Virus record (IMG/VR): IMGVR_UViG_3300007735_000795 | Span: 1-64,000 of that record | DNA from: a virus | Length of the DNA stretch: 64,000 nt | Strand: one strand, 5' to 3' | Notes under the pieces: model-generated | The model's input: only the letters and a program-made list of their open reading frames with translations | The model's database searches: none | Told to the model about the DNA's origin: nothing | Shown: positions 1 through 64,000 of the stretch, piece by piece | How the letters are laid out: every line of letters starts with the position of its first letter | Numbering within the stretch: position 1 is the first letter of the stretch | Position numbers and translations under genes: made by a program

Positions 1-967
1 CATTGTCTATCATAAACAGTGTTAATGATACTAATTTGTCTTTAAATTCAGGATTGTGTTCTAGTCCTGGTTTAGAAATGTTAGAAACAACAATTTTATC
101 TTTTTGTTTTTCAACTTTAAAATCAGAAGGTACTACATTTTTAATATGATCTTTGTAATAATCAACTCGAGTTGGTTCTGAAGACATTTTAATGTCTATG
201 TCTTGGTTTTGTAATGGTTCAAAGAAATTAGTTGTTTCTTTTTTAGGGGTATTGTTATGTCCACATTTGTGACACATAAACAAATCATCTCCTCCATCTT
301 TTATTTTCCAAGTCCAACCACAATTATCACAAACTATACTATCACCTTCAATTTTTTCTTCAAGAAAATTTGTTATTTCTCCTCCTTCTTCTATTGAAGG
401 ATTTAATATGTTGTATATTTCTTCTTTATCTGCTTCATCAATATCAGGTAAGTATTTAAAGAATTCTTCTTTATTATCTAACACTGCTCTAGCAGCTGTT
501 CCACTAATACCACCAGCTGTTACAATGTTAATAGGTTCAATATTTGTTTTACCTAAAGCAGACTTAGTACGTTTTTCAAAATCAACAAAATCTTCTGGTT
601 TATCTTCTCTAGAACCTAAAAACCATTTAATTTTAGCATCGGGTTTATCTTTAGCTAAAGAATAAATAGATGTAATTGGATTAGAAGATGGAATAATGTT
701 TACTATACTAGGTAAGTAGTTTTTATAAATATTCCAAATTGCTAGTGATTGTTCTTGAGTGATATCTGATCTACCGCCACCTGTACCTACATAAAGGTTA
801 AATTCGGTTAGTTGAGGATACATTTCTAAAGCTTTTCTAACAACTTCAAAATGACCTTTTGTTGGGGGTTGAAATCCACCTCCAAATACACCTACAACTT
901 TATTAGATTCAGGTATATCAGCTTCAGATAAAAATGGTGTTATGAGTGATTTTACTAATGATTTCAT
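1..967 (-). CDS. Nucleotidyltransferase of the NMN adenylyltransferase/cytidylyltransferase fold, with zinc finger; C-terminus outside window
   Basis: This frame is open from an ATG at 967 to the left edge, giving 322 residues of an incomplete protein. Residues 28-40 hold the nucleotide-binding motif of the HIGH superfamily (FGGGFQPPTKGHF, with T-x-G-H in place of H-x-G-H), and residues 154-160 hold ISGTAAR, matching the ISxTxxR signature of NMN/pantetheine adenylyltransferases. A four-cysteine zinc finger follows (CxxC at 213-216 and 232-235). The substrate cannot be read from the sequence; NMN is a guess from the family. The first 15 residues are amphipathic and end in L-S-E, resembling a capsid-targeting peptide. 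The start overlaps the stop of the upstream kinase gene by ATGA, so the two are probably translated together. Confidence 0.8.
   Translation of the reverse strand, partial: MKSLVKSLITPFLSEADIPESNKVVGVFGGGFQPPTKGHFEVVRKALEMYPQLTEFNLYVGTGGGRSDITQEQSLAIWNIYKNYLPSIVNIIPSSNPITSIYSLAKDKPDAKIKWFLGSREDKPEDFVDFEKRTKSALGKTNIEPINIVTAGGISGTAARAVLDNKEEFFKYLPDIDEADKEEIYNILNPSIEEGGEITNFLEEKIEGDSIVCDNCGWTWKIKDGGDDLFMCHKCGHNNTPKKETTNFFEPLQNQDIDIKMSSEPTRVDYYKDHIKNVVPSDFKVEKQKDKIVVSNISKPGLEHNPEFKDKLVSLTLFMIDN
765..765. other. No separate element at this position (see late-type box at 1765-1774)
   Basis: This single base marks nothing on its own and should be ignored; the late-type box belongs at 1765-1774. Confidence 0.01.
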
Positions 968-1761
968 CCAACAAATTTTTTAACTATATTAGGTAACTCT
1001 TTGCTGTCAACAGGATTTAAATTAGCTTGAATACTATCGTAAGTATCAGCTATTTTATCTATATTTTTATCTAAAGTAACTTTAGTTTTAGCCCTATCTT
1101 TTTCTCTTTTTTCTAATTCTTCAGGTGATAATCCTGCATCACTTTTTCTAAAGGTTGATTGAAATTGACCTGATGCTAATAAATCTGAGAAATATTCTTT
1201 TAGTTTACCTTGCTGGTAAGCTGTTTCAAAATTAGCTATTTCAGATTGTTCTTCTTCAGAGGAAGGTGTATTAACTAAAATAAAATTATCACCAAAAATG
1301 CGTTTGTAATCTTCTAACAAATTGTAAACATTAGCCCATGTCCCTAAAACACCAGCTGCAGGTACTTTACGTTCACGCTTATAGTTTCTTAAAAATGATA
1401 CTATAGGATGAGCATAAACCATTATCATCATAGTTTCATACCCTTTATCATTTAACATGCCTAACGTGGGTTGAAGAGTTGATAAGTTAGAAGCAGTAGT
1501 ATCATAAATAAGATTTTGTTGATTGTTAACAGCGTTAGGTAAATCTGTTTTTCTTATTTGTGATGATGCTGCTGATAAATTCCCATACATTGGAGAATTT
1601 TTATCTTCAACATATCTGTCTGCATTTAAATCAACAAAATCTTTAAGTATAGGTTGTAAAGACTTTAGCACTGTTGATTTGCCAACCGATGCACCACCAG
1701 CCATTATGATAGCTTTAGGGTTATTTATAACCTCTTTTAATAAATCAGTTAGTTTTATCAT
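964..1761 (-). CDS. P-loop kinase, zeta-toxin/polynucleotide-kinase-like
   Basis: A 265-residue protein with a clear Walker A motif (GGASVGKST, residues 22-30) right after a short N-terminal peptide, then a hydrophobic strand ending in YDTTAS and an Arg-rich lid (RNYKRERKVP). This arrangement is typical of zeta-toxin-like or polynucleotide-kinase-like P-loop enzymes; the substrate is not evident. The C-terminal third is charged and probably helical. The first ten residues, MIKLTDLLKE, are identical to those of the GNAT-like protein at 24993-25868 and end in L-K-E, like a cleavable capsid-targeting peptide. Two late-type boxes (ATATTTAT) lie just upstream, one only 3 nt from the start. It overlaps the next gene by ATGA. 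Confidence 0.75.
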   Translation of the reverse strand: MIKLTDLLKEVINNPKAIIMAGGASVGKSTVLKSLQPILKDFVDLNADRYVEDKNSPMYGNLSAASSQIRKTDLPNAVNNQQNLIYDTTASNLSTLQPTLGMLNDKGYETMMIMVYAHPIVSFLRNYKRERKVPAAGVLGTWANVYNLLEDYKRIFGDNFILVNTPSSEEEQSEIANFETAYQQGKLKEYFSDLLASGQFQSTFRKSDAGLSPEELEKREKDRAKTKVTLDKNIDKIADTYDSIQANLNPVDSKELPNIVKKFVG

Positions 1762-1764
1762 TCA

Positions 1765-1774
1765 CATAAATATA
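1765..1774 (-). promoter_or_regulatory. Late-type promoter box
   Basis: TATATTTATG on the coding strand, 3 nt upstream of the kinase start. It fits the ATATTTAT box seen before many virion and lysis genes, and no TTTG element stands 20 nt upstream. If it works as a -7 box the transcript is almost leaderless. A second copy lies at 1809-1816. Confidence 0.45.
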
Positions 1775-1808
1775 ATAACAAAGCTTGACTAAGCCAAGTT
1801 TCTTATTA

Positions 1809-1816
1809 TAAATATT
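1809..1816 (-). promoter_or_regulatory. Late-type promoter box
   Basis: AATATTTA followed by T on the coding strand, about 48 nt upstream of the kinase start and overlapping the stop codon of the nuclease gene. It is identical in form to the boxes before 7203 and 17319. Confidence 0.4.
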
Positions 1817-2585
1817 AAATGTCTTCCCGTTTTGCAGTAGTTCGGAACGATTCAAATGAAGGGGATGATGTAGGATTTTCCAGATCAAATAATTTACGTA
1901 CCGTTTTGAATATTTCAATATTTTCTTCAAATGTACGTTCCGGTTCAACTATTTCCCATCCTTTACCTTGCATTTTATCCTTTTTAGGACCACGTTTAGA
2001 TGATTTTAACCATAGTATTCCGTTGCGTTGAGCCTCTTTTCCGTAACATTCTTTGTAACATTGTGAATAAACAGCAGTTTGTAATTCATATGTAGTCTGG
2101 ATTTGGTTTGATGTTTTAAAATCTATAACCCAAAGTTCATCATTAATTTCACAAACCATATCACATGTACCTGCTACTTTTAATTCATCAGAGAATAGAT
2201 GTACTTCAGTTTCAATAAGTTTAGGTTTATGAGTTTCCCAAAACTCTACAAAACGTAAAAACATTTGCCACACATCAGGATTATACTGTGGTGTTCCAAA
2301 TTTGTTTAAAAATTGTAGTTCGGCTCCATTTAAATACTCTTCAATCATTTCATGAACTTGAGTACCTTCTTCAGCTGCTTTTTTAACAATGTATTCTGAA
2401 GCGTATCCTACTTTCTTAAGCCAATCTTCAAAAAATTTACCTTTTGGATAATAACTTAAAACATAAGTTACAGATGGATAATAATTACCATTTCGTCTAT
2501 AAAAACGAGAATCTGGTAGTGTAATTTGTTTATGGTCGTCAGATATTTCTAAAATCCGATCATAAGAGTGTTTAATTGTACTCAT
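1815..2585 (-). CDS. PD-(D/E)XK nuclease (RecB/Cas4-like exonuclease domain)
   Basis: A 256-residue protein whose centre carries the PD-(D/E)XK core: V-A-G-T-C-D-M-V supplies the first acidic residue, then a strand with V-I-D-F-K-T-S supplies the D-x-K pair, followed by the helix YELQTAVYSQCY with the conserved Gln seen in RecB-type nucleases. An acidic residue upstream (the H-E-M-I-E-E-Y helix) fits the same fold. Such phage proteins are single-strand or end-processing nucleases in recombination and replication. The gene overlaps the primase by four bases (ATGA), which supports a replication role. Confidence 0.8.
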   Translation of the reverse strand: MSTIKHSYDRILEISDDHKQITLPDSRFYRRNGNYYPSVTYVLSYYPKGKFFEDWLKKVGYASEYIVKKAAEEGTQVHEMIEEYLNGAELQFLNKFGTPQYNPDVWQMFLRFVEFWETHKPKLIETEVHLFSDELKVAGTCDMVCEINDELWVIDFKTSNQIQTTYELQTAVYSQCYKECYGKEAQRNGILWLKSSKRGPKKDKMQGKGWEIVEPERTFEENIEIFKTVRKLFDLENPTSSPSFESFRTTAKREDI

Positions 2586-3514
2586 ACTAATTCTAATTTT
2601 TTCTCAAACAAGTTTGAGAATGTTAGGGGTTGAGTGGTCTGTATTAATTTAGTAAAATTTTCAAATCCCATTTCACTTGGGTCTTTGTCTTGTAGTTCTA
2701 CTAAATAAACCTCTTTACCTTCATTTAATAATTCTTCACAGAACGTTAATGCTTGTTTAATAGCATCTTTATCTAAAGCAATATATATTTTTTGCACCTG
2801 TGAGGTGACGAGTTTTTTCTTTAATTTATCCTGAATGTTTTTACCTAGTAAAGGTATTACATTACGTTTAATAGCCATCATATCAAATGGACCTTCACAT
2901 AAAATAATAGGTAAATTCCAATTTATAAAAAATTCAAATGGAACAATATTTCTTGATACATTTGGATTCTTATATTTGGACCTAGAAAATTCTTCAAATC
3001 CTCTAGAAGTAAAATAATTTAAATTACCTTTTTCATCATATGAAGGTATAACAATCATATTAGAGTAAGGTCCATGTTCACAGTAACCAATTTGATATTT
3101 TAATATATCATATTTGGTAATACCACGGCGTTTTAGGTATGCTAAAGCGCGTCTACCAATGAGATTATTAGCAGTCACATCAGTTAGTGGAACAAATTCT
3201 TCAGGTAATTTAACTTGCTCTAAATTAACTTCTACTTGATCTGATTTGGATGAACCAACTAATGATTGTAATTCTTGTAGTTTATCAACAGTTACTTTAA
3301 GATGTTTAAATAAACGAGATATTTTTCTTCCTTTAGTATTACAAACCCAACAATGCCAAGGGTTATCACCTTTAGCATTGGTGTCCATGTTTACTTCAAG
3401 TTTAGGTTTATGGTGATTACAAAATGGACAGTGATATGCCCTATTGTTTTTAGATGTATTTTTACCTTTACCTAAAACTGAGTCTACTAGTGTTACTAAT
3501 AACTGGTTTATCAT
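2582..3514 (-). CDS. DNA primase (zinc finger plus TOPRIM domain)
   Basis: A 310-residue protein. The N-terminus has a CHC2-type zinc finger with C29, C32, C55 and C58. The middle and C-terminal parts hold a TOPRIM domain: the L-C-E-G-P-F-D-M-M stretch gives the catalytic Glu, and I-A-L-D-K-D-A gives the D-x-D-like metal site. It would make RNA primers for the phage fork. No fused helicase domain is visible, so the helicase is presumably elsewhere in the genome, as for T4 gp61 and gp41. It is shorter than DnaG because the C-terminal helicase-binding domain is absent. Confidence 0.88.
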   Translation of the reverse strand: MINQLLVTLVDSVLGKGKNTSKNNRAYHCPFCNHHKPKLEVNMDTNAKGDNPWHCWVCNTKGRKISRLFKHLKVTVDKLQELQSLVGSSKSDQVEVNLEQVKLPEEFVPLTDVTANNLIGRRALAYLKRRGITKYDILKYQIGYCEHGPYSNMIVIPSYDEKGNLNYFTSRGFEEFSRSKYKNPNVSRNIVPFEFFINWNLPIILCEGPFDMMAIKRNVIPLLGKNIQDKLKKKLVTSQVQKIYIALDKDAIKQALTFCEELLNEGKEVYLVELQDKDPSEMGFENFTKLIQTTQPLTFSNLFEKKLELV

Positions 3515-3517
3515 AAT

Positions 3518-3982
3518 TTATAATATAAGTAAAGAAGGTTGGGGGTAAAAGTCTTTTTTAAAATACCTTCCTTGTATATTATCATTGTAACTGTCTATTT
3601 CTAAACATTTTGATACAAACTGATGTTTAGCCTCTAAATATGATAAATGTTTTGATGTAAAAGCAAATTCAAGTATTTCCTTATAAAATAAATTTTCACC
3701 TAAATTTTTAACATCTTCTAATAGTGGTTTACAACTGCCCCAATATGTTTTCCAGTCACTTTCAGCAAATGTAATTTCCTTGGTTTTTTTACGACCAGGA
3801 CCAGTTTGAGTAGATACAGCTTTTTTTCCTAATTTTTTTGTTTTTTTATGGATTAAAAACTTTTTACCAATGTAAAATTGGTTAGTTTGAATGTTTGTAA
3901 TTTTATAAACAAATCCAAAGCATCCTTCTGGAAAATCTTCTATTTTGTCTATAACCTGATTTTGATACGACCATTTATTCAT
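3518..3982 (-). CDS. GIY-YIG family endonuclease-like protein
   Basis: A 154-residue protein with a GIY-YIG signature near its N-terminus: F-V-Y-K-I-T-N, a short turn, then Q-F-Y-I-G-K-K (about residues 24-41). A basic loop rich in Lys and Arg follows, then E-x-D-W-K-T-Y-W-G-S, which is common in phage members of this family. It could be a free-standing homing nuclease of the Seg type or a DNA-repair or restriction-type nuclease. It sits three bases upstream of the primase and is co-oriented with it. Confidence 0.7.
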   Translation of the reverse strand: MNKWSYQNQVIDKIEDFPEGCFGFVYKITNIQTNQFYIGKKFLIHKKTKKLGKKAVSTQTGPGRKKTKEITFAESDWKTYWGSCKPLLEDVKNLGENLFYKEILEFAFTSKHLSYLEAKHQFVSKCLEIDSYNDNIQGRYFKKDFYPQPSLLIL

Positions 3983-3988
3983 AAAAAA

Positions 3989-5488
3989 TTATCTGTCAAT
4001 ATTTACTAAAATAGACATGTCTGTTGTTCTGCTTGTAGGAAGTGGTTGAGCAAGTTTTGCTACTGCTAATAATTCATTATCATCATTATATAAACCCACT
4101 GTTGTAACGTATGGAGCAAAAAATGAACCTGTTACAAAATCATATACTTGTCCAGCCGAATTTATAGAAGCACTTGTTAATAATTGGTTTATACTTCCTG
4201 AGATTAAACTAGGATTTAATGAGTAATTAAATTCATTTTCTCTAATAGTACATTTATATTGAGTTTCATAAATTGTTCTTGCACTTTGGAAACTGCAAGT
4301 AGCATTGCTTTCACTTATAAATGAATTAGCCACTAAATTAGTATCTGTCAATGCAATTAATCCATGAGAATAAGTTATTACACCTAAATTTTTAGATTCA
4401 TCATCTATTCTAACTATGTTACCTTCTCCATTATCTTTAAAAGATATTTTTCCTGATCCTGAATCTAAAACTTTATATTGTATGTTGGGGATTGTAGAAG
4501 CAGCAGCTGGGTCAGATGGGTTAAAATTAGGGATTAAAACTATATTTGAATTAGTATATGTTAAATTAGAAGCAGATAAATATAAGTAAGTGGTTAATGA
4601 TTGAGAAAGTTGTAAACTTGCACTTGTTATTATTGTATAATTGTTATTACCATTATCAATTGCTAAAGACATTGTTATACTACTAGCTGTAGCTTCTACT
4701 ACATAAGGAACTCCTCCAACTAAAACAGTATAACTAGTAGTACTAGTACTATAATTTTGAGGAGCAACATACAATGACGAAGAATTTCCAGGAAATGAAC
4801 ATGTAACTTCTATGTTGTAAGGGAAAAGAAGTTGAGAAGGTGTTGTTATTCCTCCTGAAAACCAGTTTAATACATTATTATTAATAGACCAAGAAATTGG
4901 ACTATATATGCTTCCACTTCCATTTATTAAAGGATAACCATTAATTTCTGATTTAACAAAAAAACTACTTGTTAAAGAAGCAGAAACTATTATTGAATTT
5001 GGAATATAAGCATATGTGTATCTAAAAGTATTAGGGTTAATATAATCCCCAAACATTTTTTTAGGAATAGAAATAACACTTACTTTATCATATGAACCTG
5101 TAGGAAATTCTCTTGATTGAGATAAGGTTGTTTGAAGATAATTATCAAATCTGCTATAAACATTTGTTGTTAAATTACTTTCAACTATGTTACCATTTAA
5201 ATCTGTAACTATATAAGACCCACTTATTGGGTTAGGAATGTAATTAGTATAGTAAAGTTGCTTTACACTATTATAAACATCTCTTTGGTATTGAGTTGAT
5301 ATACGTCCTGTTGTAGGATCACTTTCAGATACAAAAAAATCAGAATTAGGAATATTTACTCCTATAAAACGATCAATACCAACACTAGCAGTTTCAAAAG
5401 AAGCTGTTCCTTCAAAAGTAAAACTTTTGTTAACTACAAAGGGTGTTATGATAACATCCTGTGATGTAAGAGATTTGAAGGCACTCAT
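3989..5488 (-). CDS. Virion structural protein (tail/baseplate-associated), paralogous C-terminal domain
   Basis: A 499-residue protein rich in Ser, Thr, Asn and Tyr, as is usual for beta-rich tail-fibre or baseplate-periphery proteins. Its last 110 residues match the C-terminus of the next protein (5492-6532): both have C-x-x-R-x-x-E-F-N-Y-x-x-N-P-S-x-I-S-G-S, then T-x-V-G-(L/M)-Y-N-D-(D/N)-N-E-L-L-A-V-A-K-L. The shared module probably anchors two different N-terminal domains to the same place on the virion. It is the last gene of the structural block. The exact role is unknown. Confidence 0.7.
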   Translation of the reverse strand: MSAFKSLTSQDVIITPFVVNKSFTFEGTASFETASVGIDRFIGVNIPNSDFFVSESDPTTGRISTQYQRDVYNSVKQLYYTNYIPNPISGSYIVTDLNGNIVESNLTTNVYSRFDNYLQTTLSQSREFPTGSYDKVSVISIPKKMFGDYINPNTFRYTYAYIPNSIIVSASLTSSFFVKSEINGYPLINGSGSIYSPISWSINNNVLNWFSGGITTPSQLLFPYNIEVTCSFPGNSSSLYVAPQNYSTSTTSYTVLVGGVPYVVEATASSITMSLAIDNGNNNYTIITSASLQLSQSLTTYLYLSASNLTYTNSNIVLIPNFNPSDPAAASTIPNIQYKVLDSGSGKISFKDNGEGNIVRIDDESKNLGVITYSHGLIALTDTNLVANSFISESNATCSFQSARTIYETQYKCTIRENEFNYSLNPSLISGSINQLLTSASINSAGQVYDFVTGSFFAPYVTTVGLYNDDNELLAVAKLAQPLPTSRTTDMSILVNIDR

Positions 5489-5491
5489 TCA

Positions 5492-6532
5492 TCAAAAGTC
5501 TAACTTAACTCTAACTAAAGTTTCTTTAGTAAAATCTTTTTTAAGTGGTTTTGATAGTTTAGCTACTGCTAATAACTCATTGTTATCATTATACATTCCC
5601 ACAGATGTAATATATGTTTGAGGATTTTGTATAAATTGATCATATAATACTAAACCTGTACTACCAGAAATAAAACTTGGATTTTCAGTATAATTAAATT
5701 CTGCGTTTCGTGCTCTACAGAATACAAAATCTGAGGTTATTGTTTCTTGACTGTTAAGAGCAAAACTATTTCCATCATTTATTGTAACAAATAATTTTGC
5801 AGGAGCATTATCATCATTATTACTAGTAGGAGTATAGCCTAAAGCTATTCCTCCACTTACTGCAAATAAATTAAGAGCAGACTTATTAAGAATAATAGTA
5901 CCAATATCTGGTAGAAACAAACCATATGAACCTGAAACTGTCATTCCATTTGCCACAGCACCAGCTGGAGTAGAACCGGCTCCAATAGCTGAACCATTAC
6001 TACCTGAAACTATTTGGTATACTCTACCACAATCTAAAAATGAATCAACTGTAACATTATTACTATTGTCTGTTAGTTGAATAGTTGCTGCTCCTTTAGT
6101 TAAATTCAAATTTAAACTACCAGGAAATAAAGATTGTTTAAATCTTGCTCTTTCTATTGTAATAGCAAAAAAGTCTTGATAGACAGGAGTTACAGTACTA
6201 AAAGAAAAATCTGTATTTTCATCTCCATATATTAAATTTCTAAATTGACCAAACACAGTTCTAGTTGGTGATAATCCATTAATACCTGCTTGATACAATA
6301 AGGAACCAGATCCATATTTGTTACCATATGTTATATTAAACTGTATTTCTGCATTTGTATTAGAAGGATCTAATTGATAAACATTAAGATAATAATCTCC
6401 ACTAGGTGATCCTTCTTGAATAGAAGAAGTATAAAAATCAGTTAATGTTGTAACGTTATTAGTCCATGCTGGGGATGTTATTGAATCTGCACTAACTACA
6501 AAATCTTCTGGGTCTAGTCTTTTATAAGCCAT
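5492..6532 (-). CDS. Virion structural protein, paralogous C-terminal domain
   Basis: A 346-residue beta-rich protein that shares its C-terminal domain (about the last 90 residues, from C-R-A-R-N-A-E-F-N-Y onwards) with the protein at 3989-5488. The N-terminal 240 residues are unrelated between the two. The genes are only three bases apart, so this looks like tandem duplication followed by domain exchange. A host-facing or fibre-attachment role is inferred from composition and from its place downstream of the baseplate genes. Confidence 0.7.
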   Translation of the reverse strand: MAYKRLDPEDFVVSADSITSPAWTNNVTTLTDFYTSSIQEGSPSGDYYLNVYQLDPSNTNAEIQFNITYGNKYGSGSLLYQAGINGLSPTRTVFGQFRNLIYGDENTDFSFSTVTPVYQDFFAITIERARFKQSLFPGSLNLNLTKGAATIQLTDNSNNVTVDSFLDCGRVYQIVSGSNGSAIGAGSTPAGAVANGMTVSGSYGLFLPDIGTIILNKSALNLFAVSGGIALGYTPTSNNDDNAPAKLFVTINDGNSFALNSQETITSDFVFCRARNAEFNYTENPSFISGSTGLVLYDQFIQNPQTYITSVGMYNDNNELLAVAKLSKPLKKDFTKETLVRVKLDF

Positions 6533-6543
6533 TTATTTATTTT

Positions 6544-7203
6544 TTAGTCGTTTTTACTTATGTTTACAGGAATAGTTACTCTTGCACCACTATCTCTACC
6601 AACAACTGTTAAAGTTGTAGTAATTGTATTCACACCAGTTGGGAATAAAATATTAACAGTTGTAGCTGTTAAATTAATACTTGTACCAATAACAGTTTTA
6701 GAAACATTTGTTCCTAAAGTAGTTGTTGAATTTAAAGAAGTAGCTTGAGTTGTATTAATACCAACACCTGTAAATGTGTTTAATAATCTTACATCTGCTA
6801 TAGTTGCTGTATAACCAGATGATTCAAATGTATTAAGACTACTTAAATAATTTAAAGTTTGAGGAGTAATTGTAACTGAAGCACCTTGATTTAAGGTTAT
6901 TGAAGCATATCCTAAATTTAAAATTGGAAGTTTAGAAGTACCTCTAGGTAAAGTAGTTAATAAGTACTTCATTGCTTGTGTTTCGTCAGGAAATGCTTCT
7001 AATAGAGGCATATTATCAATTGCTTGTCCGTAATATGCAGAACCTGAAGGATGGTTTGGATTATAAAGTGTATAATCAATTTCATCATCTGCTAAAGCAA
7101 ACTGTGTTATACGAAATGAACCATCATTTTTGGCTAATAACTCTCTACCTTTACGAGTTAAAATAGCATCAACTGTGATTACTGAATTATTAAGAAATCC
7201 CAT
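6544..7203 (-). CDS. Conserved virion structural protein
   Basis: A 219-residue protein beginning with a conserved module: V-D-A-I-L-T-R-K-G-R-E-L-L-A-K-N-D-G-S-F, then an I-T-Q-F-A-L-A-D-D-E-I-D-Y segment. I recognise this N-terminal module from tail-region proteins of environmental T4-like phages, but its function has no settled name. The C-terminal half is Thr-rich and looks like an Ig-like beta domain. A late-type box lies 18 nt upstream of the start. Confidence 0.7.
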   Translation of the reverse strand: MGFLNNSVITVDAILTRKGRELLAKNDGSFRITQFALADDEIDYTLYNPNHPSGSAYYGQAIDNMPLLEAFPDETQAMKYLLTTLPRGTSKLPILNLGYASITLNQGASVTITPQTLNYLSSLNTFESSGYTATIADVRLLNTFTGVGINTTQATSLNSTTTLGTNVSKTVIGTSINLTATTVNILFPTGVNTITTTLTVVGRDSGARVTIPVNISKND

Positions 7204-7221
7204 TTTTTATTATTTTTATTA

Positions 7222-7229
7222 TAAATATT
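7222..7229 (-). promoter_or_regulatory. Late-type promoter box
   Basis: AATATTTA followed by TAAT on the coding strand, 18 nt upstream of the structural gene starting at 7203. There is no TTTG element at the early spacing. Confidence 0.45.
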
Positions 7230-8898
7230 AGTATATTACACCTTCTGCCGTAAGTCTTTTAATTATATTACTATAATTGTCTTTTAATTTTTGAGAAGCA
7301 TTTTCAGGAAACAAAATTAATGTAGGTTGAGGAGGAGATCCAGGATCTGGATTTAGATAATTAAATGGTCCTTTAGCAGGATAAAGATTTTCTACATATA
7401 AATTTACAATTGATGTATTGTTATTTTCATCTATTCTATAAATGTTAAAATTATTAATTGATCCTGATGGGAATTGACTTCCTGTTCCAGTTGTAGTAGG
7501 TGTATCCAGAAAAGGAGTCCCACCAGTTACTACTTGAGGAGTTACATATAATGCTGTTAACCCTGTACCATAAAAATCTTCGTATATTCCTTCAATAAAA
7601 TGTAAATTAACATTAGGATTAGGAAAATTCCAATACCCAAATCGTATAAAGTCTCCAGCTCTTATTTGGTTAAAAGGAATTACTTCTACACCTCCAAATT
7701 GAAAAGCTTCTGAAAGAGGATCTAATTGTTGAGGAAAAGTATTAAACATTCCTGAAGCAGTAGGAGAAAGAAATAATAATGAAGAATTAGGACTAAGACC
7801 ATTAAATGATCCAGTAATATTCCAAACATTAACAATATAAGGATTAAACCATGAATTAATACCATTTTGATATACAATTTGTCCTATAACACTTTGTGCT
7901 GGGGATTCAGGTTCAAATTTATAAAAACATTCATTTGAGGATGCTTTTAAATTAAACCGTGGTTTTATAGTTGTTGGACCTCCATAATAAAGCCATTCAA
8001 TTTGAAATTCATCATTTTCATTCATGTCTAAAAAATCTGAGGTTTCATTAATCAATCCATCTGCACCGGTGTAAGCAGTATTAGAAAAAACAATAGTACC
8101 ATTAGATTCCCATAAAACTGTATTGGTAGTTATATTTCTTACTCTCCATGCGATTCCAATTGGTGGGTCAACATAACTATTAGTAGGATTACCATTACTT
8201 GTTAGTATTTTTTTAAAAGGCATATATACTCTTACTTTAAATCTAGTATTAGCACTATCTGTACTATAATTTATTAATTTGTAAGTATTAACATTCCAAT
8301 TACTTGCTAAACCACCTGTATTAAAATTAGGAGTATCATTTAAAGCATTTGAAAACATATAACTAGCAGTTATCCAAGTGCTTGTAGATAATGGAACGTT
8401 TCCTGATGGAAAACCAGAATTAGTTCCCCAAAGTTTATTAAGATTTTGAACTACAAAATCCTGAGAGTAAGCATTAGCAAAACTCATTGTTTGAACAAAG
8501 TCTCCTGCTCCTGTACCATAAGTAGTTATTAAAATATTTTGAAAAAAACCAGGTCCCATACTGGTATGGGTACCACTGAATGGAGGATAGTTAAGATTTG
8601 CATCACCTGTATTAGATATTACTCTAACTTGAACTCTTTTACCACGACCAAAAACATTTTTTATAATAGAAGAAACTACAACATCACCATCACTAGGAGT
8701 ATAAACTTCTCCATTTTCATCTATTAAAACATTTATAGCATATTTTACAGATTGTATAATTTCAGGTTCACTACGTCCTAAAGTACCGACGCAAAAAGCC
8801 ATGTATGTATCAGTTTGGTCTACTATAGAAGTAGCTGATAAGTCTCCTGTGTAGTAACCAGGATCATTAAGAGGATTGTATGTGTAATTATTAGACAT
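7228..8898 (-). CDS. Virion structural protein (tail/fibre-associated)
   Basis: A 556-residue protein with no motif I can assign. It is rich in Asn, Thr, Ser, Tyr and Pro, has no signal peptide or membrane segment, and lies between the giant 1425-residue fibre-type protein and the conserved 219-residue protein. The N-terminal part contains Y-M-A-F-C-V-G-T-L-G-R-S-E-P-E-I; the rest reads as beta-sandwich sequence. A structural role is inferred from position and composition. Confidence 0.62.
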   Translation of the reverse strand: MSNNYTYNPLNDPGYYTGDLSATSIVDQTDTYMAFCVGTLGRSEPEIIQSVKYAINVLIDENGEVYTPSDGDVVVSSIIKNVFGRGKRVQVRVISNTGDANLNYPPFSGTHTSMGPGFFQNILITTYGTGAGDFVQTMSFANAYSQDFVVQNLNKLWGTNSGFPSGNVPLSTSTWITASYMFSNALNDTPNFNTGGLASNWNVNTYKLINYSTDSANTRFKVRVYMPFKKILTSNGNPTNSYVDPPIGIAWRVRNITTNTVLWESNGTIVFSNTAYTGADGLINETSDFLDMNENDEFQIEWLYYGGPTTIKPRFNLKASSNECFYKFEPESPAQSVIGQIVYQNGINSWFNPYIVNVWNITGSFNGLSPNSSLLFLSPTASGMFNTFPQQLDPLSEAFQFGGVEVIPFNQIRAGDFIRFGYWNFPNPNVNLHFIEGIYEDFYGTGLTALYVTPQVVTGGTPFLDTPTTTGTGSQFPSGSINNFNIYRIDENNNTSIVNLYVENLYPAKGPFNYLNPDPGSPPQPTLILFPENASQKLKDNYSNIIKRLTAEGVIY

Positions 8899-8910
8899 AA
8901 AAATGTAACT

Positions 8911-11900
8911 TTAATCTCCAGAAGATATTAAAAAATTTGTTATAGTAAAAGGTATATTAAAATCATAAGCACTTTGTCTTGACCCATTATAACGAATATT
9001 AGACCAAGATTTTGAAGCATAATTAGAGTCTTGAACATATGCTTTAACTGCTGATCCTGAAATTAATTGGTTAAAGTTTTGTGGAGTTAAAGAATTAGGT
9101 TTATAATCTACATCCATATACATTGTTGAAGATTCAGGAGTATCAGCATTTCCTAATATTGGGTTATAATCATTATAATCAAAATTAATAGTTCCATTTG
9201 GTTGGATTAAAACTAAAAGTTGAGGATTAGTAAAAGGAACAACATCAATATCAATGCTAGGATAAGATATTAAAGAAGAAGTAAGAGGAGTTGGTGTAAT
9301 TTCATATCTAATTCCACTACCTATGCTAGTAGCATTTAATATGTTATATGTTATTGTTATATCAGGATAAAAAACAGTAACTATTTGAGCTTGAAGAAAT
9401 GCTAAAACTTGATCTGAGGTTATATTACTACGGTATAATCCTAAATATGTAACTTGATTTGTTGTTGAATCTAAAAAAGTATCAACTCCAAACTTAGGTA
9501 TATAAGTAAAAGAGTCAGATGTACCTGATCCTACATTAAATTGATAAACTTCTATTCCAGCATATTTGAAAGTATTAGCTTCATTTAATTCACCATTTGA
9601 TGCTTCTATAATTGAGCCTGAAAGTTCTCCATTATAAAATTCTCTTTGATCATCACGTAATAATTGGGTTGAACCTGAAGGTCCTAATGTTGCTTCATAC
9701 CATGATTGGGTTAAAAAGAATCTGTTTGATAATCCTAAGGTATCAATACCATAAGGAGAAGTGTCCAAACCATTAAATTCATTAAATGTTCCACCTGTAC
9801 TACCATATATTTTTTCTATTAAAGAAGAAGACATATACGTGTCTTGAGTAACAGGATCCCATACTTGTTGAGTATAAACAGAAGCTGTTATTACTTCGTC
9901 TCTCCAATCTGCTTGGGGTTGAGGATATTTACTTCTTTCTAATATATGTGGTTTTATTACAATTCCTGATCTTAGGTTTGTTCTTGCGGGAACAAAGTCT
10001 TTAATCATTTTAAATAATGAATTATCAAAAAACTTAATTAGTCTAACGTAATCAAATACGTCATAATTATCAAAATATTTTTTAAAATAATCATTTCTTA
10101 TTTTAACAAGGTCAGGATAAACAGAAGATGATACTTGTCTTGGGTCACCAATGTATTCTCCAATATTAAAGTATCCCAAAGATGATATTATGTCATCATC
10201 AATTTCATTTTGAGGTGAAAATGCAACTTCTAAAGCATTTACATCAGGTGATTCACTATTTGTAGAAAGTGGGAATTGTTGTATACTTCTATATTGTGAT
10301 AAAGTATCACCAGATTGAGTATAAAACACACTAACTGGAGGATAACTTGAAGATACAATTTGTATTTTGTCTGTTACTCTGTTTTTTAAACCACCAATTG
10401 GTGAATTAAATAATACAGAATCTGTAGTTGGAACAAATATTATAGATGAAGTATTAATAGTAAATTCATTTGTATCACCTGTAACTGGTATAACAAAATC
10501 ATAAAGAGAAGCAGTAGTAGGCCAAATACCTGAAACTTTAGGGTGTACTGAAGTGGATCCTGTGTATAATTCGTTTCCTAAAGGTGCTCTAAAGGCCAAA
10601 TAATTAGCATAATCTTCATTTTCTCCTACAAAATCAATTGAACTAGGATTCATTATAAAATCCTTAAATGATGCTATACTTTGGGTTCTAGTCCAGTATC
10701 TTATTTCTTGCATAGAACCACTTGTAAAAGGAAATAATCCTAAACTAGAACTAGCTACAAAGAATCTTGCAAATCTACTTGAACCTGAATTCCAAGTAGA
10801 AGTTACAGAAGAAGAAGCTAAAAATCCAATTTGGTTTCCATCATACCCATTATAAGTAACTTTATTCCCAGCATATAAAGTAAATGTAGGGTTTGTACTA
10901 CCAGATCTGTTAATCATTACTGACCACCAGTTTTGGTCAAAAAATGGTAAATACACACTAGCACTAGTACTAGGATTAGCACTATTAGGAACAAAATCTA
11001 GTTTAGCATATTGATAGTCTGGGGCTAATTTTGAACCTGGATCTGGGTATGAATATGAAGCAGTTGTATAACCTGATCCTGTATAGGTTAAGATTAAACT
11101 ACTGGTCATTTGGCTAATAAAACCAGTATCTATTTGAAATAGCCCCAATGGAGACATTGAAGCTGAAGGCTGCTGGTTGGTATTAAATCTGAATTGAACA
11201 CAAGCAGGACGATCATCTGGAGCACTCCAAGTTGTATTTAATTCAAAAAATGTATTTACATAAGATGGAAATGCAGGTGAACCGGATACAGTAGCAGCTA
11301 AACTGTATCTATCGTAAAAATAATCATAAGTAGTTTCATCTTTGTCTCTACCCCCAAATTCACTTATACGTAAAATTGTGTCAGGAATACCATAAATGTT
11401 TATAAGATTTCTTAAACCAGCAACTGTACCTTTTTGTTTTAACAAAAGTGGTAAGTTGTGGTATAAACGCTTATAAATTTCTTTTGTTATATTATCTGTA
11501 GGAGTAAATAATGCTTCTTGAGATGCTGTTATGTAATTATCAGTTAACTCATATGGGTCTCCAAAATAATAGTTTATATCTTCTTCAAAATATTGTAATA
11601 AATCATTATCTGGGGGTTCAAAAACATATGGTGGGGCAGGAGTAGACAAAACATACTTATTACCATCTATATTAGAAGAAAATTGTGCACCTGAAGAACT
11701 ATCAGGAACAAAAAACCCAGTAAATGCTTGGTATAGGTTATCTGTTGAAAAATTATTTTGGTAAATTTTTAAACCAAATGATCTTAAAGCATCTGCTACT
11801 AAGTCTTTAGAAACACCAAAATCTAATCTATTATCACCATTGTAACGATTAGAAACATCTTTATAATAAACATAAATATTATCATAAAATTGACCAATCA

Positions 11901-13188
11901 TATCCACAAACACCTTATATGGATCATTTTGAGAATCGTCTCGTAAATAATCAGGTATTGTGTTTACTAAATAATTTTGATTGTTTCTATCATATAAAGA
12001 AGCACTGTCTAATTGATCATTATACCAACTTACAGCTTCTGTACTTAAATGATAAGATTGAATATATGGAGGGGAAGCATTTGATTTTGGATATGTATTT
12101 GATCCTGATTCGTAATACAAATAATATTCAAAAGCATCAAAGTTTTTAATTAAATTATTAATTTTATTTTCTAATACTTCTACACTTGAAGAAATAGAAG
12201 CAGAAACAGTTTGTGCTAAAATTGTTAATTCTGAGTTGTATTGTTCTAGTAATTGAATTTTATAATAAAAGTTTTTAATTCTAGATTCAGCTGATGAAAA
12301 GTGAACAAAGTTACTAAAATCTGTAAAATTAATTCCTATATTTATACTTTTATCATTCAAATATGATAATATTCTACTATAAGAAGACCCCAAACCTGCT
12401 GTTAATAATTGCTCATAATTAGTATAATTAGTTGAATTGTTAACTCTGTCTTTTATAGATAAATCAATATTTGGTCCTTTAATAGTAGGATTAACAATTT
12501 GAGGAATAATTACTTCAGGTTCAAAGGTAACATTAAATGCTAATGAATCTGCTACTTTAGTTACAACCCATAAAGTATTTTTATCTGTAAATTGTGATGG
12601 TAATGGCTCGTATAAATTAATTAAAATTTCATATTGAGCTTTAGTATTATCAACTAATATGTTATTAGCTATAATAAGATTATTATTACCAAAATTAAGA
12701 TAAAAGTCTTGAAAATATTCAGTTGATGTTAATTTGCTTGAAAATTCATTTACTAAAGATTCTAAATTTTCATTAGAAATAACATTAGAAGCTATCCTAA
12801 TTTCAGTTCTGTCTGAGGATATTTCTTTTATATAATATGGTTGAGTCTCAGAGGAAGAACTTAATTCATTATTTAAAAAATTATAAATTGTATTCCATGA
12901 ACCTTGAGAAAATCCTCTGTCAATTAAATCTTGTTCAGGATTAATATCAACATCATAAATAACAGGTTCACCAACAGGTGACGTATCATTTATTACTTTA
13001 AAACCACCATAATTTTGTTCTACAATAGAAAAAACACCATCTAAAGACTGAAGTATATATTCAATATAGTTTTCAGAAGGGTTAAATTGTGAAGGAATTG
13101 ATTCAGCAGGAACTAAATTTAGATCTTGGGATGAATAAGTTTGAACCCTTAAAGTAACTGGATCTATGTTTGTTATAGTAGCTGCCAT
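8911..13188 (-). CDS. Very large virion protein with LamG/concanavalin-like domain (tail-fibre or baseplate-periphery protein)
   Basis: At 1425 residues this is the largest gene in the window. The N-terminal 400 residues include helical stretches and a repeated coiled pattern. The middle contains a run typical of a LamG/concanavalin-type jelly roll (F-T-L-Y-A-G-N-K, G-Y-D-G-N-Q-I-G-F, then G-S-M-Q-E-I-R-Y-W-T-R-T-Q-S), a glycan-binding fold common in fibres and baseplate-attached proteins. The C-terminal third has several Tyr/Ser-rich beta segments. It starts two bases after the end of the 115-residue gene upstream. It is a candidate for host-surface recognition. Confidence 0.7.
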   Translation of the reverse strand: MAATITNIDPVTLRVQTYSSQDLNLVPAESIPSQFNPSENYIEYILQSLDGVFSIVEQNYGGFKVINDTSPVGEPVIYDVDINPEQDLIDRGFSQGSWNTIYNFLNNELSSSSETQPYYIKEISSDRTEIRIASNVISNENLESLVNEFSSKLTSTEYFQDFYLNFGNNNLIIANNILVDNTKAQYEILINLYEPLPSQFTDKNTLWVVTKVADSLAFNVTFEPEVIIPQIVNPTIKGPNIDLSIKDRVNNSTNYTNYEQLLTAGLGSSYSRILSYLNDKSINIGINFTDFSNFVHFSSAESRIKNFYYKIQLLEQYNSELTILAQTVSASISSSVEVLENKINNLIKNFDAFEYYLYYESGSNTYPKSNASPPYIQSYHLSTEAVSWYNDQLDSASLYDRNNQNYLVNTIPDYLRDDSQNDPYKVFVDMIGQFYDNIYVYYKDVSNRYNGDNRLDFGVSKDLVADALRSFGLKIYQNNFSTDNLYQAFTGFFVPDSSSGAQFSSNIDGNKYVLSTPAPPYVFEPPDNDLLQYFEEDINYYFGDPYELTDNYITASQEALFTPTDNITKEIYKRLYHNLPLLLKQKGTVAGLRNLINIYGIPDTILRISEFGGRDKDETTYDYFYDRYSLAATVSGSPAFPSYVNTFFELNTTWSAPDDRPACVQFRFNTNQQPSASMSPLGLFQIDTGFISQMTSSLILTYTGSGYTTASYSYPDPGSKLAPDYQYAKLDFVPNSANPSTSASVYLPFFDQNWWSVMINRSGSTNPTFTLYAGNKVTYNGYDGNQIGFLASSSVTSTWNSGSSRFARFFVASSSLGLFPFTSGSMQEIRYWTRTQSIASFKDFIMNPSSIDFVGENEDYANYLAFRAPLGNELYTGSTSVHPKVSGIWPTTASLYDFVIPVTGDTNEFTINTSSIIFVPTTDSVLFNSPIGGLKNRVTDKIQIVSSSYPPVSVFYTQSGDTLSQYRSIQQFPLSTNSESPDVNALEVAFSPQNEIDDDIISSLGYFNIGEYIGDPRQVSSSVYPDLVKIRNDYFKKYFDNYDVFDYVRLIKFFDNSLFKMIKDFVPARTNLRSGIVIKPHILERSKYPQPQADWRDEVITASVYTQQVWDPVTQDTYMSSSLIEKIYGSTGGTFNEFNGLDTSPYGIDTLGLSNRFFLTQSWYEATLGPSGSTQLLRDDQREFYNGELSGSIIEASNGELNEANTFKYAGIEVYQFNVGSGTSDSFTYIPKFGVDTFLDSTTNQVTYLGLYRSNITSDQVLAFLQAQIVTVFYPDITITYNILNATSIGSGIRYEITPTPLTSSLISYPSIDIDVVPFTNPQLLVLIQPNGTINFDYNDYNPILGNADTPESSTMYMDVDYKPNSLTPQNFNQLISGSAVKAYVQDSNYASKSWSNIRYNGSRQSAYDFNIPFTITNFLISSGD

Positions 13189-13189
13189 T

Positions 13190-13537
13190 TTATGCTGTTG
13201 TAATTGAAGATGTCATTGATGATACTAATTGTTGTTGTAAAGATAAGTTTTCTTGTCTTAAAGCAGTTATTTCATCTAATAATGCTTGAACATCTTCACT
13301 AACTTGTTCTCCACCTATATATTCACCACTTGTTTTTACTAAATAAGCATGTGAATTTGTATCCCCTTCTGTTGGAATATCATAAAAAATAGCTTCATAA
13401 AGATTAAAAAATTCAGCAACACTTATAGTATCCTCTAAAGGAGGAGGAGGTGTCTGAATTTGAGCAAATGAAGTATCAATTGTTTTTTCATATGCCTCTT
13501 TATTATAGACTGTTTTATTTAAAGAATAATTAGCCAT
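13190..13537 (-). CDS. Small structural-block protein of unknown function
   Basis: A 115-residue acidic protein. Its C-terminus is a probable coiled coil (A-L-L-D-E-I-T-A-L-R-Q-E-N-L-S-L-Q-Q-Q-L) ending in a Ser/Thr tail. It overlaps the end of the 372-residue gene upstream by eight bases and abuts the giant fibre-type gene downstream, so it may be an assembly factor or trimerising connector for that protein. No family is recognised. Confidence 0.6.
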   Translation of the reverse strand: MANYSLNKTVYNKEAYEKTIDTSFAQIQTPPPPLEDTISVAEFFNLYEAIFYDIPTEGDTNSHAYLVKTSGEYIGGEQVSEDVQALLDEITALRQENLSLQQQLVSSMTSSITTA

Positions 13538-14648
13538 TAACTACTTTAAAATAATAATTATCATCAAAAATTATTGTTGAACCATTAATAATACTCTTAA
13601 TTAAAATTTTATAGTATCTTTCAGGTTCTAATCCATTCATATAAAGTGTAAAATAACTGCTTTGGTCATCTGCACTTAGTTGAGTGTATTGATCATCGAA
13701 ATCTATAACAAACTCATTAGTATCCAAGTCTTTTATAGCAAAAAATGATGCTGTTGGTAAATAATAATTTACTGTATAATAAGAAGCAGTTTGAAATATT
13801 CGAGCGGGGTATGTTGGTCTGGAGTTTACTCTAAATCTATTTATACTTTCAGGGTAAAATACACCAGGATTTTCATCTATAGATACAGTTGCGGTTTGGG
13901 TTGATAAAATAGAAGTAGTTGAAGATCCCGTATTAAAAACATAGTCTCTCCATCTAAATTCTAACTGTGGTGGGTAAATAGTGTGAGTATCTCTTGAGAA
14001 AAATTTCATCTCAATTTGATAATCCTCACTATCTACAAATTCTACAGCTTGTTTAGCTATAAAACCATTATTAGGTATAGAACTACTATACCATGCTTTA
14101 ACCATATTTGTGATATTTACATTAATATCACCTGAATCAGAATATGCAAAGCTTTGAGTTGAATAAATTGGTAAAACAGTAGCATTAGCTGATCCTGTAT
14201 ACCATGTTCCTCCTCCTTCAGAACCTGAATAAGAAGCTGTTACAAATGATGAAAAACTACTAGTAGACCAAGCATTACTACCAGAATATGATCTCCATGT
14301 CCAGCTTACACCATTTGTATATTCAGGATCATATAAATATTTACCTGTACCCATATCCCATGATCCTGATAATGGGTAGAATTCAAGAGTAGTAGTAAGA
14401 TTTAATCCTTCTAAATTAGCTATAAATCCTCTAAAATTAGCTTGCCATATAGAACCACTAATTTTATTAGTAATATTATCGTTTATTTCTGTATCAGAAA
14501 CTTGTACTAAAAATCTACTGGTTTGAGGTATACCTGATATGTCTATATTAGTAGAAGATTCTAGTATTTCATCTAATCCTGTATTTCTACTAGGATAAAG
14601 TGAATAAATGGAAGCATCTTTAACAGGAAATATTTTGTAAACTGCCAT
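13530..14648 (-). CDS. Virion structural protein, DNRLRE/disaggregatase-related-like N-terminus
   Basis: A 372-residue protein. The opening (Y-K-I-F-P-V-K-D-A-S-I-Y-S-L-Y-P-S-R-N-T-G) followed by an R-F-L-V-Q strand resembles DNRLRE-type beta-sandwich domains, in which D-A-(S/T)-I is followed by N-x-G. The later part has alternating beta segments rich in Tyr and Ser. It lies directly downstream of the gp6-like baseplate gene, so it is probably a baseplate-proximal structural protein. A late-type box stands nine bases before its start. Confidence 0.65.
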   Translation of the reverse strand: MAVYKIFPVKDASIYSLYPSRNTGLDEILESSTNIDISGIPQTSRFLVQVSDTEINDNITNKISGSIWQANFRGFIANLEGLNLTTTLEFYPLSGSWDMGTGKYLYDPEYTNGVSWTWRSYSGSNAWSTSSFSSFVTASYSGSEGGGTWYTGSANATVLPIYSTQSFAYSDSGDINVNITNMVKAWYSSSIPNNGFIAKQAVEFVDSEDYQIEMKFFSRDTHTIYPPQLEFRWRDYVFNTGSSTTSILSTQTATVSIDENPGVFYPESINRFRVNSRPTYPARIFQTASYYTVNYYLPTASFFAIKDLDTNEFVIDFDDQYTQLSADDQSSYFTLYMNGLEPERYYKILIKSIINGSTIIFDDNYYFKVVNG

Positions 14649-14657
14649 TTTTTATTA

Positions 14658-14665
14658 TAAATATA
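14658..14665 (-). promoter_or_regulatory. Late-type promoter box
   Basis: TATATTTA followed by TAAT on the coding strand, nine bases upstream of the start at 14648. Confidence 0.45.
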
Positions 14666-14669
14666 AGGA

Positions 14670-16541
14670 TTATAAAGGCACTACACGTCCTTTAATATCA
14701 ATGTCAGGAAATCTTACTTCAAAAACCATTGGATCAAGTGAAGGATAAATAACATTATTTATAGTTGCCCCTTTTATATCGTAAGCATATGATGAGTATC
14801 CTAAATTTGCTCCTACTTTATTAATAATATTAATATTTTTTACTGTTTGAACTCCATCTATGTTATCTACAAGAACATATAAGTCTTTTAATAGTATAGG
14901 TTCATTGATTTGCCATTTATCAATTTGAAAATAATTTTTTAATGCTTGAATACAATTAAATATTACTTCATTATTGTTGTATTCTGGAAGTACTATTATG
15001 TCAAATTCTACTCCTATGTTTATAAAAAATGCATCTTTAATTTTTATAGAATCATTTATAACTCTATATTGGGAAAGATATGTTGATAAATTTTGTTTCA
15101 AAGCATCAGAAGCAAATTTTAATCTTTTATCATTATCAAAAGCTAAAATAAATAAATTTAATACTGAAGGAGTTTCACCTGGTAGTAAATTTTCTAATTT
15201 TTGAGGTTCAATATATGCTTTTGCTAAAGTACCGTATTGAGAAGGCATACTTAATGCTCTAACTAAATAGTCATCTTGTGTTACACTTCTTAATTGAGTT
15301 GCAAAAGTTGATAAAGAATTAAATCTTAATTCATCTGTTGTATCACCATCTTGTCCGCCTTCTGCAGCTATAGGATTGTTTACAGATACTGAATTGAAAA
15401 TGATTTGGGACAATTGAGGGTCCAAAGTGTTAGTTTGGAATTTAATATTTTCTGTAGTAGCAATTGATACTAGTGTACCTACAGGAGCGTTTGCTGTAAT
15501 TCCTCCTCCTTTTAAATAACGAACAGTTAATGTTGTATTATATGGAGCAATACCATAAGTATCCGTGTATAAAAAGTTAGCAGGAGCAAAAGCAGTAGTT
15601 AATAAAGAACGTTTATATGGTAAACCTAAACCTACATTTTCAGGATTAGGAATAATTTCTTCATCATTGTTTTGAGTATTAGTACCTGCTCCAAATTGTA
15701 ACTGTAGTGTTTCTTTATCTATAAACCTAGAAACAAATCTACGTGGTACTTTTCTTAATTGTAACAAATATGGAACTTCAGATTGATCTGAATAGAAATT
15801 AGGGTCGTTAGGGTTAGTGTTTTTGATAGTGTCAAAAACTGTTTCTTGAGCCATGTATGGTACTTCATACCATTCATTTCCATCACTATCAACAATGTCT
15901 AAAATTTGAATAATATTATTATCATTTATTTCTACTGTTTGAAAACGTTCAGGAGAACCAAATGAAAATGTAGTAGTTTGTATATCAGCTGAAATTGCTT
16001 GTCTTGATTTTTTTAATAGGAAAAAATCAGGGAAACCATTTCCATCAACACTATATATTGTTTCTTCTGTAGGGTCTAATGAACTTGAAAATGAAAAATC
16101 AATAGCATCTTGAATTAAAAAATTACTATTATTATTCAAACTAGAATTAATAGAAGAATTTTCAGCAATTGTTAAAGCATATGAATAATCAGGAACATAT
16201 TCACTACCTGATAATAATGAAGGAACTTGTTGGTATACATCTATAGTAACGATTGCTGCTCCTGTTACTTTAGGTCTATAACCTAACATGTATGCTAAAG
16301 TATAGAGATTATTTGTTTGACGAGTAAACTGTATAAAATTTTCTTGAATTTGATTATCAAGATAAAATGATAAAACATCTCCTACGTACGCAGACATTTC
16401 CATAAACAACATTCCTGGAGAGGAAGGTGTAAAGTCATTGTATGTATTTGGAAAATAGGTTTTAGTAAATTCTATAAGAGAATTTCTTAATTCACCAAAT
16501 TCTTTATTTATATATTTTATATCTCTATTTTCAGCAGCCAT
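14670..16541 (-). CDS. Baseplate wedge protein, gp6/baseplate J-like
   Basis: A 623-residue protein, close to T4 gp6 in length (about 660). The N-terminus carries the hallmark of this family: P-G-M-L-F-M-E-M-S-A-Y-V-G-D-V-L-S-F-Y-L-D then Q-I-Q-E-N, about residues 40-70, followed by L-A-Y-M-L-G-Y-R-P. The central D-E-L-R-F-N-S-L-S segment followed by R-S-V-T-Q-D-D-Y matches the baseplate J core. It would form the ring of wedges around the hub. It lies two bases downstream of the gp25-like gene, the usual order in contractile-tailed phages. Confidence 0.9.
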   Translation of the reverse strand: MAAENRDIKYINKEFGELRNSLIEFTKTYFPNTYNDFTPSSPGMLFMEMSAYVGDVLSFYLDNQIQENFIQFTRQTNNLYTLAYMLGYRPKVTGAAIVTIDVYQQVPSLLSGSEYVPDYSYALTIAENSSINSSLNNNSNFLIQDAIDFSFSSSLDPTEETIYSVDGNGFPDFFLLKKSRQAISADIQTTTFSFGSPERFQTVEINDNNIIQILDIVDSDGNEWYEVPYMAQETVFDTIKNTNPNDPNFYSDQSEVPYLLQLRKVPRRFVSRFIDKETLQLQFGAGTNTQNNDEEIIPNPENVGLGLPYKRSLLTTAFAPANFLYTDTYGIAPYNTTLTVRYLKGGGITANAPVGTLVSIATTENIKFQTNTLDPQLSQIIFNSVSVNNPIAAEGGQDGDTTDELRFNSLSTFATQLRSVTQDDYLVRALSMPSQYGTLAKAYIEPQKLENLLPGETPSVLNLFILAFDNDKRLKFASDALKQNLSTYLSQYRVINDSIKIKDAFFINIGVEFDIIVLPEYNNNEVIFNCIQALKNYFQIDKWQINEPILLKDLYVLVDNIDGVQTVKNINIINKVGANLGYSSYAYDIKGATINNVIYPSLDPMVFEVRFPDIDIKGRVVPL

Positions 16542-16543
16542 GT

Positions 16544-16948
16544 TTATAGAATAATATTAATTGTTTGAGCATTATTGTTTAAAACAGAATAATTTATAAG
16601 TAACTGTATAGCATTTTCCTCATAAGCCTGGGTTAAAGTTAATTGGTTTATTCTGACTGAAGGGAAGTATGTTTTAATATCATTGGTTAGTTTTATTTCT
16701 AAAGCATTCAATGTATTAGGAGTTATTTGTTCAAATAATTGTGCTCGTATGTTAGCCCCAAAATTGGGGTTTAAAACTCTTTCACCCGTATTAGTCAATA
16801 TATAATTAATTATATTTGATTTTATTTGGTCAAGAGTAGTATAAGTTGAATTAAATACTGAGTATTGGTTTGAAAAAGGAATAGACACCCCAACAGCCAC
16901 ACGTTGGTTTAAGTCTAATGGGTGTTGGTTTGGTATTCTATATGCCAT
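16544..16948 (-). CDS. Baseplate wedge protein, gp25-like
   Basis: At 134 residues this is nearly the length of T4 gp25 (132). It has the family motif T-G-E-R-V-L-N-P-N-F-G (about residues 53-63) preceded by a helix with I-K-S-N-I-I-N-Y-I-L. The family joins the tail sheath to the baseplate and is shared with type VI secretion systems. It overlaps the upstream small gene by one base and precedes the gp6-like gene by two bases. Confidence 0.92.
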   Translation of the reverse strand: MAYRIPNQHPLDLNQRVAVGVSIPFSNQYSVFNSTYTTLDQIKSNIINYILTNTGERVLNPNFGANIRAQLFEQITPNTLNALEIKLTNDIKTYFPSVRINQLTLTQAYEENAIQLLINYSVLNNNAQTINIIL

Positions 16949-17319
16949 TATTTATTACTCATTAATCCCATTATTTGGTTTAAACTTACTTCTCCACCAG
17001 GTAAACTTGAACCTTCACCTATTGTATTAACAGGAGGAGGAGTATATGCTGGTTGAGCATGTGATGAATTAGCAGTTATGGTAGCATCAAATTCACCTCC
17101 AATCATACTTCTTAAATTACGTTTAAGGTCATGGTTTACAGTAGAAGTATTAGGAGCAGCCATTACAGGTTGATTTAAGAATGGATTTGTTCCAGTATAT
17201 GTTTCTTGTACTATAGTTTTAGGTGATTTTACAGCTTCAAGAAGAATATCTTTTAATTCATCTTGAATTGCTTCACGAACTGCTTCTTTAATTAATTTTT
17301 TTAAAATGTCTAGTTTCAT
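16948..17319 (-). CDS. Structural-block protein with amphipathic N-terminal helix
   Basis: A 123-residue protein. The first 30 residues form a strongly amphipathic helix (M-K-L-D-I-L-K-K-L-I-K-E-A-V-R-E-A-I) and the rest is Pro-, Asn- and Gly-rich and probably disordered. The I-K-E at positions 10-12 also fits the L/I-x-E rule of prohead-protease cleavage, but the gene lies among baseplate genes, so this could be coincidence. A late-type box is seven bases upstream. No family is recognised. Confidence 0.6.
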   Translation of the reverse strand: MKLDILKKLIKEAVREAIQDELKDILLEAVKSPKTIVQETYTGTNPFLNQPVMAAPNTSTVNHDLKRNLRSMIGGEFDATITANSSHAQPAYTPPPVNTIGEGSSLPGGEVSLNQIMGLMSNK

Positions 17320-17325
17320 ATATTA

Positions 17326-17333
17326 TAAATATT
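17326..17333 (-). promoter_or_regulatory. Late-type promoter box
   Basis: AATATTTA followed by TAAT on the coding strand, directly before the start at 17319. Confidence 0.45.
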
Positions 17334-17336
17334 TAA

Positions 17337-18497
17337 TTATCTAGCTGTTAATTGAGGATTAGAATCTATAATAAATTTCAATTCATCCAACAATATTTGA
17401 GGATCAGATGCAAACGATTTTTCTGTTTTTAATACAGGTACTCCTTGAACATTTAATGCTTGTGCAAATCTGAGAGGGTATTTATTAGTACTAGTTTCGT
17501 CTAATTTAACTTCTAAAGTAAATTCTTTATATATGTTATCATTTCCTATTACAGCACTATTGCTTTTACCTGTAGATGTGTTTACAAAATTATTCAATTC
17601 TACATTTATGACCTCAAAAGGTATGTTTTGATCAGCAGCACACTTTCTAGATAAAAAATCTAAAGCTTCTAATAACTTTAAGATTAATGCTAATACTATT
17701 CCTAAAGAAGAAAGTATTATAGTTAAAATATTAATCCCCGATTTTCCTTTTTTAATTTCTTCTTCTAAAAAATTAATTACAAAATTTATACCCGGAGGAG
17801 CAGGTATAGGAATAACATTTATAGCTGTTAAAGCAGCTTGAGTAGATGTTATAAGGATATTTGTTATATTTAATATTTGAGTAAGTGTAGTAACAGTTTT
17901 ATATATATTGTTTATTTGTTTTGCTAATTTATTTCTTTTATTTATTATTCTTAATAATTCAGATTTATTAGGACATTTGGTTTGGTCTAAAATTTTATTT
18001 AAAGGAATCTTTTTTATAAGGGCTTGTATTACAACAGAACCAAATGGTAATAGTAATTTTAATATAATTGGTATTAACCTACGTTTAATTTGTTCTTTAC
18101 TAGTATTAGCAACAGTAGCAAGTTTAACAGCAGGATTAGAAGGACTTGGAAGTTGTTTAATTTCTTGAGTATTTGACTCTTGAATTAAAGTACTAGTAGC
18201 TGAAGGGACAGGATCTGTTTCTTTTACTAGTTGTATTCTTGATATTTGAAGTTTTCCGTTTATAGGAAATTGGAGATTTTTTATCTCTTGAGCAGTGTAT
18301 CCTTCTTTTGAAAAAACAATATTTATGCTTTCAGAATTAACATCTGTTATAGGATATATTTTTGACCATTTACCATTTCTATTACTTGTTAATGTGTCAT
18401 TTATTGAAGGAGAAGAAATAACTATTTGAGTTTCAGATAAAGGTTTACCTTCACTATCAAGTACTGTTCCTAATATTTCAACTGTTTCAACAGACAT
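17337..18497 (-). CDS. Structural protein with N-terminal carboxypeptidase-regulatory (Ig-like) domain
   Basis: A 386-residue protein. Residues 5-90 look like a CarboxypepD_reg/CnaB-type beta-sandwich: L-G-T-V-L-D-S-E-G-K-P-L-S-E-T-Q-I, then T-S-N-R-N-G-K-W, then V-F-S-K-E-G-Y. A long central region is Lys/Ile-rich with several hydrophobic helices (about residues 140-290), unusual for a tail protein. The C-terminus is a mixed domain. It sits between the spike-like gene and the gp25/gp6 pair, so it may be part of the hub or a tape-measure-like accessory. Confidence 0.62.
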   Translation of the reverse strand: MSVETVEILGTVLDSEGKPLSETQIVISSPSINDTLTSNRNGKWSKIYPITDVNSESINIVFSKEGYTAQEIKNLQFPINGKLQISRIQLVKETDPVPSATSTLIQESNTQEIKQLPSPSNPAVKLATVANTSKEQIKRRLIPIILKLLLPFGSVVIQALIKKIPLNKILDQTKCPNKSELLRIINKRNKLAKQINNIYKTVTTLTQILNITNILITSTQAALTAINVIPIPAPPGINFVINFLEEEIKKGKSGINILTIILSSLGIVLALILKLLEALDFLSRKCAADQNIPFEVINVELNNFVNTSTGKSNSAVIGNDNIYKEFTLEVKLDETSTNKYPLRFAQALNVQGVPVLKTEKSFASDPQILLDELKFIIDSNPQLTAR

Positions 18498-18499
18498 AT

Positions 18500-19762
18500 T
18501 TATATTGTTTTAACTGTTTTTGAAACCATACTACCATTCTGAATGGCAAGTAATAAGTCTTGAGCATTAGCAGTAATTATAGGGCCTGCTACTTGTAAAC
18601 TAGGGTTAGGCAATGCTAATAAAGTAAAAGCAGAGGTTAATGCTGATCCTATTGTAGATAAAGTAGTAGATATATTAGTAAGTTGCACCATTAATTCATC
18701 CCCTAAAACAACAGGATTAACATCTCCAGTTGAAGCACCTAAATAAACTTTATTTGAAGCCAAAGTAATTTGTTTTCCTCCATCAATACCAACTGTATCT
18801 TCAGATGCTATGTGAATTTGTTTGTTTGAATTCATTATTATAGAATCTGTTTTTGAATTAAAAACTAATCTACCTGAATTTAAAATTATTTGTGGGTTTG
18901 TATATTCTCGTATTCCTTGGGGGAATGTTGAATTTGCAAAGGATGATTGTAAAGTGGTAGAAGGAGATAAAGGTATTTTTTGGGTACTTGTTAAATAAAC
19001 AGAAGATTTATCTTGGTTTATATTTTCTAAAGTTGGAACCCAAGACTCATTATTATCAATTACATTTTTAGATCCATTCCCTTGTCCATTTCTTATTATA
19101 GTAATAGGATCACCATTTGTTCCTACTTCAGACCATGAATTGGGTTTGCTATTAGTAGAAGTTTTAACTGTAGAACCTAAACGTATAGAATTACTATAAC
19201 GTCCTTCATATATTGTGTCTCCTTCGTATGGTAAAAGAGGATAATTATTTATAACATTATTTTCATTAAATGTGTTTCCTAAATCTATATCAGTGTCTGA
19301 ATCTTTTACTCTTCGGAGTGAACCTGCTTCTGTTTGTTCATAATCATTACTTTGCTGACTTCCACTTGCTATTCTGTTAATAGGTACAGCATTATGTACT
19401 TGACTATTCCAAACATTTATTGGTGGTAAATAATAAGCAATAACATTTGAAGTATTTTCTCCTACATTAGTATCTGCTAAATACACAATAGGTACTAATT
19501 CATTTATAAGAGGATATTGTTTAATATTTGGAAAAGCAGGTGCAGCTGGAATGAGATTTATAGTTTCTGAAAAAATAGGAAATTTGACGGGTTCAAAAAA
19601 TATTGTTCCTATACCATTCCATTCTCCAAATTCTTTAAACTTTTCATGAGTATCATCTAAGATAATGTCTCTAACTCTACTAGAAACAATAGAAAATGTT
19701 TTTGTTGAAGATTGAGTTCCTAAAATTCCTTTAGAAAATGTTTTGTCAAAAACTGTAGACAT
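18500..19762 (-). CDS. Baseplate spike/hub protein, gp5/VgrG-like C-terminal repeats
   Basis: A 420-residue protein. Its C-terminal part (about residues 285-350) has short alternating strands such as L-N-S-G-R-L-V-F-N-S-K, S-I-I-M-N-S-N-K-Q-I-H-I-A and G-G-K-Q-I-T-L-A-S-N-K-V-Y-L-G, the repeat pattern of the triple-stranded beta-helix of gp5-type and VgrG-type spikes. N-P-V-V-L-G-D-E-L follows, a common end to this module, then a helix. No lysozyme domain is visible. Its place next to baseplate genes fits a central puncturing spike. Confidence 0.72.
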   Translation of the reverse strand: MSTVFDKTFSKGILGTQSSTKTFSIVSSRVRDIILDDTHEKFKEFGEWNGIGTIFFEPVKFPIFSETINLIPAAPAFPNIKQYPLINELVPIVYLADTNVGENTSNVIAYYLPPINVWNSQVHNAVPINRIASGSQQSNDYEQTEAGSLRRVKDSDTDIDLGNTFNENNVINNYPLLPYEGDTIYEGRYSNSIRLGSTVKTSTNSKPNSWSEVGTNGDPITIIRNGQGNGSKNVIDNNESWVPTLENINQDKSSVYLTSTQKIPLSPSTTLQSSFANSTFPQGIREYTNPQIILNSGRLVFNSKTDSIIMNSNKQIHIASEDTVGIDGGKQITLASNKVYLGASTGDVNPVVLGDELMVQLTNISTTLSTIGSALTSAFTLLALPNPSLQVAGPIITANAQDLLLAIQNGSMVSKTVKTI

Positions 19763-20100
19763 TATTTTTCTCCTTCTTTAAATTTATCTATTTCGGCTAG
19801 TAGTTGGGCTTTTTCTTCATCCGAAATTCCGAAACCACCATCAGTAGAATTATTATTCATAATACGCTGGATGATGGTGGCCATTTTGATTAATTGTTCA
19901 TCGTTTTTAACACTTATTTCTAAGTATTCTTTAATTAATGGAACAATTAAAGTAGCGTCTCCTATTTCATTGACTAATGGCTTAAGTTCTGCTATTAGAG
20001 CGGAAATTTGTTTTTCTTTTTTCTTTTGATTATTATATATTTCCTCTAATATATCAGAAAACTTTTTATCACCAAATACTACGTTGTCTAAACCATTCAT
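19762..20100 (-). CDS. Small coiled-coil protein of the structural block
   Basis: A 112-residue charged protein with probable coiled coils (residues 18-50 and the C-terminal D-E-E-K-A-Q-L-L-A-E-I-D-K-F-K-E). It overlaps the spike gene by one base, so translation is likely coupled. A late-type box precedes it at 20119-20126. No family is recognised; an assembly or chaperone role for the hub is possible. Confidence 0.6.
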   Translation of the reverse strand: MNGLDNVVFGDKKFSDILEEIYNNQKKKEKQISALIAELKPLVNEIGDATLIVPLIKEYLEISVKNDEQLIKMATIIQRIMNNNSTDGGFGISDEEKAQLLAEIDKFKEGEK

Positions 20101-20118
20101 AATACATATATTTAGTGA

Positions 20119-20126
20119 TAAATATA
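20119..20126 (-). promoter_or_regulatory. Late-type promoter box
   Basis: TATATTTA followed by TCAC on the coding strand, 18 bases before the start at 20100. It would drive the spike, gp25-like and gp6-like run. Confidence 0.45.
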
Positions 20127-20127
20127 G

Positions 20128-20835
20128 TTATGGGAAATTTGTATACCCGTTTTCTAAATAGAAATAATAGTGTTCTTTAAACACATCATAAAGTTTATTA
20201 GCTATTTTAGTAATTTTAGGAGTTTTAGCATCAATAATTTCACGAATGTAAATGTAAAGAGCTTTTTTATTAAAAATGTCTATACTTTCTCTTTTGCGAA
20301 ATAACTCCAAAATTGCATCTGCTATTTTAGCATCATCGTTTTTTGGAAATAATTTAAAAATGTTATCTGAACAGTATTTCACATATTCATCCATAAATGC
20401 TGCTAATTTAACATTTATAGACACATCATCAATATTATAACTATACTTTTCATCTGATTCCAATTCAGCAATTGGGGCTTTATCAACGCGTTTTTTATAA
20501 TTTTTGGTATTTGAAATTATTAAATAACGTTTAGCAATTGTTCCAAAGTATGAATATGCTTTAGCTCCTTTTTCTGGGTTGAATAAATGAATTTTAGAAA
20601 GTAAAAATGAAATTACTTCATGTTGTAAATCCTCAATATTATCTACTTCAGTATAATAAAATTTAAAAGTATGGATAATATTTTCTGTTAATTTAAAAAA
20701 AGCGTAGTGAATACGTTCTCTATAAATTTTATCTTTTACCTCATAATCAACAGTGTTATTGTATTCTACAATTGCATTTTCTGTTTCTTGAGTAAAATAC
20801 ATTCCACTTGTTTTAGGTTTTACTTGAACGCTCAT
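20128..20835 (-). CDS. Sigma factor, T4 gp55-like late sigma
   Basis: A 235-residue protein with a sigma-70 region-2-like segment at about residues 40-110: an amphipathic helix with H-Y-A-F-F-K-L-T-E-N-I-I, then N-I-E-D-L-Q-H-E-V-I-S-F-L-L (the core-binding D-L-x-Q/H-E pattern), then F-N-P-E-K-G-A-K-A-Y-S-Y-F-G-T-I-A-K-R (the region 2.3/2.4 pattern of F-D-P-x-x-G-x-x-F). There is no obvious region 4, as in gp55. It probably directs host RNA polymerase to the ATATTTAT boxes. It overlaps the gene upstream by four bases. Confidence 0.82.
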   Translation of the reverse strand: MSVQVKPKTSGMYFTQETENAIVEYNNTVDYEVKDKIYRERIHYAFFKLTENIIHTFKFYYTEVDNIEDLQHEVISFLLSKIHLFNPEKGAKAYSYFGTIAKRYLIISNTKNYKKRVDKAPIAELESDEKYSYNIDDVSINVKLAAFMDEYVKYCSDNIFKLFPKNDDAKIADAILELFRKRESIDIFNKKALYIYIREIIDAKTPKITKIANKLYDVFKEHYYFYLENGYTNFP

Positions 20836-21107
20836 AGGTTTTTAATATTAAATTGGTTTAATACATCTTGTATCTGTTTTATAGACTCAAAGAAAAAACC
20901 TACTTCATCATCTGATTTAAACGATTCTCTAGCGTCTACTTCTTTTAGACGTTTATCTGAATGTTCAATAATGTCTGAAATTTTATTTAAGTAAACCATA
21001 TACCCAGCGAGTATATCTTCTTGTTTTTCATTTTTCTTAAGAAGGTTAAAGGTCGTGTATCCTAAAACCACGACCAATAGACCTAAAACAACTATAGTAA
21101 GTATCAT
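20832..21107 (-). CDS. Single-pass membrane protein, unknown function
   Basis: A 91-residue protein with one N-terminal membrane segment (about residues 2-23, I-L-T-I-V-V-L-G-L-L-V-V-V-L-G) followed by a cytoplasmic-type charged region, probably helical. It overlaps both neighbours by ATGA and so is tied to the HD-domain gene and the sigma gene. No family is recognised. Confidence 0.62.
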   Translation of the reverse strand: MILTIVVLGLLVVVLGYTTFNLLKKNEKQEDILAGYMVYLNKISDIIEHSDKRLKEVDARESFKSDDEVGFFFESIKQIQDVLNQFNIKNL

Positions 21108-21880
21108 ATATTGTCTAATAAACTTTTTAATCCTTCACTTTTAATGTTACTAAGTGCTTTTGTTTTGATAGGTGCTTTTTTAGTATCATTAATTTTGAAG
21201 TTACTTGATTTTTCTTTTGTTTTTTCACCTTTTAACTTAGGCAACCATTCTCTTTCAAATTCAATTCTAGCAGCCATTAAGTCTGCTTGATGTACAATGA
21301 ATACTAAAGCAGTACGTGGTTTTGTTTCTGGGGACCAAGACATCAAATATGGTTTGTTAGCATCATCATATAAACCATCATGTAATTTAATTGCTAACAT
21401 TTCATTCCTGGAGAATGTAATACCATGAGACATGAGTAAATGTAAACCACGGTCTGGTACTGACATGTATTCAAGACGATCATTGAATTTATAGTCTTCA
21501 CCTAATTTTTCTCGTCTCCATTGGTCATCCTGGGGTATATATGATTCATTTTGTTCATCGCCTATTTTACCTAAGTCATGGTTTAAAGCAGCAAATACTA
21601 ATTCTTCAACTGTATATGTTGAAGTATCAACTCCCATTTCTTCCCATACTTGGTTAAGTTTAAGAGCACAGTTTACAACTCGTAAAACGTGTTCAACGTA
21701 ACCGCCTGGGAAAGCATTATGGTATTCTTTCTTATGTGATGCAGGCATCATCATAATACGTTCTGAGTATTTAGAATAAAAATCTAATAGTTGAGAACAA
21801 CGAGGTTCTGAAATATAGGTTTTAATTGTTTCCTCAAAATCAATCCAGTTTTGTTGAATTTGTTCTGCTGTCAGTTTCAT
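21104..21880 (-). CDS. HD-domain phosphohydrolase
   Basis: A 258-residue protein with an HD metal site: G-G-Y-V-E-H-V-L-R-V gives the first His (about residue 64), A-A-L-N-H-D-L-G-K gives the H-D pair (about 96-97), and later I-K-L-H-D-G-L-Y-D and I-V-H-Q-A-D-L-M-A-A complete the set. Phage HD proteins hydrolyse nucleotides, including dNMPs, (p)ppGpp-like or cyclic signals; the substrate here is unknown. The basic C-terminus (about 40 residues) is probably disordered. It is linked by overlap to the small membrane protein and the sigma gene downstream. Confidence 0.8.
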   Translation of the reverse strand: MKLTAEQIQQNWIDFEETIKTYISEPRCSQLLDFYSKYSERIMMMPASHKKEYHNAFPGGYVEHVLRVVNCALKLNQVWEEMGVDTSTYTVEELVFAALNHDLGKIGDEQNESYIPQDDQWRREKLGEDYKFNDRLEYMSVPDRGLHLLMSHGITFSRNEMLAIKLHDGLYDDANKPYLMSWSPETKPRTALVFIVHQADLMAARIEFEREWLPKLKGEKTKEKSSNFKINDTKKAPIKTKALSNIKSEGLKSLLDNI

Positions 21881-21895
21881 AACTTTTATTTGTTT

Positions 21896-22078
21896 TTAAT
21901 TATACATGTTTTGTTCTGATTCAACGTATAAACGAGCTTGGTCTACATATTCCCTAATACGTGATAAAGCATCCATATATGCTTCTACAGATTGTCCTTG
22001 TTTAATAATAAAATTGAGTTGATTGGTTACACTTTCAATTTTGTCTAATTCATGTAATACACTGTCTTTATTTTTCAT
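21896..22078 (-). CDS. Small helical protein, unknown function
   Basis: A 60-residue charged protein that reads as two helices (H-E-L-D-K-I-E-S-V-T-N-Q-L-N and Y-M-D-A-L-S-R-I-R-E-Y-V). It precedes the HD gene by 15 bases and has an A-rich leader typical of this genome. No family is recognised. Confidence 0.55.
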   Translation of the reverse strand: MKNKDSVLHELDKIESVTNQLNFIIKQGQSVEAYMDALSRIREYVDQARLYVESEQNMYN

Positions 22079-22188
22079 AATTGTTTATTTTTATAACGCG
22101 TTTTAACGTTTCACATTTTCTTATTTACTCCATTTACACAACTCGTATCTATATAATACGAATGTGAATTATGACCTCCAAGTTATTT

Positions 22189-22602
22189 TTAAGAGAAGTT
22201 TGCTATGTCTTGTACTTTCTTTAGAAAAGCACATTTTTCATACTCTTCTAATTCCAAGTAATGATTTAATGACGAATTAAGTGCTTTTTCAAATGTTTTA
22301 TCTGAATATAATTTTATACTGTCTATATGAGTAGCATTATTTAGATTTAACTTTGCTAATTGTTCAAATGCTCTTTCGTGCACCATATAACAACTAGTCT
22401 TTTCAACTTCATCCATGTCTAAAGCAGGTTCTGAGGTTCGGAAAAATACTATCATCTGTTTTACAAATGTTTCATAATTAGAAATCATTTTTTTAAACAT
22501 ACCAATCCACATAATAGGACTTTCAGACAAGTCTACTTTCGTTTCCTGTTCTTCAGGTTCTTCGTTTGAAGTAAATAAACTAAATATTTTATTAATATTC
22601 AT
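22189..22602 (-). CDS. Unknown protein with UVR-like C-terminal helix pair
   Basis: I start this gene at the ATG at 22602 (M-N-I-N-K-I-F), because the longer reading frame begins inside an upstream terminator hairpin. The 137-residue product ends in Y-L-E-L-E-E-Y-E-K-C-A-F-L-K-K-V, resembling the helical hairpin of UvrB/UvrC-type UVR motifs. The same pattern recurs in the protein at 33533-33781. A late-type box (22609-22616) overlaps the leader. The function is unknown. Confidence 0.6.
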   Translation of the reverse strand: MNINKIFSLFTSNEEPEEQETKVDLSESPIMWIGMFKKMISNYETFVKQMIVFFRTSEPALDMDEVEKTSCYMVHERAFEQLAKLNLNNATHIDSIKLYSDKTFEKALNSSLNHYLELEEYEKCAFLKKVQDIANFS

Positions 22603-22608
22603 TGTATA

Positions 22609-22616
22609 TAAATATA
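22609..22616 (-). promoter_or_regulatory. Late-type promoter box
   Basis: TATATTTA followed by TATA on the coding strand, six bases before the start at 22602 and just after a terminator hairpin, so a new transcript probably begins here. Confidence 0.45.
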
Positions 22617-22617
22617 T

Positions 22618-22647
22618 ACAAACAAAAAAAGCAGCCAAAGCTGCTTT
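22618..22647 (-). terminator. Rho-independent terminator
   Basis: Stem AAAGCAGC/GCTGCTTT (22640-22647 with 22628-22635 in coding order) with a TTTG loop, followed on the minus strand by a run of T. It ends transcription of the gene at 22681-23043. Confidence 0.85.
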
Positions 22648-22680
22648 ATAAAAAAGTAAGCGTCCCTTAACGGGTTAATA

Positions 22681-23043
22681 TTATCCTTTAATTAATTGTT
22701 TAGTACTAATTGTACTTAATGCTTTATCAATACGTGAATCGATATACGAATTGGTTTCATCAATTCGTCTATGAAGATAAGCATCACATTCACTTATACG
22801 TCTGTTAAGTTTTTCATCAATGTCATCTATATATCTATGATTCCAATTAACACGATCATTCAATTCACGATCCATATTAACAAATCGAGTATGAAGTTCA
22901 CGTGGGGCTTCATCCATTAGACGTTGTATATAATCAATACGTTGTTGTTGTTTGTTAATCTTAAGCAAACCCCAAACAATTACAGCTACAAAAGCAGCAG
23001 CAATAATCGAGAGCATACCTAAAACAAAATACATTGTTTCCAT
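22681..23043 (-). CDS. Membrane-anchored coiled-coil protein
   Basis: I choose the ATG at 23043 (M-E-T-M-Y-F-V-L-G) because AGGAG stands nine bases upstream, one of the few clear Shine-Dalgarno sites here; a longer frame begins at 23076. The 120-residue product has one N-terminal membrane segment (residues 4-24) and then a repeating coiled coil with heptads containing R-R-I and I-D-x-R-I-D. A terminator follows directly. The function is unknown. Confidence 0.65.
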   Translation of the reverse strand: METMYFVLGMLSIIAAAFVAVIVWGLLKINKQQQRIDYIQRLMDEAPRELHTRFVNMDRELNDRVNWNHRYIDDIDEKLNRRISECDAYLHRRIDETNSYIDSRIDKALSTISTKQLIKG

Positions 23044-23097
23044 AATTTTTTTCTCCTTTATTTTAAAATATGTCAAAGAACGCTCACTTAATTATTG

Positions 23098-23169
23098 TAG
23101 TCGGTACGGGAATCGAACCCGTGTTACCAGAATGAAAATCTGATGTCCTAACCCCTAGACGAACCGACC
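23098..23169 (-). tRNA. tRNA-Glu (anticodon TTC)
   Basis: The transcript folds into a complete cloverleaf. The acceptor is GGTCGGT/ACCGACT with one G-U pair, the D-arm reads TCGTCTAGGGGTTAGGAC as in many tRNA-Glu, and the anticodon stem is TCAGA/TCTGG with loop TTTTCAT giving TTC. The T-arm is ACGGG TTCGATT CCCGT. The 3' CCA is not encoded. It is the only fully regular tRNA in the window. Confidence 0.93.
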
Positions 23170-23232
23170 ATTCTAAACTTTTAAAACCCATCTCTCATGA
23201 GGTAAGGAAACTCTGTTTAGTTGTTTTTTGCG

Positions 23233-23354
23233 TAGTCAAGGTAGGACTTGAACCTACACGCCTTTGAGGCTGGCAATCAATGTTTCCTCGAAACATGATT
23301 TGCGTCTACCGCGAATATCATCCCCAGGGCTAATATTCTTTTCGCCACTTGACT
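23233..23354 (-). tRNA. Aberrant tRNA-Leu-like gene (expanded D-loop and anticodon arm)
   Basis: The ends are those of a tRNA: acceptor AGTCAAG/CTTGACT (7 bp), T-arm GTAGG TTCAAGT CCTAC, and the leucine-type D-arm end GGTAGACGC. The length is 122 nt instead of about 86. The D-loop holds an extra segment of roughly 28 nt that can pair with itself (GAATAT/ATATTC). The anticodon region is an extended hairpin, AATC plus ATGTT / AACAT plus GATT, closed by a 7-nt loop TCGAGGA, where GAG would be the anticodon. It could be a non-canonical tRNA, a tRNA-like regulatory RNA or a decaying gene. Confidence 0.5.
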
Positions 23355-23356
23355 AG

Positions 23357-23548
23357 TTAGTCTTTCAAATTATCATACTTACAACACGATAAATAATATT
23401 CTACTATCTGTTGTTTAGTAATACCAACACGTTTGTTAGTATTTTCCAAAATAACCACCCACAATTCGTTTATGTGAGTGGTATTTGGAATGATTTTTAA
23501 CTCTTTAGTTATTAATTGTGCTAATTCGTCTTTGCTATTAAGCTGCAT
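23357..23548 (-). CDS. Small protein, unknown function
   Basis: A 63-residue reading from the ATG at 23548 (M-Q-L-N-S-K-D-E-L); in-frame ATGs at 23566 and 23578 overlap the DUF932 gene further. The product looks helical (E-L-A-Q-L-I-T-K-E-L and K-Q-Q-I-V-E-Y-Y-L). It overlaps the end of the DUF932 gene by 11 bases. No family is recognised. Confidence 0.5.
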   Translation of the reverse strand: MQLNSKDELAQLITKELKIIPNTTHINELWVVILENTNKRVGITKQQIVEYYLSCCKYDNLKD

Positions 23549-24341
23549 ATTCAACTGCAAGTTCATATAGCTTAGCATTCAAATCAAGGTCTTGTTTAAA
23601 GTTCTTAATTTTTCTTGCTTTACGCAACTTAGTGCCTGAGGTATATTCAAACATACCATGTACTAGTTTTTCTTGAACTACATTAAATACACTCCACAAG
23701 TCATTACCATTATCTTCAGGACGAGTTGGTGTAACCAATTCATTATAGTTAATAATAATATTTTGTAGTTGCTCAACACCAAAACGAATTTCAGCTGCTC
23801 TTCTAGCAAATTCAGTAATTTGTTCTTGACGAAGAGTTTTCTTTTTAAAACGATTCATTGATTCAACTGTCAATGGAAGTGACTGAACCATAGTATTAAT
23901 TACTCGTTGTAATTCTTCAAAACCATATCCGTAGTGACGAATCTTAAGATTTTCAAATTCCTTAGAACAAATCACAAGTCCATTTTCACAAACCAAACGG
24001 AACAAACCAGCAGTAAATGTAAATGCATTTTTACCATCATGGCTATTAGTTAGAAGAATCTGTGGGAACACATTATCACCATCTGTTCCTTCAATAAACA
24101 AATCATTGTTACGGAACACAACTAAGTGTTTTTGGTAACCATCACCTTTACGGGCACGTACTTCTTTTGCATCAACAACTCCCCAACCTAGTTTTTCCAT
24201 GTCCTGGACAATTTGTAGGGTTGAAATGTGAGCATACTTTTCACTAGTACCTGGAGCACCAGTAGTTGCAAAAATTGATTTTGCTTTTTCTTTAATTTCT
24301 GACTCTGTCAAAAATTTTGTTGTTTCTAAATTCAATGGCAT
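23538..24341 (-). CDS. DUF932 phage/plasmid protein
   Basis: A 267-residue protein with the signature of DUF932: L-L-T-N-S-H-D-G-K-N-A-F-T-F-T-A-G-L-F-R, then L-V-C-E-N-G-L-V-I (about residues 98-126), and a C-terminal helical region. The family is widespread in phages and plasmids and its function is unsettled. An early promoter at 24366-24397 lies directly upstream. Confidence 0.85.
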   Translation of the reverse strand: MPLNLETTKFLTESEIKEKAKSIFATTGAPGTSEKYAHISTLQIVQDMEKLGWGVVDAKEVRARKGDGYQKHLVVFRNNDLFIEGTDGDNVFPQILLTNSHDGKNAFTFTAGLFRLVCENGLVICSKEFENLKIRHYGYGFEELQRVINTMVQSLPLTVESMNRFKKKTLRQEQITEFARRAAEIRFGVEQLQNIIINYNELVTPTRPEDNGNDLWSVFNVVQEKLVHGMFEYTSGTKLRKARKIKNFKQDLDLNAKLYELAVEYAA

Positions 24342-24365
24342 AACTTTTATTTTTTTATTTATAAT

Positions 24366-24397
24366 TAAATATACGAAATTTCTCCTGTGAAGCCAAA
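24366..24397 (-). promoter_or_regulatory. Early promoter for DUF932 gene
   Basis: TTTG (24394-24397) and TATATTTA (24366-24373) are 20 nt apart on the coding strand, matching the Bacteroidota consensus. Confidence 0.8.
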
Positions 24398-24404
24398 TTT
24401 CCTG

Positions 24405-24710
24405 TTAAAGAAATTTTATCAAGTAACACATTCTATTCAACATGTCATGTTTCTGCATTCTTAAATCAATGCGATACGGTTCATGGTTAAGTGTTTCTTC
24501 CATTTCTTGAATTTTAATAGCCATGTCCTTTAGTTTTTCCACTTCAGAACCTTCAATTTCACCTTCCATTTTCATGTTTGGAAGAACAACATTAAGTGGC
24601 CTTTCGATTCGTTTACGTCCTCGTTTTTTTCCTTCACCTACAGGAATGTTAATAATTGTTTGTTCTTTTTTACCCGTTCCAGGTGGGCGTCCTCTACGTT
24701 TTTGTTCCAT
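24405..24710 (-). CDS. AT-hook DNA-binding protein
   Basis: I start at the ATG at 24710 (M-E-Q-K-R-R-G-R-P-P-G), preceded by the usual A-rich leader. The 101-residue product opens with an AT-hook (R-R-G-R-P-P) and a second basic patch (K-K-R-G-R-K-R), followed by a helical acidic region. AT-hooks also occur at 30077 and 31776, so minor-groove binding to AT-rich DNA is a theme of this early region. Confidence 0.65.
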   Translation of the reverse strand: MEQKRRGRPPGTGKKEQTIINIPVGEGKKRGRKRIERPLNVVLPNMKMEGEIEGSEVEKLKDMAIKIQEMEETLNHEPYRIDLRMQKHDMLNRMCYLIKFL

Positions 24711-24730
24711 AACTTTTATTTGTTTTTTAA

Positions 24731-24901
24731 TTATACAATAGCTGATGTGATAATCCAATAGATCAATACTTGAACAATGTATCCCCATTTTTGTTCCTTA
24801 AATGAAATACTTTCATTTTTCTTTTTGGCTTCAATTTGGATGTGAGACACAGCGCAATATCCAGTCCAAATATACGCTGCAATTGTAAGTGTTGTGTCCA
24901 T
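24731..24901 (-). CDS. Small membrane protein
   Basis: A 56-residue product from ATG at 24901 to TAA at 24731. It has an N-terminal hydrophobic stretch (L-T-I-A-A-Y-I-W-T-G-Y-C-A-V) and a C-terminal one (Y-I-V-Q-V-L-I-Y-W-I-I), separated by a basic K-K-K turn, as in a two-pass hairpin. An early promoter sits 20 bases upstream. The function is unknown. Confidence 0.6.
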   Translation of the reverse strand: MDTTLTIAAYIWTGYCAVSHIQIEAKKKNESISFKEQKWGYIVQVLIYWIITSAIV

Positions 24902-24921
24902 TTGCGTTTCTTATTTATACC

Positions 24922-24953
24922 TAAATATACGACAAATTTCCTGGGAAGCCAAA
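24922..24953 (-). promoter_or_regulatory. Early promoter with upstream TGTTCAC element
   Basis: TTTG (24950-24953), 20 nt, TATATTTA (24922-24929) on the coding strand. TGTTCAC stands eight bases upstream of TTTG (24962-24968), as at three other early promoters. Confidence 0.8.
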
Positions 24954-24992
24954 TAAGAGGCGTGAACAGTGCGCTTTTCCTGTAAAATTACA

Positions 24993-25868
24993 TTAAATAG
25001 ACAATGGAACCATTTTCTTTCCCACTACAAATACTAAATTTTTAGTACTAACCAATATTTTTTTAGGGTTTTGATTAGCCGGGAATATGGCTTCCATCAT
25101 ATCATCAAACAATAGATTATTTAAATTCTTACTTTGGTTTACTAAATTGATAAAACTTTTACTGTTTCCACTGTAAGAATAAATTCCATAATCACCATTA
25201 GCCAAAGATATACCGTCTAAGTAAGCCTTTAATTTATCCATTTGTTCTGTAGGAATATTGCTTGCCAAAAATGCTGATACAGCTGGGTTACCCATTAGTT
25301 TTTTATTTGAAGCATCTTCCAAAGTTATAGGTGCATAAAAAGAACCATCCACCTCTATCCCAAAAAAGTCAGCTACTGGGTAAATTTTACTTAACCACAA
25401 GTTATATGATCCTTCATATAATATTTTATCTGAAAATAAGTTACCATAGTGAACAAATATCATGTAATACATGGTTGAACCTATTCCTTTTCCTCTATAT
25501 AATGTACTAACATAACTTAAAACTACTTGTGCTCCTTCTATTTTATAAGGTTTATCAGAAGACCTATCAATCAAATCCATTTCTACACTTCCAACAATGT
25601 ATTGTCTCCAAGTTGTAGCATCAGGTTTTACTAACCATTTTGTTCGTTCAGTGGTTTGATTTGCTTCTATTAGTCTATAACCTTCTGCTTCAATTAATTC
25701 AGTGTATTTTCCTTCTATTAAACTTTCATCAACCACATCATCTAAATCTTCTTCAGCAATGTCAAAGTCAATAGCAAAGTAGTTATACATTATGTCATCA
25801 TTTATAACACCACGTAATTGACCCTTACGTAGGTCTAGTTCTTTGAGCAGATCAGTTAGTTTTATCAT
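24993..25868 (-). CDS. GNAT-like acetyltransferase with capsid-targeting-like N-terminus
   Basis: A 291-residue protein. The central segment V-V-L-S-Y-V-S-T-L-Y-R-G-K-G-I-G-S-T-M fits GNAT motif A, with R-G-K-G-I-G as the acetyl-CoA pyrophosphate loop. The first ten residues (MIKLTDLLKE) are identical to those of the kinase at 964-1761 and end in L-K-E, like a prohead-protease site. The gene lies in the early region, yet a late-type box (25874-25881) sits five bases before the start and no TTTG element is present. I infer a packaged, injected enzyme; its target is unknown. Confidence 0.68.
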   Translation of the reverse strand: MIKLTDLLKELDLRKGQLRGVINDDIMYNYFAIDFDIAEEDLDDVVDESLIEGKYTELIEAEGYRLIEANQTTERTKWLVKPDATTWRQYIVGSVEMDLIDRSSDKPYKIEGAQVVLSYVSTLYRGKGIGSTMYYMIFVHYGNLFSDKILYEGSYNLWLSKIYPVADFFGIEVDGSFYAPITLEDASNKKLMGNPAVSAFLASNIPTEQMDKLKAYLDGISLANGDYGIYSYSGNSKSFINLVNQSKNLNNLLFDDMMEAIFPANQNPKKILVSTKNLVFVVGKKMVPLSI

Positions 25869-25873
25869 GGTAA

Positions 25874-25881
25874 TAAATATT
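25874..25881 (-). promoter_or_regulatory. Late-type promoter box
   Basis: AATATTTA followed by T on the coding strand, directly before the GNAT-like gene. It is an isolated late-type signal among early promoters. Confidence 0.45.
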
Positions 25882-25935
25882 TTAAAAACAAGAAAAGGCC
25901 CCCATATGCAGTTCTTTCACCCACACATCTTAATA

Positions 25936-25950
25936 CGTATATACGTATAT
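25936..25950. repeat. 15-bp direct repeat, copy 1 (CGTATATACGTATAT)
   Basis: This 15-mer overlaps the stop of the GIY-YIG gene and recurs exactly at 26655-26669 beyond its start. It contains the palindrome CGTATATACG. Confidence 0.85.
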
Positions 25951-26555
25951 CAATATATAATAGGATTACCCACTTGAAATAACGCCCCTATTTCCCGTAC
26001 TTTATCAAAGGCAACTAATGGGTCAACTTCAAAGAACTCCCTTTCTTTTCCCAAATCAGAAAATACTCTTTTATCGGAAAAACATTTGTGTACCTGTTGT
26101 TCAACCCTAAACGCATTACCTTTAGAAACGGGTAGAGCAAATTTAGGAATCCATTCGGTGACAGTAGATGAAGCATTAAGCATCTTTACTCTGCCTTCAA
26201 CAGTACGTTCTGTCATCCCTATTTTAACCAAGTTTGGGTATCCTGGGTTAGTAAGTACATACACATATTCAATGTTGTCTTTGGTTTTGGACTGGATATC
26301 TATGTTTTGGATTCCATAAACAAACGCCCATTCGTTTTCACTAAGTGAAATTTCAATTAAATATTGTGCTCGGATGAAAGTTAAAAAACGGTCTGTTTGT
26401 ATGTGTCTAAACTTTGATCTTAGTGCAGAATAATTGGATTTCCAAGTTTGAAATTTAGAATCGGGGAGGACAGTATTGGAAGGATCCAATATTGTTATTT
26501 CGCCTATACTTTCCAAGTATAATGCTTCGTCAAGTGTAAGTTTGTCTCTATACAT
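25950..26555 (-). CDS. GIY-YIG protein of the T5orf172/MUG113 type
   Basis: I start at the ATG at 26555 (M-Y-R-D-K-L-T-L), since the -7 box ends five bases before it; a longer frame from 26591 would run through the promoter. The C-terminal 100 residues have the T5orf172 pattern: Y-V-Y-V-L-T-N-P-G-Y-P-N-L-V-K-I-G-M-T, E-G-R-V-K-M-L-N, then V-E-Q-Q-V-H and F-F-E-V. The N-terminal half is an unassigned helical domain. Exact 15-bp repeats bound the gene, which suggests insertion as a unit. The transcript would be nearly leaderless. Confidence 0.75.
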   Translation of the reverse strand: MYRDKLTLDEALYLESIGEITILDPSNTVLPDSKFQTWKSNYSALRSKFRHIQTDRFLTFIRAQYLIEISLSENEWAFVYGIQNIDIQSKTKDNIEYVYVLTNPGYPNLVKIGMTERTVEGRVKMLNASSTVTEWIPKFALPVSKGNAFRVEQQVHKCFSDKRVFSDLGKEREFFEVDPLVAFDKVREIGALFQVGNPIIY

Positions 26556-26560
26556 ATATA

Positions 26561-26592
26561 CAAATATACGTATATATGTGCTCGATGCCAAA
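26561..26592 (-). promoter_or_regulatory. Early-type promoter for the GIY-YIG gene
   Basis: TTTG (26589-26592), 20 nt, TATATTTG (26561-26568). This is the textbook Bacteroidota TAnnTTTG box, whereas the other early promoters end in TTA or TCA, so this promoter may have come in with the gene. Confidence 0.75.
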
Positions 26593-26820
26593 GGATTTTT
26601 AAAAAGAGAGAGTTTGTGTTTTGCGATTTGTGCCCAAAATGGTTAATTCGAAATCGTATATACGTATATATGGGTCGGGCATAAAAGGTGTATGAGAGTT
26701 GAAGAGTGGTTCATTCCGCACCTTTACCAGGTGGCACACCATATGGACTACGGCGCGCATGGGAGGCACGTATATTATATATGTGTATATACGCACGCCG
26801 TACGCACGGACTTATACCGT
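26593..26820. other. Gene-poor stretch with raised GC content and ATACGTAT palindromes
   Basis: About 230 bases with no convincing gene. Composition differs from its neighbours (GGCGCGCATGGGAGG, CACGCCGTACGCACGG), and it carries repeated TATACG/CGTATA runs. Short frames exist on both strands but lack leaders or promoters. It may be the remnant of a foreign insertion next to the repeat-bounded gene. Confidence 0.5.
26655..26669. repeat. 15-bp direct repeat, copy 2 (CGTATATACGTATAT)
   Basis: Exact second copy of the 15-mer at 25936-25950. The 719-bp unit between equal points of the two copies holds the GIY-YIG gene and its promoter. Confidence 0.85.
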
Positions 26821-27000
26821 CTAAAGTGCCGCTCTCCGACTATTATAGATTCTACAAACCTCGTCTACCTCGTCTGGTGTGAGCGAGTCTCCGATGCGCT
26901 CGAGTTCAACACATGTTTCATCATCACACTGACCGTAAGTATCGATCATGCGGTTTGCTCTGTCTTGCAGGTCAATAAATTTTTGGATTTTAGCTGACAT
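26821..27000 (-). CDS. Small acidic protein, unknown function
   Basis: A 59-residue product from the ATG at 27000 (M-S-A-K-I-Q-K-F-I-D), the first ATG after the early promoter at 27028-27059. It reads as two helices with E-L-E-R-I-G-D-S-L and D-E-V-D-E-V-C-R-I-Y. No family is recognised. Confidence 0.6.
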   Translation of the reverse strand: MSAKIQKFIDLQDRANRMIDTYGQCDDETCVELERIGDSLTPDEVDEVCRIYNSRRAAL

Positions 27001-27027
27001 ATTATTATTTATGTTTTTAATTATGGT

Positions 27028-27059
27028 TGAATATACGGATGGTCTCTTACGAGGCCAAA
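27028..27059 (-). promoter_or_regulatory. Early promoter
   Basis: TTTG (27056-27059), 20 nt, TATATTCA (27028-27035). The spacer contains the inverted pair GGCCTC/GAGACC. Confidence 0.8.
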
Positions 27060-27082
27060 CATTATTATAGATGCTTTTATGC

Positions 27083-27187
27083 TTACAGTACAATCGATAT
27101 TACCTTGAGTACTAGGCACATTGAGAAAAAAACAATAGACAATACCAAAAGGTAGTCGAAGAATGATGGTTTTAATTTCGGATACAT
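27083..27187 (-). CDS. Very small membrane peptide
   Basis: A 34-residue frame from ATG at 27187, five bases after the stop of the membrane protein upstream. It is a basic N-terminus followed by one membrane segment (Y-L-L-V-L-S-I-V-F-F-S-M-C-L-V-L). The tight spacing supports expression with the upstream gene, but the length makes the call uncertain. Confidence 0.4.
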   Translation of the reverse strand: MYPKLKPSFFDYLLVLSIVFFSMCLVLKVISIVL

Positions 27188-27191
27188 AGTT

Positions 27192-27374
27192 TTATATTTT
27201 ATATTCTTTATCAAAATGAACTACTATTGCAGCTGCAATCAAGGTAACGTTTATAAAAACAAATAAACCTGTAATTAAAGACACACCTGTTATAAACATA
27301 GACATTAATGTTCCGATTACTGAAATGAAATAAACAAGTGCAATTGAAATTTGAAGTGATGTTTTGTTTGACAT
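27192..27374 (-). CDS. Small two-pass membrane protein
   Basis: A 60-residue protein made of two membrane segments (I-A-L-V-Y-F-I-S-V-I-G-T-L-M-S and L-F-V-F-I-N-V-T-L-I-A-A-A-I-V-V) with a short charged tail. An early promoter lies 25 bases upstream. The function is unknown; early inner-membrane phage proteins often act on host defence or superinfection. Confidence 0.65.
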   Translation of the reverse strand: MSNKTSLQISIALVYFISVIGTLMSMFITGVSLITGLFVFINVTLIAAAIVVHFDKEYKI

Positions 27375-27398
27375 AATATTTTGTTTTAATTATTTGAT

Positions 27399-27430
27399 TG
27401 AATATACGAATGGCCTTTTATAAGGCCAAA
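27399..27430 (-). promoter_or_regulatory. Early promoter with upstream TGTTCAC element
   Basis: TTTG (27427-27430), 20 nt, TATATTCA (27399-27406). The spacer includes the inverted repeat GGCC/GGCC, and TGTTCAC (27438-27444) stands seven bases upstream of TTTG. Confidence 0.8.
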
Positions 27431-27464
27431 TCTAGTTGTGAACAATATGTACTGTTTTTTTTTA

Positions 27465-27737
27465 TTACGGTTGGATCAATCGTAATGCTTTAATTTGTTC
27501 TTGAGCGTACGCATCTATTTTCTCAGCATCGGCTTTAATTTCATCACTGGCCCAATTCAAAACACAGGTCTCGTGATGTGAGCGACTATAATCAATTGCA
27601 TCATCATAGTGATCACACTCGGGCTTAGAGAAGGTAACATAGGATCCGTCATTATCATCTGACATCTGGTAACCTAATGATTCAGCATACTGATAAACTG
27701 CTTTGTTGATCGCGTTTTTAATTTCTTTCTTTGTCAT
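27465..27737 (-). CDS. Small protein, unknown function
   Basis: A 90-residue product from the ATG at 27737 (M-T-K-K-E-I-K-N-A), after the early promoter at 27762-27793. It has an N-terminal helix, a central Asp/Asn-rich loop and a His-rich stretch (Y-S-R-S-H-H-E-T-C). No family is recognised. Confidence 0.6.
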   Translation of the reverse strand: MTKKEIKNAINKAVYQYAESLGYQMSDDNDGSYVTFSKPECDHYDDAIDYSRSHHETCVLNWASDEIKADAEKIDAYAQEQIKALRLIQP

Positions 27738-27761
27738 GTTATTTATGTTTTTAATTATGGC

Positions 27762-27793
27762 TAAATATACGGTCAAAGTTTTGCTATTCCAAA
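27762..27793 (-). promoter_or_regulatory. Early promoter
   Basis: TTTG (27790-27793), 20 nt, TATATTTA (27762-27769). It overlaps the 3' end of the gene upstream. Confidence 0.8.
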
Positions 27794-28090
27794 TGTCTCG
27801 ACCATCATTTCGACCAGTTCCTCTTTGGCGGTGTATGTGTCTAGCCACTTGAAGCCTCCAATGTGCCACTCGATCATCTCGTTACGGTCTAATTTCCGGT
27901 ATTCCTTCCAGTCGTAAATGGTGACTACGGCTCCATCCTTGGTCTCACATACCCACTCCATCTGACACTTCTCATCACCTGATACTCCGTGTTGAGGGGC
28001 TCCCAATACGGTCTCGAGTTGGTGTTGAGTGCAGGTGATTGTTGTTTTGTGGAATGATGTTCCGTAAGTGTTTTTGTCTGATTTTTTCAT
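27773..28090 (-). CDS. Small protein, unknown function
   Basis: A 105-residue product from the ATG at 28090 (M-K-K-S-D-K-N-T-Y-G). It contains H-Q-L-E-T-V-L-G-A-P and W-V-C-E-T-K-D-G-A-V-V-T-I-Y-D-W-K-E-Y, a mixed alpha/beta pattern that I recognise from other phage hypotheticals without a named role. Its early promoter is at 28112-28143. Confidence 0.62.
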   Translation of the reverse strand: MKKSDKNTYGTSFHKTTITCTQHQLETVLGAPQHGVSGDEKCQMEWVCETKDGAVVTIYDWKEYRKLDRNEMIEWHIGGFKWLDTYTAKEELVEMMVETFGIAKL

Positions 28091-28111
28091 GTTTGTGTTT
28101 TTTAATTTGAT

Positions 28112-28143
28112 TAAATATACGACCAAATCCTTGGGGAGACAAA
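28112..28143 (-). promoter_or_regulatory. Early promoter
   Basis: TTTG (28140-28143), 20 nt, TATATTTA (28112-28119). Confidence 0.78.
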
Positions 28144-28192
28144 CAAAGAGGCACCTAAGTGCCCCAATGTTCATAATTAAAAACAAAACACA

Positions 28193-28636
28193 CTATATAT
28201 TTTTTAACACAGATAACATTTCATCTTTGATCATACTGTCATCATCTGTGTCTATAACGTTCTCTATATTATTGTTTATTTCATCGTAGATGCTTTTTTC
28301 ATCAAAACTCAACTCAAGTTCTTTATCATTCAACTCAATTTCAGTGTAGTAATCAAAATCGGCACCTGAATTTTTTACTGCTTCCATGGCTGCATCTTTA
28401 GCCCTACCTACAATCATCCTAGTATACTCAATCAACTCACCTTCAGTGAAGGTATAGATACCGTCTTTGAAATTGTCATCGTTTTGGGATTTGAATTCTG
28501 CGGGAGAGGTTATTAGTTGTCTGATCATCTGATCCCTCATTCCGACCTTATTGATTATATACTCCATCATTTCACCGTCTAATTCTGTTTCGTTTAATAC
28601 GGCAATTACTACGTTTGCAATGTTTTGATTTGTCAT
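28193..28636 (-). CDS. Acidic helical protein, unknown function
   Basis: A 147-residue strongly acidic protein, helical throughout (E-L-D-G-E-M-M-E-Y-I-I-N-K-V, I-G... and a C-terminal D-D-D-S-M-I-K-D-E-M-L). The negative charge could suit DNA mimicry, but nothing more specific supports that. Its early promoter is at 28663-28694. Confidence 0.6.
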   Translation of the reverse strand: MTNQNIANVVIAVLNETELDGEMMEYIINKVGMRDQMIRQLITSPAEFKSQNDDNFKDGIYTFTEGELIEYTRMIVGRAKDAAMEAVKNSGADFDYYTEIELNDKELELSFDEKSIYDEINNNIENVIDTDDDSMIKDEMLSVLKNI

Positions 28637-28662
28637 GTTTTTATTTTTTAATTATTATAGGT

Positions 28663-28694
28663 TAAATATACGATCAAAATTTTATTAGGCCAAA
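28663..28694 (-). promoter_or_regulatory. Early promoter
   Basis: TTTG (28691-28694), 20 nt, TATATTTA (28663-28670). Confidence 0.8.
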
Positions 28695-28701
28695 CTTGTT
28701 T

Positions 28702-28938
28702 TTAATTAAGGTAAAACTGATTTTCTTTAATAAATTCGTTTACCTGTTCTAGGGCAACGGATGCTACCTTCTTAATTGCTTTATACTGACGCATTTCGAC
28801 TTTATAGTTATCATAATCAAATTGATTATAACAACCGTCCATTTCCATTCTTACTATTTCAATTTGCTCGGTAACAGTGTTCAATAGACACTCATTCATT
28901 TCTTTTGTGGCTTGTGCTTTGCATAAAACGTAACTCAT
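28702..28938 (-). CDS. Small helical protein, unknown function
   Basis: A 78-residue protein predicted to be helical (T-E-Q-I-E-I-V-R-M-E-M and M-R-Q-Y-K-A-I-K-K-V-A). An early promoter at 28965-28996 lies just upstream. No family is recognised. Confidence 0.6.
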   Translation of the reverse strand: MSYVLCKAQATKEMNECLLNTVTEQIEIVRMEMDGCYNQFDYDNYKVEMRQYKAIKKVASVALEQVNEFIKENQFYLN

Positions 28939-28964
28939 AATAATGTGTTTTTAATTATTTGAGT

Positions 28965-28996
28965 TGAATATACAATAAAAACTTCACATAACCAAA
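28965..28996 (-). promoter_or_regulatory. Early promoter with upstream TGTTCAC element
   Basis: TTTG (28993-28996), 20 nt, TATATTCA (28965-28972), with TGTTCAC (29004-29010) seven bases further upstream and a terminator directly before it. Confidence 0.78.
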
Positions 28997-29009
28997 TTTA
29001 GTTGTGAAC

Positions 29010-29039
29010 AAAAGAGAAGCGGCGCCCGTTGGCACCGCT
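29010..29039 (-). terminator. Rho-independent terminator after the HTH gene
   Basis: Stem AGCGGTGCC/GGCGCCGCT (one G-U pair) with loop AACG, followed on the minus strand by TCTCTTTTG. It ends the transcript of the gene at 29074-29289. Confidence 0.8.
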
Positions 29040-29073
29040 ACCCCTAAAAACACATGGCACTTAAAGACCTTTC

Positions 29074-29289
29074 TTAGAAGGTCAACTGACGCTCAGAATT
29101 CTTCTGACGTCTACGAGAAATACTGTACATTGCATTTGCAACCGGCTGATTGATCGAGCGGTTACCGTTGACAATGTTAGAAATGTGACTGGTAGAATAA
29201 CCTGTCATGTCTGCGATACGGTTAGTATCACCTTCACGCTTACGAGCGGAATAGAAAGCCAATTTGGCTGTTGAATTTAAACGACGCAT
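29074..29289 (-). CDS. Small HTH DNA-binding protein (Cro/CI type)
   Basis: A 71-residue basic protein with a helix-turn-helix of the XRE type: T-N-R-I-A-D-M-T-G-Y-S-T-S-H-I-S-N-I-V-N (residues 22-41) followed by G-N-R-S-I-N-Q-P-V-A-N-A-M. It could be the repressor or switch factor of the early genes, and the inverted repeats in many early promoters are possible operators. A variant promoter (TATATTAC at 29326-29333, with a hairpin AGGCTTC/GAGGCCT) lies upstream. Confidence 0.72.
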   Translation of the reverse strand: MRRLNSTAKLAFYSARKREGDTNRIADMTGYSTSHISNIVNGNRSINQPVANAMYSISRRRQKNSERQLTF

Positions 29290-29379
29290 AATTATTAATT
29301 TAATTTAACTTATTAATTTATACCTGTAATATAATAGGCCTCTATAAGAAGCCTAGTTATTTTTAAATTTTCTTTTTAG

Positions 29380-29488
29380 TAGTCAGGACAGGATTCGAAC
29401 CTGTAAAATCTTTTATTTGGTTTAGGGTAGTTACTATTCCTATCTCCTTCCAAAACATATAGCGTCTAACCAATTCCGCCACCTGACT
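29380..29488 (-). tRNA. Aberrant tRNA-like gene (long insertion between D-arm and T-arm)
   Basis: Acceptor AGTCAGG/CCTGACT, D-arm GCGGAATTGGTTAGACGC and T-arm ACAGG TTCGAAT CCTGT are complete and nearly identical to those at 29643-29729. The 57 nt between the D- and T-arms do not give a normal anticodon arm; the best stem is CTATAT/AGATAG (one mismatch) with an 11-nt loop, and the rest is A-rich. No anticodon can be assigned. It looks like a duplicate of its neighbour with a diverged middle. Confidence 0.45.
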
Positions 29489-29627
29489 ATGTTTTATGTT
29501 TAATGTATTTTCTTATACCTAAACATTTAATAACATGGAGTTCTACCTTAAACCATCTCTTGAATTTCACCCACCATGTGTCTTTCTCCATTTTATCTAA
29601 TATCCTTTGAAATGTTTTACTTCTCAT
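29487..29627 (-). CDS. Very small basic protein between tRNA-like genes
   Basis: A 46-residue frame from ATG at 29627, with the A-rich leader (AAAAATAAAAGTAATG) typical of this genome. It is rich in Lys, Arg and Trp (T-W-W-V-K-F-K-R-W-F-K-V). Its TAG stop is formed by the first bases of the next tRNA-like gene. No promoter box is seen, so it may be read from the tRNA transcript. Confidence 0.42.
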   Translation of the reverse strand: MRSKTFQRILDKMEKDTWWVKFKRWFKVELHVIKCLGIRKYIKHKT

Positions 29628-29642
29628 TACTTTTATTTTTAG

Positions 29643-29729
29643 TAGTCAGGACAGGATTCGAACCTGTATCGTTGAATTACCCAGCTTCAACTGCTTAAGT
29701 ATAGCGTATACCAATTCCGCCACCTGACT
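29643..29729 (-). tRNA. tRNA-Leu-like gene with unpaired anticodon arm
   Basis: At 87 nt the length is right for a class II tRNA. Acceptor AGTCAGG/CCTGACT and T-arm ACAGG TTCGAAT CCTGT are perfect. After the D-arm the sequence CTATACTTAAG looks like the 5' strand and loop of a TAA leucine arm, but no complementary 3' strand follows; instead GTTGAA/TTCAAC forms a hairpin. Either the anticodon arm is broken or the molecule folds differently from normal tRNA. Confidence 0.5.
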
Positions 29730-29946
29730 ATGTTTCCCCACCTTGAGATTACTGGTGAGTAGATGTATCGGTTTTCTTTCTTTCAATAAACCTGCGGGTC
29801 TTACCCTCTTAAAATTAGTCAAACTACTTGGAGCCTCTGTTACCTAGCTTTATCCCAAAGAGACTGGCGTTTAAGGATGTCCAGTCCAATACCCTATTCA
29901 TTGTTTAAGTCTTGAATTAAAGACTCTGAGTATCTCTTACTCATAG
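29730..29946. other. Non-coding stretch between tRNA genes
   Basis: About 215 bases without a supported gene. On the minus strand it contains local pairings (ACTGG/CCAGT, GGGTAAGACCC) and could be a leader or a structured RNA. I see no promoter or known RNA motif. Confidence 0.4.
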
Positions 29947-30032
29947 TACCCGGGGAGGGACTCGAACCGGCATTGCTGTTTTTAGCAGCAGCATTTTAAG
30001 TGCTGCACGTATACCTATTTCAGCACCCGGGC
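29947..30032 (-). tRNA. tRNA-Leu (anticodon TAA), imperfect stems
   Basis: Acceptor GCCCGGG/CCCGGGT with one G-U pair. The anticodon stem CAGCA/TGCTG with loop CTTAAAA gives TAA, and a class II variable arm follows (CTGCT/AGCA). The T-loop TTCGAGT is regular, but the T-stem (GCCGG against CCCTC) has two mismatches and the D-stem is also weak. The anticodon matches the AT-rich codon use of the phage. Confidence 0.78.
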
Positions 30033-30076
30033 AAGTGTGGGCCTCGCACCCACTCGGGAGCATTTGTAACCTCCAA

Positions 30077-30283
30077 TTAGGCCGCAGCCGGTGCTTCAGA
30101 CGGTGACTCGACCTTTTTAGTGGCCGGACGTCCACGTTTTACTACACCGCCGTTTGCAGCGGCACGCATTGCTCTAGCCGCTAAACGGGCTTGACGAGCT
30201 GAATTTTCTACTACTGGTCTGCCTTTGCGACCTGCTACTTTTACTTCTACTGCCGGTGCAGTTGTTTTTACTTTTTTACTCAT
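30077..30283 (-). CDS. Small basic AT-hook/histone-like protein
   Basis: A 68-residue Ala- and Lys-rich protein with two AT-hook-like motifs, G-R-K-G-R-P-V (residues 18-24) and K-R-G-R-P-A-T-K-K (48-56), joined by an R-Q-A-R-L-A-A-R-A-M-R-A-A helix. This is the make-up of nucleoid-binding proteins. Its higher GC content differs from its neighbours. It could coat phage DNA or compete with host nucleoid proteins. Confidence 0.7.
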   Translation of the reverse strand: MSKKVKTTAPAVEVKVAGRKGRPVVENSARQARLAARAMRAAANGGVVKRGRPATKKVESPSEAPAAA

Positions 30284-30291
30284 AACCTTTA

Positions 30292-30426
30292 TTATTTATT
30301 GTTTTTATTATTTAACATTTGTTTTAATTGTTCTAAAAGTGCTTTATCATTATCACTAAGTGGTGTTTTTAGTGTTTTGATACCGTACTTGTCTTCAAAA
30401 TACTCTAATTTTGGTTTTTTACTCAT
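30292..30426 (-). CDS. Very small protein, unknown function
   Basis: A 44-residue frame from ATG at 30426, 24 bases after an early promoter. It is Lys-rich with an amphipathic C-terminal helix (A-L-L-E-Q-L-K-Q-M-L-N-N). The promoter and A-rich leader argue that it is a real gene. Confidence 0.55.
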   Translation of the reverse strand: MSKKPKLEYFEDKYGIKTLKTPLSDNDKALLEQLKQMLNNKNNK

Positions 30427-30449
30427 TATATGTGTTTTTTAATTATACT

Positions 30450-30481
30450 TAAATATACGAACAATCCCTTGCTTCTCCAAA
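30450..30481 (-). promoter_or_regulatory. Early promoter
   Basis: TTTG (30478-30481), 20 nt, TATATTTA (30450-30457). The spacer is nearly the same as at 30841-30872. Confidence 0.8.
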
Positions 30482-30482
30482 C

Positions 30483-30644
30483 TTATTTTGCTATTTCTTT
30501 TAATTCATTTATTGTTCCTTTAAGAGTGCCTTGTAAGTACCCGATAATTTTAGCATGGGATTCTTTGTTGTCCCACATATGATCCGAATAATCTAATGAT
30601 AATTGAAGTACTTCAATTAGGGATGCGGTTTGCTGTTTTGTCAT
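30483..30644 (-). CDS. Very small protein, unknown function
   Basis: A 53-residue frame from ATG at 30644, 16 bases after the stop of the gene upstream, with an A-rich leader. It looks like two helices (A-S-L-I-E-V-L-Q-L-S-L and G-T-I-N-E-L-K-E-I-A). No family is recognised. Confidence 0.55.
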   Translation of the reverse strand: MTKQQTASLIEVLQLSLDYSDHMWDNKESHAKIIGYLQGTLKGTINELKEIAK

Positions 30645-30660
30645 GTGTTTTATTTTTTAA

Positions 30661-30816
30661 TTATATTTGGATTAAATCAATTGCTTTTGTACCTATACTT
30701 TTTCCATCTTTCAAAACTAAATAATTTGGGTCCATTCCATCTGCAACAATGGCATCAAGTAATTCGTAAATAGAATTAAACTTTTTAGTGTAATAAGAAC
30801 ATTTTAAGCTGTACAT
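30661..30816 (-). CDS. Very small protein, unknown function
   Basis: A 51-residue product from the ATG at 30816 (M-Y-S-L-K-C-S-Y-Y), the first ATG after the early promoter at 30841-30872. A mixed alpha/beta pattern with D-P-N-Y-L-V-L-K-D-G. No family is recognised. Confidence 0.58.
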   Translation of the reverse strand: MYSLKCSYYTKKFNSIYELLDAIVADGMDPNYLVLKDGKSIGTKAIDLIQI

Positions 30817-30840
30817 GTGTTGTTGTTTTTTAATTATAGT

Positions 30841-30872
30841 TAAATATACGACCAATTTTTTGCTTCTCCAAA
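30841..30872 (-). promoter_or_regulatory. Early promoter
   Basis: TTTG (30869-30872), 20 nt, TATATTTA (30841-30848). Confidence 0.8.
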
Positions 30873-30912
30873 TCTTTCTGCATAGTTCTGTTAGGTTTCC
30901 CACCCGATCCCT

Positions 30913-30938
30913 CCAACAAGAGGGGCCCCGGAGGGCCC
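30913..30938 (-). terminator. GC-rich hairpin, probable terminator
   Basis: GGGCCC, TCCG loop, GGGCCC on the minus strand, just after the stop of the ATPase gene. Only a short pyrimidine stretch follows, so the call is weaker than for the other terminators. It stands out in this AT-rich genome. Confidence 0.5.
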
Positions 30939-30966
30939 ACACTTGATTAAAACACACACATGAATA

Positions 30967-31776
30967 TTATTCTTCATCATCAGCATCAGGTAAACTGTAT
31001 TCAACCTGATTCAATCCAATTCTGAACTTGATGAAACTTTCTGTATCACAATCTCTATTCTTGCTGAAGTATACTTTACGTGCATCACTGTCTTTAATCC
31101 GATCAACGTGACACATTGCTTCAGTCATATGCTTCAAACGGTTACTACCTGCAAATTCACCTGCTTTAGTTACCTGTTGAATATTAATAAATGAAGTATA
31201 TTTTTTCAACTTATTCTCACCTCTTTTAACGGTACTCTGAAGATTCAAGAACCACAACTCAGCAGCTGACTCAGTAGTTCTATAGGTATCCTTATACATC
31301 TCAATCACTTCAGCAATTGAGTCTATAGCAATCACATCATATCCTTGATCAAACACGTGCTCTAGAGTCTCACGTACGGTATCAGTATAATTCTTTAAGA
31401 ACAAGGTAGGTACAATTTTGAAACCTGGCATTCGTTTACAGTATTTGAAGTGACCTATTTCATCCATTTCACCTGAAACAAACAATACCTTTTTGCCTCT
31501 CAAAGCAAGACGGCTCAACATGTCTAGCACTACCGTACTTTTACCTGATCCAGGTCCACCACATATAATCATATTAACTGCTGGCATCAAGCCTTTCTGA
31601 CTAGACAAAATGTTATCCATTAGAGTACTTGTACTCATAGGACGAAAAACGCTTTCGTCAAATTTCAATTCTGATCCTCTTACAATTTTTACACTTGCAG
31701 GATTGAATGTTGCTACAGGTGCTGTTTGGGTCTTTTTTGGGCGACCTTTACCTCTTTTAATTACTAAATTTTTCAT
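30967..31776 (-). CDS. RecA/RadA-family ATPase with N-terminal AT-hook
   Basis: I start at the ATG at 31776 (M-K-N-L-V-I-K-R-G-K-G-R-P-K-K), the first after the early promoter. The 269-residue product has a RecA fold: Walker A G-G-P-G-S-G-K-S-T (about residue 74), K-V-L-F-V-S-G-E-M (Walker-type strand with the catalytic Glu), and Walker B D-V-I-A-I-D-S-I-A-E. The arrangement resembles RadA/Sms or KaiC-like ATPases more than UvsX. The AT-hook R-G-K-G-R-P-K-K is unusual for the family. It may be the phage recombinase or a recombination mediator. Confidence 0.78.
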   Translation of the reverse strand: MKNLVIKRGKGRPKKTQTAPVATFNPASVKIVRGSELKFDESVFRPMSTSTLMDNILSSQKGLMPAVNMIICGGPGSGKSTVVLDMLSRLALRGKKVLFVSGEMDEIGHFKYCKRMPGFKIVPTLFLKNYTDTVRETLEHVFDQGYDVIAIDSIAEVIEMYKDTYRTTESAAELWFLNLQSTVKRGENKLKKYTSFINIQQVTKAGEFAGSNRLKHMTEAMCHVDRIKDSDARKVYFSKNRDCDTESFIKFRIGLNQVEYSLPDADDEE

Positions 31777-31795
31777 GTGTGTTAAATATTTGAAG

Positions 31796-31827
31796 TGAAT
31801 ATACGACCAGTTTTCTGGAAAGCCAAA
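31796..31827 (-). promoter_or_regulatory. Early promoter with upstream TGTTCAC element
   Basis: TTTG (31824-31827), 20 nt, TATATTCA (31796-31803), with TGTTCAC (31836-31842) eight bases upstream of TTTG. Confidence 0.8.
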
Positions 31828-31863
31828 TAAGAGGTGTGAACACTTGCATTTTCTTACTTTCAT

Positions 31864-32112
31864 TAATATTTATAATAGATCACACCAAGATCCGTGTCGC
31901 ACCGATAGATTGCGTTTTTATTTGAGCCACACACTCACCCTTAGCGGGTTAAAACTGATAAAACAATTATTACCGAGATGCAGGTCGAACGCACAAACCT
32001 AAAGCTGAATGGTTTAAAACTATAGCAAAAACAAGTAAACAATTATTTTCAGATTCACACTCGCTCGATGCGGAAAGTCACTGACAAGTAAAATAAAAGT
32101 TTAGTTATAAAC
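31864..32112. other. Non-coding stretch containing a tRNA-like 3' half
   Basis: About 250 bases with no supported gene on either strand. The minus strand holds a T-arm-like element (see 31970-32070). The ends carry ATATTTAT-like boxes, but there is no nearby start codon that uses them. Confidence 0.4.
31970..32070 (-). tRNA. Possible degenerate tRNA-like element
   Basis: A T-arm-like GTGCG TTCGACC TGCAT (five pairs with two G-U) is followed by CTCGGTA, whose last-to-first bases pair with ATCGAG about 100 nt upstream (six pairs). Between them is AAACC/GGTTT with an 11-nt loop. There is no recognisable D-arm. It resembles the other odd tRNA-like genes here but is much weaker. Confidence 0.25.
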
Positions 32113-32147
32113 GTACCGTAAAAAAAGAACAGGCGCCCCGGCGCCCA
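32113..32147 (-). terminator. Rho-independent terminator
   Basis: GGCGCC, GG, GGCGCC on the minus strand followed by TGTTCTTTTTTTA. It ends the transcript of the membrane protein at 32163-32339. Confidence 0.85.
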
Positions 32148-32162
32148 CCACTGTGTCTGGTT

Positions 32163-32339
32163 TTAAAAAAACAACTTAAACATTGCTATTAGCATCCACC
32201 CAAAAACTCCCGTTACAATTACCCAGTAAATTATCCTAACTGTTTCGTATGGGCTTTCTTTCATTGATTGAAAGGCCTCATAAATGTTTGCTAGAATTAT
32301 CATTCCAACAACTAAAAAAAGTGCGATTATCCAAGGCAT
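32163..32339 (-). CDS. Small two-pass membrane protein
   Basis: A 58-residue product from the ATG at 32339 (M-P-W-I-I-A-L-F-L). It has two membrane segments (residues 2-20 and about 38-57). It stands alone between an early promoter (32358-32389) and a strong terminator, so it is expressed by itself. The function is unknown. Confidence 0.62.
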   Translation of the reverse strand: MPWIIALFLVVGMIILANIYEAFQSMKESPYETVRIIYWVIVTGVFGWMLIAMFKLFF

Positions 32340-32357
32340 GTGTTTTAATTTTATGCC

Positions 32358-32389
32358 TAAATATACGCACAAATTTTTGGGGAGCCAAA
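32358..32389 (-). promoter_or_regulatory. Early promoter
   Basis: TTTG (32386-32389), 20 nt, TATATTTA (32358-32365). Confidence 0.8.
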
Positions 32390-32396
32390 TGCTTTT

Positions 32397-32727
32397 TACC
32401 TAATCTTTTTACACCTAATCCATTTACACCCAATCTCTTTGCGAAAAACACCCGATCCTTTTGCGAATAGTATATATGTATATCCTTTGTATACGAGAAA
32501 GGGTGGTGGGGCGGGGCGGGGGGGTTACCTTCCCACACCTCTCACCCCACCCACTAACTACCTTGTTTTCCACACACCATATCTACTTATATACTTATAT
32601 CTTTATATCCGTATATTCGTTTCACCCAATCTCTTTGTTTTCCACACTTGATCCCTTTATACACTTAATCTTTCTATACACCTAATCACTTTATCACCTG
32701 ATCCTTTTATCACCTAATCTCTTTAAT
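32397..32727. repeat. Iteron-like array in a 320-bp non-coding region, candidate origin
   Basis: About ten copies of an imperfect ACACCTAATCYCTTT-type unit. The first block (32397-32463) has 15-bp units, two separated by GCGAAAA; the second (32621-32727) has 16-17-bp units ending in TTTAT in direct tandem. Between them lie a G-rich run (GGGGCGGGGCGGG, about 32507-32522) and an AT-rich stretch (ATATACTTATATC). No start codon with a promoter uses this region. Tandem iterons, an AT-rich stretch and lack of genes are typical of replication origins; a regulatory array is the alternative. Confidence 0.7.
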
Positions 32728-32922
32728 CATAGTATCAACATACGTTCCATCTATTGGAGTGGTGATAATTGTTGTGTCACACAATGTAGTATCACAACAC
32801 GTTGTTGTATTATTAGTTACTGGAATATTATTTCTATTCATGTTTTTACCTATTAAGGTAATCGTCACTCCCGTTAGTAAAAGGATTCCAAGTACTATCA
32901 TTAGTTCTTTTGCTGTTTTCAT
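32710..32922 (-). CDS. Small secreted or membrane-anchored protein
   Basis: A 70-residue protein with an N-terminal membrane segment (residues 7-24) and a Thr/Cys-rich outer part (N-T-T-T-C-C-D-T-T-L-C-D-T-T). Its last codons are formed by the final unit of the repeat array. Its start overlaps the gene upstream by 77 bases in another frame, which lowers confidence in one of the two. Confidence 0.5.
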   Translation of the reverse strand: MKTAKELMIVLGILLLTGVTITLIGKNMNRNNIPVTNNTTTCCDTTLCDTTIITTPIDGTYVDTMIKEIR

Positions 32923-33139
32923 TTTTCTGTTTTTTATTTAATTTAGTTATGTTATTTGTAAAATTGAGTAGACCTTCAAGTATTGTTACTAAAAACAATA
33001 GAGCAAATGGAATCCACAATGGACTTAATACCCACCACCAACTCCAATTTATGTTATCTGTTAGTTTAAGTACTACAAATACTGTTAATAGAGTTACTAT
33101 AAAATTTGCACCTACAGTACTATTATTTTCTTTATTCAT
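32846..33139 (-). CDS. Small membrane protein
   Basis: A 97-residue protein with two membrane segments (about residues 12-27 and 35-57, the second after N-W-S-W-W-W-V-L), followed by a long hydrophilic Lys/Asn-rich tail. It overlaps the gene upstream by ATGA. No family is recognised. Confidence 0.58.
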   Translation of the reverse strand: MNKENNSTVGANFIVTLLTVFVVLKLTDNINWSWWWVLSPLWIPFALLFLVTILEGLLNFTNNITKLNKKQKNENSKRTNDSTWNPFTNGSDDYLNR

Positions 33140-33276
33140 TTTCTTTTTCTTTTATTTTGTAATTGTTCTTTGTCAATGAATGTTTCTATTAGGGTGAGAA
33201 AACCTTTATTGGTTATTGCTATACCCTTTTCATCTAACTTTTTGATTTGCTGTTTTAATTCTTGAAGTGGTGTCAT
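33136..33276 (-). CDS. Very small helical protein
   Basis: A 46-residue product from the ATG at 33276 (M-T-P-L-Q-E-L-K-Q-Q-I), whose A is shared with the stop of the gene upstream (TAATG). It is amphipathic and Lys-rich. A longer frame to 33357 would run inside the upstream gene and is unlikely. Confidence 0.52.
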   Translation of the reverse strand: MTPLQELKQQIKKLDEKGIAITNKGFLTLIETFIDKEQLQNKRKRK

Positions 33277-33536
33277 TAAGCAAAGTTTAAGTAATGGTTT
33301 GCTATTAACAAGTAAGCACATGCTGCTCCAAACATAGTCATGAATATGTCTTGCCAACTAAATTTCTTTTTGAATACGTAACGGTCAGCTATTTCTTTCC
33401 CAAACGCAGCTACTGCTACTATTAACCACGGCCACGCAAAGCCAAAGTCAATTGATGTTAACATGTACAGATACGTCCCTACTATAAAATGTTGTAGTTT
33501 GTCTGTTTGTGTAAATAAATTCATTAATGTTCTCAT
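33276..33536 (-). CDS. YfiM/VanZ-like small membrane protein
   Basis: An 86-residue protein with the pattern D-K-L-Q-H-F-I-V-G near the start, then G-K-E-I-A-D-R-Y, then S-W-Q-D-I-F-M-T-M-F-G-A, which matches the D-K-x-x-H, G-K-E-x-x-D and D-x-x-x-x-x-x-G conserved points of YfiM/VanZ-like membrane proteins. It probably has three membrane segments. The role in phages is unknown; an envelope function is likely. Confidence 0.65.
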   Translation of the reverse strand: MRTLMNLFTQTDKLQHFIVGTYLYMLTSIDFGFAWPWLIVAVAAFGKEIADRYVFKKKFSWQDIFMTMFGAACAYLLIANHYLNFA

Positions 33537-33781
33537 ATTTTTTCGTATTTATGTTTTACTACTTCGTGAAATTCAGGTGCATACTTTTGTAATAACTGCA
33601 AATAGTATTTATTCTTAATGTTCTCGTCTTGTGTTGTTTCGTATTCTATTAAATCCCTCAAACGAGCTGCCATTTCATATCGTTCCGTTTGCACACACCA
33701 ATCAAGTCGATTTTTCATCAATTCAATATATGCATCGTGAGTTGCATCCAACTCATATTGTAGTTCGTTATTGTTGTCCAT
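33533..33781 (-). CDS. Small protein with UVR-like helical hairpin
   Basis: An 82-residue protein. Residues 34-48 (Y-E-M-A-A-R-L-R-D-L-I-E-Y-E) fit the UVR motif of UvrB/UvrC-type helical hairpins, a protein-protein contact. The rest is helical. It overlaps both neighbours. Confidence 0.6.
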   Translation of the reverse strand: MDNNNELQYELDATHDAYIELMKNRLDWCVQTERYEMAARLRDLIEYETTQDENIKNKYYLQLLQKYAPEFHEVVKHKYEKI

Positions 33782-34115
33782 TTGATTGTGTATTTTCTCT
33801 TAAATAATTCGGTATTGCAGGGCATGTTTTTAATTCCCATCCTTCACTTCCATCATATTCCCATCTTTCTAACCATGCTCCGTATTTTAACCATACTGTA
33901 CCAAACAAGTGTTGTGAACCATAGCCATTATTGTAGTTAAAGTCTAAACTATTGTAAAAGCTGTTTAATTGCTCTTCAGTGTAGTGGAGTGGAAGTCGAA
34001 TTAGTTCATTTGGTTCATCATAATTCCCTTCGTAAGTAATATCAGCACATAGTAAAGTGAATTGTCTTGATTTTACTTTATCTAAAATTTCTAATAATTC
34101 TTGTTTAGCGTTCAT
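33768..34115 (-). CDS. Phage protein of unknown function
   Basis: A 115-residue protein with an alpha/beta pattern: T-L-L-C-A-D-I-T-Y-E, then F-G-T-V-W-L-K-Y-G-A-W-L-E-R-W-E-Y-D-G-S-E. Proteins with this Trp-rich G-x-V-W-x-x-x-G-x-W-L-x-R pattern are common in phages of this kind but have no known role. Confidence 0.65.
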   Translation of the reverse strand: MNAKQELLEILDKVKSRQFTLLCADITYEGNYDEPNELIRLPLHYTEEQLNSFYNSLDFNYNNGYGSQHLFGTVWLKYGAWLERWEYDGSEGWELKTCPAIPNYLRENTQSNGQQ

Positions 34116-34137
34116 AACTGAATTTGTATTTGTTATA

Positions 34138-34470
34138 TTATTGTCCCAATTCGTTTAATTCTTCTTTTAATCGTCTTAAAAATGATTCATTACCATCATC
34201 ACCTGACAACAACCAATCAATGCGTTGGGCATATACAGCTGCTTTACGAAGCACATCTACACCTTCTTTGAATTTTTCAATTACCTCGTCTGGATATTTG
34301 TAGTGGTAAAGGTCTTCAGGGTATTGTTCATACCAATCAGCCTTACGCCAAGATTCATCTTTAAGTTCTTCATCAGTTTTCTTACGACCATTCTTCGCAA
34401 TGATTCTTTCAATTGAGTCAACTATTTGCTCAATTTCAAATTGTTTGTAATCAAAATGTCCTCCACTCAT
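34138..34470 (-). CDS. Conserved phage protein (MSGGHFDY family)
   Basis: A 110-residue protein starting M-S-G-G-H-F-D-Y-K-Q, an opening shared by many phage hypotheticals, followed by acidic helices and A-A-V-Y-A-Q-R-I-D-W-L-L-S-G-D-D-G. Its function is unknown. It overlaps the upstream gene by four bases. Confidence 0.7.
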   Translation of the reverse strand: MSGGHFDYKQFEIEQIVDSIERIIAKNGRKKTDEELKDESWRKADWYEQYPEDLYHYKYPDEVIEKFKEGVDVLRKAAVYAQRIDWLLSGDDGNESFLRRLKEELNELGQ

Positions 34471-34940
34471 ATGTACTTTTTTCTTAAAATAGAATTATAA
34501 TAATTAACTTCTTGTTGAGTATCCTTAGTATACGCTGTAAAATTCAGTGGAAACTCTTTCTTACACTGCTCAATACGTTCTCGTTTTGATTGTTTAGGAT
34601 TTGTATTATTTTCATAGTATAACCATGCTGCCCAATAATGATCACGTTCAGGTGCAGATACCATAGCTGCTATTTGATAACCAAAAAACACAAATGATAC
34701 TAGTGGTGACCATTCAAATCTATAATCAGTACTGCTCCATTTTGTTTTGTATCCTAAACTCACAACATCAAATCCTATTTTTTTAGGAACAAATTTCAAA
34801 TAACCTGGTTTATCAGGATCCTTAACTGCTTTTCTAGGATAGAAGTATGGTGTTCCTATTTTAGTTTTACCAACATACCATTTTACTTTAAATGGGTTGA
34901 ATGGTGACCAAAGTGCTTTTACATATTTGAATTTATTCAT
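34467..34940 (-). CDS. Phage protein of unknown function
   Basis: A 157-residue protein with many aromatic residues (F-K-V-K-W-Y-V-G-K-T, then W-A-A-W-L-Y-Y-E-N-N-T) and a basic C-terminus. It may have one membrane-associating stretch (S-F-V-F-F-G-Y-Q-I-A-A-M-V). It is the first gene after an early promoter at 34957-34988, and the genes down to 32846 probably follow on the same transcript. Confidence 0.62.
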   Translation of the reverse strand: MNKFKYVKALWSPFNPFKVKWYVGKTKIGTPYFYPRKAVKDPDKPGYLKFVPKKIGFDVVSLGYKTKWSSTDYRFEWSPLVSFVFFGYQIAAMVSAPERDHYWAAWLYYENNTNPKQSKRERIEQCKKEFPLNFTAYTKDTQQEVNYYNSILRKKYI

Positions 34941-34956
34941 GTTTTTAATTTATACC

Positions 34957-34988
34957 TAAATATACGAATAAAATTTTGGGAAGCCAAA
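34957..34988 (-). promoter_or_regulatory. Early promoter
   Basis: TTTG (34985-34988), 20 nt, TATATTTA (34957-34964). Confidence 0.8.
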
Positions 34989-34999
34989 TAGAAGGTGAA

Positions 35000-35572
35000 T
35001 TACTTTAAATTATAGTATTCTTTTATTTCATCCAATTGTGACGGATCAACCATGAACGATTCCCAATCATCCTTTGCTATTTCAACATCTTTCACATCAA
35101 TGTAAAATGTTTTAGGTGTGAATGGAAATGATTTGACATATCCTCTACTGCTGATCATCTTACTTTGGTCTCCTGTTTTATAGTCTTCTTCATTAATCCA
35201 ACACCTACCTGTCCAACAAACACCATTTTGGTCTCGTTTCACTATAGCATCAATGTAATATGCTTCTCCATCTTCACCATCTTTAAATAAAGCAGAGCAA
35301 CGTTTGTTTTGATACCAAGGTTTTCCATTGCCTAAGTCTCTTACATCACCCCATTCTTCATCCTTACCTGTGATTGGTAGTAGTGGTTCATAGTTTGCTA
35401 GTTTATGGAATATATTAGCAACTATAGGAGCTGAGTGGCCTGAATGGCCTTGTTTAGCAAATACTTCCATTAGTTGCATTACTGCTTCTCCTATCATTCC
35501 TCCATAGAAAGAGTCTTTATCAAAGAAGCCTGCTGTTTGCAGTTCTAGTTTTGCGTGGTCGATTGAGTTCAT
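35000..35572 (-). CDS. Phage protein of unknown function
   Basis: A 190-residue protein with N-terminal helices (E-A-V-M-Q-L-M-E-V-F-A-K-Q-G-H-S-G-H-S-A) followed by a beta-rich part (W-Y-Q-N-K-R-C-S-A-L-F-K-D, then T-F-Y-I-D-V). The G-H-S-G-H-S-A-P and W-G-D-V-R-D patterns recall other phage hypotheticals. Function unknown. Confidence 0.65.
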   Translation of the reverse strand: MNSIDHAKLELQTAGFFDKDSFYGGMIGEAVMQLMEVFAKQGHSGHSAPIVANIFHKLANYEPLLPITGKDEEWGDVRDLGNGKPWYQNKRCSALFKDGEDGEAYYIDAIVKRDQNGVCWTGRCWINEEDYKTGDQSKMISSRGYVKSFPFTPKTFYIDVKDVEIAKDDWESFMVDPSQLDEIKEYYNLK

Positions 35573-35769
35573 AGGTAACTTTGTTGAGGTTTATCGTTAG
35601 GTGTTTTTAGTGATTCGTGATGAAAAATATGCTTATTTGATTCAATACGTTCTAGATTGTCCAATTGTTTTTTATAAGCATTCAATTCAGCTTCAAGTAT
35701 TAGTTTTTCTGTTTGTAAATTTTTAATATGTTCTTTACAATCAGCTATTGCTCTTTCTATTTTATTCAT
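35569..35769 (-). CDS. Small coiled-coil protein
   Basis: A 66-residue product from the ATG at 35769 (M-N-K-I-E-R-A-I-A). Residues 5-43 are a likely coiled coil (C-K-E-H-I-K-N-L-Q-T-E-K-L-I-L-E). It overlaps the next gene by ATGA. No family is recognised. Confidence 0.55.
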   Translation of the reverse strand: MNKIERAIADCKEHIKNLQTEKLILEAELNAYKKQLDNLERIESNKHIFHHESLKTPNDKPQQSYL

Positions 35770-35773
35770 ATTT

Positions 35774-35989
35774 TTATTTTTTGTATGTTTCGTTGTAGTA
35801 TTCAGATGCCATATCTTGATACCCAATTAGTCTTGTTGACTCTACTTGGCATCCTACGCCAAAGGCATCAATAATCTGCTCACGCTCCATTTCCAAATAC
35901 ATGTCCCAGTTAACCACCATTTTAGTCCCTAATTTTATTTCAGAGTCTATACTTTCTCTTAAAAGTTGGATTGCTGTTTGTTTACTCAT
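35774..35989 (-). CDS. Small early protein with MEREQIID motif
   Basis: A 71-residue product from the ATG at 35989 (M-S-K-Q-T-A-I-Q-L-L). It carries Y-L-E-M-E-R-E-Q-I-I-D-A-F, the same motif as A-M-E-R-E-Q-I-I-E-I in the protein at 36862-37083, so the two are paralogues. The family is common in Flavobacterium-type phages; its function is unknown. Confidence 0.6.
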   Translation of the reverse strand: MSKQTAIQLLRESIDSEIKLGTKMVVNWDMYLEMEREQIIDAFGVGCQVESTRLIGYQDMASEYYNETYKK

Positions 35990-36155
35990 TATTTTTTTCT
36001 TTATTTTCATTTAATTTAATTACTTCATTTACAATTTTTTCAAGTAATTGTAATGTGTATGTTTGGTTATGGTAAATTAATCCGCGCCCATCATCTGAAG
36101 CGTTATTATCTGAAATCTCAATTTCAGTTGTAAAATACTTGACTACTATTTTCAT
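35982..36155 (-). CDS. Small early protein, unknown function
   Basis: A 57-residue frame from ATG at 36155. GGAGGTGAGCA directly precedes the start, a strong Shine-Dalgarno site that lies inside the last codons of the gene upstream (G-G-E-Q-stop). It has N-terminal beta strands (K-I-V-V-K-Y-F-T-T-E-I-E-I) and a C-terminal helix. Confidence 0.6.
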   Translation of the reverse strand: MKIVVKYFTTEIEISDNNASDDGRGLIYHNQTYTLQLLEKIVNEVIKLNENKEKNNE

Positions 36156-36325
36156 TGCTCACCTCCTTCATTTGATTGAATTAAAAAGAAAATCAAACAT
36201 AAAATAGTTATACACCAACGATGCAACTCAATATCTTCCTTGTATTTGAATTGAGACGCACTATATATACCAATAGTCATTGCTGATACGTAACTTAGAA
36301 TTTTGAATATTATTTGTTTACTCAT
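36152..36325 (-). CDS. Small membrane protein ending in GGEQ
   Basis: A 57-residue frame from ATG at 36325, with two hydrophobic segments (Y-V-S-A-M-T-I-G-I-Y and C-I-T-I-L-C-L-I-F-F-L-I). It is preceded by GGAGGTGAGCA and itself ends N-E-G-G-E-Q, so its final codons form the ribosome site of the next gene. Confidence 0.58.
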   Translation of the reverse strand: MSKQIIFKILSYVSAMTIGIYSASQFKYKEDIELHRWCITILCLIFFLIQSNEGGEQ

Positions 36326-36579
36326 TGCTCACCTCCTTTGATTTTATCTCTCATCCATTTAGCACCTTGTACAAAACATCTTCTATAATTTTGCACATCT
36401 ATTGAAAGACCTATATGTTTTTCTTTGGCAAACTTTTCTATCTCTTCATCTGAGATTTCAGGAATAATCGGTTTTTCCGATTTTTCTGGTACATGGTCAA
36501 GAAAAGTATTGGAGACTTTGGTGTCACTGCTTGTTATGGTTTCCGCGTGTTCATAGCGGCTGAATTCTTTGTTATTCAT
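36322..36579 (-). CDS. Small early protein ending in KGGEQ
   Basis: I take the ATG at 36579 (M-N-N-K-E-F-S-R-Y) with GGAG nine bases upstream over an upstream TTG. The 85-residue product ends R-C-F-V-Q-G-A-K-W-M-R-D-K-I-K-G-G-E-Q. The G-A-K-W-M-R-D-K motif is frequent in phage proteins of unknown role. Its tail encodes the next gene's ribosome site. Confidence 0.6.
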   Translation of the reverse strand: MNNKEFSRYEHAETITSSDTKVSNTFLDHVPEKSEKPIIPEISDEEIEKFAKEKHIGLSIDVQNYRRCFVQGAKWMRDKIKGGEQ

Positions 36580-36689
36580 TATCTTGTTCTCCAAATATTT
36601 AAAATTATTTTAAATCTGAAAAAAGGAGAGTCTTTAAATACCTCTGACTTATCAAAAAGGATATTAAGAGTTCTTCTTATTTTACTCAT
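36579..36689 (-). CDS. Very small basic protein
   Basis: A 36-residue frame from ATG at 36689, with GGAAGTGAGCA before it and a TAATG junction to the next gene. It is basic (I-R-R-T-L-N, R-F-K-I-I, W-R-T-R). The conserved ribosome site supports it, but it could be mainly a coupling device. Confidence 0.42.
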   Translation of the reverse strand: MSKIRRTLNILFDKSEVFKDSPFFRFKIILNIWRTR

Positions 36690-36865
36690 TGCTCACTTCC
36701 TTTAATTTCAGTAAATGTTGCTTTTGCCTTGAGGATTCCGTACTTACCCCCAATAATTTCTCTTTGGTACCTACCGCTAAGAATGTCGTTTTTCAATTCA
36801 GCAATTTCTTGCTCTCCCTTTTCATCAACGGTAATAACAAGTTTGATTTCGTACACCTTATTCAT
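36686..36865 (-). CDS. Small early protein ending in KGSEQ
   Basis: A 59-residue frame from ATG at 36865 with GGAGGTGAGCA before it. It is an alpha/beta protein (V-Y-E-I-K-L-V-I-T-V-D-E, then I-I-G-G-K-Y-G-I-L-K-A-K-A-T-F). It ends K-G-S-E-Q and so encodes the next ribosome site. Confidence 0.6.
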   Translation of the reverse strand: MNKVYEIKLVITVDEKGEQEIAELKNDILSGRYQREIIGGKYGILKAKATFTEIKGSEQ

Positions 36866-37083
36866 TGCTCACCTCCTTTGTATGTTAGAATCAAATACTC
36901 AGCAGTAAGTCCTGTGGCTCTGCTTTTTTCCACGATTTCAATAATCTGCTCACGCTCCATTGCTTTCGCTTGTTCAAATAGCTTCTCAACATTATTCAAA
37001 TAGCTATTTTTATCTAATGGATTAAAATCAATTCCTTTTTTTAGCTGCTCTTGCAACCATTCTACTGCTGTTTGTTTTTTCAT
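36862..37083 (-). CDS. Small early protein with MEREQII motif, ending in KGGEQ
   Basis: A 73-residue protein: T-A-V-E-W-L-Q-E-Q-L, a central Asn-rich turn, then F-E-Q-A-K-A-M-E-R-E-Q-I-I-E-I, a pattern common in Flavobacterium-type phage proteins. It is a paralogue of 35774-35989. The tail K-G-G-E-Q encodes the ribosome site of the next gene. Confidence 0.65.
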   Translation of the reverse strand: MKKQTAVEWLQEQLKKGIDFNPLDKNSYLNNVEKLFEQAKAMEREQIIEIVEKSRATGLTAEYLILTYKGGEQ

Positions 37084-37343
37084 AGGTCTCCTCTATTGAT
37101 TTTATAATTATAACCTTTAGTTTCTAAACACTTATTGATCCTATCAACAAAATGCCATTCCGGTTCTGTATCATGTACCTCTGGGTGTACTGATGCTACT
37201 TGAGCAATTTGCTCTGCTACTAATTGTTTTAATTCTTTTTCAGAAACAAATTTGTCTCCAAAAATAACATCCTTAATGTTTTGGTAAGCATGAGTACACG
37301 CCTCATTACCTTCTTCTGTGAACATTTCAAATTCTACTATCAT
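37080..37343 (-). CDS. Small early protein, unknown function
   Basis: An 87-residue acidic protein with an N-terminal strand (I-V-E-F-E-M-F-T-E-E-G) and a helical middle (E-L-K-Q-L-V-A-E-Q-I-A-Q-V). It overlaps the next gene by ATGA. No family is recognised. Confidence 0.58.
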   Translation of the reverse strand: MIVEFEMFTEEGNEACTHAYQNIKDVIFGDKFVSEKELKQLVAEQIAQVASVHPEVHDTEPEWHFVDRINKCLETKGYNYKINRGDL

Positions 37344-37357
37344 AACCTTTATTTGTT

Positions 37358-37636
37358 TTATTTAGTTTTTGGTGAACATCCTAACATGAAACTAGTCAGG
37401 AATGCTTGATGTCTGCGTTTTGGAATTTTGTTTTCTTTTAACACATCTTTAACAATTTGCTCCATTACTTCTTGCTCACATTCATATTCTAGAAATGGAA
37501 TAATTTTTTGTCCAAACTCATTGAGCGGAGCATCTTCTAATAATTGATCAAAATCACCTTTAGGTGTACTCGCAGCAAATGCTCTACGATACATTTCAGT
37601 TAATACATTGTAGTCTTTTCGTTCTTGTTTTGTCAT
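37358..37636 (-). CDS. Small early protein, first gene of an early operon
   Basis: A 92-residue helical protein (Y-N-V-L-T-E-M-Y-R-R-A-F-A-A-S). It is the first gene after the early promoter at 37654-37685; the tightly overlapped genes down to about 35000 probably depend on that promoter. No family is recognised. Confidence 0.58.
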   Translation of the reverse strand: MTKQERKDYNVLTEMYRRAFAASTPKGDFDQLLEDAPLNEFGQKIIPFLEYECEQEVMEQIVKDVLKENKIPKRRHQAFLTSFMLGCSPKTK

Positions 37637-37653
37637 AACGTTTTAATTACAGT

Positions 37654-37685
37654 TAAATATACGACAAAAGACCTGGAAATCCAAG
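37654..37685 (-). promoter_or_regulatory. Early promoter, variant first box
   Basis: CTTG (37682-37685), 20 nt, TATATTTA (37654-37661). The T-to-C change in the first box suggests a weaker start. Confidence 0.68.
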
Positions 37686-37712
37686 TCTTTTGCGCAAGAA
37701 ATTGTAGTTTTT

Positions 37713-37850
37713 TTATTTTGACCAGCCGCAGCCACCATTTTGATGAACATTTGTTCTAGAAATGCTTCCTGGTCTATACCATGCTGGTTTTTGGGCTACA
37801 CATGAATAAAACAAAATTGAAATTAAAATAAGTTTAAGTGCTGTTTTCAT
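37713..37850 (-). CDS. Small lipoprotein or secreted peptide
   Basis: A 45-residue frame from ATG at 37850, overlapping the phosphatase gene by ATGA. The N-terminus is a lipoprotein-type signal (K-L-I-L-I-S-I-L-F-Y-S-C, the Cys following a lipobox-like L-F-Y-S). The mature part is short and ends G-G-C-G-W-S-K. Confidence 0.55.
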   Translation of the reverse strand: MKTALKLILISILFYSCVAQKPAWYRPGSISRTNVHQNGGCGWSK

Positions 37851-38572
37851 AATTTATTAATTTTTATTTGTTTGTTTTCGTATACTAAATATTGTGGTTG
37901 GTTGTCTAATACATCAATAAAGTAATAACGTCCACCAGTTGCTTTACCTTTAGTATCAATTTCATTTACACTAGTATGACCAACTACTTGAATGTATTGT
38001 TTTTTCATTGGGTGTCGTTTTAACACTTTCATTAGACTTCTAGGACGAATCCAAATCGGTGTTTGAAATGTATCATCACCATAAGGATCACTATGTCCAT
38101 ATCCATTATCTGCAAATTTGAATTTATGTGGTTGAAAATACCATAAGTCATTTATAAATTCAACCACGTCTTGTCCATCCCATCCACAATTTTTTAACCA
38201 TTCAGGACTAACACCAGCATGACTAAATAACAAATCATCATACTGATAAGTCATTTGTAAATGGTGTCTGTTTGTTTCTAGTATGTTACCAATTTCCAAA
38301 TAAAGACTATGTTGGAATCCACTATAACGTTCATTACAAATATTCATATAATGAAAGTCATGATTACCAATTAGCATTATCACTTCACATTGTGGGTTTT
38401 CTAATTTCCAACGTACAATGTTTTTGAAGTTATGGATTTGGTCTATACCTGGAATGTCAAAACTATCAAAGTAGTCTCCTACAAATACAACAGTATTTGG
38501 TTGTTCTTTTTCTAGAATTTGTTCCCAAACATTACGACCATGAATGTCTCCTATTGCTACTAACTTATGCAT
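37847..38572 (-). CDS. Calcineurin-like metallophosphoesterase
   Basis: A 241-residue protein with the full metal-site set: I-G-D-I-H-G (residues 7-12), V-G-D-Y-F-D (31-36), I-G-N-H-D-F-H (67-73), a later F-S-H-A-G and V-V-G-H-T. This is the PPP/calcineurin-like fold seen in lambda-type protein phosphatases and Ap4A hydrolases. The target, a phosphoprotein or a nucleotide, cannot be told from sequence. It overlaps the gene upstream by eight bases. Confidence 0.88.
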   Translation of the reverse strand: MHKLVAIGDIHGRNVWEQILEKEQPNTVVFVGDYFDSFDIPGIDQIHNFKNIVRWKLENPQCEVIMLIGNHDFHYMNICNERYSGFQHSLYLEIGNILETNRHHLQMTYQYDDLLFSHAGVSPEWLKNCGWDGQDVVEFINDLWYFQPHKFKFADNGYGHSDPYGDDTFQTPIWIRPRSLMKVLKRHPMKKQYIQVVGHTSVNEIDTKGKATGGRYYFIDVLDNQPQYLVYENKQIKINKL

Positions 38573-39131
38573 AATACCATCTGTTATTATTATACTCTGC
38601 TACTGAATTGTATTCAGCCATTTCACTATAAAGTGATTTTACTGTTTGATGAATTTCGTTTAATGGTTTATTAGTTGCTAATTGTTCACCTAACAAATAA
38701 GCAAATAAATTATTTGATTCCGTTACTTGTATTTGATTTGCTTTTACTCTACAGTAACGTGCTTCACCAGTTTCACTGATAAACATACCTGAGTATAAAC
38801 CTTTCAATTTATGATAATTTACAAATCGATCAGCATTACACCACAAGTACAATACATTGTCTTTTTTTCTTAATGCTTCAACACATCCATCTCCTATAAC
38901 ATAAGATGAACTAAGCATACCTGGTGTATTAAATTCAAACTGTCCTGCTGTAAACAAACCATTTGGCGAACCATGTCCCATAAGTAAAATACGATCATGC
39001 ATTCCTATTAGTTGGATGATGGATTGTTTATCTGTTCCACCAGTAATAACTGTTTTATTAGGAATGTCTTTGTAGATTCGTTTTAAGAAATCTGTTGTTC
39101 TGTCTTTTGGATGAATTACCAGTGTTGTCAT
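38565..39131 (-). CDS. Possible caspase/CHAT-like His-Cys protein, unknown function
   Basis: A 188-residue product from the ATG at 39131 (M-T-T-L-V-I-H-P-K-D-R). Two blocks stand out: R-I-L-L-M-G-H-G-S-P-N-G, a hydrophobic strand ending in H-G, and V-L-Y-L-W-C-N-A-D, a second strand ending in Cys. Their order and spacing (about 50 residues) match the catalytic His and Cys of clan CD proteases. I do not recognise a named family, and an inactive or unrelated alpha/beta protein is also possible. An early promoter lies just upstream. Confidence 0.6.
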   Translation of the reverse strand: MTTLVIHPKDRTTDFLKRIYKDIPNKTVITGGTDKQSIIQLIGMHDRILLMGHGSPNGLFTAGQFEFNTPGMLSSSYVIGDGCVEALRKKDNVLYLWCNADRFVNYHKLKGLYSGMFISETGEARYCRVKANQIQVTESNNLFAYLLGEQLATNKPLNEIHQTVKSLYSEMAEYNSVAEYNNNRWYYA

Positions 39132-39146
39132 AACCTTAATTTTGTT

Positions 39147-39178
39147 TGAATATACGAACAAATTTGTGAACAGCCAAA
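39147..39178 (-). promoter_or_regulatory. Early promoter
   Basis: TTTG (39175-39178), 20 nt, TATATTCA (39147-39154). Confidence 0.8.
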
Positions 39179-39180
39179 TT

Positions 39181-39510
39181 TTAACGCAGAAGTGTTACAT
39201 TTCCTTTGATTTTCTTTTCAGTTATGGCTGGTTCTGTTTCTAACCATGTTAACAAATACACATATTTGTCTGATTGAGAATAGTATTCATTTCCACCTAA
39301 CCATGGTTCGTTTTGGTTTTGTGATTCAAAAACCAATTCACCATAACAATTATAAATTCTAAGATGATAACGGCTTAATGTGTCTTGAGACGAAACCATA
39401 AACACATCGTTGTGTCCATCACCATTAGGTGAAAATGCATTTGGAACGTATACTTGAGAACAAGTAGTAAAACTAAGGAATAATAATAAAGAAGTTAAAT
39501 AACATTTCAT
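39181..39510 (-). CDS. Secreted protein with gliding-motility-associated C-terminal (T9SS type B, CHU_C) domain
   Basis: A 109-residue protein made of a signal peptide (residues 1-19, K-C-Y-L-T-S-L-L-L-F-L-S-F) and almost nothing but a CHU_C domain: V-P-N-A-F-S-P-N-G-D-G-H-N-D-V-F, then Y-H-L-R-I-Y-N-C-Y-G-E-L-V-F-E-S, then W-L-G-G, Y-V-Y-L-L-T-W and K-G-N-V-T-L-L-R at the end. In Bacteroidota this domain directs export by the type IX system and cell-surface attachment. No cargo domain is attached. It overlaps the spanin-like gene by four bases, so it is expressed with the lysis genes. Confidence 0.9.
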   Translation of the reverse strand: MKCYLTSLLLFLSFTTCSQVYVPNAFSPNGDGHNDVFMVSSQDTLSRYHLRIYNCYGELVFESQNQNEPWLGGNEYYSQSDKYVYLLTWLETEPAITEKKIKGNVTLLR

Positions 39511-39950
39511 AAAAAGTAAAATAGAGCTGCTACTCCTAATATAAGTGTTCCTTCACCAATAGCAATTCTTCTCCAAATTCTTTTTCGATTGTTTTCTTTT
39601 TCCAAATCAACTTGAGACTTTTTTAACAACACAGAACATTCTATGGCTTCATTTTTCCAATCATTGGCCTTTACTTCTAATTGATTGTATTTTATATTCA
39701 ATTGATTATAAGAGTCTAATGAATGTATTAAAGCATCAGTACATGCTTCTGAGTACTTAAACATTGAGTCAAGATTTGACTTGTATATTTCTTTATACTT
39801 ATAAGTCTTTAGGACTTCGTCCTCCTGTTTTTTGTTTAAGAATATCCCAGTATCCCCCTGGTATACTATCCTCACTGGTATTAATTTTTGTCCAAATACT
39901 GTCACGTTCAGGATTATTAAGCTTAGGAATATCAATAATTTTTTTAGCAT
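39507..39950 (-). CDS. Envelope protein of the lysis cassette (signal peptide, coiled coil, C-terminal membrane segment)
   Basis: A 147-residue protein with an N-terminal signal (K-K-L-L-I-F-L-S-L-I-I-L-N-V-T-V-F-G), a central coiled coil (Y-N-Q-L-N-I-K-Y-N-Q-L-E-V-K-A) and a C-terminal membrane segment (G-E-G-T-L-I-L-G-V-A-A-L-F-Y-F-L). It starts inside the end of the i-spanin-like gene, overlapping it by 152 bases in another frame, as Rz1 does with Rz. It lacks a lipobox Cys, so it is not a normal o-spanin; it could span the envelope with both ends anchored. Confidence 0.6.
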   Translation of the reverse strand: MLKKLLIFLSLIILNVTVFGQKLIPVRIVYQGDTGIFLNKKQEDEVLKTYKYKEIYKSNLDSMFKYSEACTDALIHSLDSYNQLNIKYNQLEVKANDWKNEAIECSVLLKKSQVDLEKENNRKRIWRRIAIGEGTLILGVAALFYFL

Positions 39951-40185
39951 CTTTTTTATTTTGTTTTACTGTGTTGTCTATTAAAGCCGTTTGTTTATTA
40001 TTAAAGTCAGTTTGAAGAGCAATATGTGCTTTAGTTAAACTGTCAACTGTGCGTCCTAAACGATCAATTGCTCCTGTGTCTTTAACTTCAATTGTAACTG
40101 GTGGTTTATTATAAAGCATAACAATAACAACTAACATTGCTATCATAATTAAATAATACCAGTTTTTTGTAAAAAATGTTTTCAT
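39799..40185 (-). CDS. i-Spanin-like protein (Rz-like)
   Basis: A 128-residue protein with an N-terminal membrane segment (residues 10-26, Y-Y-L-I-M-I-A-M-L-V-V-I-V-M-L-Y) and a long periplasmic helical part (V-D-S-L-T-K-A-H-I-A-L-Q-T-D-F). This is the topology of inner-membrane spanins. It directly follows the holin gene with ATGA overlap and has a second envelope gene embedded at its 3' end. Confidence 0.65.
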   Translation of the reverse strand: MKTFFTKNWYYLIMIAMLVVIVMLYNKPPVTIEVKDTGAIDRLGRTVDSLTKAHIALQTDFNNKQTALIDNTVKQNKKDAKKIIDIPKLNNPERDSIWTKINTSEDSIPGGYWDILKQKTGGRSPKDL

Positions 40186-40454
40186 TGTCCAGATTCGTTT
40201 GTTGTATTAGTAGTATCAGTTGGTGGTGTAGATGGTTTTCTGAATATGTTTTCAAATGTAGTAATACCAAGTAAACTACCAGCCAATAAGCAAATTGCTT
40301 CAAACATGTATTCAGGTAATTCTATGTCTCTTAATAAAGCAGCATAACAAAAAATAACTATGTTTACTAGTATAAAAATACCAGCAACACGTTTTGATGA
40401 TACACCACTATTACTTGACACTACTTTGTCAATCCAGTATTTTTTAGTTTTCAT
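40182..40454 (-). CDS. Holin-like protein
   Basis: A 90-residue protein with a basic N-terminus, two membrane segments (about residues 22-41 and 50-65) joined by a short E-L-P-E-Y turn, and a hydrophilic Thr-rich tail. Length, topology and place between the peptidase-like endolysin and the spanin-like gene support a holin. Confidence 0.7.
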   Translation of the reverse strand: MKTKKYWIDKVVSSNSGVSSKRVAGIFILVNIVIFCYAALLRDIELPEYMFEAICLLAGSLLGITTFENIFRKPSTPPTDTTNTTNESGQ

Positions 40455-40455
40455 A

Positions 40456-41001
40456 TTAAAATTCTTTTAAAAGTGTATATGTAAATTGGTTTAATCCTGA
40501 TGCTTCACAAGCATTAATTAATGTTTTGAAATTAGTTGGGTTGTTTATTACTTGACAACCAGCAGACCATTTATCAACAAATTTACTAATAAAATTTGGA
40601 TTTGCTCTGTGAATATTAATACCAAAAATACCAGTATCAGTAATTGCTGTTTCTTCAGCAATTGCATCCCTGTCTTTGTCTCTAAACACAGTAATTGGTT
40701 TGCATTGTACTAATGCTTTGTATTGGTTACGGTGTAATCCTAATTTCCAAGAATTAATGTATTGGCCTGGTTTTAGTAAAGCAGTGCCTTTAGGATTCAT
40801 CAAATTTTTTAACCAATGTGTTCCTGGATTAGTTGTTCCTGTAAACCAAGACACATTGGAATTATTTATTAAACCAATTAAGTCATCAAATTCATTTGGT
40901 TTATTAGCATTTGAACGTATTCCAACGATATGAAAACTCGGGAATTGGTACCCGAGTCTATCAAATTGGTTTTTTAATTCTAAATAACTGTATAATCGCA
41001 T
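40456..41001 (-). CDS. L,D-transpeptidase/peptidase-like endolysin
   Basis: A 181-residue protein with a catalytic-site pattern of the L,D-transpeptidase type: I-F-G-I-N-I-H-R-A-N-P (His about residue 137) and W-S-A-G-C-Q-V-I (S-x-G-C, about residue 153). It has no signal peptide, so it would need the holin for access to the cell wall. I infer peptidoglycan cleavage rather than cross-link formation from the lysis context. A late-type box at 41018-41025 lies inside an inverted repeat just upstream. Confidence 0.75.
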   Translation of the reverse strand: MRLYSYLELKNQFDRLGYQFPSFHIVGIRSNANKPNEFDDLIGLINNSNVSWFTGTTNPGTHWLKNLMNPKGTALLKPGQYINSWKLGLHRNQYKALVQCKPITVFRDKDRDAIAEETAITDTGIFGINIHRANPNFISKFVDKWSAGCQVINNPTNFKTLINACEASGLNQFTYTLLKEF

Positions 41002-41003
41002 AG

Positions 41004-41031
41004 CCTGTTGTTTGTTATAAATATCAACAGG
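41004..41031 (-). promoter_or_regulatory. Late-type promoter box inside an inverted repeat
   Basis: GATATTTA followed by T (41018-41025) on the coding strand, flanked by CCTGTTG and CAACAGG (7 bp). The repeat could be an operator or an RNA hairpin at the start of the lysis transcript. Confidence 0.5.
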
Positions 41032-41044
41032 TTATGAAGAATAA

Positions 41045-41377
41045 TCAGTGGATTATTTTGTAAAATTTTATTCTAATACGACGCTTGAAACAGTTGAGTT
41101 TAGTCCATGTTTTTCTAATAGTAGTTTCATATTCATTACTATGGATATGTTCAAAAGCATTTTTTATATATTTTTTTATTCTAGAATGCTTTTTGGCCAA
41201 TTCAAAAAACTGTCCACCATTAAAACAATTCATATTCCATTTTCCACTTCTCCAAGTTGATAATAAGGTGTTTTTGTCACCACTATCATCCGTTAACCAT
41301 ACATAAATGGCTTTGTCCCAATTGTCAGCAACGATTTGCAACGAATAGTTGTCTTTAAGTGTAATTGTGTTTGTCAT
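41045..41377 (-). CDS. Small protein, unknown function
   Basis: A 110-residue product from the ATG at 41377 (M-T-N-T-I-T-L-K-D-N-Y), with the AAATAAAAGTTATG leader. The N-terminal half is beta-rich (S-L-Q-I-V-A-D-N-W-D-K-A-I-Y-V-W-L-T-D-D) and the C-terminus is strongly basic (N-C-F-K-R-R-I-R-I-K-F). It lies inside the lysis block but has its own early-type promoter, so it may belong to a different time class. Confidence 0.58.
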   Translation of the reverse strand: MTNTITLKDNYSLQIVADNWDKAIYVWLTDDSGDKNTLLSTWRSGKWNMNCFNGGQFFELAKKHSRIKKYIKNAFEHIHSNEYETTIRKTWTKLNCFKRRIRIKFYKIIH

Positions 41378-41392
41378 AACTTTTATTTTACG

Positions 41393-41423
41393 TAAATATA
41401 ATTTACTTACTTTTATTATCAAA
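41393..41423 (-). promoter_or_regulatory. Early-type promoter, 19-nt spacer
   Basis: TTTG (41420-41423), 19 nt, TATATTTA (41393-41400). It lies in the 3' end of the transglycosylase gene and is the only early site here with a spacer other than 20. Confidence 0.55.
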
Positions 41424-41957
41424 ATTTACTACCATTAAAGTGTCCCCAAAGTGTGAACCAGTGTCTGGTTTTATCCAAAAGTCTAAATAGTTATGTTTCA
41501 CTGCATTTTTAGCATACTTATTCATGACTGGTTTACCTGTGTTGTATGCTCCAGCGGCTTTACCCCAATCCTTATAACGTTTATACCATTCCTGTAGCAT
41601 TTTCATAGAAATTTCTACATTTAATTCTATACTGTCCCTTAACATTGATTTTGGTACTTTGAAACCAGCATAGTAAGAAGCATATTGAGGCATAATTTGC
41701 ATTGCTCCTAATGCTCCAGCACTTGACTTTTGTTTATGGTTATAATTTGTGTGATGTGGGCCTAAGTATCCTGTTTCTATACGAGCAATGTTAAAAGCAA
41801 CGTGTATAGGAATGTCGTATAATGAGGCATAAGTTGTAATTGATTTGTATAGTCGTTGAGCAGGTGTTTGTTGTACGGGAACTTCAATTCTGTTTTTGGC
41901 GGTGATAATAATTATTAAAATTAGACAAGTGACAAGAAATAATAATAACTTTTTCAT
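41403..41957 (-). CDS. Lytic transglycosylase (SLT family), membrane-anchored
   Basis: A 184-residue protein with an N-terminal signal or membrane segment (residues 3-20) and an SLT domain: N-I-A-R-I-E-T-G-Y with the catalytic Glu (about residue 67), G-A-L-G-A-M-Q-I-M-P-Q-Y (the G-L-M-Q-I-M-P motif), then K-A-A-G-A-Y-N-T-G. It would cut glycan strands of peptidoglycan. The native signal means it could act without a holin, either in lysis or in opening the wall during entry. Confidence 0.88.
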   Translation of the reverse strand: MKKLLLFLVTCLILIIIITAKNRIEVPVQQTPAQRLYKSITTYASLYDIPIHVAFNIARIETGYLGPHHTNYNHKQKSSAGALGAMQIMPQYASYYAGFKVPKSMLRDSIELNVEISMKMLQEWYKRYKDWGKAAGAYNTGKPVMNKYAKNAVKHNYLDFWIKPDTGSHFGDTLMVVNFDNKSK

Positions 41958-41982
41958 GGTTTTTAATTTTCCATTAATATAA

Positions 41983-42003
41983 TAAAAAAAGGCCCGAAGG
42001 CCT
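41983..42003 (-). terminator. Rho-independent terminator with TTCG loop
   Basis: AGGCC, TTCG, GGCCT on the minus strand followed by seven T. It ends the transcript of the gene at 42008-42286. Confidence 0.88.
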
Positions 42004-42007
42004 AGTT

Positions 42008-42286
42008 TTATTTATGTAGAGGGGGGGGGGGGGGAATTGCTGATGAAAACACGGATGGATTTGGGTTATAAGGAATAATTTTATCATTTGTTATTTTAAA
42101 TTCATTCTTAAACTTCCCTGCATTTACAAATGATTCTTTCCAAGCATTAAATACTGCTTCATTATTTATCAGTATATATTTATTCTGAACGTCTTCAAAG
42201 GTTATTTTAGTTATATCTTTAATTACATTTTCATTTTCAGTTAAATGTTCACGTCTCCATTTGTATGTGCTAAAATTGTCTTTCAT
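42008..42286 (-). CDS. Small protein with C-terminal proline run from a G14 tract
   Basis: A 92-residue protein, mostly helical and charged, with K-D-I-T-K-I-T-F-E-D-V-Q-N. It ends with five Pro encoded by a run of 14 G on the plus strand (42021-42034), so slippage there would change the last residues and the stop. A late-type box is 17 bases upstream. No family is recognised. Confidence 0.55.
   Translation of the reverse strand: MKDNFSTYKWRREHLTENENVIKDITKITFEDVQNKYILINNEAVFNAWKESFVNAGKFKNEFKITNDKIIPYNPNPSVFSSAIPPPPPLHK
42021..42034. repeat. Homopolymeric G14 tract
   Basis: Fourteen G in a row on the plus strand in an AT-rich genome, inside the last codons of the gene at 42008-42286. It is a candidate slippage site and could also be an assembly or sequencing error. 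Confidence 0.85.
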
Positions 42287-42302
42287 AATTGTTTATTTAT
42301 TA

Positions 42303-42310
42303 TAAATATA
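42303..42310 (-). promoter_or_regulatory. Late-type promoter box
   Basis: TATATTTA followed by TAAT on the coding strand, 16 bases before the start at 42286. Confidence 0.45.
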
Positions 42311-42334
42311 TGAAAATAAATTAAATTATCCAAA

Positions 42335-42514
42335 TTAAATTAAACCAGTTTTTAACCATTTATATGCACAAACCAAAGCATCAGCACGGTTCATAATTAA
42401 TTCATACCTGGACACCAGTTTTTGAAATTCAACCAGTTTATTACGGGAATGTGCTTCCCACAACAGTTTTTCTGCTTCAATTTCGTAATTGTAGTTATGT
42501 TTAATTTTAATCAT
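42335..42514 (-). CDS. Small helical protein, unknown function
   Basis: A 59-residue frame from ATG at 42514 with AAGGAGGTGCT upstream, a strong Shine-Dalgarno site placed in the end of the lipoprotein gene. It is helical and charged (Y-E-I-E-A-E-K-L-L-W-E-A-H). No family is recognised. Confidence 0.58.
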   Translation of the reverse strand: MIKIKHNYNYEIEAEKLLWEAHSRNKLVEFQKLVSRYELIMNRADALVCAYKWLKTGLI

Positions 42515-42677
42515 AGCACCTCCTTTTTGGTTTTTTCCAAATTGAAGGTTTAGGACGAGGATTAGCTGTAACCCAAGTTGTTTTTTTAAGTCTTTTTTTG
42601 TCTGCTACTGTGATGCCTTTATACGGCACACAAGACGGTATCAGCAGTAACATAACCATTACTACTAATTTTTTCAT
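42507..42677 (-). CDS. Small lipoprotein, o-spanin candidate
   Basis: A 56-residue frame from ATG at 42677 with a lipoprotein signal (V-V-M-V-M-L-L-L-I-P-S-C, Cys 16). The mature 41 residues are basic and contain a Pro-rich stretch (N-P-R-P-K-P-S-I-W-K-K-P). Small Pro-rich lipoproteins serve as outer-membrane spanins, but this one lies 2 kb from the i-spanin-like gene, so the role is only possible. Confidence 0.6.
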   Translation of the reverse strand: MKKLVVMVMLLLIPSCVPYKGITVADKKRLKKTTWVTANPRPKPSIWKKPKRRCYD

Positions 42678-42689
42678 TTTAAAGTGTTG

Positions 42690-43355
42690 TTACTGGTTCT
42701 GCTTAATTAAATTAGCAACTGATTCACCATTTAACAATAAATGCTCTTTAAATTCATCTGTAAAGCAGCATCCATTTTCTTCTTTAGATTTAATAAATTC
42801 TTTAGGTACATCACTAAATACCCAGTCAACTACTAATATTCCTATTAAATTACCATTTGGTGTTCCAAATTTAGAACTGCCCCTGTCATAAATTGGAATA
42901 GCAGCTGATGCTTGGGTGCTTGTTTTTCTGAGTAATGCCTTAGTGGTTATGTCTTCTATTTTTTCTATGTCATTATAGAAAAATTTATTTTCAATTGTAG
43001 ACTTGATAAGTGAAGTATAGTGACTTACAAAGAAATTTATCATGTTGTTTGATAGTGGTTCTAAACCATCAGATGTTCTTTCGTAAGTAACAGATGCTTT
43101 CTGCATTGGAGAGTTAGTATAAAACGTTCCACCATTGTGAAACTGAATTAAGTATACTCTGTCTGCTTCATATTCGTTTTTAATTTCCTCAACTGTAAGA
43201 TGAATGATTTCATCTTTATTAATTTGAGTCATTAATTTTTTTCTAGAACTGGATTGGTGTTTTTCGTCTAACCATTTCTTAAAATACCCCGCCGTTATTA
43301 GTGTAACTATTATTGACGTGACTGAAGTAATCACAGTTATAATAATACTTTCCAT
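42690..43355 (-). CDS. Membrane protein with GAF-like sensor domain
   Basis: A 221-residue protein with an N-terminal membrane segment (residues 4-24, I-I-I-T-V-I-T-S-V-T-S-I-I-V-T-L-I) followed by a cytoplasmic domain of GAF-like pattern: Y-E-A-D-R-V-Y-L-I-Q-F-H-N-G-G, A-S-A-A-I-P-I-Y-D, then L-I-G-I-L-V-V-D-W-V. GAF domains bind small ligands or partners. It follows the RsbU-like phosphatase, so a sensor-effector pair is likely. The ligand is unknown. Confidence 0.68.
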   Translation of the reverse strand: MESIIITVITSVTSIIVTLITAGYFKKWLDEKHQSSSRKKLMTQINKDEIIHLTVEEIKNEYEADRVYLIQFHNGGTFYTNSPMQKASVTYERTSDGLEPLSNNMINFFVSHYTSLIKSTIENKFFYNDIEKIEDITTKALLRKTSTQASAAIPIYDRGSSKFGTPNGNLIGILVVDWVFSDVPKEFIKSKEENGCCFTDEFKEHLLLNGESVANLIKQNQ

Positions 43356-43387
43356 TTATTCCTTCTCTTGTTTTTGGTTTACAAGTA

Positions 43388-43395
43388 TAAATATG
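43388..43395 (-). promoter_or_regulatory. Late-type promoter box
   Basis: CATATTTA followed by T on the coding strand, 32 bases before the GAF-like gene. Confidence 0.4.
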
Positions 43396-43417
43396 TTCAA
43401 CTGAAGGAAAAGTCCTA

Positions 43418-44314
43418 TTAGAATTTTATTCCTATAACAGTAATGTCATCTGTTTGTTCAAATCCGTGTTTCCATTTATTAATTTCAAATTCTATTTTTT
43501 TATACTGTTCAAGTATAGGTTCATAGTGAATTGATTGTAATAATTCATAGAACTGTTTTGTAGTAAATTTTTTATCATTTTCACCTCCAAACTGGTCTAC
43601 ATACCCATCTGTATACAAATACAATGTATCATCCTCTTCATATTCAATTTTGGTTTGAGTAAATGTTTTTTCACCTACACCTCCAATTCCAAATCGATTA
43701 CCTTTTAATTCATGGATTTGGTCTTTTTTAAATAAAACTGATTTGTGTTTTGCTCCTGCAAAGTGTAATTGTTTATTTTGTTTATCAATTTTAATTATAG
43801 CCATGTCCATACCGTCTTGTATGGATTGGTTTATTCTATTTTGTTTTAGAGTTGTTTTTACCAGTCTATCCATTTCAAATAGTATTTGAGGCAAATCATA
43901 TATTTTATTCTCAACCACAATTTGATTTAAAAAACTATTCCCCAGCATAGTCATAAATGCTCCTGGTATTCCATGTCCTGTACAGTCTGCACAAACAATA
44001 ATGTAATTGTGTTCATTTATTTTGTGAAACCAAAAAAAGTCTCCACCAACAATGTCTTTTGGTTTATAAAAGAAAAATGAAAGAGGAAGATATCTTTTGA
44101 TAAATTCCTCTCCTGGTAGTAATACTTTTTGAATTTCGTGAGCGTACTTTAGACTTAAAACCAATTCATGTTTTCGGAATTCAAGTACTTTATTTTTATT
44201 TTCTAATTCAGTTTTTATTTTTGAAAGTTGAGTAACAACAGATTGTGTTTTCTTTTTGTATGAAAAAGACACAATAAAAAGAATTAGTAAAAACAAACAT
44301 ATTATTCCAACCAT
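43418..44314 (-). CDS. Membrane-anchored RsbU/SpoIIE-type PP2C phosphatase
   Basis: A 298-residue protein with one N-terminal membrane segment (residues 2-18), a coiled linker, and a full PP2C/SpoIIE catalytic domain: I-V-G-G-D-F-F-W-F, V-C-A-D-C-T-G-H-G-I-P-G-A-F-M-T-M-L, Y-L-Y-T-D-G-Y-V-D-Q, and Q-T-D-D-I-T-V-I-G. All metal-binding Asp are present, so it should be active. In bacteria such enzymes dephosphorylate anti-anti-sigma proteins to release sigma factors. It overlaps the lipoprotein gene by one base. Confidence 0.9.
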   Translation of the reverse strand: MVGIICLFLLILFIVSFSYKKKTQSVVTQLSKIKTELENKNKVLEFRKHELVLSLKYAHEIQKVLLPGEEFIKRYLPLSFFFYKPKDIVGGDFFWFHKINEHNYIIVCADCTGHGIPGAFMTMLGNSFLNQIVVENKIYDLPQILFEMDRLVKTTLKQNRINQSIQDGMDMAIIKIDKQNKQLHFAGAKHKSVLFKKDQIHELKGNRFGIGGVGEKTFTQTKIEYEEDDTLYLYTDGYVDQFGGENDKKFTTKQFYELLQSIHYEPILEQYKKIEFEINKWKHGFEQTDDITVIGIKF

Positions 44315-44526
44315 TAACTGTTCTTTTTCTTACTACGTTTAATTCTCCATTTCTTTTGTTTGGCAGGTAAGTCTCCGTAACGAAAATAAGGATCAGTGTA
44401 AGGATAATTTATACCTCTTCTACTTTTTATCCTGCCCTTTCCATCTTTATCATACTTAACATATGTTACTGAATGACAACTTATTAGTAGTAAACAAAGG
44501 ATTACAATGCTAATTATGCGTTTCAT
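44314..44526 (-). CDS. Small lipoprotein
   Basis: A 70-residue protein with a lipoprotein signal (I-V-I-L-C-L-L-L-I-S-C, Cys 17) and a very basic mature part (K-G-R-I-K-S-R-R, W-R-I-K-R-S-K-K-K). It is tied to the phosphatase gene by a one-base overlap. It could be an envelope partner of the phosphatase or an o-spanin. Confidence 0.65.
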   Translation of the reverse strand: MKRIISIVILCLLLISCHSVTYVKYDKDGKGRIKSRRGINYPYTDPYFRYGDLPAKQKKWRIKRSKKKNS

Positions 44527-44531
44527 AACAA

Positions 44532-44539
44532 TAAATATG
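44532..44539 (-). promoter_or_regulatory. Late-type promoter box
   Basis: CATATTTA followed by T on the coding strand, five bases before the lipoprotein start; it would drive the lipoprotein-phosphatase-GAF run. Confidence 0.45.
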
Positions 44540-44559
44540 TTACTAATTGTATAAGTGGG

Positions 44560-44934
44560 TTATGGCTTGGTTCTAAGACTTTCTAAAAATTCCCACAATG
44601 ATTCAAAACTGTAACAAATTGGGTTTCCATTTTCGTCTGTTGCTCCCCATCTTACTTCTCCAGCCTCTTTTACAATTTCCATTGTTCCATCTTCTTTTTT
44701 TTCGTATACAGCAGTTTTACTCCAATCTTTAGTACCATAATCAGATTCATAAATAAACCAAGACCACCAGTCTAAACCTTCCTTACCATAAATTTCTTCA
44801 ATTAAAGTGGAAATCATTTGATGATATGGGTCTACAAATTCAAGTAAGTCAACATTGTTTTTATACAAGTTGTTTACAACTTGTTCTTGTTTTTGTAACT
44901 GTAAAATTACTTTTAAGAAATTTTCGTATGTCAT
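44560..44934 (-). CDS. Conserved phage protein, unknown function
   Basis: A 124-residue acidic protein with an N-terminal helix and a conserved aromatic patch (G-L-D-W-W-S-W-F-I-Y-E-S-D-Y-G) followed by S-F-E-S-L-W-E-F-L. The W-W-x-W-F-I-Y-E pattern recurs in phage hypotheticals that I recognise but cannot name. It lies six bases after the thyA-like gene. Confidence 0.65.
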   Translation of the reverse strand: MTYENFLKVILQLQKQEQVVNNLYKNNVDLLEFVDPYHQMISTLIEEIYGKEGLDWWSWFIYESDYGTKDWSKTAVYEKKEDGTMEIVKEAGEVRWGATDENGNPICYSFESLWEFLESLRTKP

Positions 44935-44940
44935 AACTTT

Positions 44941-46212
44941 TTAATTTGATAAAGGTGCTTTAAGGGTTGGGTGTGATTGATAGTTTCCTAACTGAATATC
45001 CTCCTCCAACAAACACTTACAGAAGTTATCATTCTTAAATGAATTGAATACTGCTACAGCATCCAAAGGACCTTCACCACAAGATCCATTTTCGGTTGGC
45101 CAAAACTCTGTATTGATGTTTAGTTTAGGCAACTCATAAGGTGTTCTACTAATTTGTTCCTTTGCTTGCTCGATGTGGTTGCTGTAAAGGTGTACATCAC
45201 CTAAGTTACCAATCAATTCATCAGGTACCATATTAACTGCTTTAGCAATGATTTCAAGTAATAAACCATAACTAGCAATGTTAAATGGTAATCCTAAGAA
45301 TGTATCTACGCTGCGTTGATTCCACATTAAAGAGATTGCTCTACGGGGTATTTTATAAGGTGTGTTGTCCACATTTGTTGGCACCATAGCATCAGCTAGT
45401 GGGCCATACTTTTCTTTCCAAATAGGTAAAGCTAACTTATGTCTCTCTTCCAAACTCAACTCTCTTGTATAAACTTGAAATCCATAATGACAAGGTGGAA
45501 GTACCATTTGGTCTAATTCACCTACATTCCAAGCTGAAACCATTAGTCGTCTTGAGTCTGGGTTTGTTTTGAGTTCGGAGATTAGGTTTGCGATTTGGTC
45601 TATTGGATTAGTTAAATAATCTGATGGGTAAGTTGACCAACTTCTCCATTGCTTACCATATATCGGTCCTAACTCACCCCACTCCTTAGAAAACTCATCA
45701 TCAGTTTTGATTTTATTGATGAATTCTTCTTGTGATAAAATGTCAATGCCTTGATTTATCAGAAAATTGTTTTTTAACTTATAGTTCTTATACGCATCAC
45801 CATCCCAAATATGACAATCATTATCAACAAGGTATTTAATGTTTGTGTCGCCTCTTAAAAACCATAGTAATTCAGTTACCATTGTTTTCCAAGCCATCTT
45901 CTTAGTTGTGAGCAATGGAAAGCCAGATTGCATATCATGTCTGATTTGATAACCAAAGATTGATTTGGTTCCAGTTCCTGTTCTGTCTTTCTTTTCTACT
46001 CCATTACCAAGGATATATTCTAGTAGGTCTTGGTATGCTATATCTAAATCATTACCTACACGTTCATAAGCACCATTAGGTCCAATTTGGAAGTCGTCTG
46101 AGATAATTGGTAGGTTATTAATTTCTCCCCACTTACTAAACCATTCATCATAGGTAAGATAGTGTCCTGGGTTTTCTGCTAACCACTGTCTGTATTGTGA
46201 TTCTAAAAGCAT
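44941..46212 (-). CDS. thyA: Thymidylate synthase with N-terminal extension
   Basis: I start at the ATG at 46212 (M-L-L-E-S-Q-Y-R-Q-W-L), directly after the stop of the gene upstream. The 423-residue product is a ThyA: D-R-T-G-T-G-T near the N-terminus, P-L-L-T-T-K-K, F-L-R-G-D-T-N, R-R-L-M-V-S-A-W-N, and the catalytic P-P-C-H-Y-G-F-Q. Two features differ from the usual 264-residue enzyme: an extension of about 60 residues before the core (Q-W-L-A-E-N-P-G-H-Y-L-T-Y-D-E-W) and insertions inside it. It makes dTMP for phage DNA. Confidence 0.92.
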   Translation of the reverse strand: MLLESQYRQWLAENPGHYLTYDEWFSKWGEINNLPIISDDFQIGPNGAYERVGNDLDIAYQDLLEYILGNGVEKKDRTGTGTKSIFGYQIRHDMQSGFPLLTTKKMAWKTMVTELLWFLRGDTNIKYLVDNDCHIWDGDAYKNYKLKNNFLINQGIDILSQEEFINKIKTDDEFSKEWGELGPIYGKQWRSWSTYPSDYLTNPIDQIANLISELKTNPDSRRLMVSAWNVGELDQMVLPPCHYGFQVYTRELSLEERHKLALPIWKEKYGPLADAMVPTNVDNTPYKIPRRAISLMWNQRSVDTFLGLPFNIASYGLLLEIIAKAVNMVPDELIGNLGDVHLYSNHIEQAKEQISRTPYELPKLNINTEFWPTENGSCGEGPLDAVAVFNSFKNDNFCKCLLEEDIQLGNYQSHPTLKAPLSN

Positions 46213-46213
46213 A

Positions 46214-46411
46214 TTATTGTTCGTCTTCAATTTGTTTTTCAGGTACACTTGTTACTTGAGGATTATCATTTGGTTGATCTGCTTGATTCATGTATTCTCC
46301 ATTTTGGTCATAAATTTGTTTATTTATTTGACGATACAAATTGTAAAATACAAGAACTATCATGACTATTAGTCCTGCTATTACTAAAAGGGTTGTTGTA
46401 AAAGTACTCAT
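46214..46411 (-). CDS. Small membrane protein
   Basis: A 65-residue protein with one N-terminal membrane segment (residues 6-25, T-L-L-V-I-A-G-L-I-V-M-I-V-L-V-F) and a hydrophilic acidic tail. It overlaps the gene upstream by ATGA. No family is recognised. Confidence 0.6.
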   Translation of the reverse strand: MSTFTTTLLVIAGLIVMIVLVFYNLYRQINKQIYDQNGEYMNQADQPNDNPQVTSVPEKQIEDEQ

Positions 46412-46788
46412 TTTTTAATTTTTAATGTTTGTTGATATTCAAAATATTCATTTAACCATACTGTTGCTAAACGGATAGCATCATCTTCATTCATATATCC
46501 TGCTTCAAATGTTTTACCATATTTTAATTCACGATAAAAAACATAAGGTTCATTTCCAAAGTCTTTTTCAGATAAATAAACAACTAAACTAACATTAGTG
46601 CCTCTTGCTCTAAAATAGTACCATTTACCATCTTTAAGAGTACCTTCTGCTTGTACAGGACACATTCCATCTGGTTTTATGTTGTATGGATTGAATCCGT
46701 TAATTCTTTGCCATTTGTGTTTTAGAAACCGTTTGGCAATTTTAATTTTCCATTTAATCCCACCAAGAATCAATTTTTTTTGCAACAT
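46408..46788 (-). CDS. Phage protein of unknown function
   Basis: A 126-residue protein: a basic N-terminal helix (K-I-K-I-A-K-R-F-L-K-H-K-W-Q-R) then a beta-rich part (C-P-V-Q-A-E-G-T-L, K-W-Y-Y-F-R-A-R-G, Y-V-F-Y-R-E-L-K-Y). The second half reads like a small sandwich domain common in phage hypotheticals. It overlaps the gene upstream by 35 bases. Confidence 0.6.
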   Translation of the reverse strand: MLQKKLILGGIKWKIKIAKRFLKHKWQRINGFNPYNIKPDGMCPVQAEGTLKDGKWYYFRARGTNVSLVVYLSEKDFGNEPYVFYRELKYGKTFEAGYMNEDDAIRLATVWLNEYFEYQQTLKIKK

Positions 46789-47269
46789 ATTTGTAAGTGT
46801 TTATTTTGTCTGTTAAGTATTGTTTTCTTGCTTCTTTTAATGCTTTTCTAAATTCCTTTGAATACTGTTTCTCCTCCTCCTCAGTATTTACTTTTTCAGT
46901 TTTTGATACCATTTCATATGAAAGCACATTTCCTTTATCATCATAACTGTATGGAACACTAGTAAACGTTGTCTTGCCCCATTTTTGTTCAAGCAATTCT
47001 ATAGCTGGTGATTCATAAAATTCAAAACTGTCTCTGGTTTGGTGTAGTCGATTGATTGCTTCTTGAATTTCAGCAGCAACTTTCTCAGCTTGAGCAATGT
47101 GAGTTTTATCAGACAAAAAGAAATCTCGAGTGTGTTCTAATTTTTTGATTAGAATTTCTACAATAAAATGGTTGTCATAGTCTTGGTCTTTCCAAATTAC
47201 TGGAAACCAACGCCAAAGGTTTTTTACTCTGTTAAAAAATGATTTAATAGGCCAAAATATTCTTCTCAT
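46754..47269 (-). CDS. Conserved phage protein, unknown function
   Basis: A 171-residue protein with a Trp-rich basic N-terminus (R-R-I-F-W-P-I-K, N-L-W-R-W-F-P) and the conserved segment W-K-D-Q-D-Y-D-N-H-F-I-V-E-I-L-I-K-K-L followed by helices. I have seen this D-Q-D-x-D pattern in many phages, without a proven function. It overlaps the ClpP-like gene by four bases. Confidence 0.7.
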   Translation of the reverse strand: MRRIFWPIKSFFNRVKNLWRWFPVIWKDQDYDNHFIVEILIKKLEHTRDFFLSDKTHIAQAEKVAAEIQEAINRLHQTRDSFEFYESPAIELLEQKWGKTTFTSVPYSYDDKGNVLSYEMVSKTEKVNTEEEEKQYSKEFRKALKEARKQYLTDKINTYKYVAKKIDSWWD

Positions 47270-47808
47270 ATTGTTTCGTGTATAATTTGGTGTTTTAAAG
47301 CATCGTTAATACCAAAATACCAATCAGTTTTCTTATTCTTGACTTTATTTAGTTGTTTTTGAGTAAGAAGTGTTCTTGAAGTAATATATTCATCATACAT
47401 TGCCATTAATCGATCTGATTCTTCTAAATTTTCTTTTAGAATAGACATTTTATCATAAGGCATACTGTCTAAACATTCATGATACATAAATGTAGCTAAA
47501 TGGTGGGCAAAACGTTTGTGTCCTGCTATTAAAACAGGTAAAGCCATAGACATTACTGAACCATAACCATAAGTATGAACAGGTACTAATGAATTTTCTA
47601 TAATACCAATTAAAGCAAAACCATCAAGTATACTACCACCTACACTATTGATAATTAACTTTATAGGCTCAACTTCGTCTTTTTCACTATCAATTTCATT
47701 TATAAATGAGATTGTTTGAATAGTATCTCTTACAGATAATTCATCTATATCACCACTTAGAACAATTGTTCTAAACAGTTTGTTGTTCGGGTTGTAACTG
47801 TTCTTCAT
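47266..47808 (-). CDS. ClpP-like serine protease
   Basis: A 180-residue protein of the ClpP fold: I-K-L-I-I-N-S-V-G-G-S-I-L-D-G-F (substrate-side strand), G-Y-G-S-V-M-S-M-A-L-P-V with the catalytic Ser in S-M-A, F-M-Y-H-E-C-L-D with the catalytic His, and T-D-W-Y-F-G-I-N-D-A with the Asp. Length is near 193 for ClpP. Phage ClpP-like enzymes can be head-maturation proteases or regulators of host proteolysis. There is no head gene nearby, so the second is possible. Confidence 0.88.
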   Translation of the reverse strand: MKNSYNPNNKLFRTIVLSGDIDELSVRDTIQTISFINEIDSEKDEVEPIKLIINSVGGSILDGFALIGIIENSLVPVHTYGYGSVMSMALPVLIAGHKRFAHHLATFMYHECLDSMPYDKMSILKENLEESDRLMAMYDEYITSRTLLTQKQLNKVKNKKTDWYFGINDALKHQIIHETI

Positions 47809-48016
47809 TTTCTGTTATTTCAGTCCACTCCGGTTCTTTAAGGCTTTCAACCATTAAAAAGTGAGTGTCGGTTTTTAAAATATGTTCTGCTCCTAAATAA
47901 TCTTTCCACGTATTAAGCAGTTCCCGATTCAGTTCTTCTTTTTTATAAAAGTAACTTGTCCGTAACTTTCTTATAACCAGATAAGCATTATCATTATAAA
48001 AAAATAACTCTTTCAT
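47771..48016 (-). CDS. Small protein, unknown function
   Basis: An 81-residue protein with N-terminal strands (F-F-Y-N-D-N-A-Y-L-V-I-R) and an acidic C-terminus (E-I-T-E-N-E-E-Q-L-Q-P-E-Q-Q). It overlaps the ClpP-like gene by 38 bases and the gene upstream by ATGA. No family is recognised. Confidence 0.58.
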   Translation of the reverse strand: MKELFFYNDNAYLVIRKLRTSYFYKKEELNRELLNTWKDYLGAEHILKTDTHFLMVESLKEPEWTEITENEEQLQPEQQTV

Positions 48017-48150
48017 TCGTCTCCTTCTCCGTAGTCTTTTTTATTTCGTTTATATACTTTTCCTGAAGGTTTAGCCTTTTGGATCATTTTCCTTCTGATG
48101 ATCTGAGCAACGTGTCGCTCTGATAATCCGTTAAATTTGTTTTTGTCCAT
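48013..48150 (-). CDS. Very small basic protein
   Basis: A 45-residue frame from ATG at 48150, the first after an early promoter at 48173-48204. It is highly basic (H-V-A-Q-I-I-R-R-K-M-I-Q-K-A-K) and may bind nucleic acid. It overlaps the next gene by ATGA. Confidence 0.58.
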   Translation of the reverse strand: MDKNKFNGLSERHVAQIIRRKMIQKAKPSGKVYKRNKKDYGEGDE

Positions 48151-48172
48151 AGTGTTTTGTTTTTTATATGCT

Positions 48173-48204
48173 TAAATATACGACAAAATTTTAACAAAAC
48201 CAAA
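48173..48204 (-). promoter_or_regulatory. Early promoter
   Basis: TTTG (48201-48204), 20 nt, TATATTTA (48173-48180). It probably drives the ClpP-like run. Confidence 0.8.
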
Positions 48205-48212
48205 TTTTTATA

Positions 48213-48377
48213 TTAATGATTTACAAATAACTGTATTAAGGCGTATTCGTAGTGTTCAATCCTAGGGCAATATGGTGTTTCTTTTTCACGTTTATTTACT
48301 AATTCCAGTAATTTTTCATATACCCCATTTTCGTATGCTTCATATAAAATTTCTTCTATTCTTTTTTCGTTACTCAT
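48213..48377 (-). CDS. Very small helical protein
   Basis: A 54-residue frame from ATG at 48377, overlapping the end of the gene upstream by eight bases. It is helical and acidic at the start (R-I-E-E-I-L-Y-E-A-Y-E). No family is recognised. Confidence 0.52.
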   Translation of the reverse strand: MSNEKRIEEILYEAYENGVYEKLLELVNKREKETPYCPRIEHYEYALIQLFVNH

Positions 48378-48585
48378 TTATGACCCGTTTTTGATGATTA
48401 TACAACACTGAAAAATATGTTAAATACACTTGTATGTTTACTGGTTTGTTATTCCAGTATTTTACAAAATTATTAATTATTTTTTTAGCACACAAAAGGT
48501 GTTCATCTGTCCTACACGACTTTATTACTTTAGCAATTTTTTTTATATGTAAAGTAAACAAGTCCTCCATCAGCCCTTTTACCAA
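48370..48585 (-). CDS. Small basic protein, unknown function
   Basis: A 71-residue protein, basic and helical (L-H-I-K-K-I-A-K-V-I-K-S-C-R, then I-I-N-N-F-V-K-Y-W). An in-frame ATG at 48570 could also be the start. No family is recognised. Confidence 0.52.
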   Translation of the reverse strand: MVKGLMEDLFTLHIKKIAKVIKSCRTDEHLLCAKKIINNFVKYWNNKPVNIQVYLTYFSVLYNHQKRVINE

Positions 48586-48603
48586 TACATATTGTAAAAT
48601 GCA

Positions 48604-48822
48604 TTAGTTTAGGCTGTATTTATAAGTAAAATCTAAATCTTCTTCGTTAAGAAGTGTCAATTCGTATAACATGTCCTCTAAAGACTGAATGTATCCTTTT
48701 ATGTAGGCAATTTCCAATTCAGTGTATATTCTAGAAGGTTGGATTAACTCCATTTTGTTTTCCTGAATAGCAGTCTTGAGAATGAGTTCCATTGTCAAGC
48801 TGACTGGGTTTGTGGGTGACAT
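48604..48822 (-). CDS. Small acidic protein, unknown function
   Basis: A 72-residue helical protein (Y-I-Q-S-L-E-D-M-L-Y-E-L-T-L-L). A late-type box (48834-48841) stands 11 bases before the start. No family is recognised. Confidence 0.55.
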   Translation of the reverse strand: MSPTNPVSLTMELILKTAIQENKMELIQPSRIYTELEIAYIKGYIQSLEDMLYELTLLNEEDLDFTYKYSLN

Positions 48823-48833
48823 GGTTTTATTTA

Positions 48834-48841
48834 TAAATATT
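48834..48841 (-). promoter_or_regulatory. Late-type promoter box
   Basis: AATATTTA followed by T on the coding strand, before the start at 48822. Confidence 0.42.
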
Positions 48842-48848
48842 TTTATTT

Positions 48849-49142
48849 TTATCCTCCAAATGGACGTGGTTTAGGTTTAGGCATTGTGTCATGAGGGTAA
48901 ACATATCCTTTTTTATTCATATCCTTTAACGGAATGTTTGTTTCAAACAAGTAAACAGGACCCTTGTATTCTTCATAGAATGGTTCGTTTTTAGGATTGA
49001 ATTTCAAAATGCGTCTTGGTCCATTAAAACTTCTAAAACTTTTACAAGTTACTCTTATCCATTCATCCATAAACACTTCAGTGCATAGTTGAGTAGGAAA
49101 GTCATAAACTAATTTTACTGTAAGTCCTCTTTTTTCTCCCAT
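48849..49142 (-). CDS. Small basic protein, unknown function
   Basis: A 97-residue protein with beta strands (G-L-T-V-K-L-V-Y-D-F, Y-K-G-P-V-Y-L-F-E) and a Pro/Lys tail (M-P-K-P-K-P-R-P-F-G-G). It is preceded by the gene at 49144 with one base between. No family is recognised. Confidence 0.55.
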   Translation of the reverse strand: MGEKRGLTVKLVYDFPTQLCTEVFMDEWIRVTCKSFRSFNGPRRILKFNPKNEPFYEEYKGPVYLFETNIPLKDMNKKGYVYPHDTMPKPKPRPFGG

Positions 49143-49143
49143 A

Positions 49144-49482
49144 TTATTTCATAAATAATTGAATGCATAAAATACAAATACTTAATAATAAACAGATACC
49201 CGTCTTCATACTAATAGGTTCATTAAACCAGTTTATTGACATAAATGTAAAAACAACAGTTCCAATAGCAAAACCTATTAATCGAGAAGGCCACAGTTGT
49301 CCACCAAAATGTTCAACCATGCACTGAACAGAATACATGAACAAATAGGAAATAGGAATACCCAACCAAACAACCATATGAGGATGGTCTTTCATCCATT
49401 GGAATTTCCATCGGCCTTGTAGTTGAAGGAATGTTAGCAATTGTGCTAATACTCCAATTCCTATTCCTATTAACAGTTTCAT
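49144..49482 (-). CDS. Small multi-pass membrane protein
   Basis: A 112-residue product from the ATG at 49482 (M-K-L-L-I-G-I-G-I), which overlaps the stop upstream by ATGA. It has four likely membrane segments (residues 3-18, 37-52, 67-82 and 94-110). The layout resembles small transporter-like or integral phage proteins; the function is unknown. Confidence 0.62.
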   Translation of the reverse strand: MKLLIGIGIGVLAQLLTFLQLQGRWKFQWMKDHPHMVVWLGIPISYLFMYSVQCMVEHFGGQLWPSRLIGFAIGTVVFTFMSINWFNEPISMKTGICLLLSICILCIQLFMK

Positions 49483-49697
49483 ATGTATTCTTTTTCTAAT
49501 TTTAATGTTGTTAAGCGTTGTAAACACTTAAATTGTTCTTCATATTTCAATGGTTTAGCATCATCATAGTTATCTGAAAATGCTATTGATCGTCCTCCTT
49601 CTCTTAAACCAATCCATACTTGTAAGTACTCGTTGTACACAATGTATGGTTTAGCATCAGGGTCTTCGGATGTGTGTCGTTTAGATTTTTTCATCAT
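49479..49697 (-). CDS. Small protein, unknown function
   Basis: A 72-residue protein: basic start (K-K-S-K-R-H-T), then Y-I-V-Y-N-E-Y-L-Q-V-W-I-G-L-R-E-G-G-R-S, a strand-rich pattern. It overlaps both neighbours. No family is recognised. Confidence 0.55.
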   Translation of the reverse strand: MMKKSKRHTSEDPDAKPYIVYNEYLQVWIGLREGGRSIAFSDNYDDAKPLKYEEQFKCLQRLTTLKLEKEYI

Positions 49698-49914
49698 AAA
49701 GCGGAACAGCGTCTAGTTCTTCAAGTTTAACCCATACTCTAGTTTTCCACAAATCAACACTTACATTGTCAATTGTTTCAGTTTCATCTTCAGTTGCTAA
49801 TGCTAAAAGCAATAAACATTCATCTAGTGTTTCAATAGCTTCATTGAATTGTTCAGCTTCAATTTGTTGGAGAGCACGTTTCCAAGTGTTTGTAATTTTT
49901 CCTACTTTTTTCAT
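49681..49914 (-). CDS. Small acidic protein, unknown function
   Basis: A 77-residue protein with a helical middle (A-L-Q-Q-I-E-A-E-Q-F-N-E-A-I-E-T-L-D-E-C) that resembles a TPR-type helix pair. It overlaps the gene downstream by 17 bases. No family is recognised. Confidence 0.55.
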   Translation of the reverse strand: MKKVGKITNTWKRALQQIEAEQFNEAIETLDECLLLLALATEDETETIDNVSVDLWKTRVWVKLEELDAVPLYDEKI

Positions 49915-49918
49915 AACT

Positions 49919-50248
49919 TTAATTTATTATTTGTTTAATATGTTTACAAATACGATCCTTACTCCTCCAGTAACCTGGACAATTACATTTGTAGGTATTA
50001 CCAATTTTTTGAATTTGGTATTTTCCTTCACCTGATGATGAAGACACCTCTATAATGTTTGAGATTGGTTTTGGTTTGGTATCAACACTTTTAGTCCAAA
50101 CAATATCATCAAGAGTTGTATTGCTTGGTACATCAATCCAAAATGGTAGTATAACTGATCTGTCTAGTAAATGGGCAATTGCAGGATACACATTGCCTCC
50201 AGTAATGTAATGTTTTCCGTCTTTGAATTGATATACGTGTTTGTCCAT
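49919..50248 (-). CDS. SWIM zinc-finger protein
   Basis: A 109-residue protein whose C-terminus holds a SWIM finger: Y-K-C-N-C-P-G-Y-W-R-S-K-D-R-I-C-K-H-I-K, that is C-x-C, 10 residues, C-x-H. The N-terminal part is alpha/beta. SWIM domains bind DNA or proteins and often occur with recombination and mobile-element factors. It is the first gene after the early promoter at 50266-50297. Confidence 0.72.
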   Translation of the reverse strand: MDKHVYQFKDGKHYITGGNVYPAIAHLLDRSVILPFWIDVPSNTTLDDIVWTKSVDTKPKPISNIIEVSSSSGEGKYQIQKIGNTYKCNCPGYWRSKDRICKHIKQIIN

Positions 50249-50265
50249 GTTTTTTAACTTACACG

Positions 50266-50297
50266 TAAATATACGACAAAGGCTTTACAAAGCCAAA
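50266..50297 (-). promoter_or_regulatory. Early promoter
   Basis: TTTG (50294-50297), 20 nt, TATATTTA (50266-50273). The spacer includes GGCTTTGTAAAGCC, a perfect inverted repeat and possible operator. Confidence 0.82.
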
Positions 50298-50304
50298 TAA
50301 AATG

Positions 50305-50454
50305 TTAAGAAAATTGCTTTTCTTGGCGGGAAATTTCCAAGTCTAATGTGAGGAGTGTACATAGTTCCTCTAAATTCTCCCAACTGTACATTGCCATTAT
50401 TAGCAATGTACTGTCGGGAATTTTGTTAAAGTACCTTAATACATTACTCTCCAT
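50305..50454 (-). CDS. Very small helical protein
   Basis: A 49-residue frame from ATG at 50454, overlapping the gene upstream by 11 bases. It is helical (S-W-E-N-L-E-E-L-C-T-L-L-T-L). No family is recognised. Confidence 0.5.
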   Translation of the reverse strand: MESNVLRYFNKIPDSTLLIMAMYSWENLEELCTLLTLDLEISRQEKQFS

Positions 50455-50602
50455 TATACTTTAGAGCAGGATGGTACTTTTTAGTTGCTTGCCTTGGTTG
50501 ACGAGCAGCTTGTTGTTGTTGGTTTTTTCTTCTTTTAGTCTCCATTATTTGAATGTAAGACTTTAAGCACTCGTAGTTGCTTTGGGGTGAATTTTTACTC
50601 AT
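50444..50602 (-). CDS. Very small basic, Gln-rich protein
   Basis: A 52-residue frame from ATG at 50602, with K-R-R-K-N-Q-Q-Q-Q-A-A-R-Q-P-R-Q in the middle. It may bind nucleic acid. No promoter box is visible directly upstream. Confidence 0.48.
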   Translation of the reverse strand: MSKNSPQSNYECLKSYIQIMETKRRKNQQQQAARQPRQATKKYHPALKYNGE

Positions 50603-50684
50603 AACTTATCTTCCTTGTCCTTTATAAATTTTTTTATAATTTTTGCTTGTTTTTAGCTTGCTTGACTTTTTTTTAGAATGGATG

Positions 50685-51041
50685 TTAGGCCTTTTTCTTC
50701 GGGGTTTCCTTTCTGAGTGGGTTTGTGTTTTTAATGCCATCTTCTTTTTCTTTTAATTTGTTTATAGCTTCTACTATTCTGGTACAGTCCTCATAGAGTT
50801 CTTTCTCAACATAGTATTTTAGGTTTTCTTGTAACGTTTCACAAAAATATTTTTTTTCTAGTGTTATGTCGTATGTAGCATCATCTTCTAAACAAGTAAC
50901 TGATAGTACGTGTAAATGTTTTTTACGGGTGTTTAGGTTTTCTAGAAGTGTCTCTACAACAGCGGCGGCTATTGCAAAATCCTTCCTATCAATCATGTCT
51001 TGGAATTCATCAACATTATTTAAGATTATTTCAACAGCCAT
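50685..51041 (-). CDS. Small protein, unknown function
   Basis: A 118-residue protein: N-terminal helix (N-V-D-E-F-Q-D-M-I), a middle with C-E-T-L-Q-E-N-L and Y-E-D-C-T-R-I-V-E-A-I, then a Lys-rich tail (K-E-T-P-K-K-K-A). The helical parts look like a repeat pair. No family is recognised. Confidence 0.58.
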   Translation of the reverse strand: MAVEIILNNVDEFQDMIDRKDFAIAAAVVETLLENLNTRKKHLHVLSVTCLEDDATYDITLEKKYFCETLQENLKYYVEKELYEDCTRIVEAINKLKEKEDGIKNTNPLRKETPKKKA

Positions 51042-51042
51042 A

Positions 51043-51198
51043 TTAGAATAAGTCTAAAAATTTAGGATTAATTTCTTTGCCTTTAAGTTGATTCATTTTT
51101 TCATCATTAGCAAGCATTTGGGTTGCTAATTTTTCTAAATGTTTTGCCTTAATAGCATCATAATCAGTAATAATATCTTGATGTTTTTTGCTTTTCAT
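51043..51198 (-). CDS. Very small helical protein
   Basis: A 51-residue frame from ATG at 51198. It is helical and Lys-rich (H-L-E-K-L-A-T-Q-M-L-A-N-D-E). A late-type box (51206-51213) stands seven bases upstream. It ends one base before the next gene starts. Confidence 0.55.
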   Translation of the reverse strand: MKSKKHQDIITDYDAIKAKHLEKLATQMLANDEKMNQLKGKEINPKFLDLF

Positions 51199-51205
51199 CT
51201 ACTAA

Positions 51206-51213
51206 TAAATATT
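51206..51213 (-). promoter_or_regulatory. Late-type promoter box
   Basis: AATATTTA followed by T on the coding strand, between the genes starting at 51857 and 51198. Confidence 0.4.
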
Positions 51214-51857
51214 TAAAGTCTACTAATAAACTCAGAACCATCATCAGTTGGAGGTTGAGTTTTTTCTAACCCCAATTCTTTTAAACGTTGAAGTGTATAA
51301 TCATCTACTTCCCAATCTACTTCACTTTGAGACATGGGACGATGGTCTTCTAAACCTTCAATTTGTTTATTAGAAAACAAATCACCAACAGTCAAATAAT
51401 AACAATTATAACACAGCATTTCCATATTTTCAATAGTATAATACTGTTTATTACCGTTTTTAAAATGAAGAACAAGTGGAATTTTGTAATCTAATACCCT
51501 ACGTTCATGGAATCCACAATTATAACATTCTTCTTTTAAATACCCCTCTTGTATCATTCGATACTTTATTTTTTGAGGGTTGAAGTGAGCAGGATTTATT
51601 TTTCCTTCTAATATGTCTAATAAGGCTGGTTCTTTTTTACCAAATGGTGCTTGTGATAGGAATTTAGGGATGCCTTTTCCTGCTTGGTTTTTATGTGATT
51701 CGAATAAACTAACCCCATTTTCATCCTGATACAGTTTCATCCATTTTTTAAGGTGCTGGTATGAAACATTCAAATAGCGGGCTGCGGCTCGGACCGATTT
51801 TGTCTTGTCCATAGCCGCAATTGCCATTTCTTTTGATATGGGTTTAGGTTTAGGCAT
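51213..51857 (-). CDS. HTH protein with HNH-like zinc finger, putative endonuclease
   Basis: A 214-residue protein. Residues 16-38 form a helix-turn-helix (S-V-R-A-A-A-R-Y-L-N-V-S-Y-Q-H-L-K-K-W). Later C-Y-N-C-G (about residue 118), L-V-L-H-F-K-N-G-N-K and N-M-E-M-L-C-Y-N-C-Y-Y-L form a treble-clef zinc site of the HNH type; L-H-F in place of L-x-H-x-D/N means the nuclease site may be degenerate. It overlaps the zinc-finger gene upstream by one base. It could be a homing-type nuclease or a regulator. Confidence 0.7.
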   Translation of the reverse strand: MPKPKPISKEMAIAAMDKTKSVRAAARYLNVSYQHLKKWMKLYQDENGVSLFESHKNQAGKGIPKFLSQAPFGKKEPALLDILEGKINPAHFNPQKIKYRMIQEGYLKEECYNCGFHERRVLDYKIPLVLHFKNGNKQYYTIENMEMLCYNCYYLTVGDLFSNKQIEGLEDHRPMSQSEVDWEVDDYTLQRLKELGLEKTQPPTDDGSEFISRL

Positions 51858-52264
51858 TAGTCTTCGTCTTCTTCACCTTTCCAATCATCATAACTCCAGT
51901 CTTCATCTTCTAAACCATCTTCTAAAGTAGCATCCCATTCTTTAAGATCATCTTCATCTTCAATAAGAATATTTGAATCGTCTTCTGCAAAGGCAAATTC
52001 TTCTTCTTCCTCTTGTGTTTTTTTCTTTTTAGGTTTGGGATTAGACTGTTTTCTAAAGTTTTTTTCTGCTTCTTGAATTTTGTCATACACCTCTCTGTCC
52101 ACAGCATACGTTTCAATCCATGTATGATCACCTTCCCCCATTTGAACCACCATTGCCACTTTCTTTTCAGCAGTTGAATGCTGAGTACATGTTTGGGTGT
52201 CTGGGAGGATTTTTATCCTACGTGGGTCAATTACCACATCACATACTTTACATTGTCTACTCAT
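51857..52264 (-). CDS. Zinc-finger protein with acidic tail
   Basis: A 135-residue protein. The N-terminus has C-K-V-C and later C-T-Q-H (residues 5-8 and about 26-29), a zinc ribbon. The C-terminal 50 residues are almost all Asp, Glu and Trp (E-E-E-E-E-F-A-F-A-E-D-D), which could mimic nucleic acid or bind a basic partner. Its place next to an HTH/HNH protein suggests DNA transactions. Confidence 0.62.
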   Translation of the reverse strand: MSRQCKVCDVVIDPRRIKILPDTQTCTQHSTAEKKVAMVVQMGEGDHTWIETYAVDREVYDKIQEAEKNFRKQSNPKPKKKKTQEEEEEFAFAEDDSNILIEDEDDLKEWDATLEDGLEDEDWSYDDWKGEEDED

Positions 52265-52643
52265 AATTTTGGTTTGCTTTATTTATTTTTTCTATTAAAT
52301 TCCAAAGTTCAAGGGCTGATTTTAATTTATAAAGTTTTTTCGGTTTACCAGGTATTGTTACTTCTAGTCCTAGAATAGAACCATCATTGTCGAACCTGTC
52401 ATATACATACCATAAAACTAAATTAGCTATGTCTTCCCCGTATTTTAAAAAAAGTAAATCTTCAATTACATTGTAGTAATGTTCCTCATAAACATAAAAA
52501 TCAATGTGTAAATGATCATGAAGGAAATTAGTTCGTATCCAGCATTGATCAAGAGTTTCTACTATAGAAACAAAAATATCTTTTTCTGAGTTTTTATGGT
52601 TCTGGTTTATCCTAAGATGAGAACCAAAGTTATTTATGTTCAT
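52257..52643 (-). CDS. Phage protein of unknown function
   Basis: A 128-residue protein with an alpha/beta pattern: W-I-R-T-N-F-L-H-D-H-L-H-I-D-F-Y-V-Y, then V-L-W-Y-V-Y-D-R-F-D-N-D-G. It is rich in His and Tyr. It overlaps the zinc-finger gene by eight bases. No family is recognised. Confidence 0.6.
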   Translation of the reverse strand: MNINNFGSHLRINQNHKNSEKDIFVSIVETLDQCWIRTNFLHDHLHIDFYVYEEHYYNVIEDLLFLKYGEDIANLVLWYVYDRFDNDGSILGLEVTIPGKPKKLYKLKSALELWNLIEKINKANQNYE

Positions 52644-52812
52644 TTTTTACTCCTACTGAATATAGTTTTATAAAATTTTCCGTACTCATTGCTTTCATTG
52701 AAGCAAAATGTATAACAGCTATACCTATTGTGCCTGCGGTGCATGTCCCAATTGGTTCTTGGTATGCATCCGTGTTTGAATAAAAGTAATAGTCTTTAAA
52801 TTCGTATTCCAT
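52630..52812 (-). CDS. Small protein, unknown function
   Basis: A 60-residue protein with Y-F-Y-S-N-T-D-A-Y and a central hydrophobic stretch (G-T-I-G-I-A-V-I-H-F-A-S-M) that may be a membrane or core helix. A late-type box lies six bases upstream (52818-52825). No family is recognised. Confidence 0.52.
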   Translation of the reverse strand: MEYEFKDYYFYSNTDAYQEPIGTCTAGTIGIAVIHFASMKAMSTENFIKLYSVGVKNEHK

Positions 52813-52817
52813 TGGTG

Positions 52818-52825
52818 TAAATATA
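52818..52825 (-). promoter_or_regulatory. Late-type promoter box (weak)
   Basis: TATATTTA on the coding strand, but followed by C rather than T, and no TTTG element is at the early distance. Confidence 0.35.
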
Positions 52826-52844
52826 ATAACAGAGAATTAAAGAA

Positions 52845-53723
52845 TCAAATTATTTCGTATTCTATTTCAATGTCTGAAAAACCCCATGTATCTGAATTTT
52901 CAGTTTTGTTTTGATAAATTACAGCTCTATATTGATCATTCATTTTTTTATTAACTCCATCTGCTATACCACCTCCTCCCCATCCTTTAGAACCATGGTT
53001 GATATGAAACATAGGAGGTTCAAATATAGCTTTTAATCCAAAACCATGCATAGCTGCTTTTTTCTGTACATTTGTATCTGAAAATAAAGCATAAATTAGT
53101 TCTTCTTCAAATCCTCTAATTTCATTCCATATATGTTTAGGAGCAAATTGGAAATCACCACAACAGTTAATTAAACTATAATCATCTCCAGACACTATTT
53201 TTTCATATACTTCTCGTTTTTCTGAGTTAATTGAGATATAATCTCTTAATTTATCCCAGTCTTGGTATTTTAAGTCACCTCCATGAAATTTTTTAATTTC
53301 ATCCCATGTTGTTTCTCTTCTACTAAGAGTGATCATTGTATTATCACCATTGATTTTAATGATATTTTCAACATCTTCTCTTTTAGGATGTATAATATCA
53401 ATATTAGTAGAAACAATCCAATCACCTTCAGCTCGTCTAATACCAATATTACGTCCTAATACTTCACAACATTTTTGAGCATCAGGATCATGATATGTTA
53501 AATAAGAGGTTGCTGAAGGTGGAATTACAAAATGTTTTAGATTACCTTTTAATTGAAGATTATCTTTAACATCATAAAGTAAACTATGAGTCTCTGAATT
53601 CCAGTCAACATATATTACTTCATCATAGGTATGGATAGCTGAGTTAAGGGCATATGTGGCTCTTTCTAAAAGATTACCACCATAATTATCATTTCTTGAT
53701 ACTACTACTGCTGATATTTTCAT
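52845..53723 (-). CDS. Family 2-type glycosyltransferase
   Basis: A 292-residue protein of the GT-A fold: V-V-S-R-N-D-N-Y-G-G at the start (nucleotide-sugar loop), D-E-V-I-Y-V-D-W-N-S, and G-R-N-I-G-I-R-R-A-E-G-D-W-I-V-S-T-N-I-D-I (the acidic metal site being N-I-D). The W-G-G-G-G-I-A-D-G stretch near the end may form an acceptor loop. It is the last gene of the glycan block and would transfer an activated sugar made by the genes upstream. Donor and acceptor are not known. Confidence 0.75.
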   Translation of the reverse strand: MKISAVVVSRNDNYGGNLLERATYALNSAIHTYDEVIYVDWNSETHSLLYDVKDNLQLKGNLKHFVIPPSATSYLTYHDPDAQKCCEVLGRNIGIRRAEGDWIVSTNIDIIHPKREDVENIIKINGDNTMITLSRRETTWDEIKKFHGGDLKYQDWDKLRDYISINSEKREVYEKIVSGDDYSLINCCGDFQFAPKHIWNEIRGFEEELIYALFSDTNVQKKAAMHGFGLKAIFEPPMFHINHGSKGWGGGGIADGVNKKMNDQYRAVIYQNKTENSDTWGFSDIEIEYEII

Positions 53724-53724
53724 A

Positions 53725-54501
53725 TTAATCTTGTTTTATATTCCATTTATTTTTAATAACATCAATTTGGTTTAAACTTACTTGGTATTTTTCATTATCA
53801 GGATGAATTAAAATACAATCTTCATTATTTCCAATAAAATATCTATAGTTTTTATACCCCATATTTTTTAGAAAGTTTAAAGCTTTTTTATCTATTTCTG
53901 TATTACTATTTTCTAATAAAACAACAGGTTTATTTTTATTTAAAGTTTCTTTAGCTCCTAAAAAAGCATAATATTCATATCCTTGTATATCTATTTTGAT
54001 TAGATCAGGATTGATATTTATTGAATCTAAAGGTATGACTTCTATTTGATCATGTTCTCTAATTTCATTTGAATTATATGAGGCTTCTTTATGTTCAATT
54101 CCTCTTCCTCCCCAGTTATAACATCCATTACCAACCCAGCTTTCATTTTCAATATCCCACATCTGTTGTATTTCATTTTTTTCACCTAAAGCTAATCTGT
54201 AAGGTATTACTGTGTTGTCTAAATCATTAAATAATATGTTAGTACATAGCTGGTTATATATCATAGGTTGGGGTTCAAATGCGTGGACTTTTTTGGTTAA
54301 TCTTCCAAATTGGACAGCATGAAATCCTAAATTTGCCCCAGCATCTATACAAATATCATCTTTAGTTAATATATTAGAGTAAAAATCATATAAATGGGAT
54401 TCCCATGATTTATATCGAAGGATATTAATTCCTATAAGATCATATTCATTAACTAAAAAATTACCAAGATTAGTTTGTACTATTTCAAATGATTTATTCA
54501 T
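53725..54501 (-). CDS. FkbM-family methyltransferase
   Basis: A 258-residue protein with the FkbM signature: C-I-D-A-G-A-N-L-G-F-H-A-V (SAM loop, about residues 47-59), V-H-A-F-E-P-Q-P-M, then I-K-I-D-I-Q-G-Y-E-Y and V-V-L-L-E-N-S. This family O-methylates sugars and similar groups. It is one base from the glycosyltransferase and overlaps the next glycosyltransferase by eight bases, so it belongs to the same pathway. Confidence 0.85.
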   Translation of the reverse strand: MNKSFEIVQTNLGNFLVNEYDLIGINILRYKSWESHLYDFYSNILTKDDICIDAGANLGFHAVQFGRLTKKVHAFEPQPMIYNQLCTNILFNDLDNTVIPYRLALGEKNEIQQMWDIENESWVGNGCYNWGGRGIEHKEASYNSNEIREHDQIEVIPLDSININPDLIKIDIQGYEYYAFLGAKETLNKNKPVVLLENSNTEIDKKALNFLKNMGYKNYRYFIGNNEDCILIHPDNEKYQVSLNQIDVIKNKWNIKQD

Positions 54502-55327
54502 TATAATATTTTTTAAAGTTATTCCAAAAATTTTCCGCTATGTTTTCTTTATCTAAAAGTATTCCACCTAAATGATATATCATAGCTTCATTCACGAATT
54601 CAAAAGTGTTTATTAATTTAGTGAATTCATTCCAATCCTCCCAAAATATCCATCCTCTTTTGCCTGGGTATATATAAGATAATTGGAGGTTAAATATTTT
54701 AGAAATCCAACTTATTTTATCAGAATATAATTCTTGTAAAGCAATACAAACCGCAGTATTATCCATAGCATCTAATCTTTTTCCTCCTTCCTTGCCTATT
54801 CCTTTAACATGACAATTTATATCTTTTTCTTTATAGTAATATTCCCTATAAGGAATTAAAGCAGTTTGAAAATCTTTAAGATATTCAGCTTTCATTGAAA
54901 CAAATCCAGCGTTAAAGAATCCTTTAACAAAAGAATATATTTTAGGATTAAAATCTAACCATTGATTAAAATGATAAGGAGGTGTTCCTGTTCCTGATTG
55001 GTCAGAAACTACAGCTATTTCAATGTTATTTTCATCAAAGATCTTATTGAAATCAAAAGCATCCCATCTAATTATAGTATCAGCATCTATAAATGTTACT
55101 CTATTATATTCCAATGGTGAAAAGTCAACTTCTAACCATCTATCATAACACATAGCAGCATAATCAAATTCATTAGTATCATTTATATATTTATCTCCTT
55201 CAATTAAGTGAAGATATATATTGTATTTATCACAATAAAATTTCCATGTGTTAATACAAGCACTATATTCTTTACTTTTTAATAAAGAATTATAGGTTGC
55301 TATTACTATAGCGTTTTTTTTACTCAT
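54494..55327 (-). CDS. GT-A glycosyltransferase
   Basis: A 277-residue protein. V-T-F-I-D-A-D-T-I-I-R (about residues 78-88) is a D-x-D-type metal site on a strand, as in family 8 and related GT-A enzymes; A-I-V-I-A-T-Y-N starts the nucleotide-binding strand. N-A-G-F-V-S-M-K and H-L-G-G further on also fit. Donor and acceptor are unknown. It overlaps the FkbM gene by eight bases. Confidence 0.72.
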   Translation of the reverse strand: MSKKNAIVIATYNSLLKSKEYSACINTWKFYCDKYNIYLHLIEGDKYINDTNEFDYAAMCYDRWLEVDFSPLEYNRVTFIDADTIIRWDAFDFNKIFDENNIEIAVVSDQSGTGTPPYHFNQWLDFNPKIYSFVKGFFNAGFVSMKAEYLKDFQTALIPYREYYYKEKDINCHVKGIGKEGGKRLDAMDNTAVCIALQELYSDKISWISKIFNLQLSYIYPGKRGWIFWEDWNEFTKLINTFEFVNEAMIYHLGGILLDKENIAENFWNNFKKYYNE

Positions 55328-55341
55328 TTTGAAACTAAATT

Positions 55342-55908
55342 TTATTTAAATCTCAAAGCCATAATTTCATCTATATTATTCACATTCATTCTTAAATCTA
55401 AGATATGCATGTTATTAAGTTGTTTTTTTAAATAAAAAAGATTCATACAATAATTTTCTAAAATATCTTCACATACTAACACACCTCCCTCATTTAAAAG
55501 AGAATAATAGTTTCTTAAAAAATATTCTTGAGACTCCCAAGTATGAGGTCCATCATCTATAATAATATCAAACATCCCCTCCTTTTCTATAAGCATATCA
55601 ATCATATCTTTAGTATAAGCATCATACTCAGAACCAGCATATAAAGTTACTTTATCATTAGGAATAGATCCTTTATATATTTGATTATCAAGTCCTACAT
55701 ATTTTTCTACATAAGATATGTTTGAAAAAGGACCTACAGATCCTTCTCCAAATAAACTAACTCCTATTTCTAACACTTTAAGAGGTCTATTAAATTTTAA
55801 GTATTGAGAATTAAAAATTAAATCATATACTATTCCGTATTGATGAGTGGTATTCTTATCAGAAGTACCAGTTAAAAGAATTTTTCCTACATTACAATAA
55901 TTTTCCAT
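55342..55908 (-). CDS. SAM methyltransferase, TylF-like
   Basis: A 188-residue protein: V-L-E-I-G-V-S-L-F-G-E-G-S (SAM loop I), Y-V-G-L-D-N-Q-I, and F-D-I-I-I-D-D-G-P-H-T-W-E-S-Q (the I-I-D-D-G-x-H motif of TylF/cephalosporin-hydroxylase-like methyltransferases). It ends early (188 residues), so the C-terminal part is short. Probably a sugar O-methyltransferase. Confidence 0.75.
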   Translation of the reverse strand: MENYCNVGKILLTGTSDKNTTHQYGIVYDLIFNSQYLKFNRPLKVLEIGVSLFGEGSVGPFSNISYVEKYVGLDNQIYKGSIPNDKVTLYAGSEYDAYTKDMIDMLIEKEGMFDIIIDDGPHTWESQEYFLRNYYSLLNEGGVLVCEDILENYCMNLFYLKKQLNNMHILDLRMNVNNIDEIMALRFK

Positions 55909-55924
55909 ATTATTTTATTTTTTA

Positions 55925-56932
55925 TCATTTATTTTTTAAGTAATTAATAACTTCATTAACTGATTCTTCTAATGAGATTTTAGCTTCAAATCCTAATACT
56001 TCTTTTGCTTTAGTCACATCTGGGATTCGTTTTTGAACATCATATTCAAATGGCTCATCATGAATAATTTTAAATTCTTCATTTGGGTTAATAGTGTTCC
56101 ATACTATTTTAGCTAATTCTAAAACACTAGTAGATTGAGGAGTAGAGATATTAAAATCTTCATTAATAGCCTTTTCAGATTCCATTACCATTCTAATTCC
56201 TCTAGCTAAATCTTTACCATTTGTGTAACATCTAACTTGATTTCCTTCTCCTAGAATATGAAGTGGGTTTTGTCCTTTTAAAACTTTATTAATTAAATCT
56301 GGTAGTACATGTGATAACATAAGTTTTATGTTTCCTGATGTTATTTCATGTTCTGAGATAGATTCTTCTTCTCCAATGCCTACACAATTAAAAGGTCTGA
56401 CTATTGAATAAGGCAAACCATATTGCTCCCAGGCTCCTTTAGCAAAATATTCAGATGCTAATTTCTGGAATCCATAAGTTGATGATGGTGGTGGGCAAAC
56501 TTTTATTTCAGTTTCAGGAGTTGGGTATAAAGTTGTTTCTTCAAATACCATAGAACTTGATAAGACAATAATACGTTCCAAATATCCTTCTTTATATCCT
56601 TTAATAGCAGCATCAAAGGTTTGAGCTAATATTCTTTCATTTGTAGCTAATAAATCATAAGCAAATTTATGAAAATAAGATATACCTCCAATCATAGCAG
56701 CACCAGCTATAATCATATCAGGACGCTCTTTATCTACAACATCTAAAAATTCAGATGATAATACATCTATATTATAAAGTTTAAAATTAGGATGATTATC
56801 ATGTGGTCTACTAATTTTACCATATTTTTGATAATTATCAATTCCAATTACTTTATACCCATTATTTAATAATTCATTGCATATGTAACTTCCAATGAAT
56901 CCTTGGCTGCCTGTTAATACTATTTTTTTCAT
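55925..56932 (-). CDS. NAD-dependent sugar epimerase/dehydratase (extended SDR)
   Basis: A 335-residue protein with the SDR markers: G-S-Q-G-F-I-G-S-Y-I (G-x-x-G-x-x-G, residues 8-14), L-S-S-S-M-V-F, and Y-G-F-Q-K (catalytic Y-x-x-x-K). R-P-F-N-C-V-G is the substrate loop of sugar epimerases. Related enzymes act on UDP-, GDP- or dTDP-sugars; the exact reaction is open. It overlaps the Ugd-like gene by ATGA. Confidence 0.85.
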   Translation of the reverse strand: MKKIVLTGSQGFIGSYICNELLNNGYKVIGIDNYQKYGKISRPHDNHPNFKLYNIDVLSSEFLDVVDKERPDMIIAGAAMIGGISYFHKFAYDLLATNERILAQTFDAAIKGYKEGYLERIIVLSSSMVFEETTLYPTPETEIKVCPPPSSTYGFQKLASEYFAKGAWEQYGLPYSIVRPFNCVGIGEEESISEHEITSGNIKLMLSHVLPDLINKVLKGQNPLHILGEGNQVRCYTNGKDLARGIRMVMESEKAINEDFNISTPQSTSVLELAKIVWNTINPNEEFKIIHDEPFEYDVQKRIPDVTKAKEVLGFEAKISLEESVNEVINYLKNK

Positions 56933-57720
56933 AATCTCATTCCTTCAAAAACTGTTTTAGTGAATTTATTGTTTTCTTTATCTATAATATAAAATAATTC
57001 TAAATCTAAGCCTAACTCTTTTACTAAAGAATCTAAAGCTTTAGTATCTTTTGGTAAACACATTCCAGCGTATCCTCTAAAATTATCATTAACATCTAAA
57101 TATATATCTTTTGTTGTTCCTCTTTTAATAAAAGCATTTTTAATGTCACTATAATTAACATTTAACTTTTGACATATTTCATATACTTCATTAGCAAATG
57201 TTATTTTTAAAGCATTATATACATTAGAATAATATTTTAATAGTTCTGCTTCTGTTGGTTTTAATTGAACAATATTTTTAGGATAATTCCCATGACATTT
57301 TTTAACTAAATTAAATATATGTTCTGATTCAGTACCTATAGCTAATAAATCATGATTTTCAGTAAAATCAGTTATAGCACATCTTTCTCTAAGAAATTCA
57401 GGAACAAAACATATTTTTAAATTAGTTTGTTCAATTAATTTTTGAGTTGTTGTTGGTTTAACTGTTGATTTTATTGCTATTACTCCTTGATAGTTTAACT
57501 CTTTTAAATCTAATACTACTTGTTCAACTATAGAAGTATCACATGATCCATCTTCATTACTAGGAGTTGGAACACACACATAAATTATTTCACAATTTAT
57601 AAGATCATTCAATTTAGTTTCCATAATGATATCATGAACTAATACTTTATGTCCTAATTTTTCAAAACCAAATTTACAAGCTGAGCCTATAATACCTAAG
57701 CCTACTATTCCAATTTTCAT
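56929..57720 (-). CDS. Short UDP-glucose/GDP-mannose dehydrogenase-like protein
   Basis: A 263-residue protein with an N-terminal Rossmann domain (G-I-V-G-L-G-I-I-G), Y-V-C-V-P-T-P-S-N-E-D-G, I-K-S-T-V-K-P, P-E-F-L-R-E-R, and the central catalytic G-M-C-L-P-K-D-T-K-A. The C-terminal UDP-binding domain of full Ugd (about 130 residues) is absent. It keeps the Cys and Lys of the active site, so it may act on a smaller substrate or need a partner. A full Ugd lies at 59831. Confidence 0.8.
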   Translation of the reverse strand: MKIGIVGLGIIGSACKFGFEKLGHKVLVHDIIMETKLNDLINCEIIYVCVPTPSNEDGSCDTSIVEQVVLDLKELNYQGVIAIKSTVKPTTTQKLIEQTNLKICFVPEFLRERCAITDFTENHDLLAIGTESEHIFNLVKKCHGNYPKNIVQLKPTEAELLKYYSNVYNALKITFANEVYEICQKLNVNYSDIKNAFIKRGTTKDIYLDVNDNFRGYAGMCLPKDTKALDSLVKELGLDLELFYIIDKENNKFTKTVFEGMRL

Positions 57721-57726
57721 ATTGTT

Positions 57727-58644
57727 TTATTTTTGAGGTAAATTATTTATTCCTTTTTCTAAAAACATCTGCATGTTAGCTTCAAATTTTTGTCTTTGAA
57801 TTGGTGGGGTAAAATCTGGGATTAGTTTCATAAATTTTCTATAGTATGAATTAAATTCCATTCCTTTCAAATTCATATCAGCCATATCTAATACAGTTTG
57901 GCCTTTTAATAGATACTGTTGGAAATCATATCCTTTATTTTTAGCATACTCACTTAACATCATTGAATACCAATCCCAAGGCCCATATCCTTTCCAGTCA
58001 TCATGTACTGGGCATAGGTTTTCATAGAATTCTTTATTATATAGATCAAACCACCATGCCCATTTACTTCTAGAAGTGGGTATTAAAGACATTTCTTCAT
58101 TGTTTATTTTTAATTGATGTCTAACTTCATAAAGATCATACTTTTCCCATTCAGAATAAGGTACATTTAAATAATTAGAATTTGTTATTTCATCCCATGT
58201 TGAGTCCCATCTTTTATATATTTGGGGTGTTACAACAAAATATTTGTTTGTTATTACTCTAGTTGATTCTATTAATAATGCTAATAAATGTTCACTAAAA
58301 TAAAAATCAGGACATACACCAATATAATAATCTATTTCAGATGATATGCTTTCTCTTTGTAAATTCAAATAACCATATATTTCATCTCCTTCATATGTTC
58401 GTTTTATATGAGTGTAATTATTTAACAGTAAAGAAATATCATCATATTTAGTTTTAAAAAAATCTTTAGATAATTGACTTTCATTCCAATTAACAAATTT
58501 ACTAGATAAATTTAATACTGTTTCTATAATAACATTAGCATCTTTAGGAAGATAATAATATGACTTTTTCAATTGACTAAAAGTTAATAGAGCATTGTCT
58601 ATCTCCCAAGGCATTATATGGATTTTTAATTTAATATTCATCAT
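57727..58644 (-). CDS. Glycan-block protein of unknown function
   Basis: A 305-residue protein without a motif I can name. It has an alpha/beta N-terminus (M-N-I-K-L-K-I-H-I-M-P-W-E-I-D-N-A), an E-I-D-Y-Y-I-G-V-C-P-D-F-Y-F-S segment and a W-A-W-W-F-D-L-Y motif. The V-C-P-D strand end could be a glycosyltransferase-type acidic site. Its neighbours all make or transfer sugars, so a transferase role is likely. Confidence 0.6.
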   Translation of the reverse strand: MMNIKLKIHIMPWEIDNALLTFSQLKKSYYYLPKDANVIIETVLNLSSKFVNWNESQLSKDFFKTKYDDISLLLNNYTHIKRTYEGDEIYGYLNLQRESISSEIDYYIGVCPDFYFSEHLLALLIESTRVITNKYFVVTPQIYKRWDSTWDEITNSNYLNVPYSEWEKYDLYEVRHQLKINNEEMSLIPTSRSKWAWWFDLYNKEFYENLCPVHDDWKGYGPWDWYSMMLSEYAKNKGYDFQQYLLKGQTVLDMADMNLKGMEFNSYYRKFMKLIPDFTPPIQRQKFEANMQMFLEKGINNLPQK

Positions 58645-59834
58645 ATAATATTAATAAATTTTCCTACAAATCCCAAATTTCTTAAATAAGATTCTATTTC
58701 AAAAGAAATATGCCAAGCGTTATTTAATATTCCCTTTTCATTTTTTATTGATTCATTATCACTAATAATAGGAATACGTGTGCCTGGAATAAAGCAACCA
58801 ATTTTTAATGATCCTGGTTTCTCATATACACACTCAATATGTTGTTCATTTAATCCTAATAAAGCAATAGGAATAGCTGCTCTAGCGGGAAATGCTTTTG
58901 CTTTTATTTTTCCATTTTCTTTAATATACTCTAATACTTCATTTCTTTTTTCTTGTTTCCATATTTTAATAAAATTATTCATTTCATTAAATTTATTAAA
59001 AAATCTACTTTCATTATTTAATATTTCTTTTATATTTGAAGGAACAACTTTATGATATTTTTTATCTCCTATTATAACTCTAATGTTACCACCATATCGA
59101 GATGGGAATTCAACTGACAATACATCTAGATTTAATGTTTTAGCAATGTGTATAAAACTATTTAAACTATATGTTCTAGGATGTTCATGATAAAATGTAT
59201 CAAATTGATTTTTATCTAAAACACCTCCTAAATAATGATTTTCAATCACTAATAATGTTTCTGGTTTAGATACATTAGAAATTGCTTTTAATAAATTGTT
59301 TAGATCTTCAATGTGAGCAAACACATTAGTAAAAGTAATTATATCTGCTTTAATATGATTTTCAGCTAACTCTGGGGTAAAATAATCTTTTACTATGTAA
59401 TGATGTTTATTAATAGCATCATGAGCAGCATCTGTTGGCTCAACACCAAAAGTAATAGCTCCTTTATTTTTAAATATATCTAATAAACTACCATCATTGC
59501 ATCCAACATCCAGTATATTTTTTCCTTTTAAATCAATAAAATTTATTTCTAAATATTCTACTAGTTTTTCCATACCTTTTATTACATCAGCTGTAAATCT
59601 AGCTCGATAATGGTAATCAGAAGGAAATAGTTTCTTTTTAGGTATTTGATATGTTTGATGTGCTGTGTAGCATTTTTCACAGTAATGTATATCTATGGGA
59701 TATTTCTCATTTATATCATTTGAGGTTGTAGGAATTAATTCATCACATATAGGGTGCAATCCAAGATCTAACACAGGGGTTAAAGTTTCATTTCCACATA
59801 CCTCACAGGTGTTTATTCTAATTACATCATTCAT
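58641..59834 (-). CDS. Sugar C-methyltransferase with N-terminal zinc site
   Basis: A 397-residue protein in three parts: a zinc-binding N-terminus (C-E-V-C-G and Y-C-E-K-C-Y), a SAM domain (I-L-D-V-G-C-N-D-G-S, about residue 100) and a C-terminal domain with G-K-I-K-A-K-A-F-P-A-R-A-A. This is the layout of NDP-hexose C-methyltransferases such as TylC3. It would make a branched methyl sugar. It overlaps the Ugd gene by four bases. Confidence 0.85.
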   Translation of the reverse strand: MNDVIRINTCEVCGNETLTPVLDLGLHPICDELIPTTSNDINEKYPIDIHYCEKCYTAHQTYQIPKKKLFPSDYHYRARFTADVIKGMEKLVEYLEINFIDLKGKNILDVGCNDGSLLDIFKNKGAITFGVEPTDAAHDAINKHHYIVKDYFTPELAENHIKADIITFTNVFAHIEDLNNLLKAISNVSKPETLLVIENHYLGGVLDKNQFDTFYHEHPRTYSLNSFIHIAKTLNLDVLSVEFPSRYGGNIRVIIGDKKYHKVVPSNIKEILNNESRFFNKFNEMNNFIKIWKQEKRNEVLEYIKENGKIKAKAFPARAAIPIALLGLNEQHIECVYEKPGSLKIGCFIPGTRIPIISDNESIKNEKGILNNAWHISFEIESYLRNLGFVGKFINII

Positions 59835-61180
59835 ATTTTAGTATATCCAAAGGTTAAGTAATTAATATTTTCTATTTCTATTGTTGTAAATAATCTTTTA
59901 GTATCAAATAAGAGTATATTTTTTGCTTTAATTAAAGAAAAATAATTTCTTAATTTTAAATACTCTAGCCAGTTTGTACCCACTACAATTATATCAGTTG
60001 TAGCTATTTCTTTAATCCAATCATCAGTGAAAGTTAAATTAGGATTATTATATTGTTTTTTAGTATGTTCAATAGCTATAGGATCATGAGCTACAACTTT
60101 AATATTATTTTCTAATAGTGAAGATAATATTTTTAATGAACTAGACTCTCTAATATCATCTGTTTCAGGTTTAAAAGCTAATCCAAGTAATAAAATATTT
60201 TTATTAGTTAAATTATTATATCTTTTTTTAAGCATGTTTATTACTTGAGATGGCTGTTTTTCATTAGTGTTTAAAACAGCATTAGTCACATTCATGTTTA
60301 GTCCTAAACTTTCACCTTGAGTTCTAATAGCTTGAACATCTTTAGGGAAACAACTTCCTCCAAATCCAGCCCCTGGGGTGAAATAAGCAGATATAGGAGG
60401 GGTTATTCTTTTATTTTCAATTATAGGACTCCATCTTTTATCACTAATAACTCCTTTAATAACATCATTATAATCAATATTACTAATTTCTGAAGCTAGA
60501 TTAGCTAGTTCATTATTTATGGAGATTAAATTAGCTAATAAGGTATTATTAGTGTATTTAATCATTTCAGCAGTTCGAGTATTAGTATAAATTTTATCAC
60601 AATTCCATGGATAATAAATTTCTTCTAGATATTGTTTTGTAGTTTCATCTTCATAACCTATAACAATTCTATCTGGGTTGGTAAAGTCTAATACTGCTTC
60701 TCCTTCTTTTAAAAATTCAGGATTCATTCCTAATCCAAACTCACCTAATTTTTTGCCTGATGTTTTTTCAATAATATTTTTAACAAAAGTATCTGTTGTA
60801 GTAGGTATAACTGTGCTTTTTATTATTACTGAAAGGAATTTATTGGATTCTTTAATGTAGTTTCCTATTTCAATACTAGCATTTTTAATTTGAGTTAAAT
60901 CAATTTTCCCATTTTCAGATGGAGTTCCAACTGCTAATATCACTACATTACTTTGATCTAATGCTTCACTAATATTAGTAGTAGCTCTAAAGTGATTGTT
61001 TTTTATTACTTGATATAATAATAATTCTAATCCGTTTTCATATATATGTAAAATACCTTTATTAAGATTTTCAACTATATCTTTACGAAGATCTACACAA
61101 GTAACATTATGACCTTTACTAGCCAAACATACTCCTGATACTAGCCCAACATATCCTGTACCTACTATTGTTATATTCAT
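59831..61180 (-). CDS. UDP-glucose 6-dehydrogenase
   Basis: A 449-residue protein of full Ugd length. G-T-G-Y-V-G-L-V-S-G (NAD loop, residues 7-16), G-T-P-S-E-N-G, I-K-S-T-V-I-P-T-T, P-E-F-L-K-E-G-E-A, and the catalytic G-G-S-C-F-P-K-D-V; then L-G-L-A-F-K-P-E-T-D-D-I-R-E-S, the C-terminal UDP-binding signature. It oxidises UDP-glucose to UDP-glucuronate. The next gene (61180) would use this product. Confidence 0.92.
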   Translation of the reverse strand: MNITIVGTGYVGLVSGVCLASKGHNVTCVDLRKDIVENLNKGILHIYENGLELLLYQVIKNNHFRATTNISEALDQSNVVILAVGTPSENGKIDLTQIKNASIEIGNYIKESNKFLSVIIKSTVIPTTTDTFVKNIIEKTSGKKLGEFGLGMNPEFLKEGEAVLDFTNPDRIVIGYEDETTKQYLEEIYYPWNCDKIYTNTRTAEMIKYTNNTLLANLISINNELANLASEISNIDYNDVIKGVISDKRWSPIIENKRITPPISAYFTPGAGFGGSCFPKDVQAIRTQGESLGLNMNVTNAVLNTNEKQPSQVINMLKKRYNNLTNKNILLLGLAFKPETDDIRESSSLKILSSLLENNIKVVAHDPIAIEHTKKQYNNPNLTFTDDWIKEIATTDIIVVGTNWLEYLKLRNYFSLIKAKNILLFDTKRLFTTIEIENINYLTFGYTKI

Positions 61181-62268
61181 TATTGATGATTTTTATAATA
61201 ATTGTATATTCGAGTTAATCCTTCTTCTAAACTAACTTGAGGATTATATTTTAATAAAGTTTTAGATTTAGTAAGGTCAGGACATCTTTTTTGTGGGTTA
61301 TCTGTTAAATAATTTTTATCAGAACTCACTTTATATTCATATTCAAATTCATCATTCCCTTTAACAATTTTAGAAATTGTTTTAGCTAAATCTAACATTG
61401 TTATTTCAGGACCATCTGTGCCAATATTAAATGCTTCACCATTATAATCTGAAAGTAACATCTGTAAATAACCAGTAACAGCGTCTGAAATGTAACAGAA
61501 TGTTCTTGTCACATGACCATCTGATAAAATTTCTATTTTATTCCCATTTAATATATTACTAAAAAAATCAGGAATAACTCTCTTATCTCCAAGTCTTAAT
61601 CCAGGTCCATAATTGTTAAAAGGTCTAGCTACTTTAATTGGGATACCATATTGTTGATAAAAATTGACACAAAGTGTTTCTCCATATCTTTTAGATTCAT
61701 CATAACAAGCTCTTGGACCTGTACAACTTACATTACCTCTATATGTTTCTTTAGTTGGAATATTCTCAGGATCAGGATCACCATATATTTCACTTGTTGA
61801 GAAAAATAAGAAACTTTCACATGGGTTTTCTTTAACAAAATCTAATAAATTTCTAAGTCCTATTACATTAGCATCCATGGTTTCTATAGGATGTAATCTA
61901 TAATAAGTTGGAGAAGCAATTGTAGCCGCATGGATAATAAAATCAGATTTTGGAAGAGATGATATCTTATTAATATCTGCTTCTATAATATCTATATCTT
62001 TTCTGTCTTTAATAGATTCATACCAATCTGGTACTCCTCTAATAAAGTTTTCTATAACATATAATTTACAAGGTTTAGATAATATATTTAAATCATTTAA
62101 TAATGAAAAATAATAAACAAAATATGTACCTAAAAATCCTCCTCCTCCAGTTAATAGAATATTTTTTCCTTCAAATCGAGAATTATCTATTCTACTTATA
62201 ATTTCTTTAATGTCTTGTTCTATAATACTGTCTACCATACTTTCCATTCTGCTTGATTTTTGTTCCAT
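61180..62268 (-). CDS. UDP-glucuronate decarboxylase-like SDR (UDP-xylose synthase)
   Basis: A 362-residue protein with T-G-G-G-G-F-L-G-T (NAD loop), S-T-S-E-I-Y-G-D-P, G-P-R-A-C-Y-D-E-S-K-R (Y-x-x-x-K in the UXS-type context), and R-P-F-N-N-Y-G-P-G. The C-Y-D-E-S-K-R form is typical of UDP-xylose synthases. With the Ugd next to it, it would give UDP-xylose. In-frame ATGs at 62247 and 62238 are also possible starts because the first 37 bases overlap the rfbF gene. Confidence 0.85.
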   Translation of the reverse strand: MEQKSSRMESMVDSIIEQDIKEIISRIDNSRFEGKNILLTGGGGFLGTYFVYYFSLLNDLNILSKPCKLYVIENFIRGVPDWYESIKDRKDIDIIEADINKISSLPKSDFIIHAATIASPTYYRLHPIETMDANVIGLRNLLDFVKENPCESFLFFSTSEIYGDPDPENIPTKETYRGNVSCTGPRACYDESKRYGETLCVNFYQQYGIPIKVARPFNNYGPGLRLGDKRVIPDFFSNILNGNKIEILSDGHVTRTFCYISDAVTGYLQMLLSDYNGEAFNIGTDGPEITMLDLAKTISKIVKGNDEFEYEYKVSSDKNYLTDNPQKRCPDLTKSKTLLKYNPQVSLEEGLTRIYNYYKNHQ

Positions 62269-62999
62269 AAATTATTTAAATTGTTTTTTTCTTTAGCTGT
62301 ATCCATACATTCCCAAAATCCATAATGTTTATAGCTAGTTAACTCATTTTCATTAGCTATTTGTTCAAGGACATCTGATTCAAATATAGTCTCATCTCCT
62401 TTAATATAATTAAATACTTCTGGTTCGCAAACAAAAAATCCACCATTAATCCAAGGACTGTCACTTCTTCTTTTCTCAATAAAGGATTTAACTAAAATAT
62501 CATCTTTAATTTCTAACCCACCAAATCTTCCAGCTGGTTGGACAGCTGTTACTGTTATTTTTCTTTTATATTCTTTATGATGATGAACTAATTTATTAAT
62601 ATCAATATCTGCTACTCCATCTCCATATGTTAATAAAAAAGTATCATTTATATGTGGTTGGATTCGTTTTATTCTCCCTCCAGTCATTGATTCTAAACCA
62701 GTGTCTATTAATGATACTTTCCAAGGCTCATTAATTTGATTATGAATTTGAATATCATTAGTAGTATAATCAATAGTGACATCTAGATCATATTTAAATC
62801 TATTTAGGAAATATTCTTTAATAACATATCCTTTATATCCTAAACATATAATAAAATCATTAAATCCATAATATGAATATGTTTTCATGATATGCCAAAG
62901 TATAGGTTTACCCCCAATTTCTACCATTGGTTTAGGGATTAAATCTGTATATTCAGCTAATCTAGTTCCATAACCTCCCGCTAATATTACAACTTTCAT
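62232..62999 (-). CDS. rfbF: Glucose-1-phosphate cytidylyltransferase
   Basis: A 255-residue protein whose start (L-A-G-G-Y-G-T-R-L-A-E-Y-T, then I-P-K-P-M-V-E-I-G-G-K-P-I-L-W-H-I-M) is highly characteristic of RfbF. Y-G-D-G-V-A-D-I-D is the metal site and F-I-E-K-R-R-S-D-S-P-W-I-N-G-G-F-F-V the substrate loop. It makes CDP-glucose for CDP-linked deoxysugars. The expected CDP-glucose 4,6-dehydratase was not found, so it may lie outside the window or the SDR at 55925 may serve. Confidence 0.92.
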   Translation of the reverse strand: MKVVILAGGYGTRLAEYTDLIPKPMVEIGGKPILWHIMKTYSYYGFNDFIICLGYKGYVIKEYFLNRFKYDLDVTIDYTTNDIQIHNQINEPWKVSLIDTGLESMTGGRIKRIQPHINDTFLLTYGDGVADIDINKLVHHHKEYKRKITVTAVQPAGRFGGLEIKDDILVKSFIEKRRSDSPWINGGFFVCEPEVFNYIKGDETIFESDVLEQIANENELTSYKHYGFWECMDTAKEKNNLNNLWNKNQAEWKVW

Positions 63000-63025
63000 T
63001 ATATTAAATTATTAAACTTAAATGT

Positions 63026-63649
63026 TTATAATGTACTATAAAAATTATTTTGTTTTTCTTGTCTTTCTATTGTTTTAGGGTGATATAAAGATAAACTTTC
63101 ATAAGCTGGTATTTGGGCCATTACTTTATAACCTTCTATCACTTCATGTACTTTATTCTTCCATTTAATTTCAGGAGTATTTTTATAAATTCTCCATTGA
63201 TAATCAGGAAAGTTTACCCATCCATTCTCATTTACATTCCATCCCCATTTTTGTATATGTTCTTGGGTTAAACCTTCTACGGTGTTTACTCTTGGAACAA
63301 CAAACGCTTCTACAGTTGGGTTATCTCTAATAAATTCAGGTAACGATTCAATCAAATATTCATTGGGAACTTCATCTGCATCAATTTGGAAAATATAATC
63401 ACCAGAACACATATCCGTTAGTTGATTTTTCCAATCAGCAAAATGTCCTTGAAATGCACTTTCTTTTAAAGTAATCCAATCATTTGATGACCACCAATAG
63501 AGTATATCTAATAATGATTGAGACGCTTTTGGCTTATCCAGTAAAACACAAATTTCATCTTCAGGACGTTTACGTTTATGAAGAAATGGAACTAAACGTT
63601 TTATCTCTTCTAATTCATTACAAACTGTAATAGCGTAACTGATTTTCAT
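63026..63649 (-). CDS. Family 2-type glycosyltransferase
   Basis: A 207-residue protein: Y-A-I-T-V-C-N-E-L-E-E-I-K (nucleotide loop, residues 4-16), D-E-I-C-V-L-L-D-K, and G-D-Y-I-F-Q-I-D-A-D-E-V-P (D-A-D metal site, about residue 93). W-R-I-Y-K-N and W-K-N-K-V-H-E-V-I follow, as in short WaaE/KdtX-like enzymes. It is the first gene of the glycan block in transcription order. Confidence 0.82.
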   Translation of the reverse strand: MKISYAITVCNELEEIKRLVPFLHKRKRPEDEICVLLDKPKASQSLLDILYWWSSNDWITLKESAFQGHFADWKNQLTDMCSGDYIFQIDADEVPNEYLIESLPEFIRDNPTVEAFVVPRVNTVEGLTQEHIQKWGWNVNENGWVNFPDYQWRIYKNTPEIKWKNKVHEVIEGYKVMAQIPAYESLSLYHPKTIERQEKQNNFYSTL

Positions 63650-63668
63650 ATAACTGTAATATAATAAA

Positions 63669-64000
63669 TTATCCTAATAGGCCAACGTATTCTAAAGCAT
63701 CTATAAATTCTCTTTCTTCAAAATGCTGGAGTGTATCCATGTTCATTCTGTATTCATAGAATTTACCTGGCTGTTTTGGAATTGGGTATTTTTCTTTTTC
63801 CTCTTCGGTTACTTTGGTTGCTTTAACAGCTGACCATTTCCATTCATTAGGATTAGTACCATTTGCAAATACCATACCTTGAGTTGGATGGTTAATAGTT
63901 TGCGGTAACCAAGTTAAACCAGTGTTTGGGTCTTCCCAGGCTAATGCTTTGTATAATTCAGGAAGTACTTCCATTTGTTCATTATAGAATTCACTATCTT
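63669..64000 (-). CDS. Conserved phage protein, N-terminus possibly outside window
   Basis: The frame stays open to the right edge of the window; an ATG at 63974 is a possible start, but upstream codons (D-S-E-F-Y-N-E-Q) read as protein too. The visible 110 residues have L-A-W-E-D-P-N-T-G-L-T-W-L-P and F-Y-E-Y-R-M-N-M-D-T-L-Q-H-F, a pattern seen in environmental T4-like phages. No function can be named. Confidence 0.6.
   Translation of the reverse strand, partial: DSEFYNEQMEVLPELYKALAWEDPNTGLTWLPQTINHPTQGMVFANGTNPNEWKWSAVKATKVTEEEKEKYPIPKQPGKFYEYRMNMDTLQHFEEREFIDALEYVGLLG

What the first reader, a model, noticed from the sequence alone, without database searches (positions are those of the whole stretch)
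964..1761. Capsid-targeting-like peptides on three enzymes: kinase, nucleotidyltransferase and GNAT protein
The kinase (964-1761) and the GNAT-like protein (24993-25868) share their first ten residues exactly (MIKLTDLLKE), although the rest of the proteins are unrelated and the genes are 24 kb apart. The nucleotidyltransferase (1-967) has a similar amphipathic start ending in L-S-E. T4 internal proteins and Alt carry N-terminal targeting peptides of about ten residues that gp21 cuts after L/I-x-E. The same rule fits here. The two genes with the shared peptide also have late-type boxes directly upstream, although one sits in the early region. I infer that these enzymes are packed into the head and injected, a way to act on the host at once.
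Basis: partly seen in the sequence, partly recalled or inferred. Interest (0 to 1): 0.85.

Follow-up and report, generated by a model that had tools for sequence, protein, structure and literature searches.

The report
Shared head-packaging tag on phage enzymes
Two unrelated enzymes of this uncultivated T4-like phage begin with the same ten-residue address label, which dozens of otherwise unrelated proteins carry in related phages and which closely resembles the label T4 uses to pack proteins into its head, so these enzymes are probably loaded into the virion and injected into the host with the DNA.

Summary
MIKLTDLLKE opens two unrelated genes in the window (kinase 964-1761, GNAT 24993-25868). 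In IMG/VR, starts of this type sit on about 66 protein clusters with no detectable similarity between them. Codons vary freely while the peptide stays fixed. The peptide matches, in register, T4 propeptides (IPII/IPIII MKTYQEFIAE, gp24 MAKINELLRE, Alt MELITELFDE): hydrophobic at 4, 7 and 8, Glu at 10. A gp21-type protease is missing from this 98.8-kb fragment. However, every tag-bearing record with a T4-type capsid gene among those checked has one (8 of 8), and the collinear relative G013 carries it in exactly the part this record lacks. Relatives of the third enzyme, the nucleotidyltransferase, are virion proteins by published mass spectrometry in cyanophages; in S-SM1 the protein starts MKKFSAFLNE. 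Best reading: a T4-like capsid targeting sequence on a large, exchangeable set of injected effectors, including zeta-toxin-like kinases, ADP-ribosyltransferases, GNAT, HAD and Acb1-like proteins. Packaging, cleavage and injection are inferred for this phage, not shown. New variant of a known kind.

The parts
1732..1761 (-). Decapeptide tag MIKLTDLLKE on the kinase (proposed capsid targeting sequence)
   Evidence: conserved L4, L7, L8, E10 in kinase homologues found by their bodies
964..1731 (-). Zeta-toxin-like P-loop kinase body (residues 11-265)
   Evidence: Pfam PF06414 4.7e-12, 46.2 bits against cut-off 22.3; phrog_2071 ATPase
1766..1773 (-). Late-type box ATATTTAT upstream of the kinase
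25839..25868 (-). Decapeptide tag MIKLTDLLKE on the GNAT protein
24993..25838 (-). GNAT acetyltransferase body (residues 11-291)
   Evidence: YVSxxYRGKGxG motif conserved; AlphaFold pLDDT 86 with the tag region disordered; Foldseek top hits are GNATs
25873..25880 (-). Late-type box ATATTTAT upstream of the GNAT gene, inside the early region
923..967 (-). N-terminal leader MKSLVKSLITPFLSE of the nucleotidyltransferase (a different targeting-like peptide)
   Evidence: leader kept as ...PFLTE in G013 and ...SFLTE in G022
2..967 (-). Cytidylyltransferase-like nucleotidyltransferase plus zinc ribbon, cut off by the end of the record
   Evidence: phrog_3041 cytidyltransferase 3e-5; G013 orthologue PF01467 3.1e-4

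Best explanation
MIKLTDLLKE is a capsid targeting sequence of the T4 type. Late in infection the tagged enzymes are made together with the head proteins. The ten-residue amphipathic peptide binds the scaffold core while the prohead forms, so the enzyme is enclosed. The gp21-type prohead protease then probably cuts after Glu10 (rule L/I-x-E), freeing the enzyme inside the maturing head. It is ejected with the DNA and acts on the new host at once. Shown here: the shared peptide, its conservation as peptide, its T4-like register, its spread over unrelated proteins, the co-occurring protease and late-type promoter boxes. Shown elsewhere: virion location of related nucleotidyltransferases, and the targeting function of the T4 peptide. 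Inferred: packaging, cutting and injection of these three proteins, and their host targets.
For: 1) The decapeptide aligns without gaps to T4 propeptides read from NC_000866: M-x-x-hydrophobic4-x-[E/D]6-hydrophobic7-hydrophobic8-x-E10. In T4 the first 10 residues of IPIII suffice for packaging, residues 4 and 7 target and 8 and 10 direct processing (PMC9026906); gp24 loses its first 10 residues (PMC9958956). Kinase homologues found by their bodies keep L4, L7, L8 and E10 while positions 5, 6 and 9 vary. 2) The tag sits on about 66 body clusters with free codon choice, and is nearly absent from 257 Gb of cellular genomes: one hit, on a phage-like contig. 3) In G019 a tagged 451-aa protein lies between the protease and scaffold genes. 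4) Records with a Gp23 capsid gene all have the gp21-type protease. 5) Relatives of the nucleotidyltransferase are virion proteins (S-SM1 T4-GC190, PMC3037559; S-CREM2 ORF154, PMC10665884), and S-SM1 GC190 begins MKKFSAFLNE|A. 6) Late-type boxes. 7) Tagged cargo includes ART-PolyVal and an Acb1-like protein and a DarT-like fold, in keeping with T4 Alt and injected anti-defence proteins.
Against: No virion proteomics was found for this phage or any carrier of MIKLTDLLKE. The own record lacks the protease, which its truncation explains. The residue after E10 is mostly E, I, V or L, whereas T4 sites and the predicted capsid-protein sites of these phages have A, S or D, so cutting exactly at E10 is uncertain. 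Some distant kinase homologues have no tag, so the kinase can function untagged. Published authors note that enzymes found in cyanophage virions could be contaminants. The homology linking the window nucleotidyltransferase to the cyanophage family is weak (3e-5 by profile; pairwise 0.006 at best).
Confidence: 0.78

Rival explanations
1. The peptide is a cargo-docking helix for the prohead core (like cargo peptides of bacterial shells) that is not cut off; the enzymes stay tagged in the virion.
For: The residue after E10 is often bulky or acidic, unlike known gp21 sites; T4 IPIII with Asp at position 10 is still packaged but not processed (PMC9026906).
Against: E10 is invariant in close homologues found by their bodies although position 9 drifts, which a pure docking helix would not obviously need; gp21-type proteases co-occur.
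Confidence: 0.15
2. The peptide directs proteins to another partner in the infected cell, for example the phage-encoded GroEL; the T4 capsid protein N-terminus directs proteins to GroEL.
For: This phage and its relatives encode GroEL and GroES; a cited study reports that the gp23 N-terminus targets GroEL (reference title in PMC10052503).
Against: The T4 decapeptides that match in register are packaging or maturation propeptides; the nucleotidyltransferase family is found in virions; small tagged proteins (about 80 aa) have no obvious need for GroEL.
Confidence: 0.05
3. It is a nucleic-acid feature (translation start enhancer or recombination hot spot) that happens to encode the same residues.
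For: The first 18 bases of the two window copies are identical; genes often exchange in such phages.
Against: Codons vary freely across 85 copies while residues 2-10 do not; the two window copies differ only at synonymous sites; the match to T4 is at peptide level only.
Confidence: 0.02

Closest known systems
T4 capsid targeting sequences (IPI, IPII, IPIII; by sequence also Alt and the gp24 propeptide) cut by gp21
   Same: Ten residues, same register (hydrophobic 4, 7, 8; E10), one identical peptide on unrelated proteins, late-type expression, T4-type protease in the phage group
   Different: Different residues (IKLTDLLK in place of KTYQEFIA); carried by about 66 protein clusters rather than a handful; cargo includes enzymes not reported for T4 heads; processing and packaging not shown; bulky or acidic residues after E10
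Cyanophage virion cytidylyltransferase (T4-GC190)
   Same: Nucleotidyltransferase of the same broad family as window 2-967; starts with a T4-type decapeptide (MKKFSAFLNE in S-SM1); found in virions
   Different: Weak sequence similarity; the window protein has another leader and an added zinc ribbon (the G013 orthologue also an M91-like metallopeptidase region)
Polyvalent proteins and phage-injected ART and GNAT effectors
   Same: Same kinds of domain (ART-PolyVal, GNAT) proposed to be injected with the DNA
   Different: Here mostly small separate proteins, each with its own N-terminal label, instead of one large multidomain protein
Prohead-protease propeptides of phiKZ-like phages (SPN3US, 201phi2-1)
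   Same: Head proteins cut after Glu by a gp21 relative
   Different: Mostly long propeptides (111-254 residues, two of 20-24), S/A-x-E rule, no shared short tag on unrelated proteins reported

Membership tests
T4-type capsid targeting sequence (CTS) | About ten N-terminal residues shared by otherwise unrelated proteins | tested here: met
   Two proteins in the window, about 66 body clusters in IMG/VR loci
T4-type capsid targeting sequence (CTS) | Hydrophobic residues at 4, 7 and 8 and Glu at 10 | tested here: met
   Gapless match to T4 propeptides; invariant in close kinase homologues found by their bodies
T4-type capsid targeting sequence (CTS) | Obeys the gp21 rule L/I-x-E before the cut | tested here: met
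   L8-K9-E10; rule from PMC9026906. Residue after the cut differs from T4
T4-type capsid targeting sequence (CTS) | gp21-type prohead protease in the same phage | tested here: inconclusive
   Absent from own truncated record; present in collinear G013 within the part missing here; 8 of 8 Gp23-positive tag-bearing records have it
T4-type capsid targeting sequence (CTS) | Made late, with head proteins | tested here: met
   Late-type box before both genes; promoter sequence only, no transcript data
T4-type capsid targeting sequence (CTS) | Protein found in virions; peptide sufficient for packaging | not testable with these tools
   Needs proteomics or fusion experiments
T4-type capsid targeting sequence (CTS) | Propeptide removed in the mature head | not testable with these tools
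   Needs N-terminal mass spectrometry
Zeta toxin-like kinase | Pfam Zeta_toxin profile above cut-off with P-loop | tested here: met
   46.2 bits against 22.3, P-loop GGASVGKST
Zeta toxin-like kinase | Phosphorylates UDP-N-acetylglucosamine; paired with epsilon antitoxin | not tested
   No assay; no antitoxin search made
GNAT acetyltransferase | GNAT fold with acetyl-CoA loop R-x-x-G-x-G | tested here: met
   Conserved YRGKGxG loop; Foldseek top hits are GNATs with probability up to 0.99, but E only 1.5e-3 and low TM-scores; no Pfam hit

The most novel reading that the evidence does not exclude
Phages of this group run a general, tag-addressed delivery system. Several interchangeable N-terminal labels (MIKLTDLLKE; FLKMQKLAGLITES, whose motif also ends the scaffold protein; FDLKKFLVENKLT) load many kinds of separate effectors into the head, so the injected effector set of an uncultivated phage can be read from sequence alone.
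Probability: 0.45. Interest if true: 0.85.

Novelty: new variant of a known kind. Interest (0 to 1): 0.72.

Why it matters
T4 internal proteins were spotted by their shared leader, and IP1-3 turned out to be injected inhibitors of type IV restriction enzymes (PMC12373910). If the same logic holds here, MIKLTDLLKE is a search key for injected effectors in mostly uncultivated phages. It points to dozens of unstudied proteins (most without any Pfam match) as first-minute host-takeover or anti-defence factors, including zeta-like kinases, ADP-ribosyltransferases and an Acb1-like protein. It also supports a true virion role for the puzzling nucleotidyltransferases found in cyanophage particles.

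Tried and rejected
Searching GNAT relatives by body alone found none in IMG/VR, so the tag-blind control was done with the kinase only. Pfam and PHROG scans of most tagged proteins gave no family. phmmer of the kinase against the PDB gave nothing. A further class of amphipathic starts (MKKSQLRQIIKEE..., 31 body families) was not counted as a packaging tag because large terminase proteins and a baseplate-region gene (window 16948-17319) match it too. The FLTE start of window 23538-24341 was rejected as a site because G013 has FLTA there. The IKLTDLLKE of L005, L027, L047, L087 and L092 is preceded by T and that of the L060 type by A, not by a start Met; neither was counted. No paper found in the held library describes this tag; papers outside it were not searched.

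Full report
WHAT IS THERE. The window is bases 1-64000 of a 98,766-bp linear virus record. Two genes on the minus strand, 24 kb apart, begin with the identical ten residues MIKLTDLLKE and are otherwise unrelated. The peptide occurs nowhere else in the record. The DNA copies differ at five synonymous positions. In shuffles that keep the residue composition of each position, such a pair never arose.

HOW WIDE IT IS. A scan of IMG/VR for IKLTDLLKE gave 106 loci, nearly all at an initiator Met. With the tag removed, the carriers fall into about 66 clusters by BLASTP; this is a count of clusters at E 1e-4, so distant relatives may be split and a few members are fragments. One contig (L083) has four tagged genes in 12.7 kb: the kinase, a HAD nucleotidase, a Cys-rich protein and one of unknown type. 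In 257 Gb of bacterial and archaeal genomes the pattern has one match, on a contig that also carries genes resembling the terminase and portal genes of these phages. Among 85 exact copies (chosen by peptide) codons are free, and residue 11 onward is variable. To avoid choosing by the tag, kinase homologues were found by their bodies only. All close ones start M[IV][KR]L.[DQE]LL.E, with L4, L7, L8 and E10 unchanged; some distant ones lack the tag. The tag is therefore a module, kept where present and dispensable for the fold. AlphaFold leaves residues 1-20 of the GNAT protein at low confidence beside a confident body.

WHAT IT RESEMBLES. T4 sequences were read from NC_000866: IPII and IPIII MKTYQEFIAE|A, Alt MELITELFDE|D, gp24 MAKINELLRE|S. 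MIKLTDLLKE aligns to all three without gaps. In T4 ten residues of IPIII are enough to pack a foreign protein, residues 4 and 7 govern targeting, 8 and 10 processing, and gp21 cuts after L/I-x-E (PMC9026906). gp24 loses exactly ten residues (PMC9958956). The residues conserved in the kinase set are the ones that matter in T4. That Alt is cut at E10 was not checked; its sequence only fits.

THE MACHINERY. No Peptidase_S77 was found in the own record. The record is collinear with G013 (160,798 bp) from that genome's 23.9 to 123 kb and stops there. G013 carries portal, terminase, major capsid protein, scaffold and protease in the missing part, and the tagged kinase and GNAT as well. Of 16 larger tag-bearing records, nine have the protease; all eight with a Gp23 capsid gene have it. 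In G019 and L038 a tagged protein of 451-524 aa is encoded between protease and scaffold. In G013 the same slot holds MNLQFLKMQKLAGLITESEYK, a second repeated start. The scaffold proteins of G013, G015 and immuto end in FARMQRLAGL, FARMQRLAGI and SRWQKLAGI. This ties the second class to the core. The capsid protein of these phages has a likely cut at [LV]-x-E|[AS], aligned with T4 E65.

EXPRESSION. ATATTTAT marks genes of the tail and head regions; ATATTTA followed by another base marks the early region (17:1 against 4:18 in G013). Both window genes have the late form about 11 bases before the ATG, the GNAT gene although it lies among early genes.

CARGO. The kinase is a Zeta_toxin family member. 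The GNAT fold is supported by Foldseek, with modest scores. The nucleotidyltransferase is cytidylyltransferase-like with a zinc ribbon. Its G013 orthologue also has an HEMVHH metallopeptidase region with a sub-threshold M91 hit. Other tagged proteins: ART-PolyVal (L147), a DarT-like ART by fold (L103, model pLDDT 69), a 2'-5' ligase/Acb1-like protein below cut-off (L202), HAD nucleotidase and alpha/beta hydrolases, below cut-off. Most have no Pfam family.

INDEPENDENT SUPPORT FROM CULTURED PHAGES. Kinase homologues in T4-like phages of other hosts also open with short peptides ending in Glu: Melnitz MKTFAELQE, HTVC008M MIPFILKE. In HTVC008M the next gene is a nucleotidyltransferase, as in the window. 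Its cyanophage homologues (T4-GC190, E around 1e-50) begin MKSFSQFLTE (P-SSM2), MKKFSAFLTE (S-SSM5) and MKKFSAFLNE (S-SM1), all of T4 IP shape. T4-GC190 was detected in S-SM1 virions (PMC3037559). A cytidylyltransferase was detected in S-CREM2, and NMNAT-like proteins in three more cyanophages (PMC10665884); those authors allow for contamination. The link from the window protein to this family is a weak profile hit.

JUDGEMENT. The label is best read as a capsid targeting sequence (0.78). Processing at E10 is less sure, because the following residue is usually E, I, V or L. Injection follows from packaging by analogy with T4 and was not tested. The mechanism is known from T4. What is new is the label itself, its very wide and enzyme-rich cargo, and signs of several parallel labels in one phage group.

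Noticed in passing
L003 (record 71118-71600); G013 155607-156449 and 99795-100307: A second repeated start, F[LY]KMQKLAGLITES, opens ten unrelated proteins in nine loci, and the scaffold proteins of the group end in the same motif (FARMQRLAGL).
   Followed up: partly
L003 (record 76716-77003); immuto 1803-2318, 103806-104354, 117631-118632, 118632-118931: A third repeated start, FDLKKFLVENKLT, is on four proteins of the cultured phage immuto and one of this phage.
   Followed up: partly
window 16948-17319; also G013 113595-114470, L184: Many proteins open with MKxSQL[KR]Q[LI]I[KR]EE-type helices; large terminase proteins do too, so this class may not be a packaging signal.
   Followed up: partly
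record 88530-89048 (L004) and G013 112718-113239: A protein conserved in both genomes starts MVTVEEVLKE / MVTVEQVLKE, which fits the tag shape; unclear whether it is tagged or chance.
   Followed up: no
window 24000-53000; G013 54000-82000: Early-region genes share a different upstream element, (GTCG/TGTT)ATATTTA followed by a base other than T, set apart from the late form ATATTTATAAT.
   Followed up: partly
record 71893-73809 (L003): The phage encodes its own GroEL and GroES.
   Followed up: no
L004 (record 81693-86178): Genes resembling immuto's annotated QueC, QueD, QueE and GTP cyclohydrolase suggest 7-deazaguanine DNA modification.
   Followed up: no
G013 23951-25240: The full-length nucleotidyltransferase ends in a metallopeptidase-like region (HEMVHH) with a weak match to Pfam M91 'Effector protein'.
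   Followed up: partly
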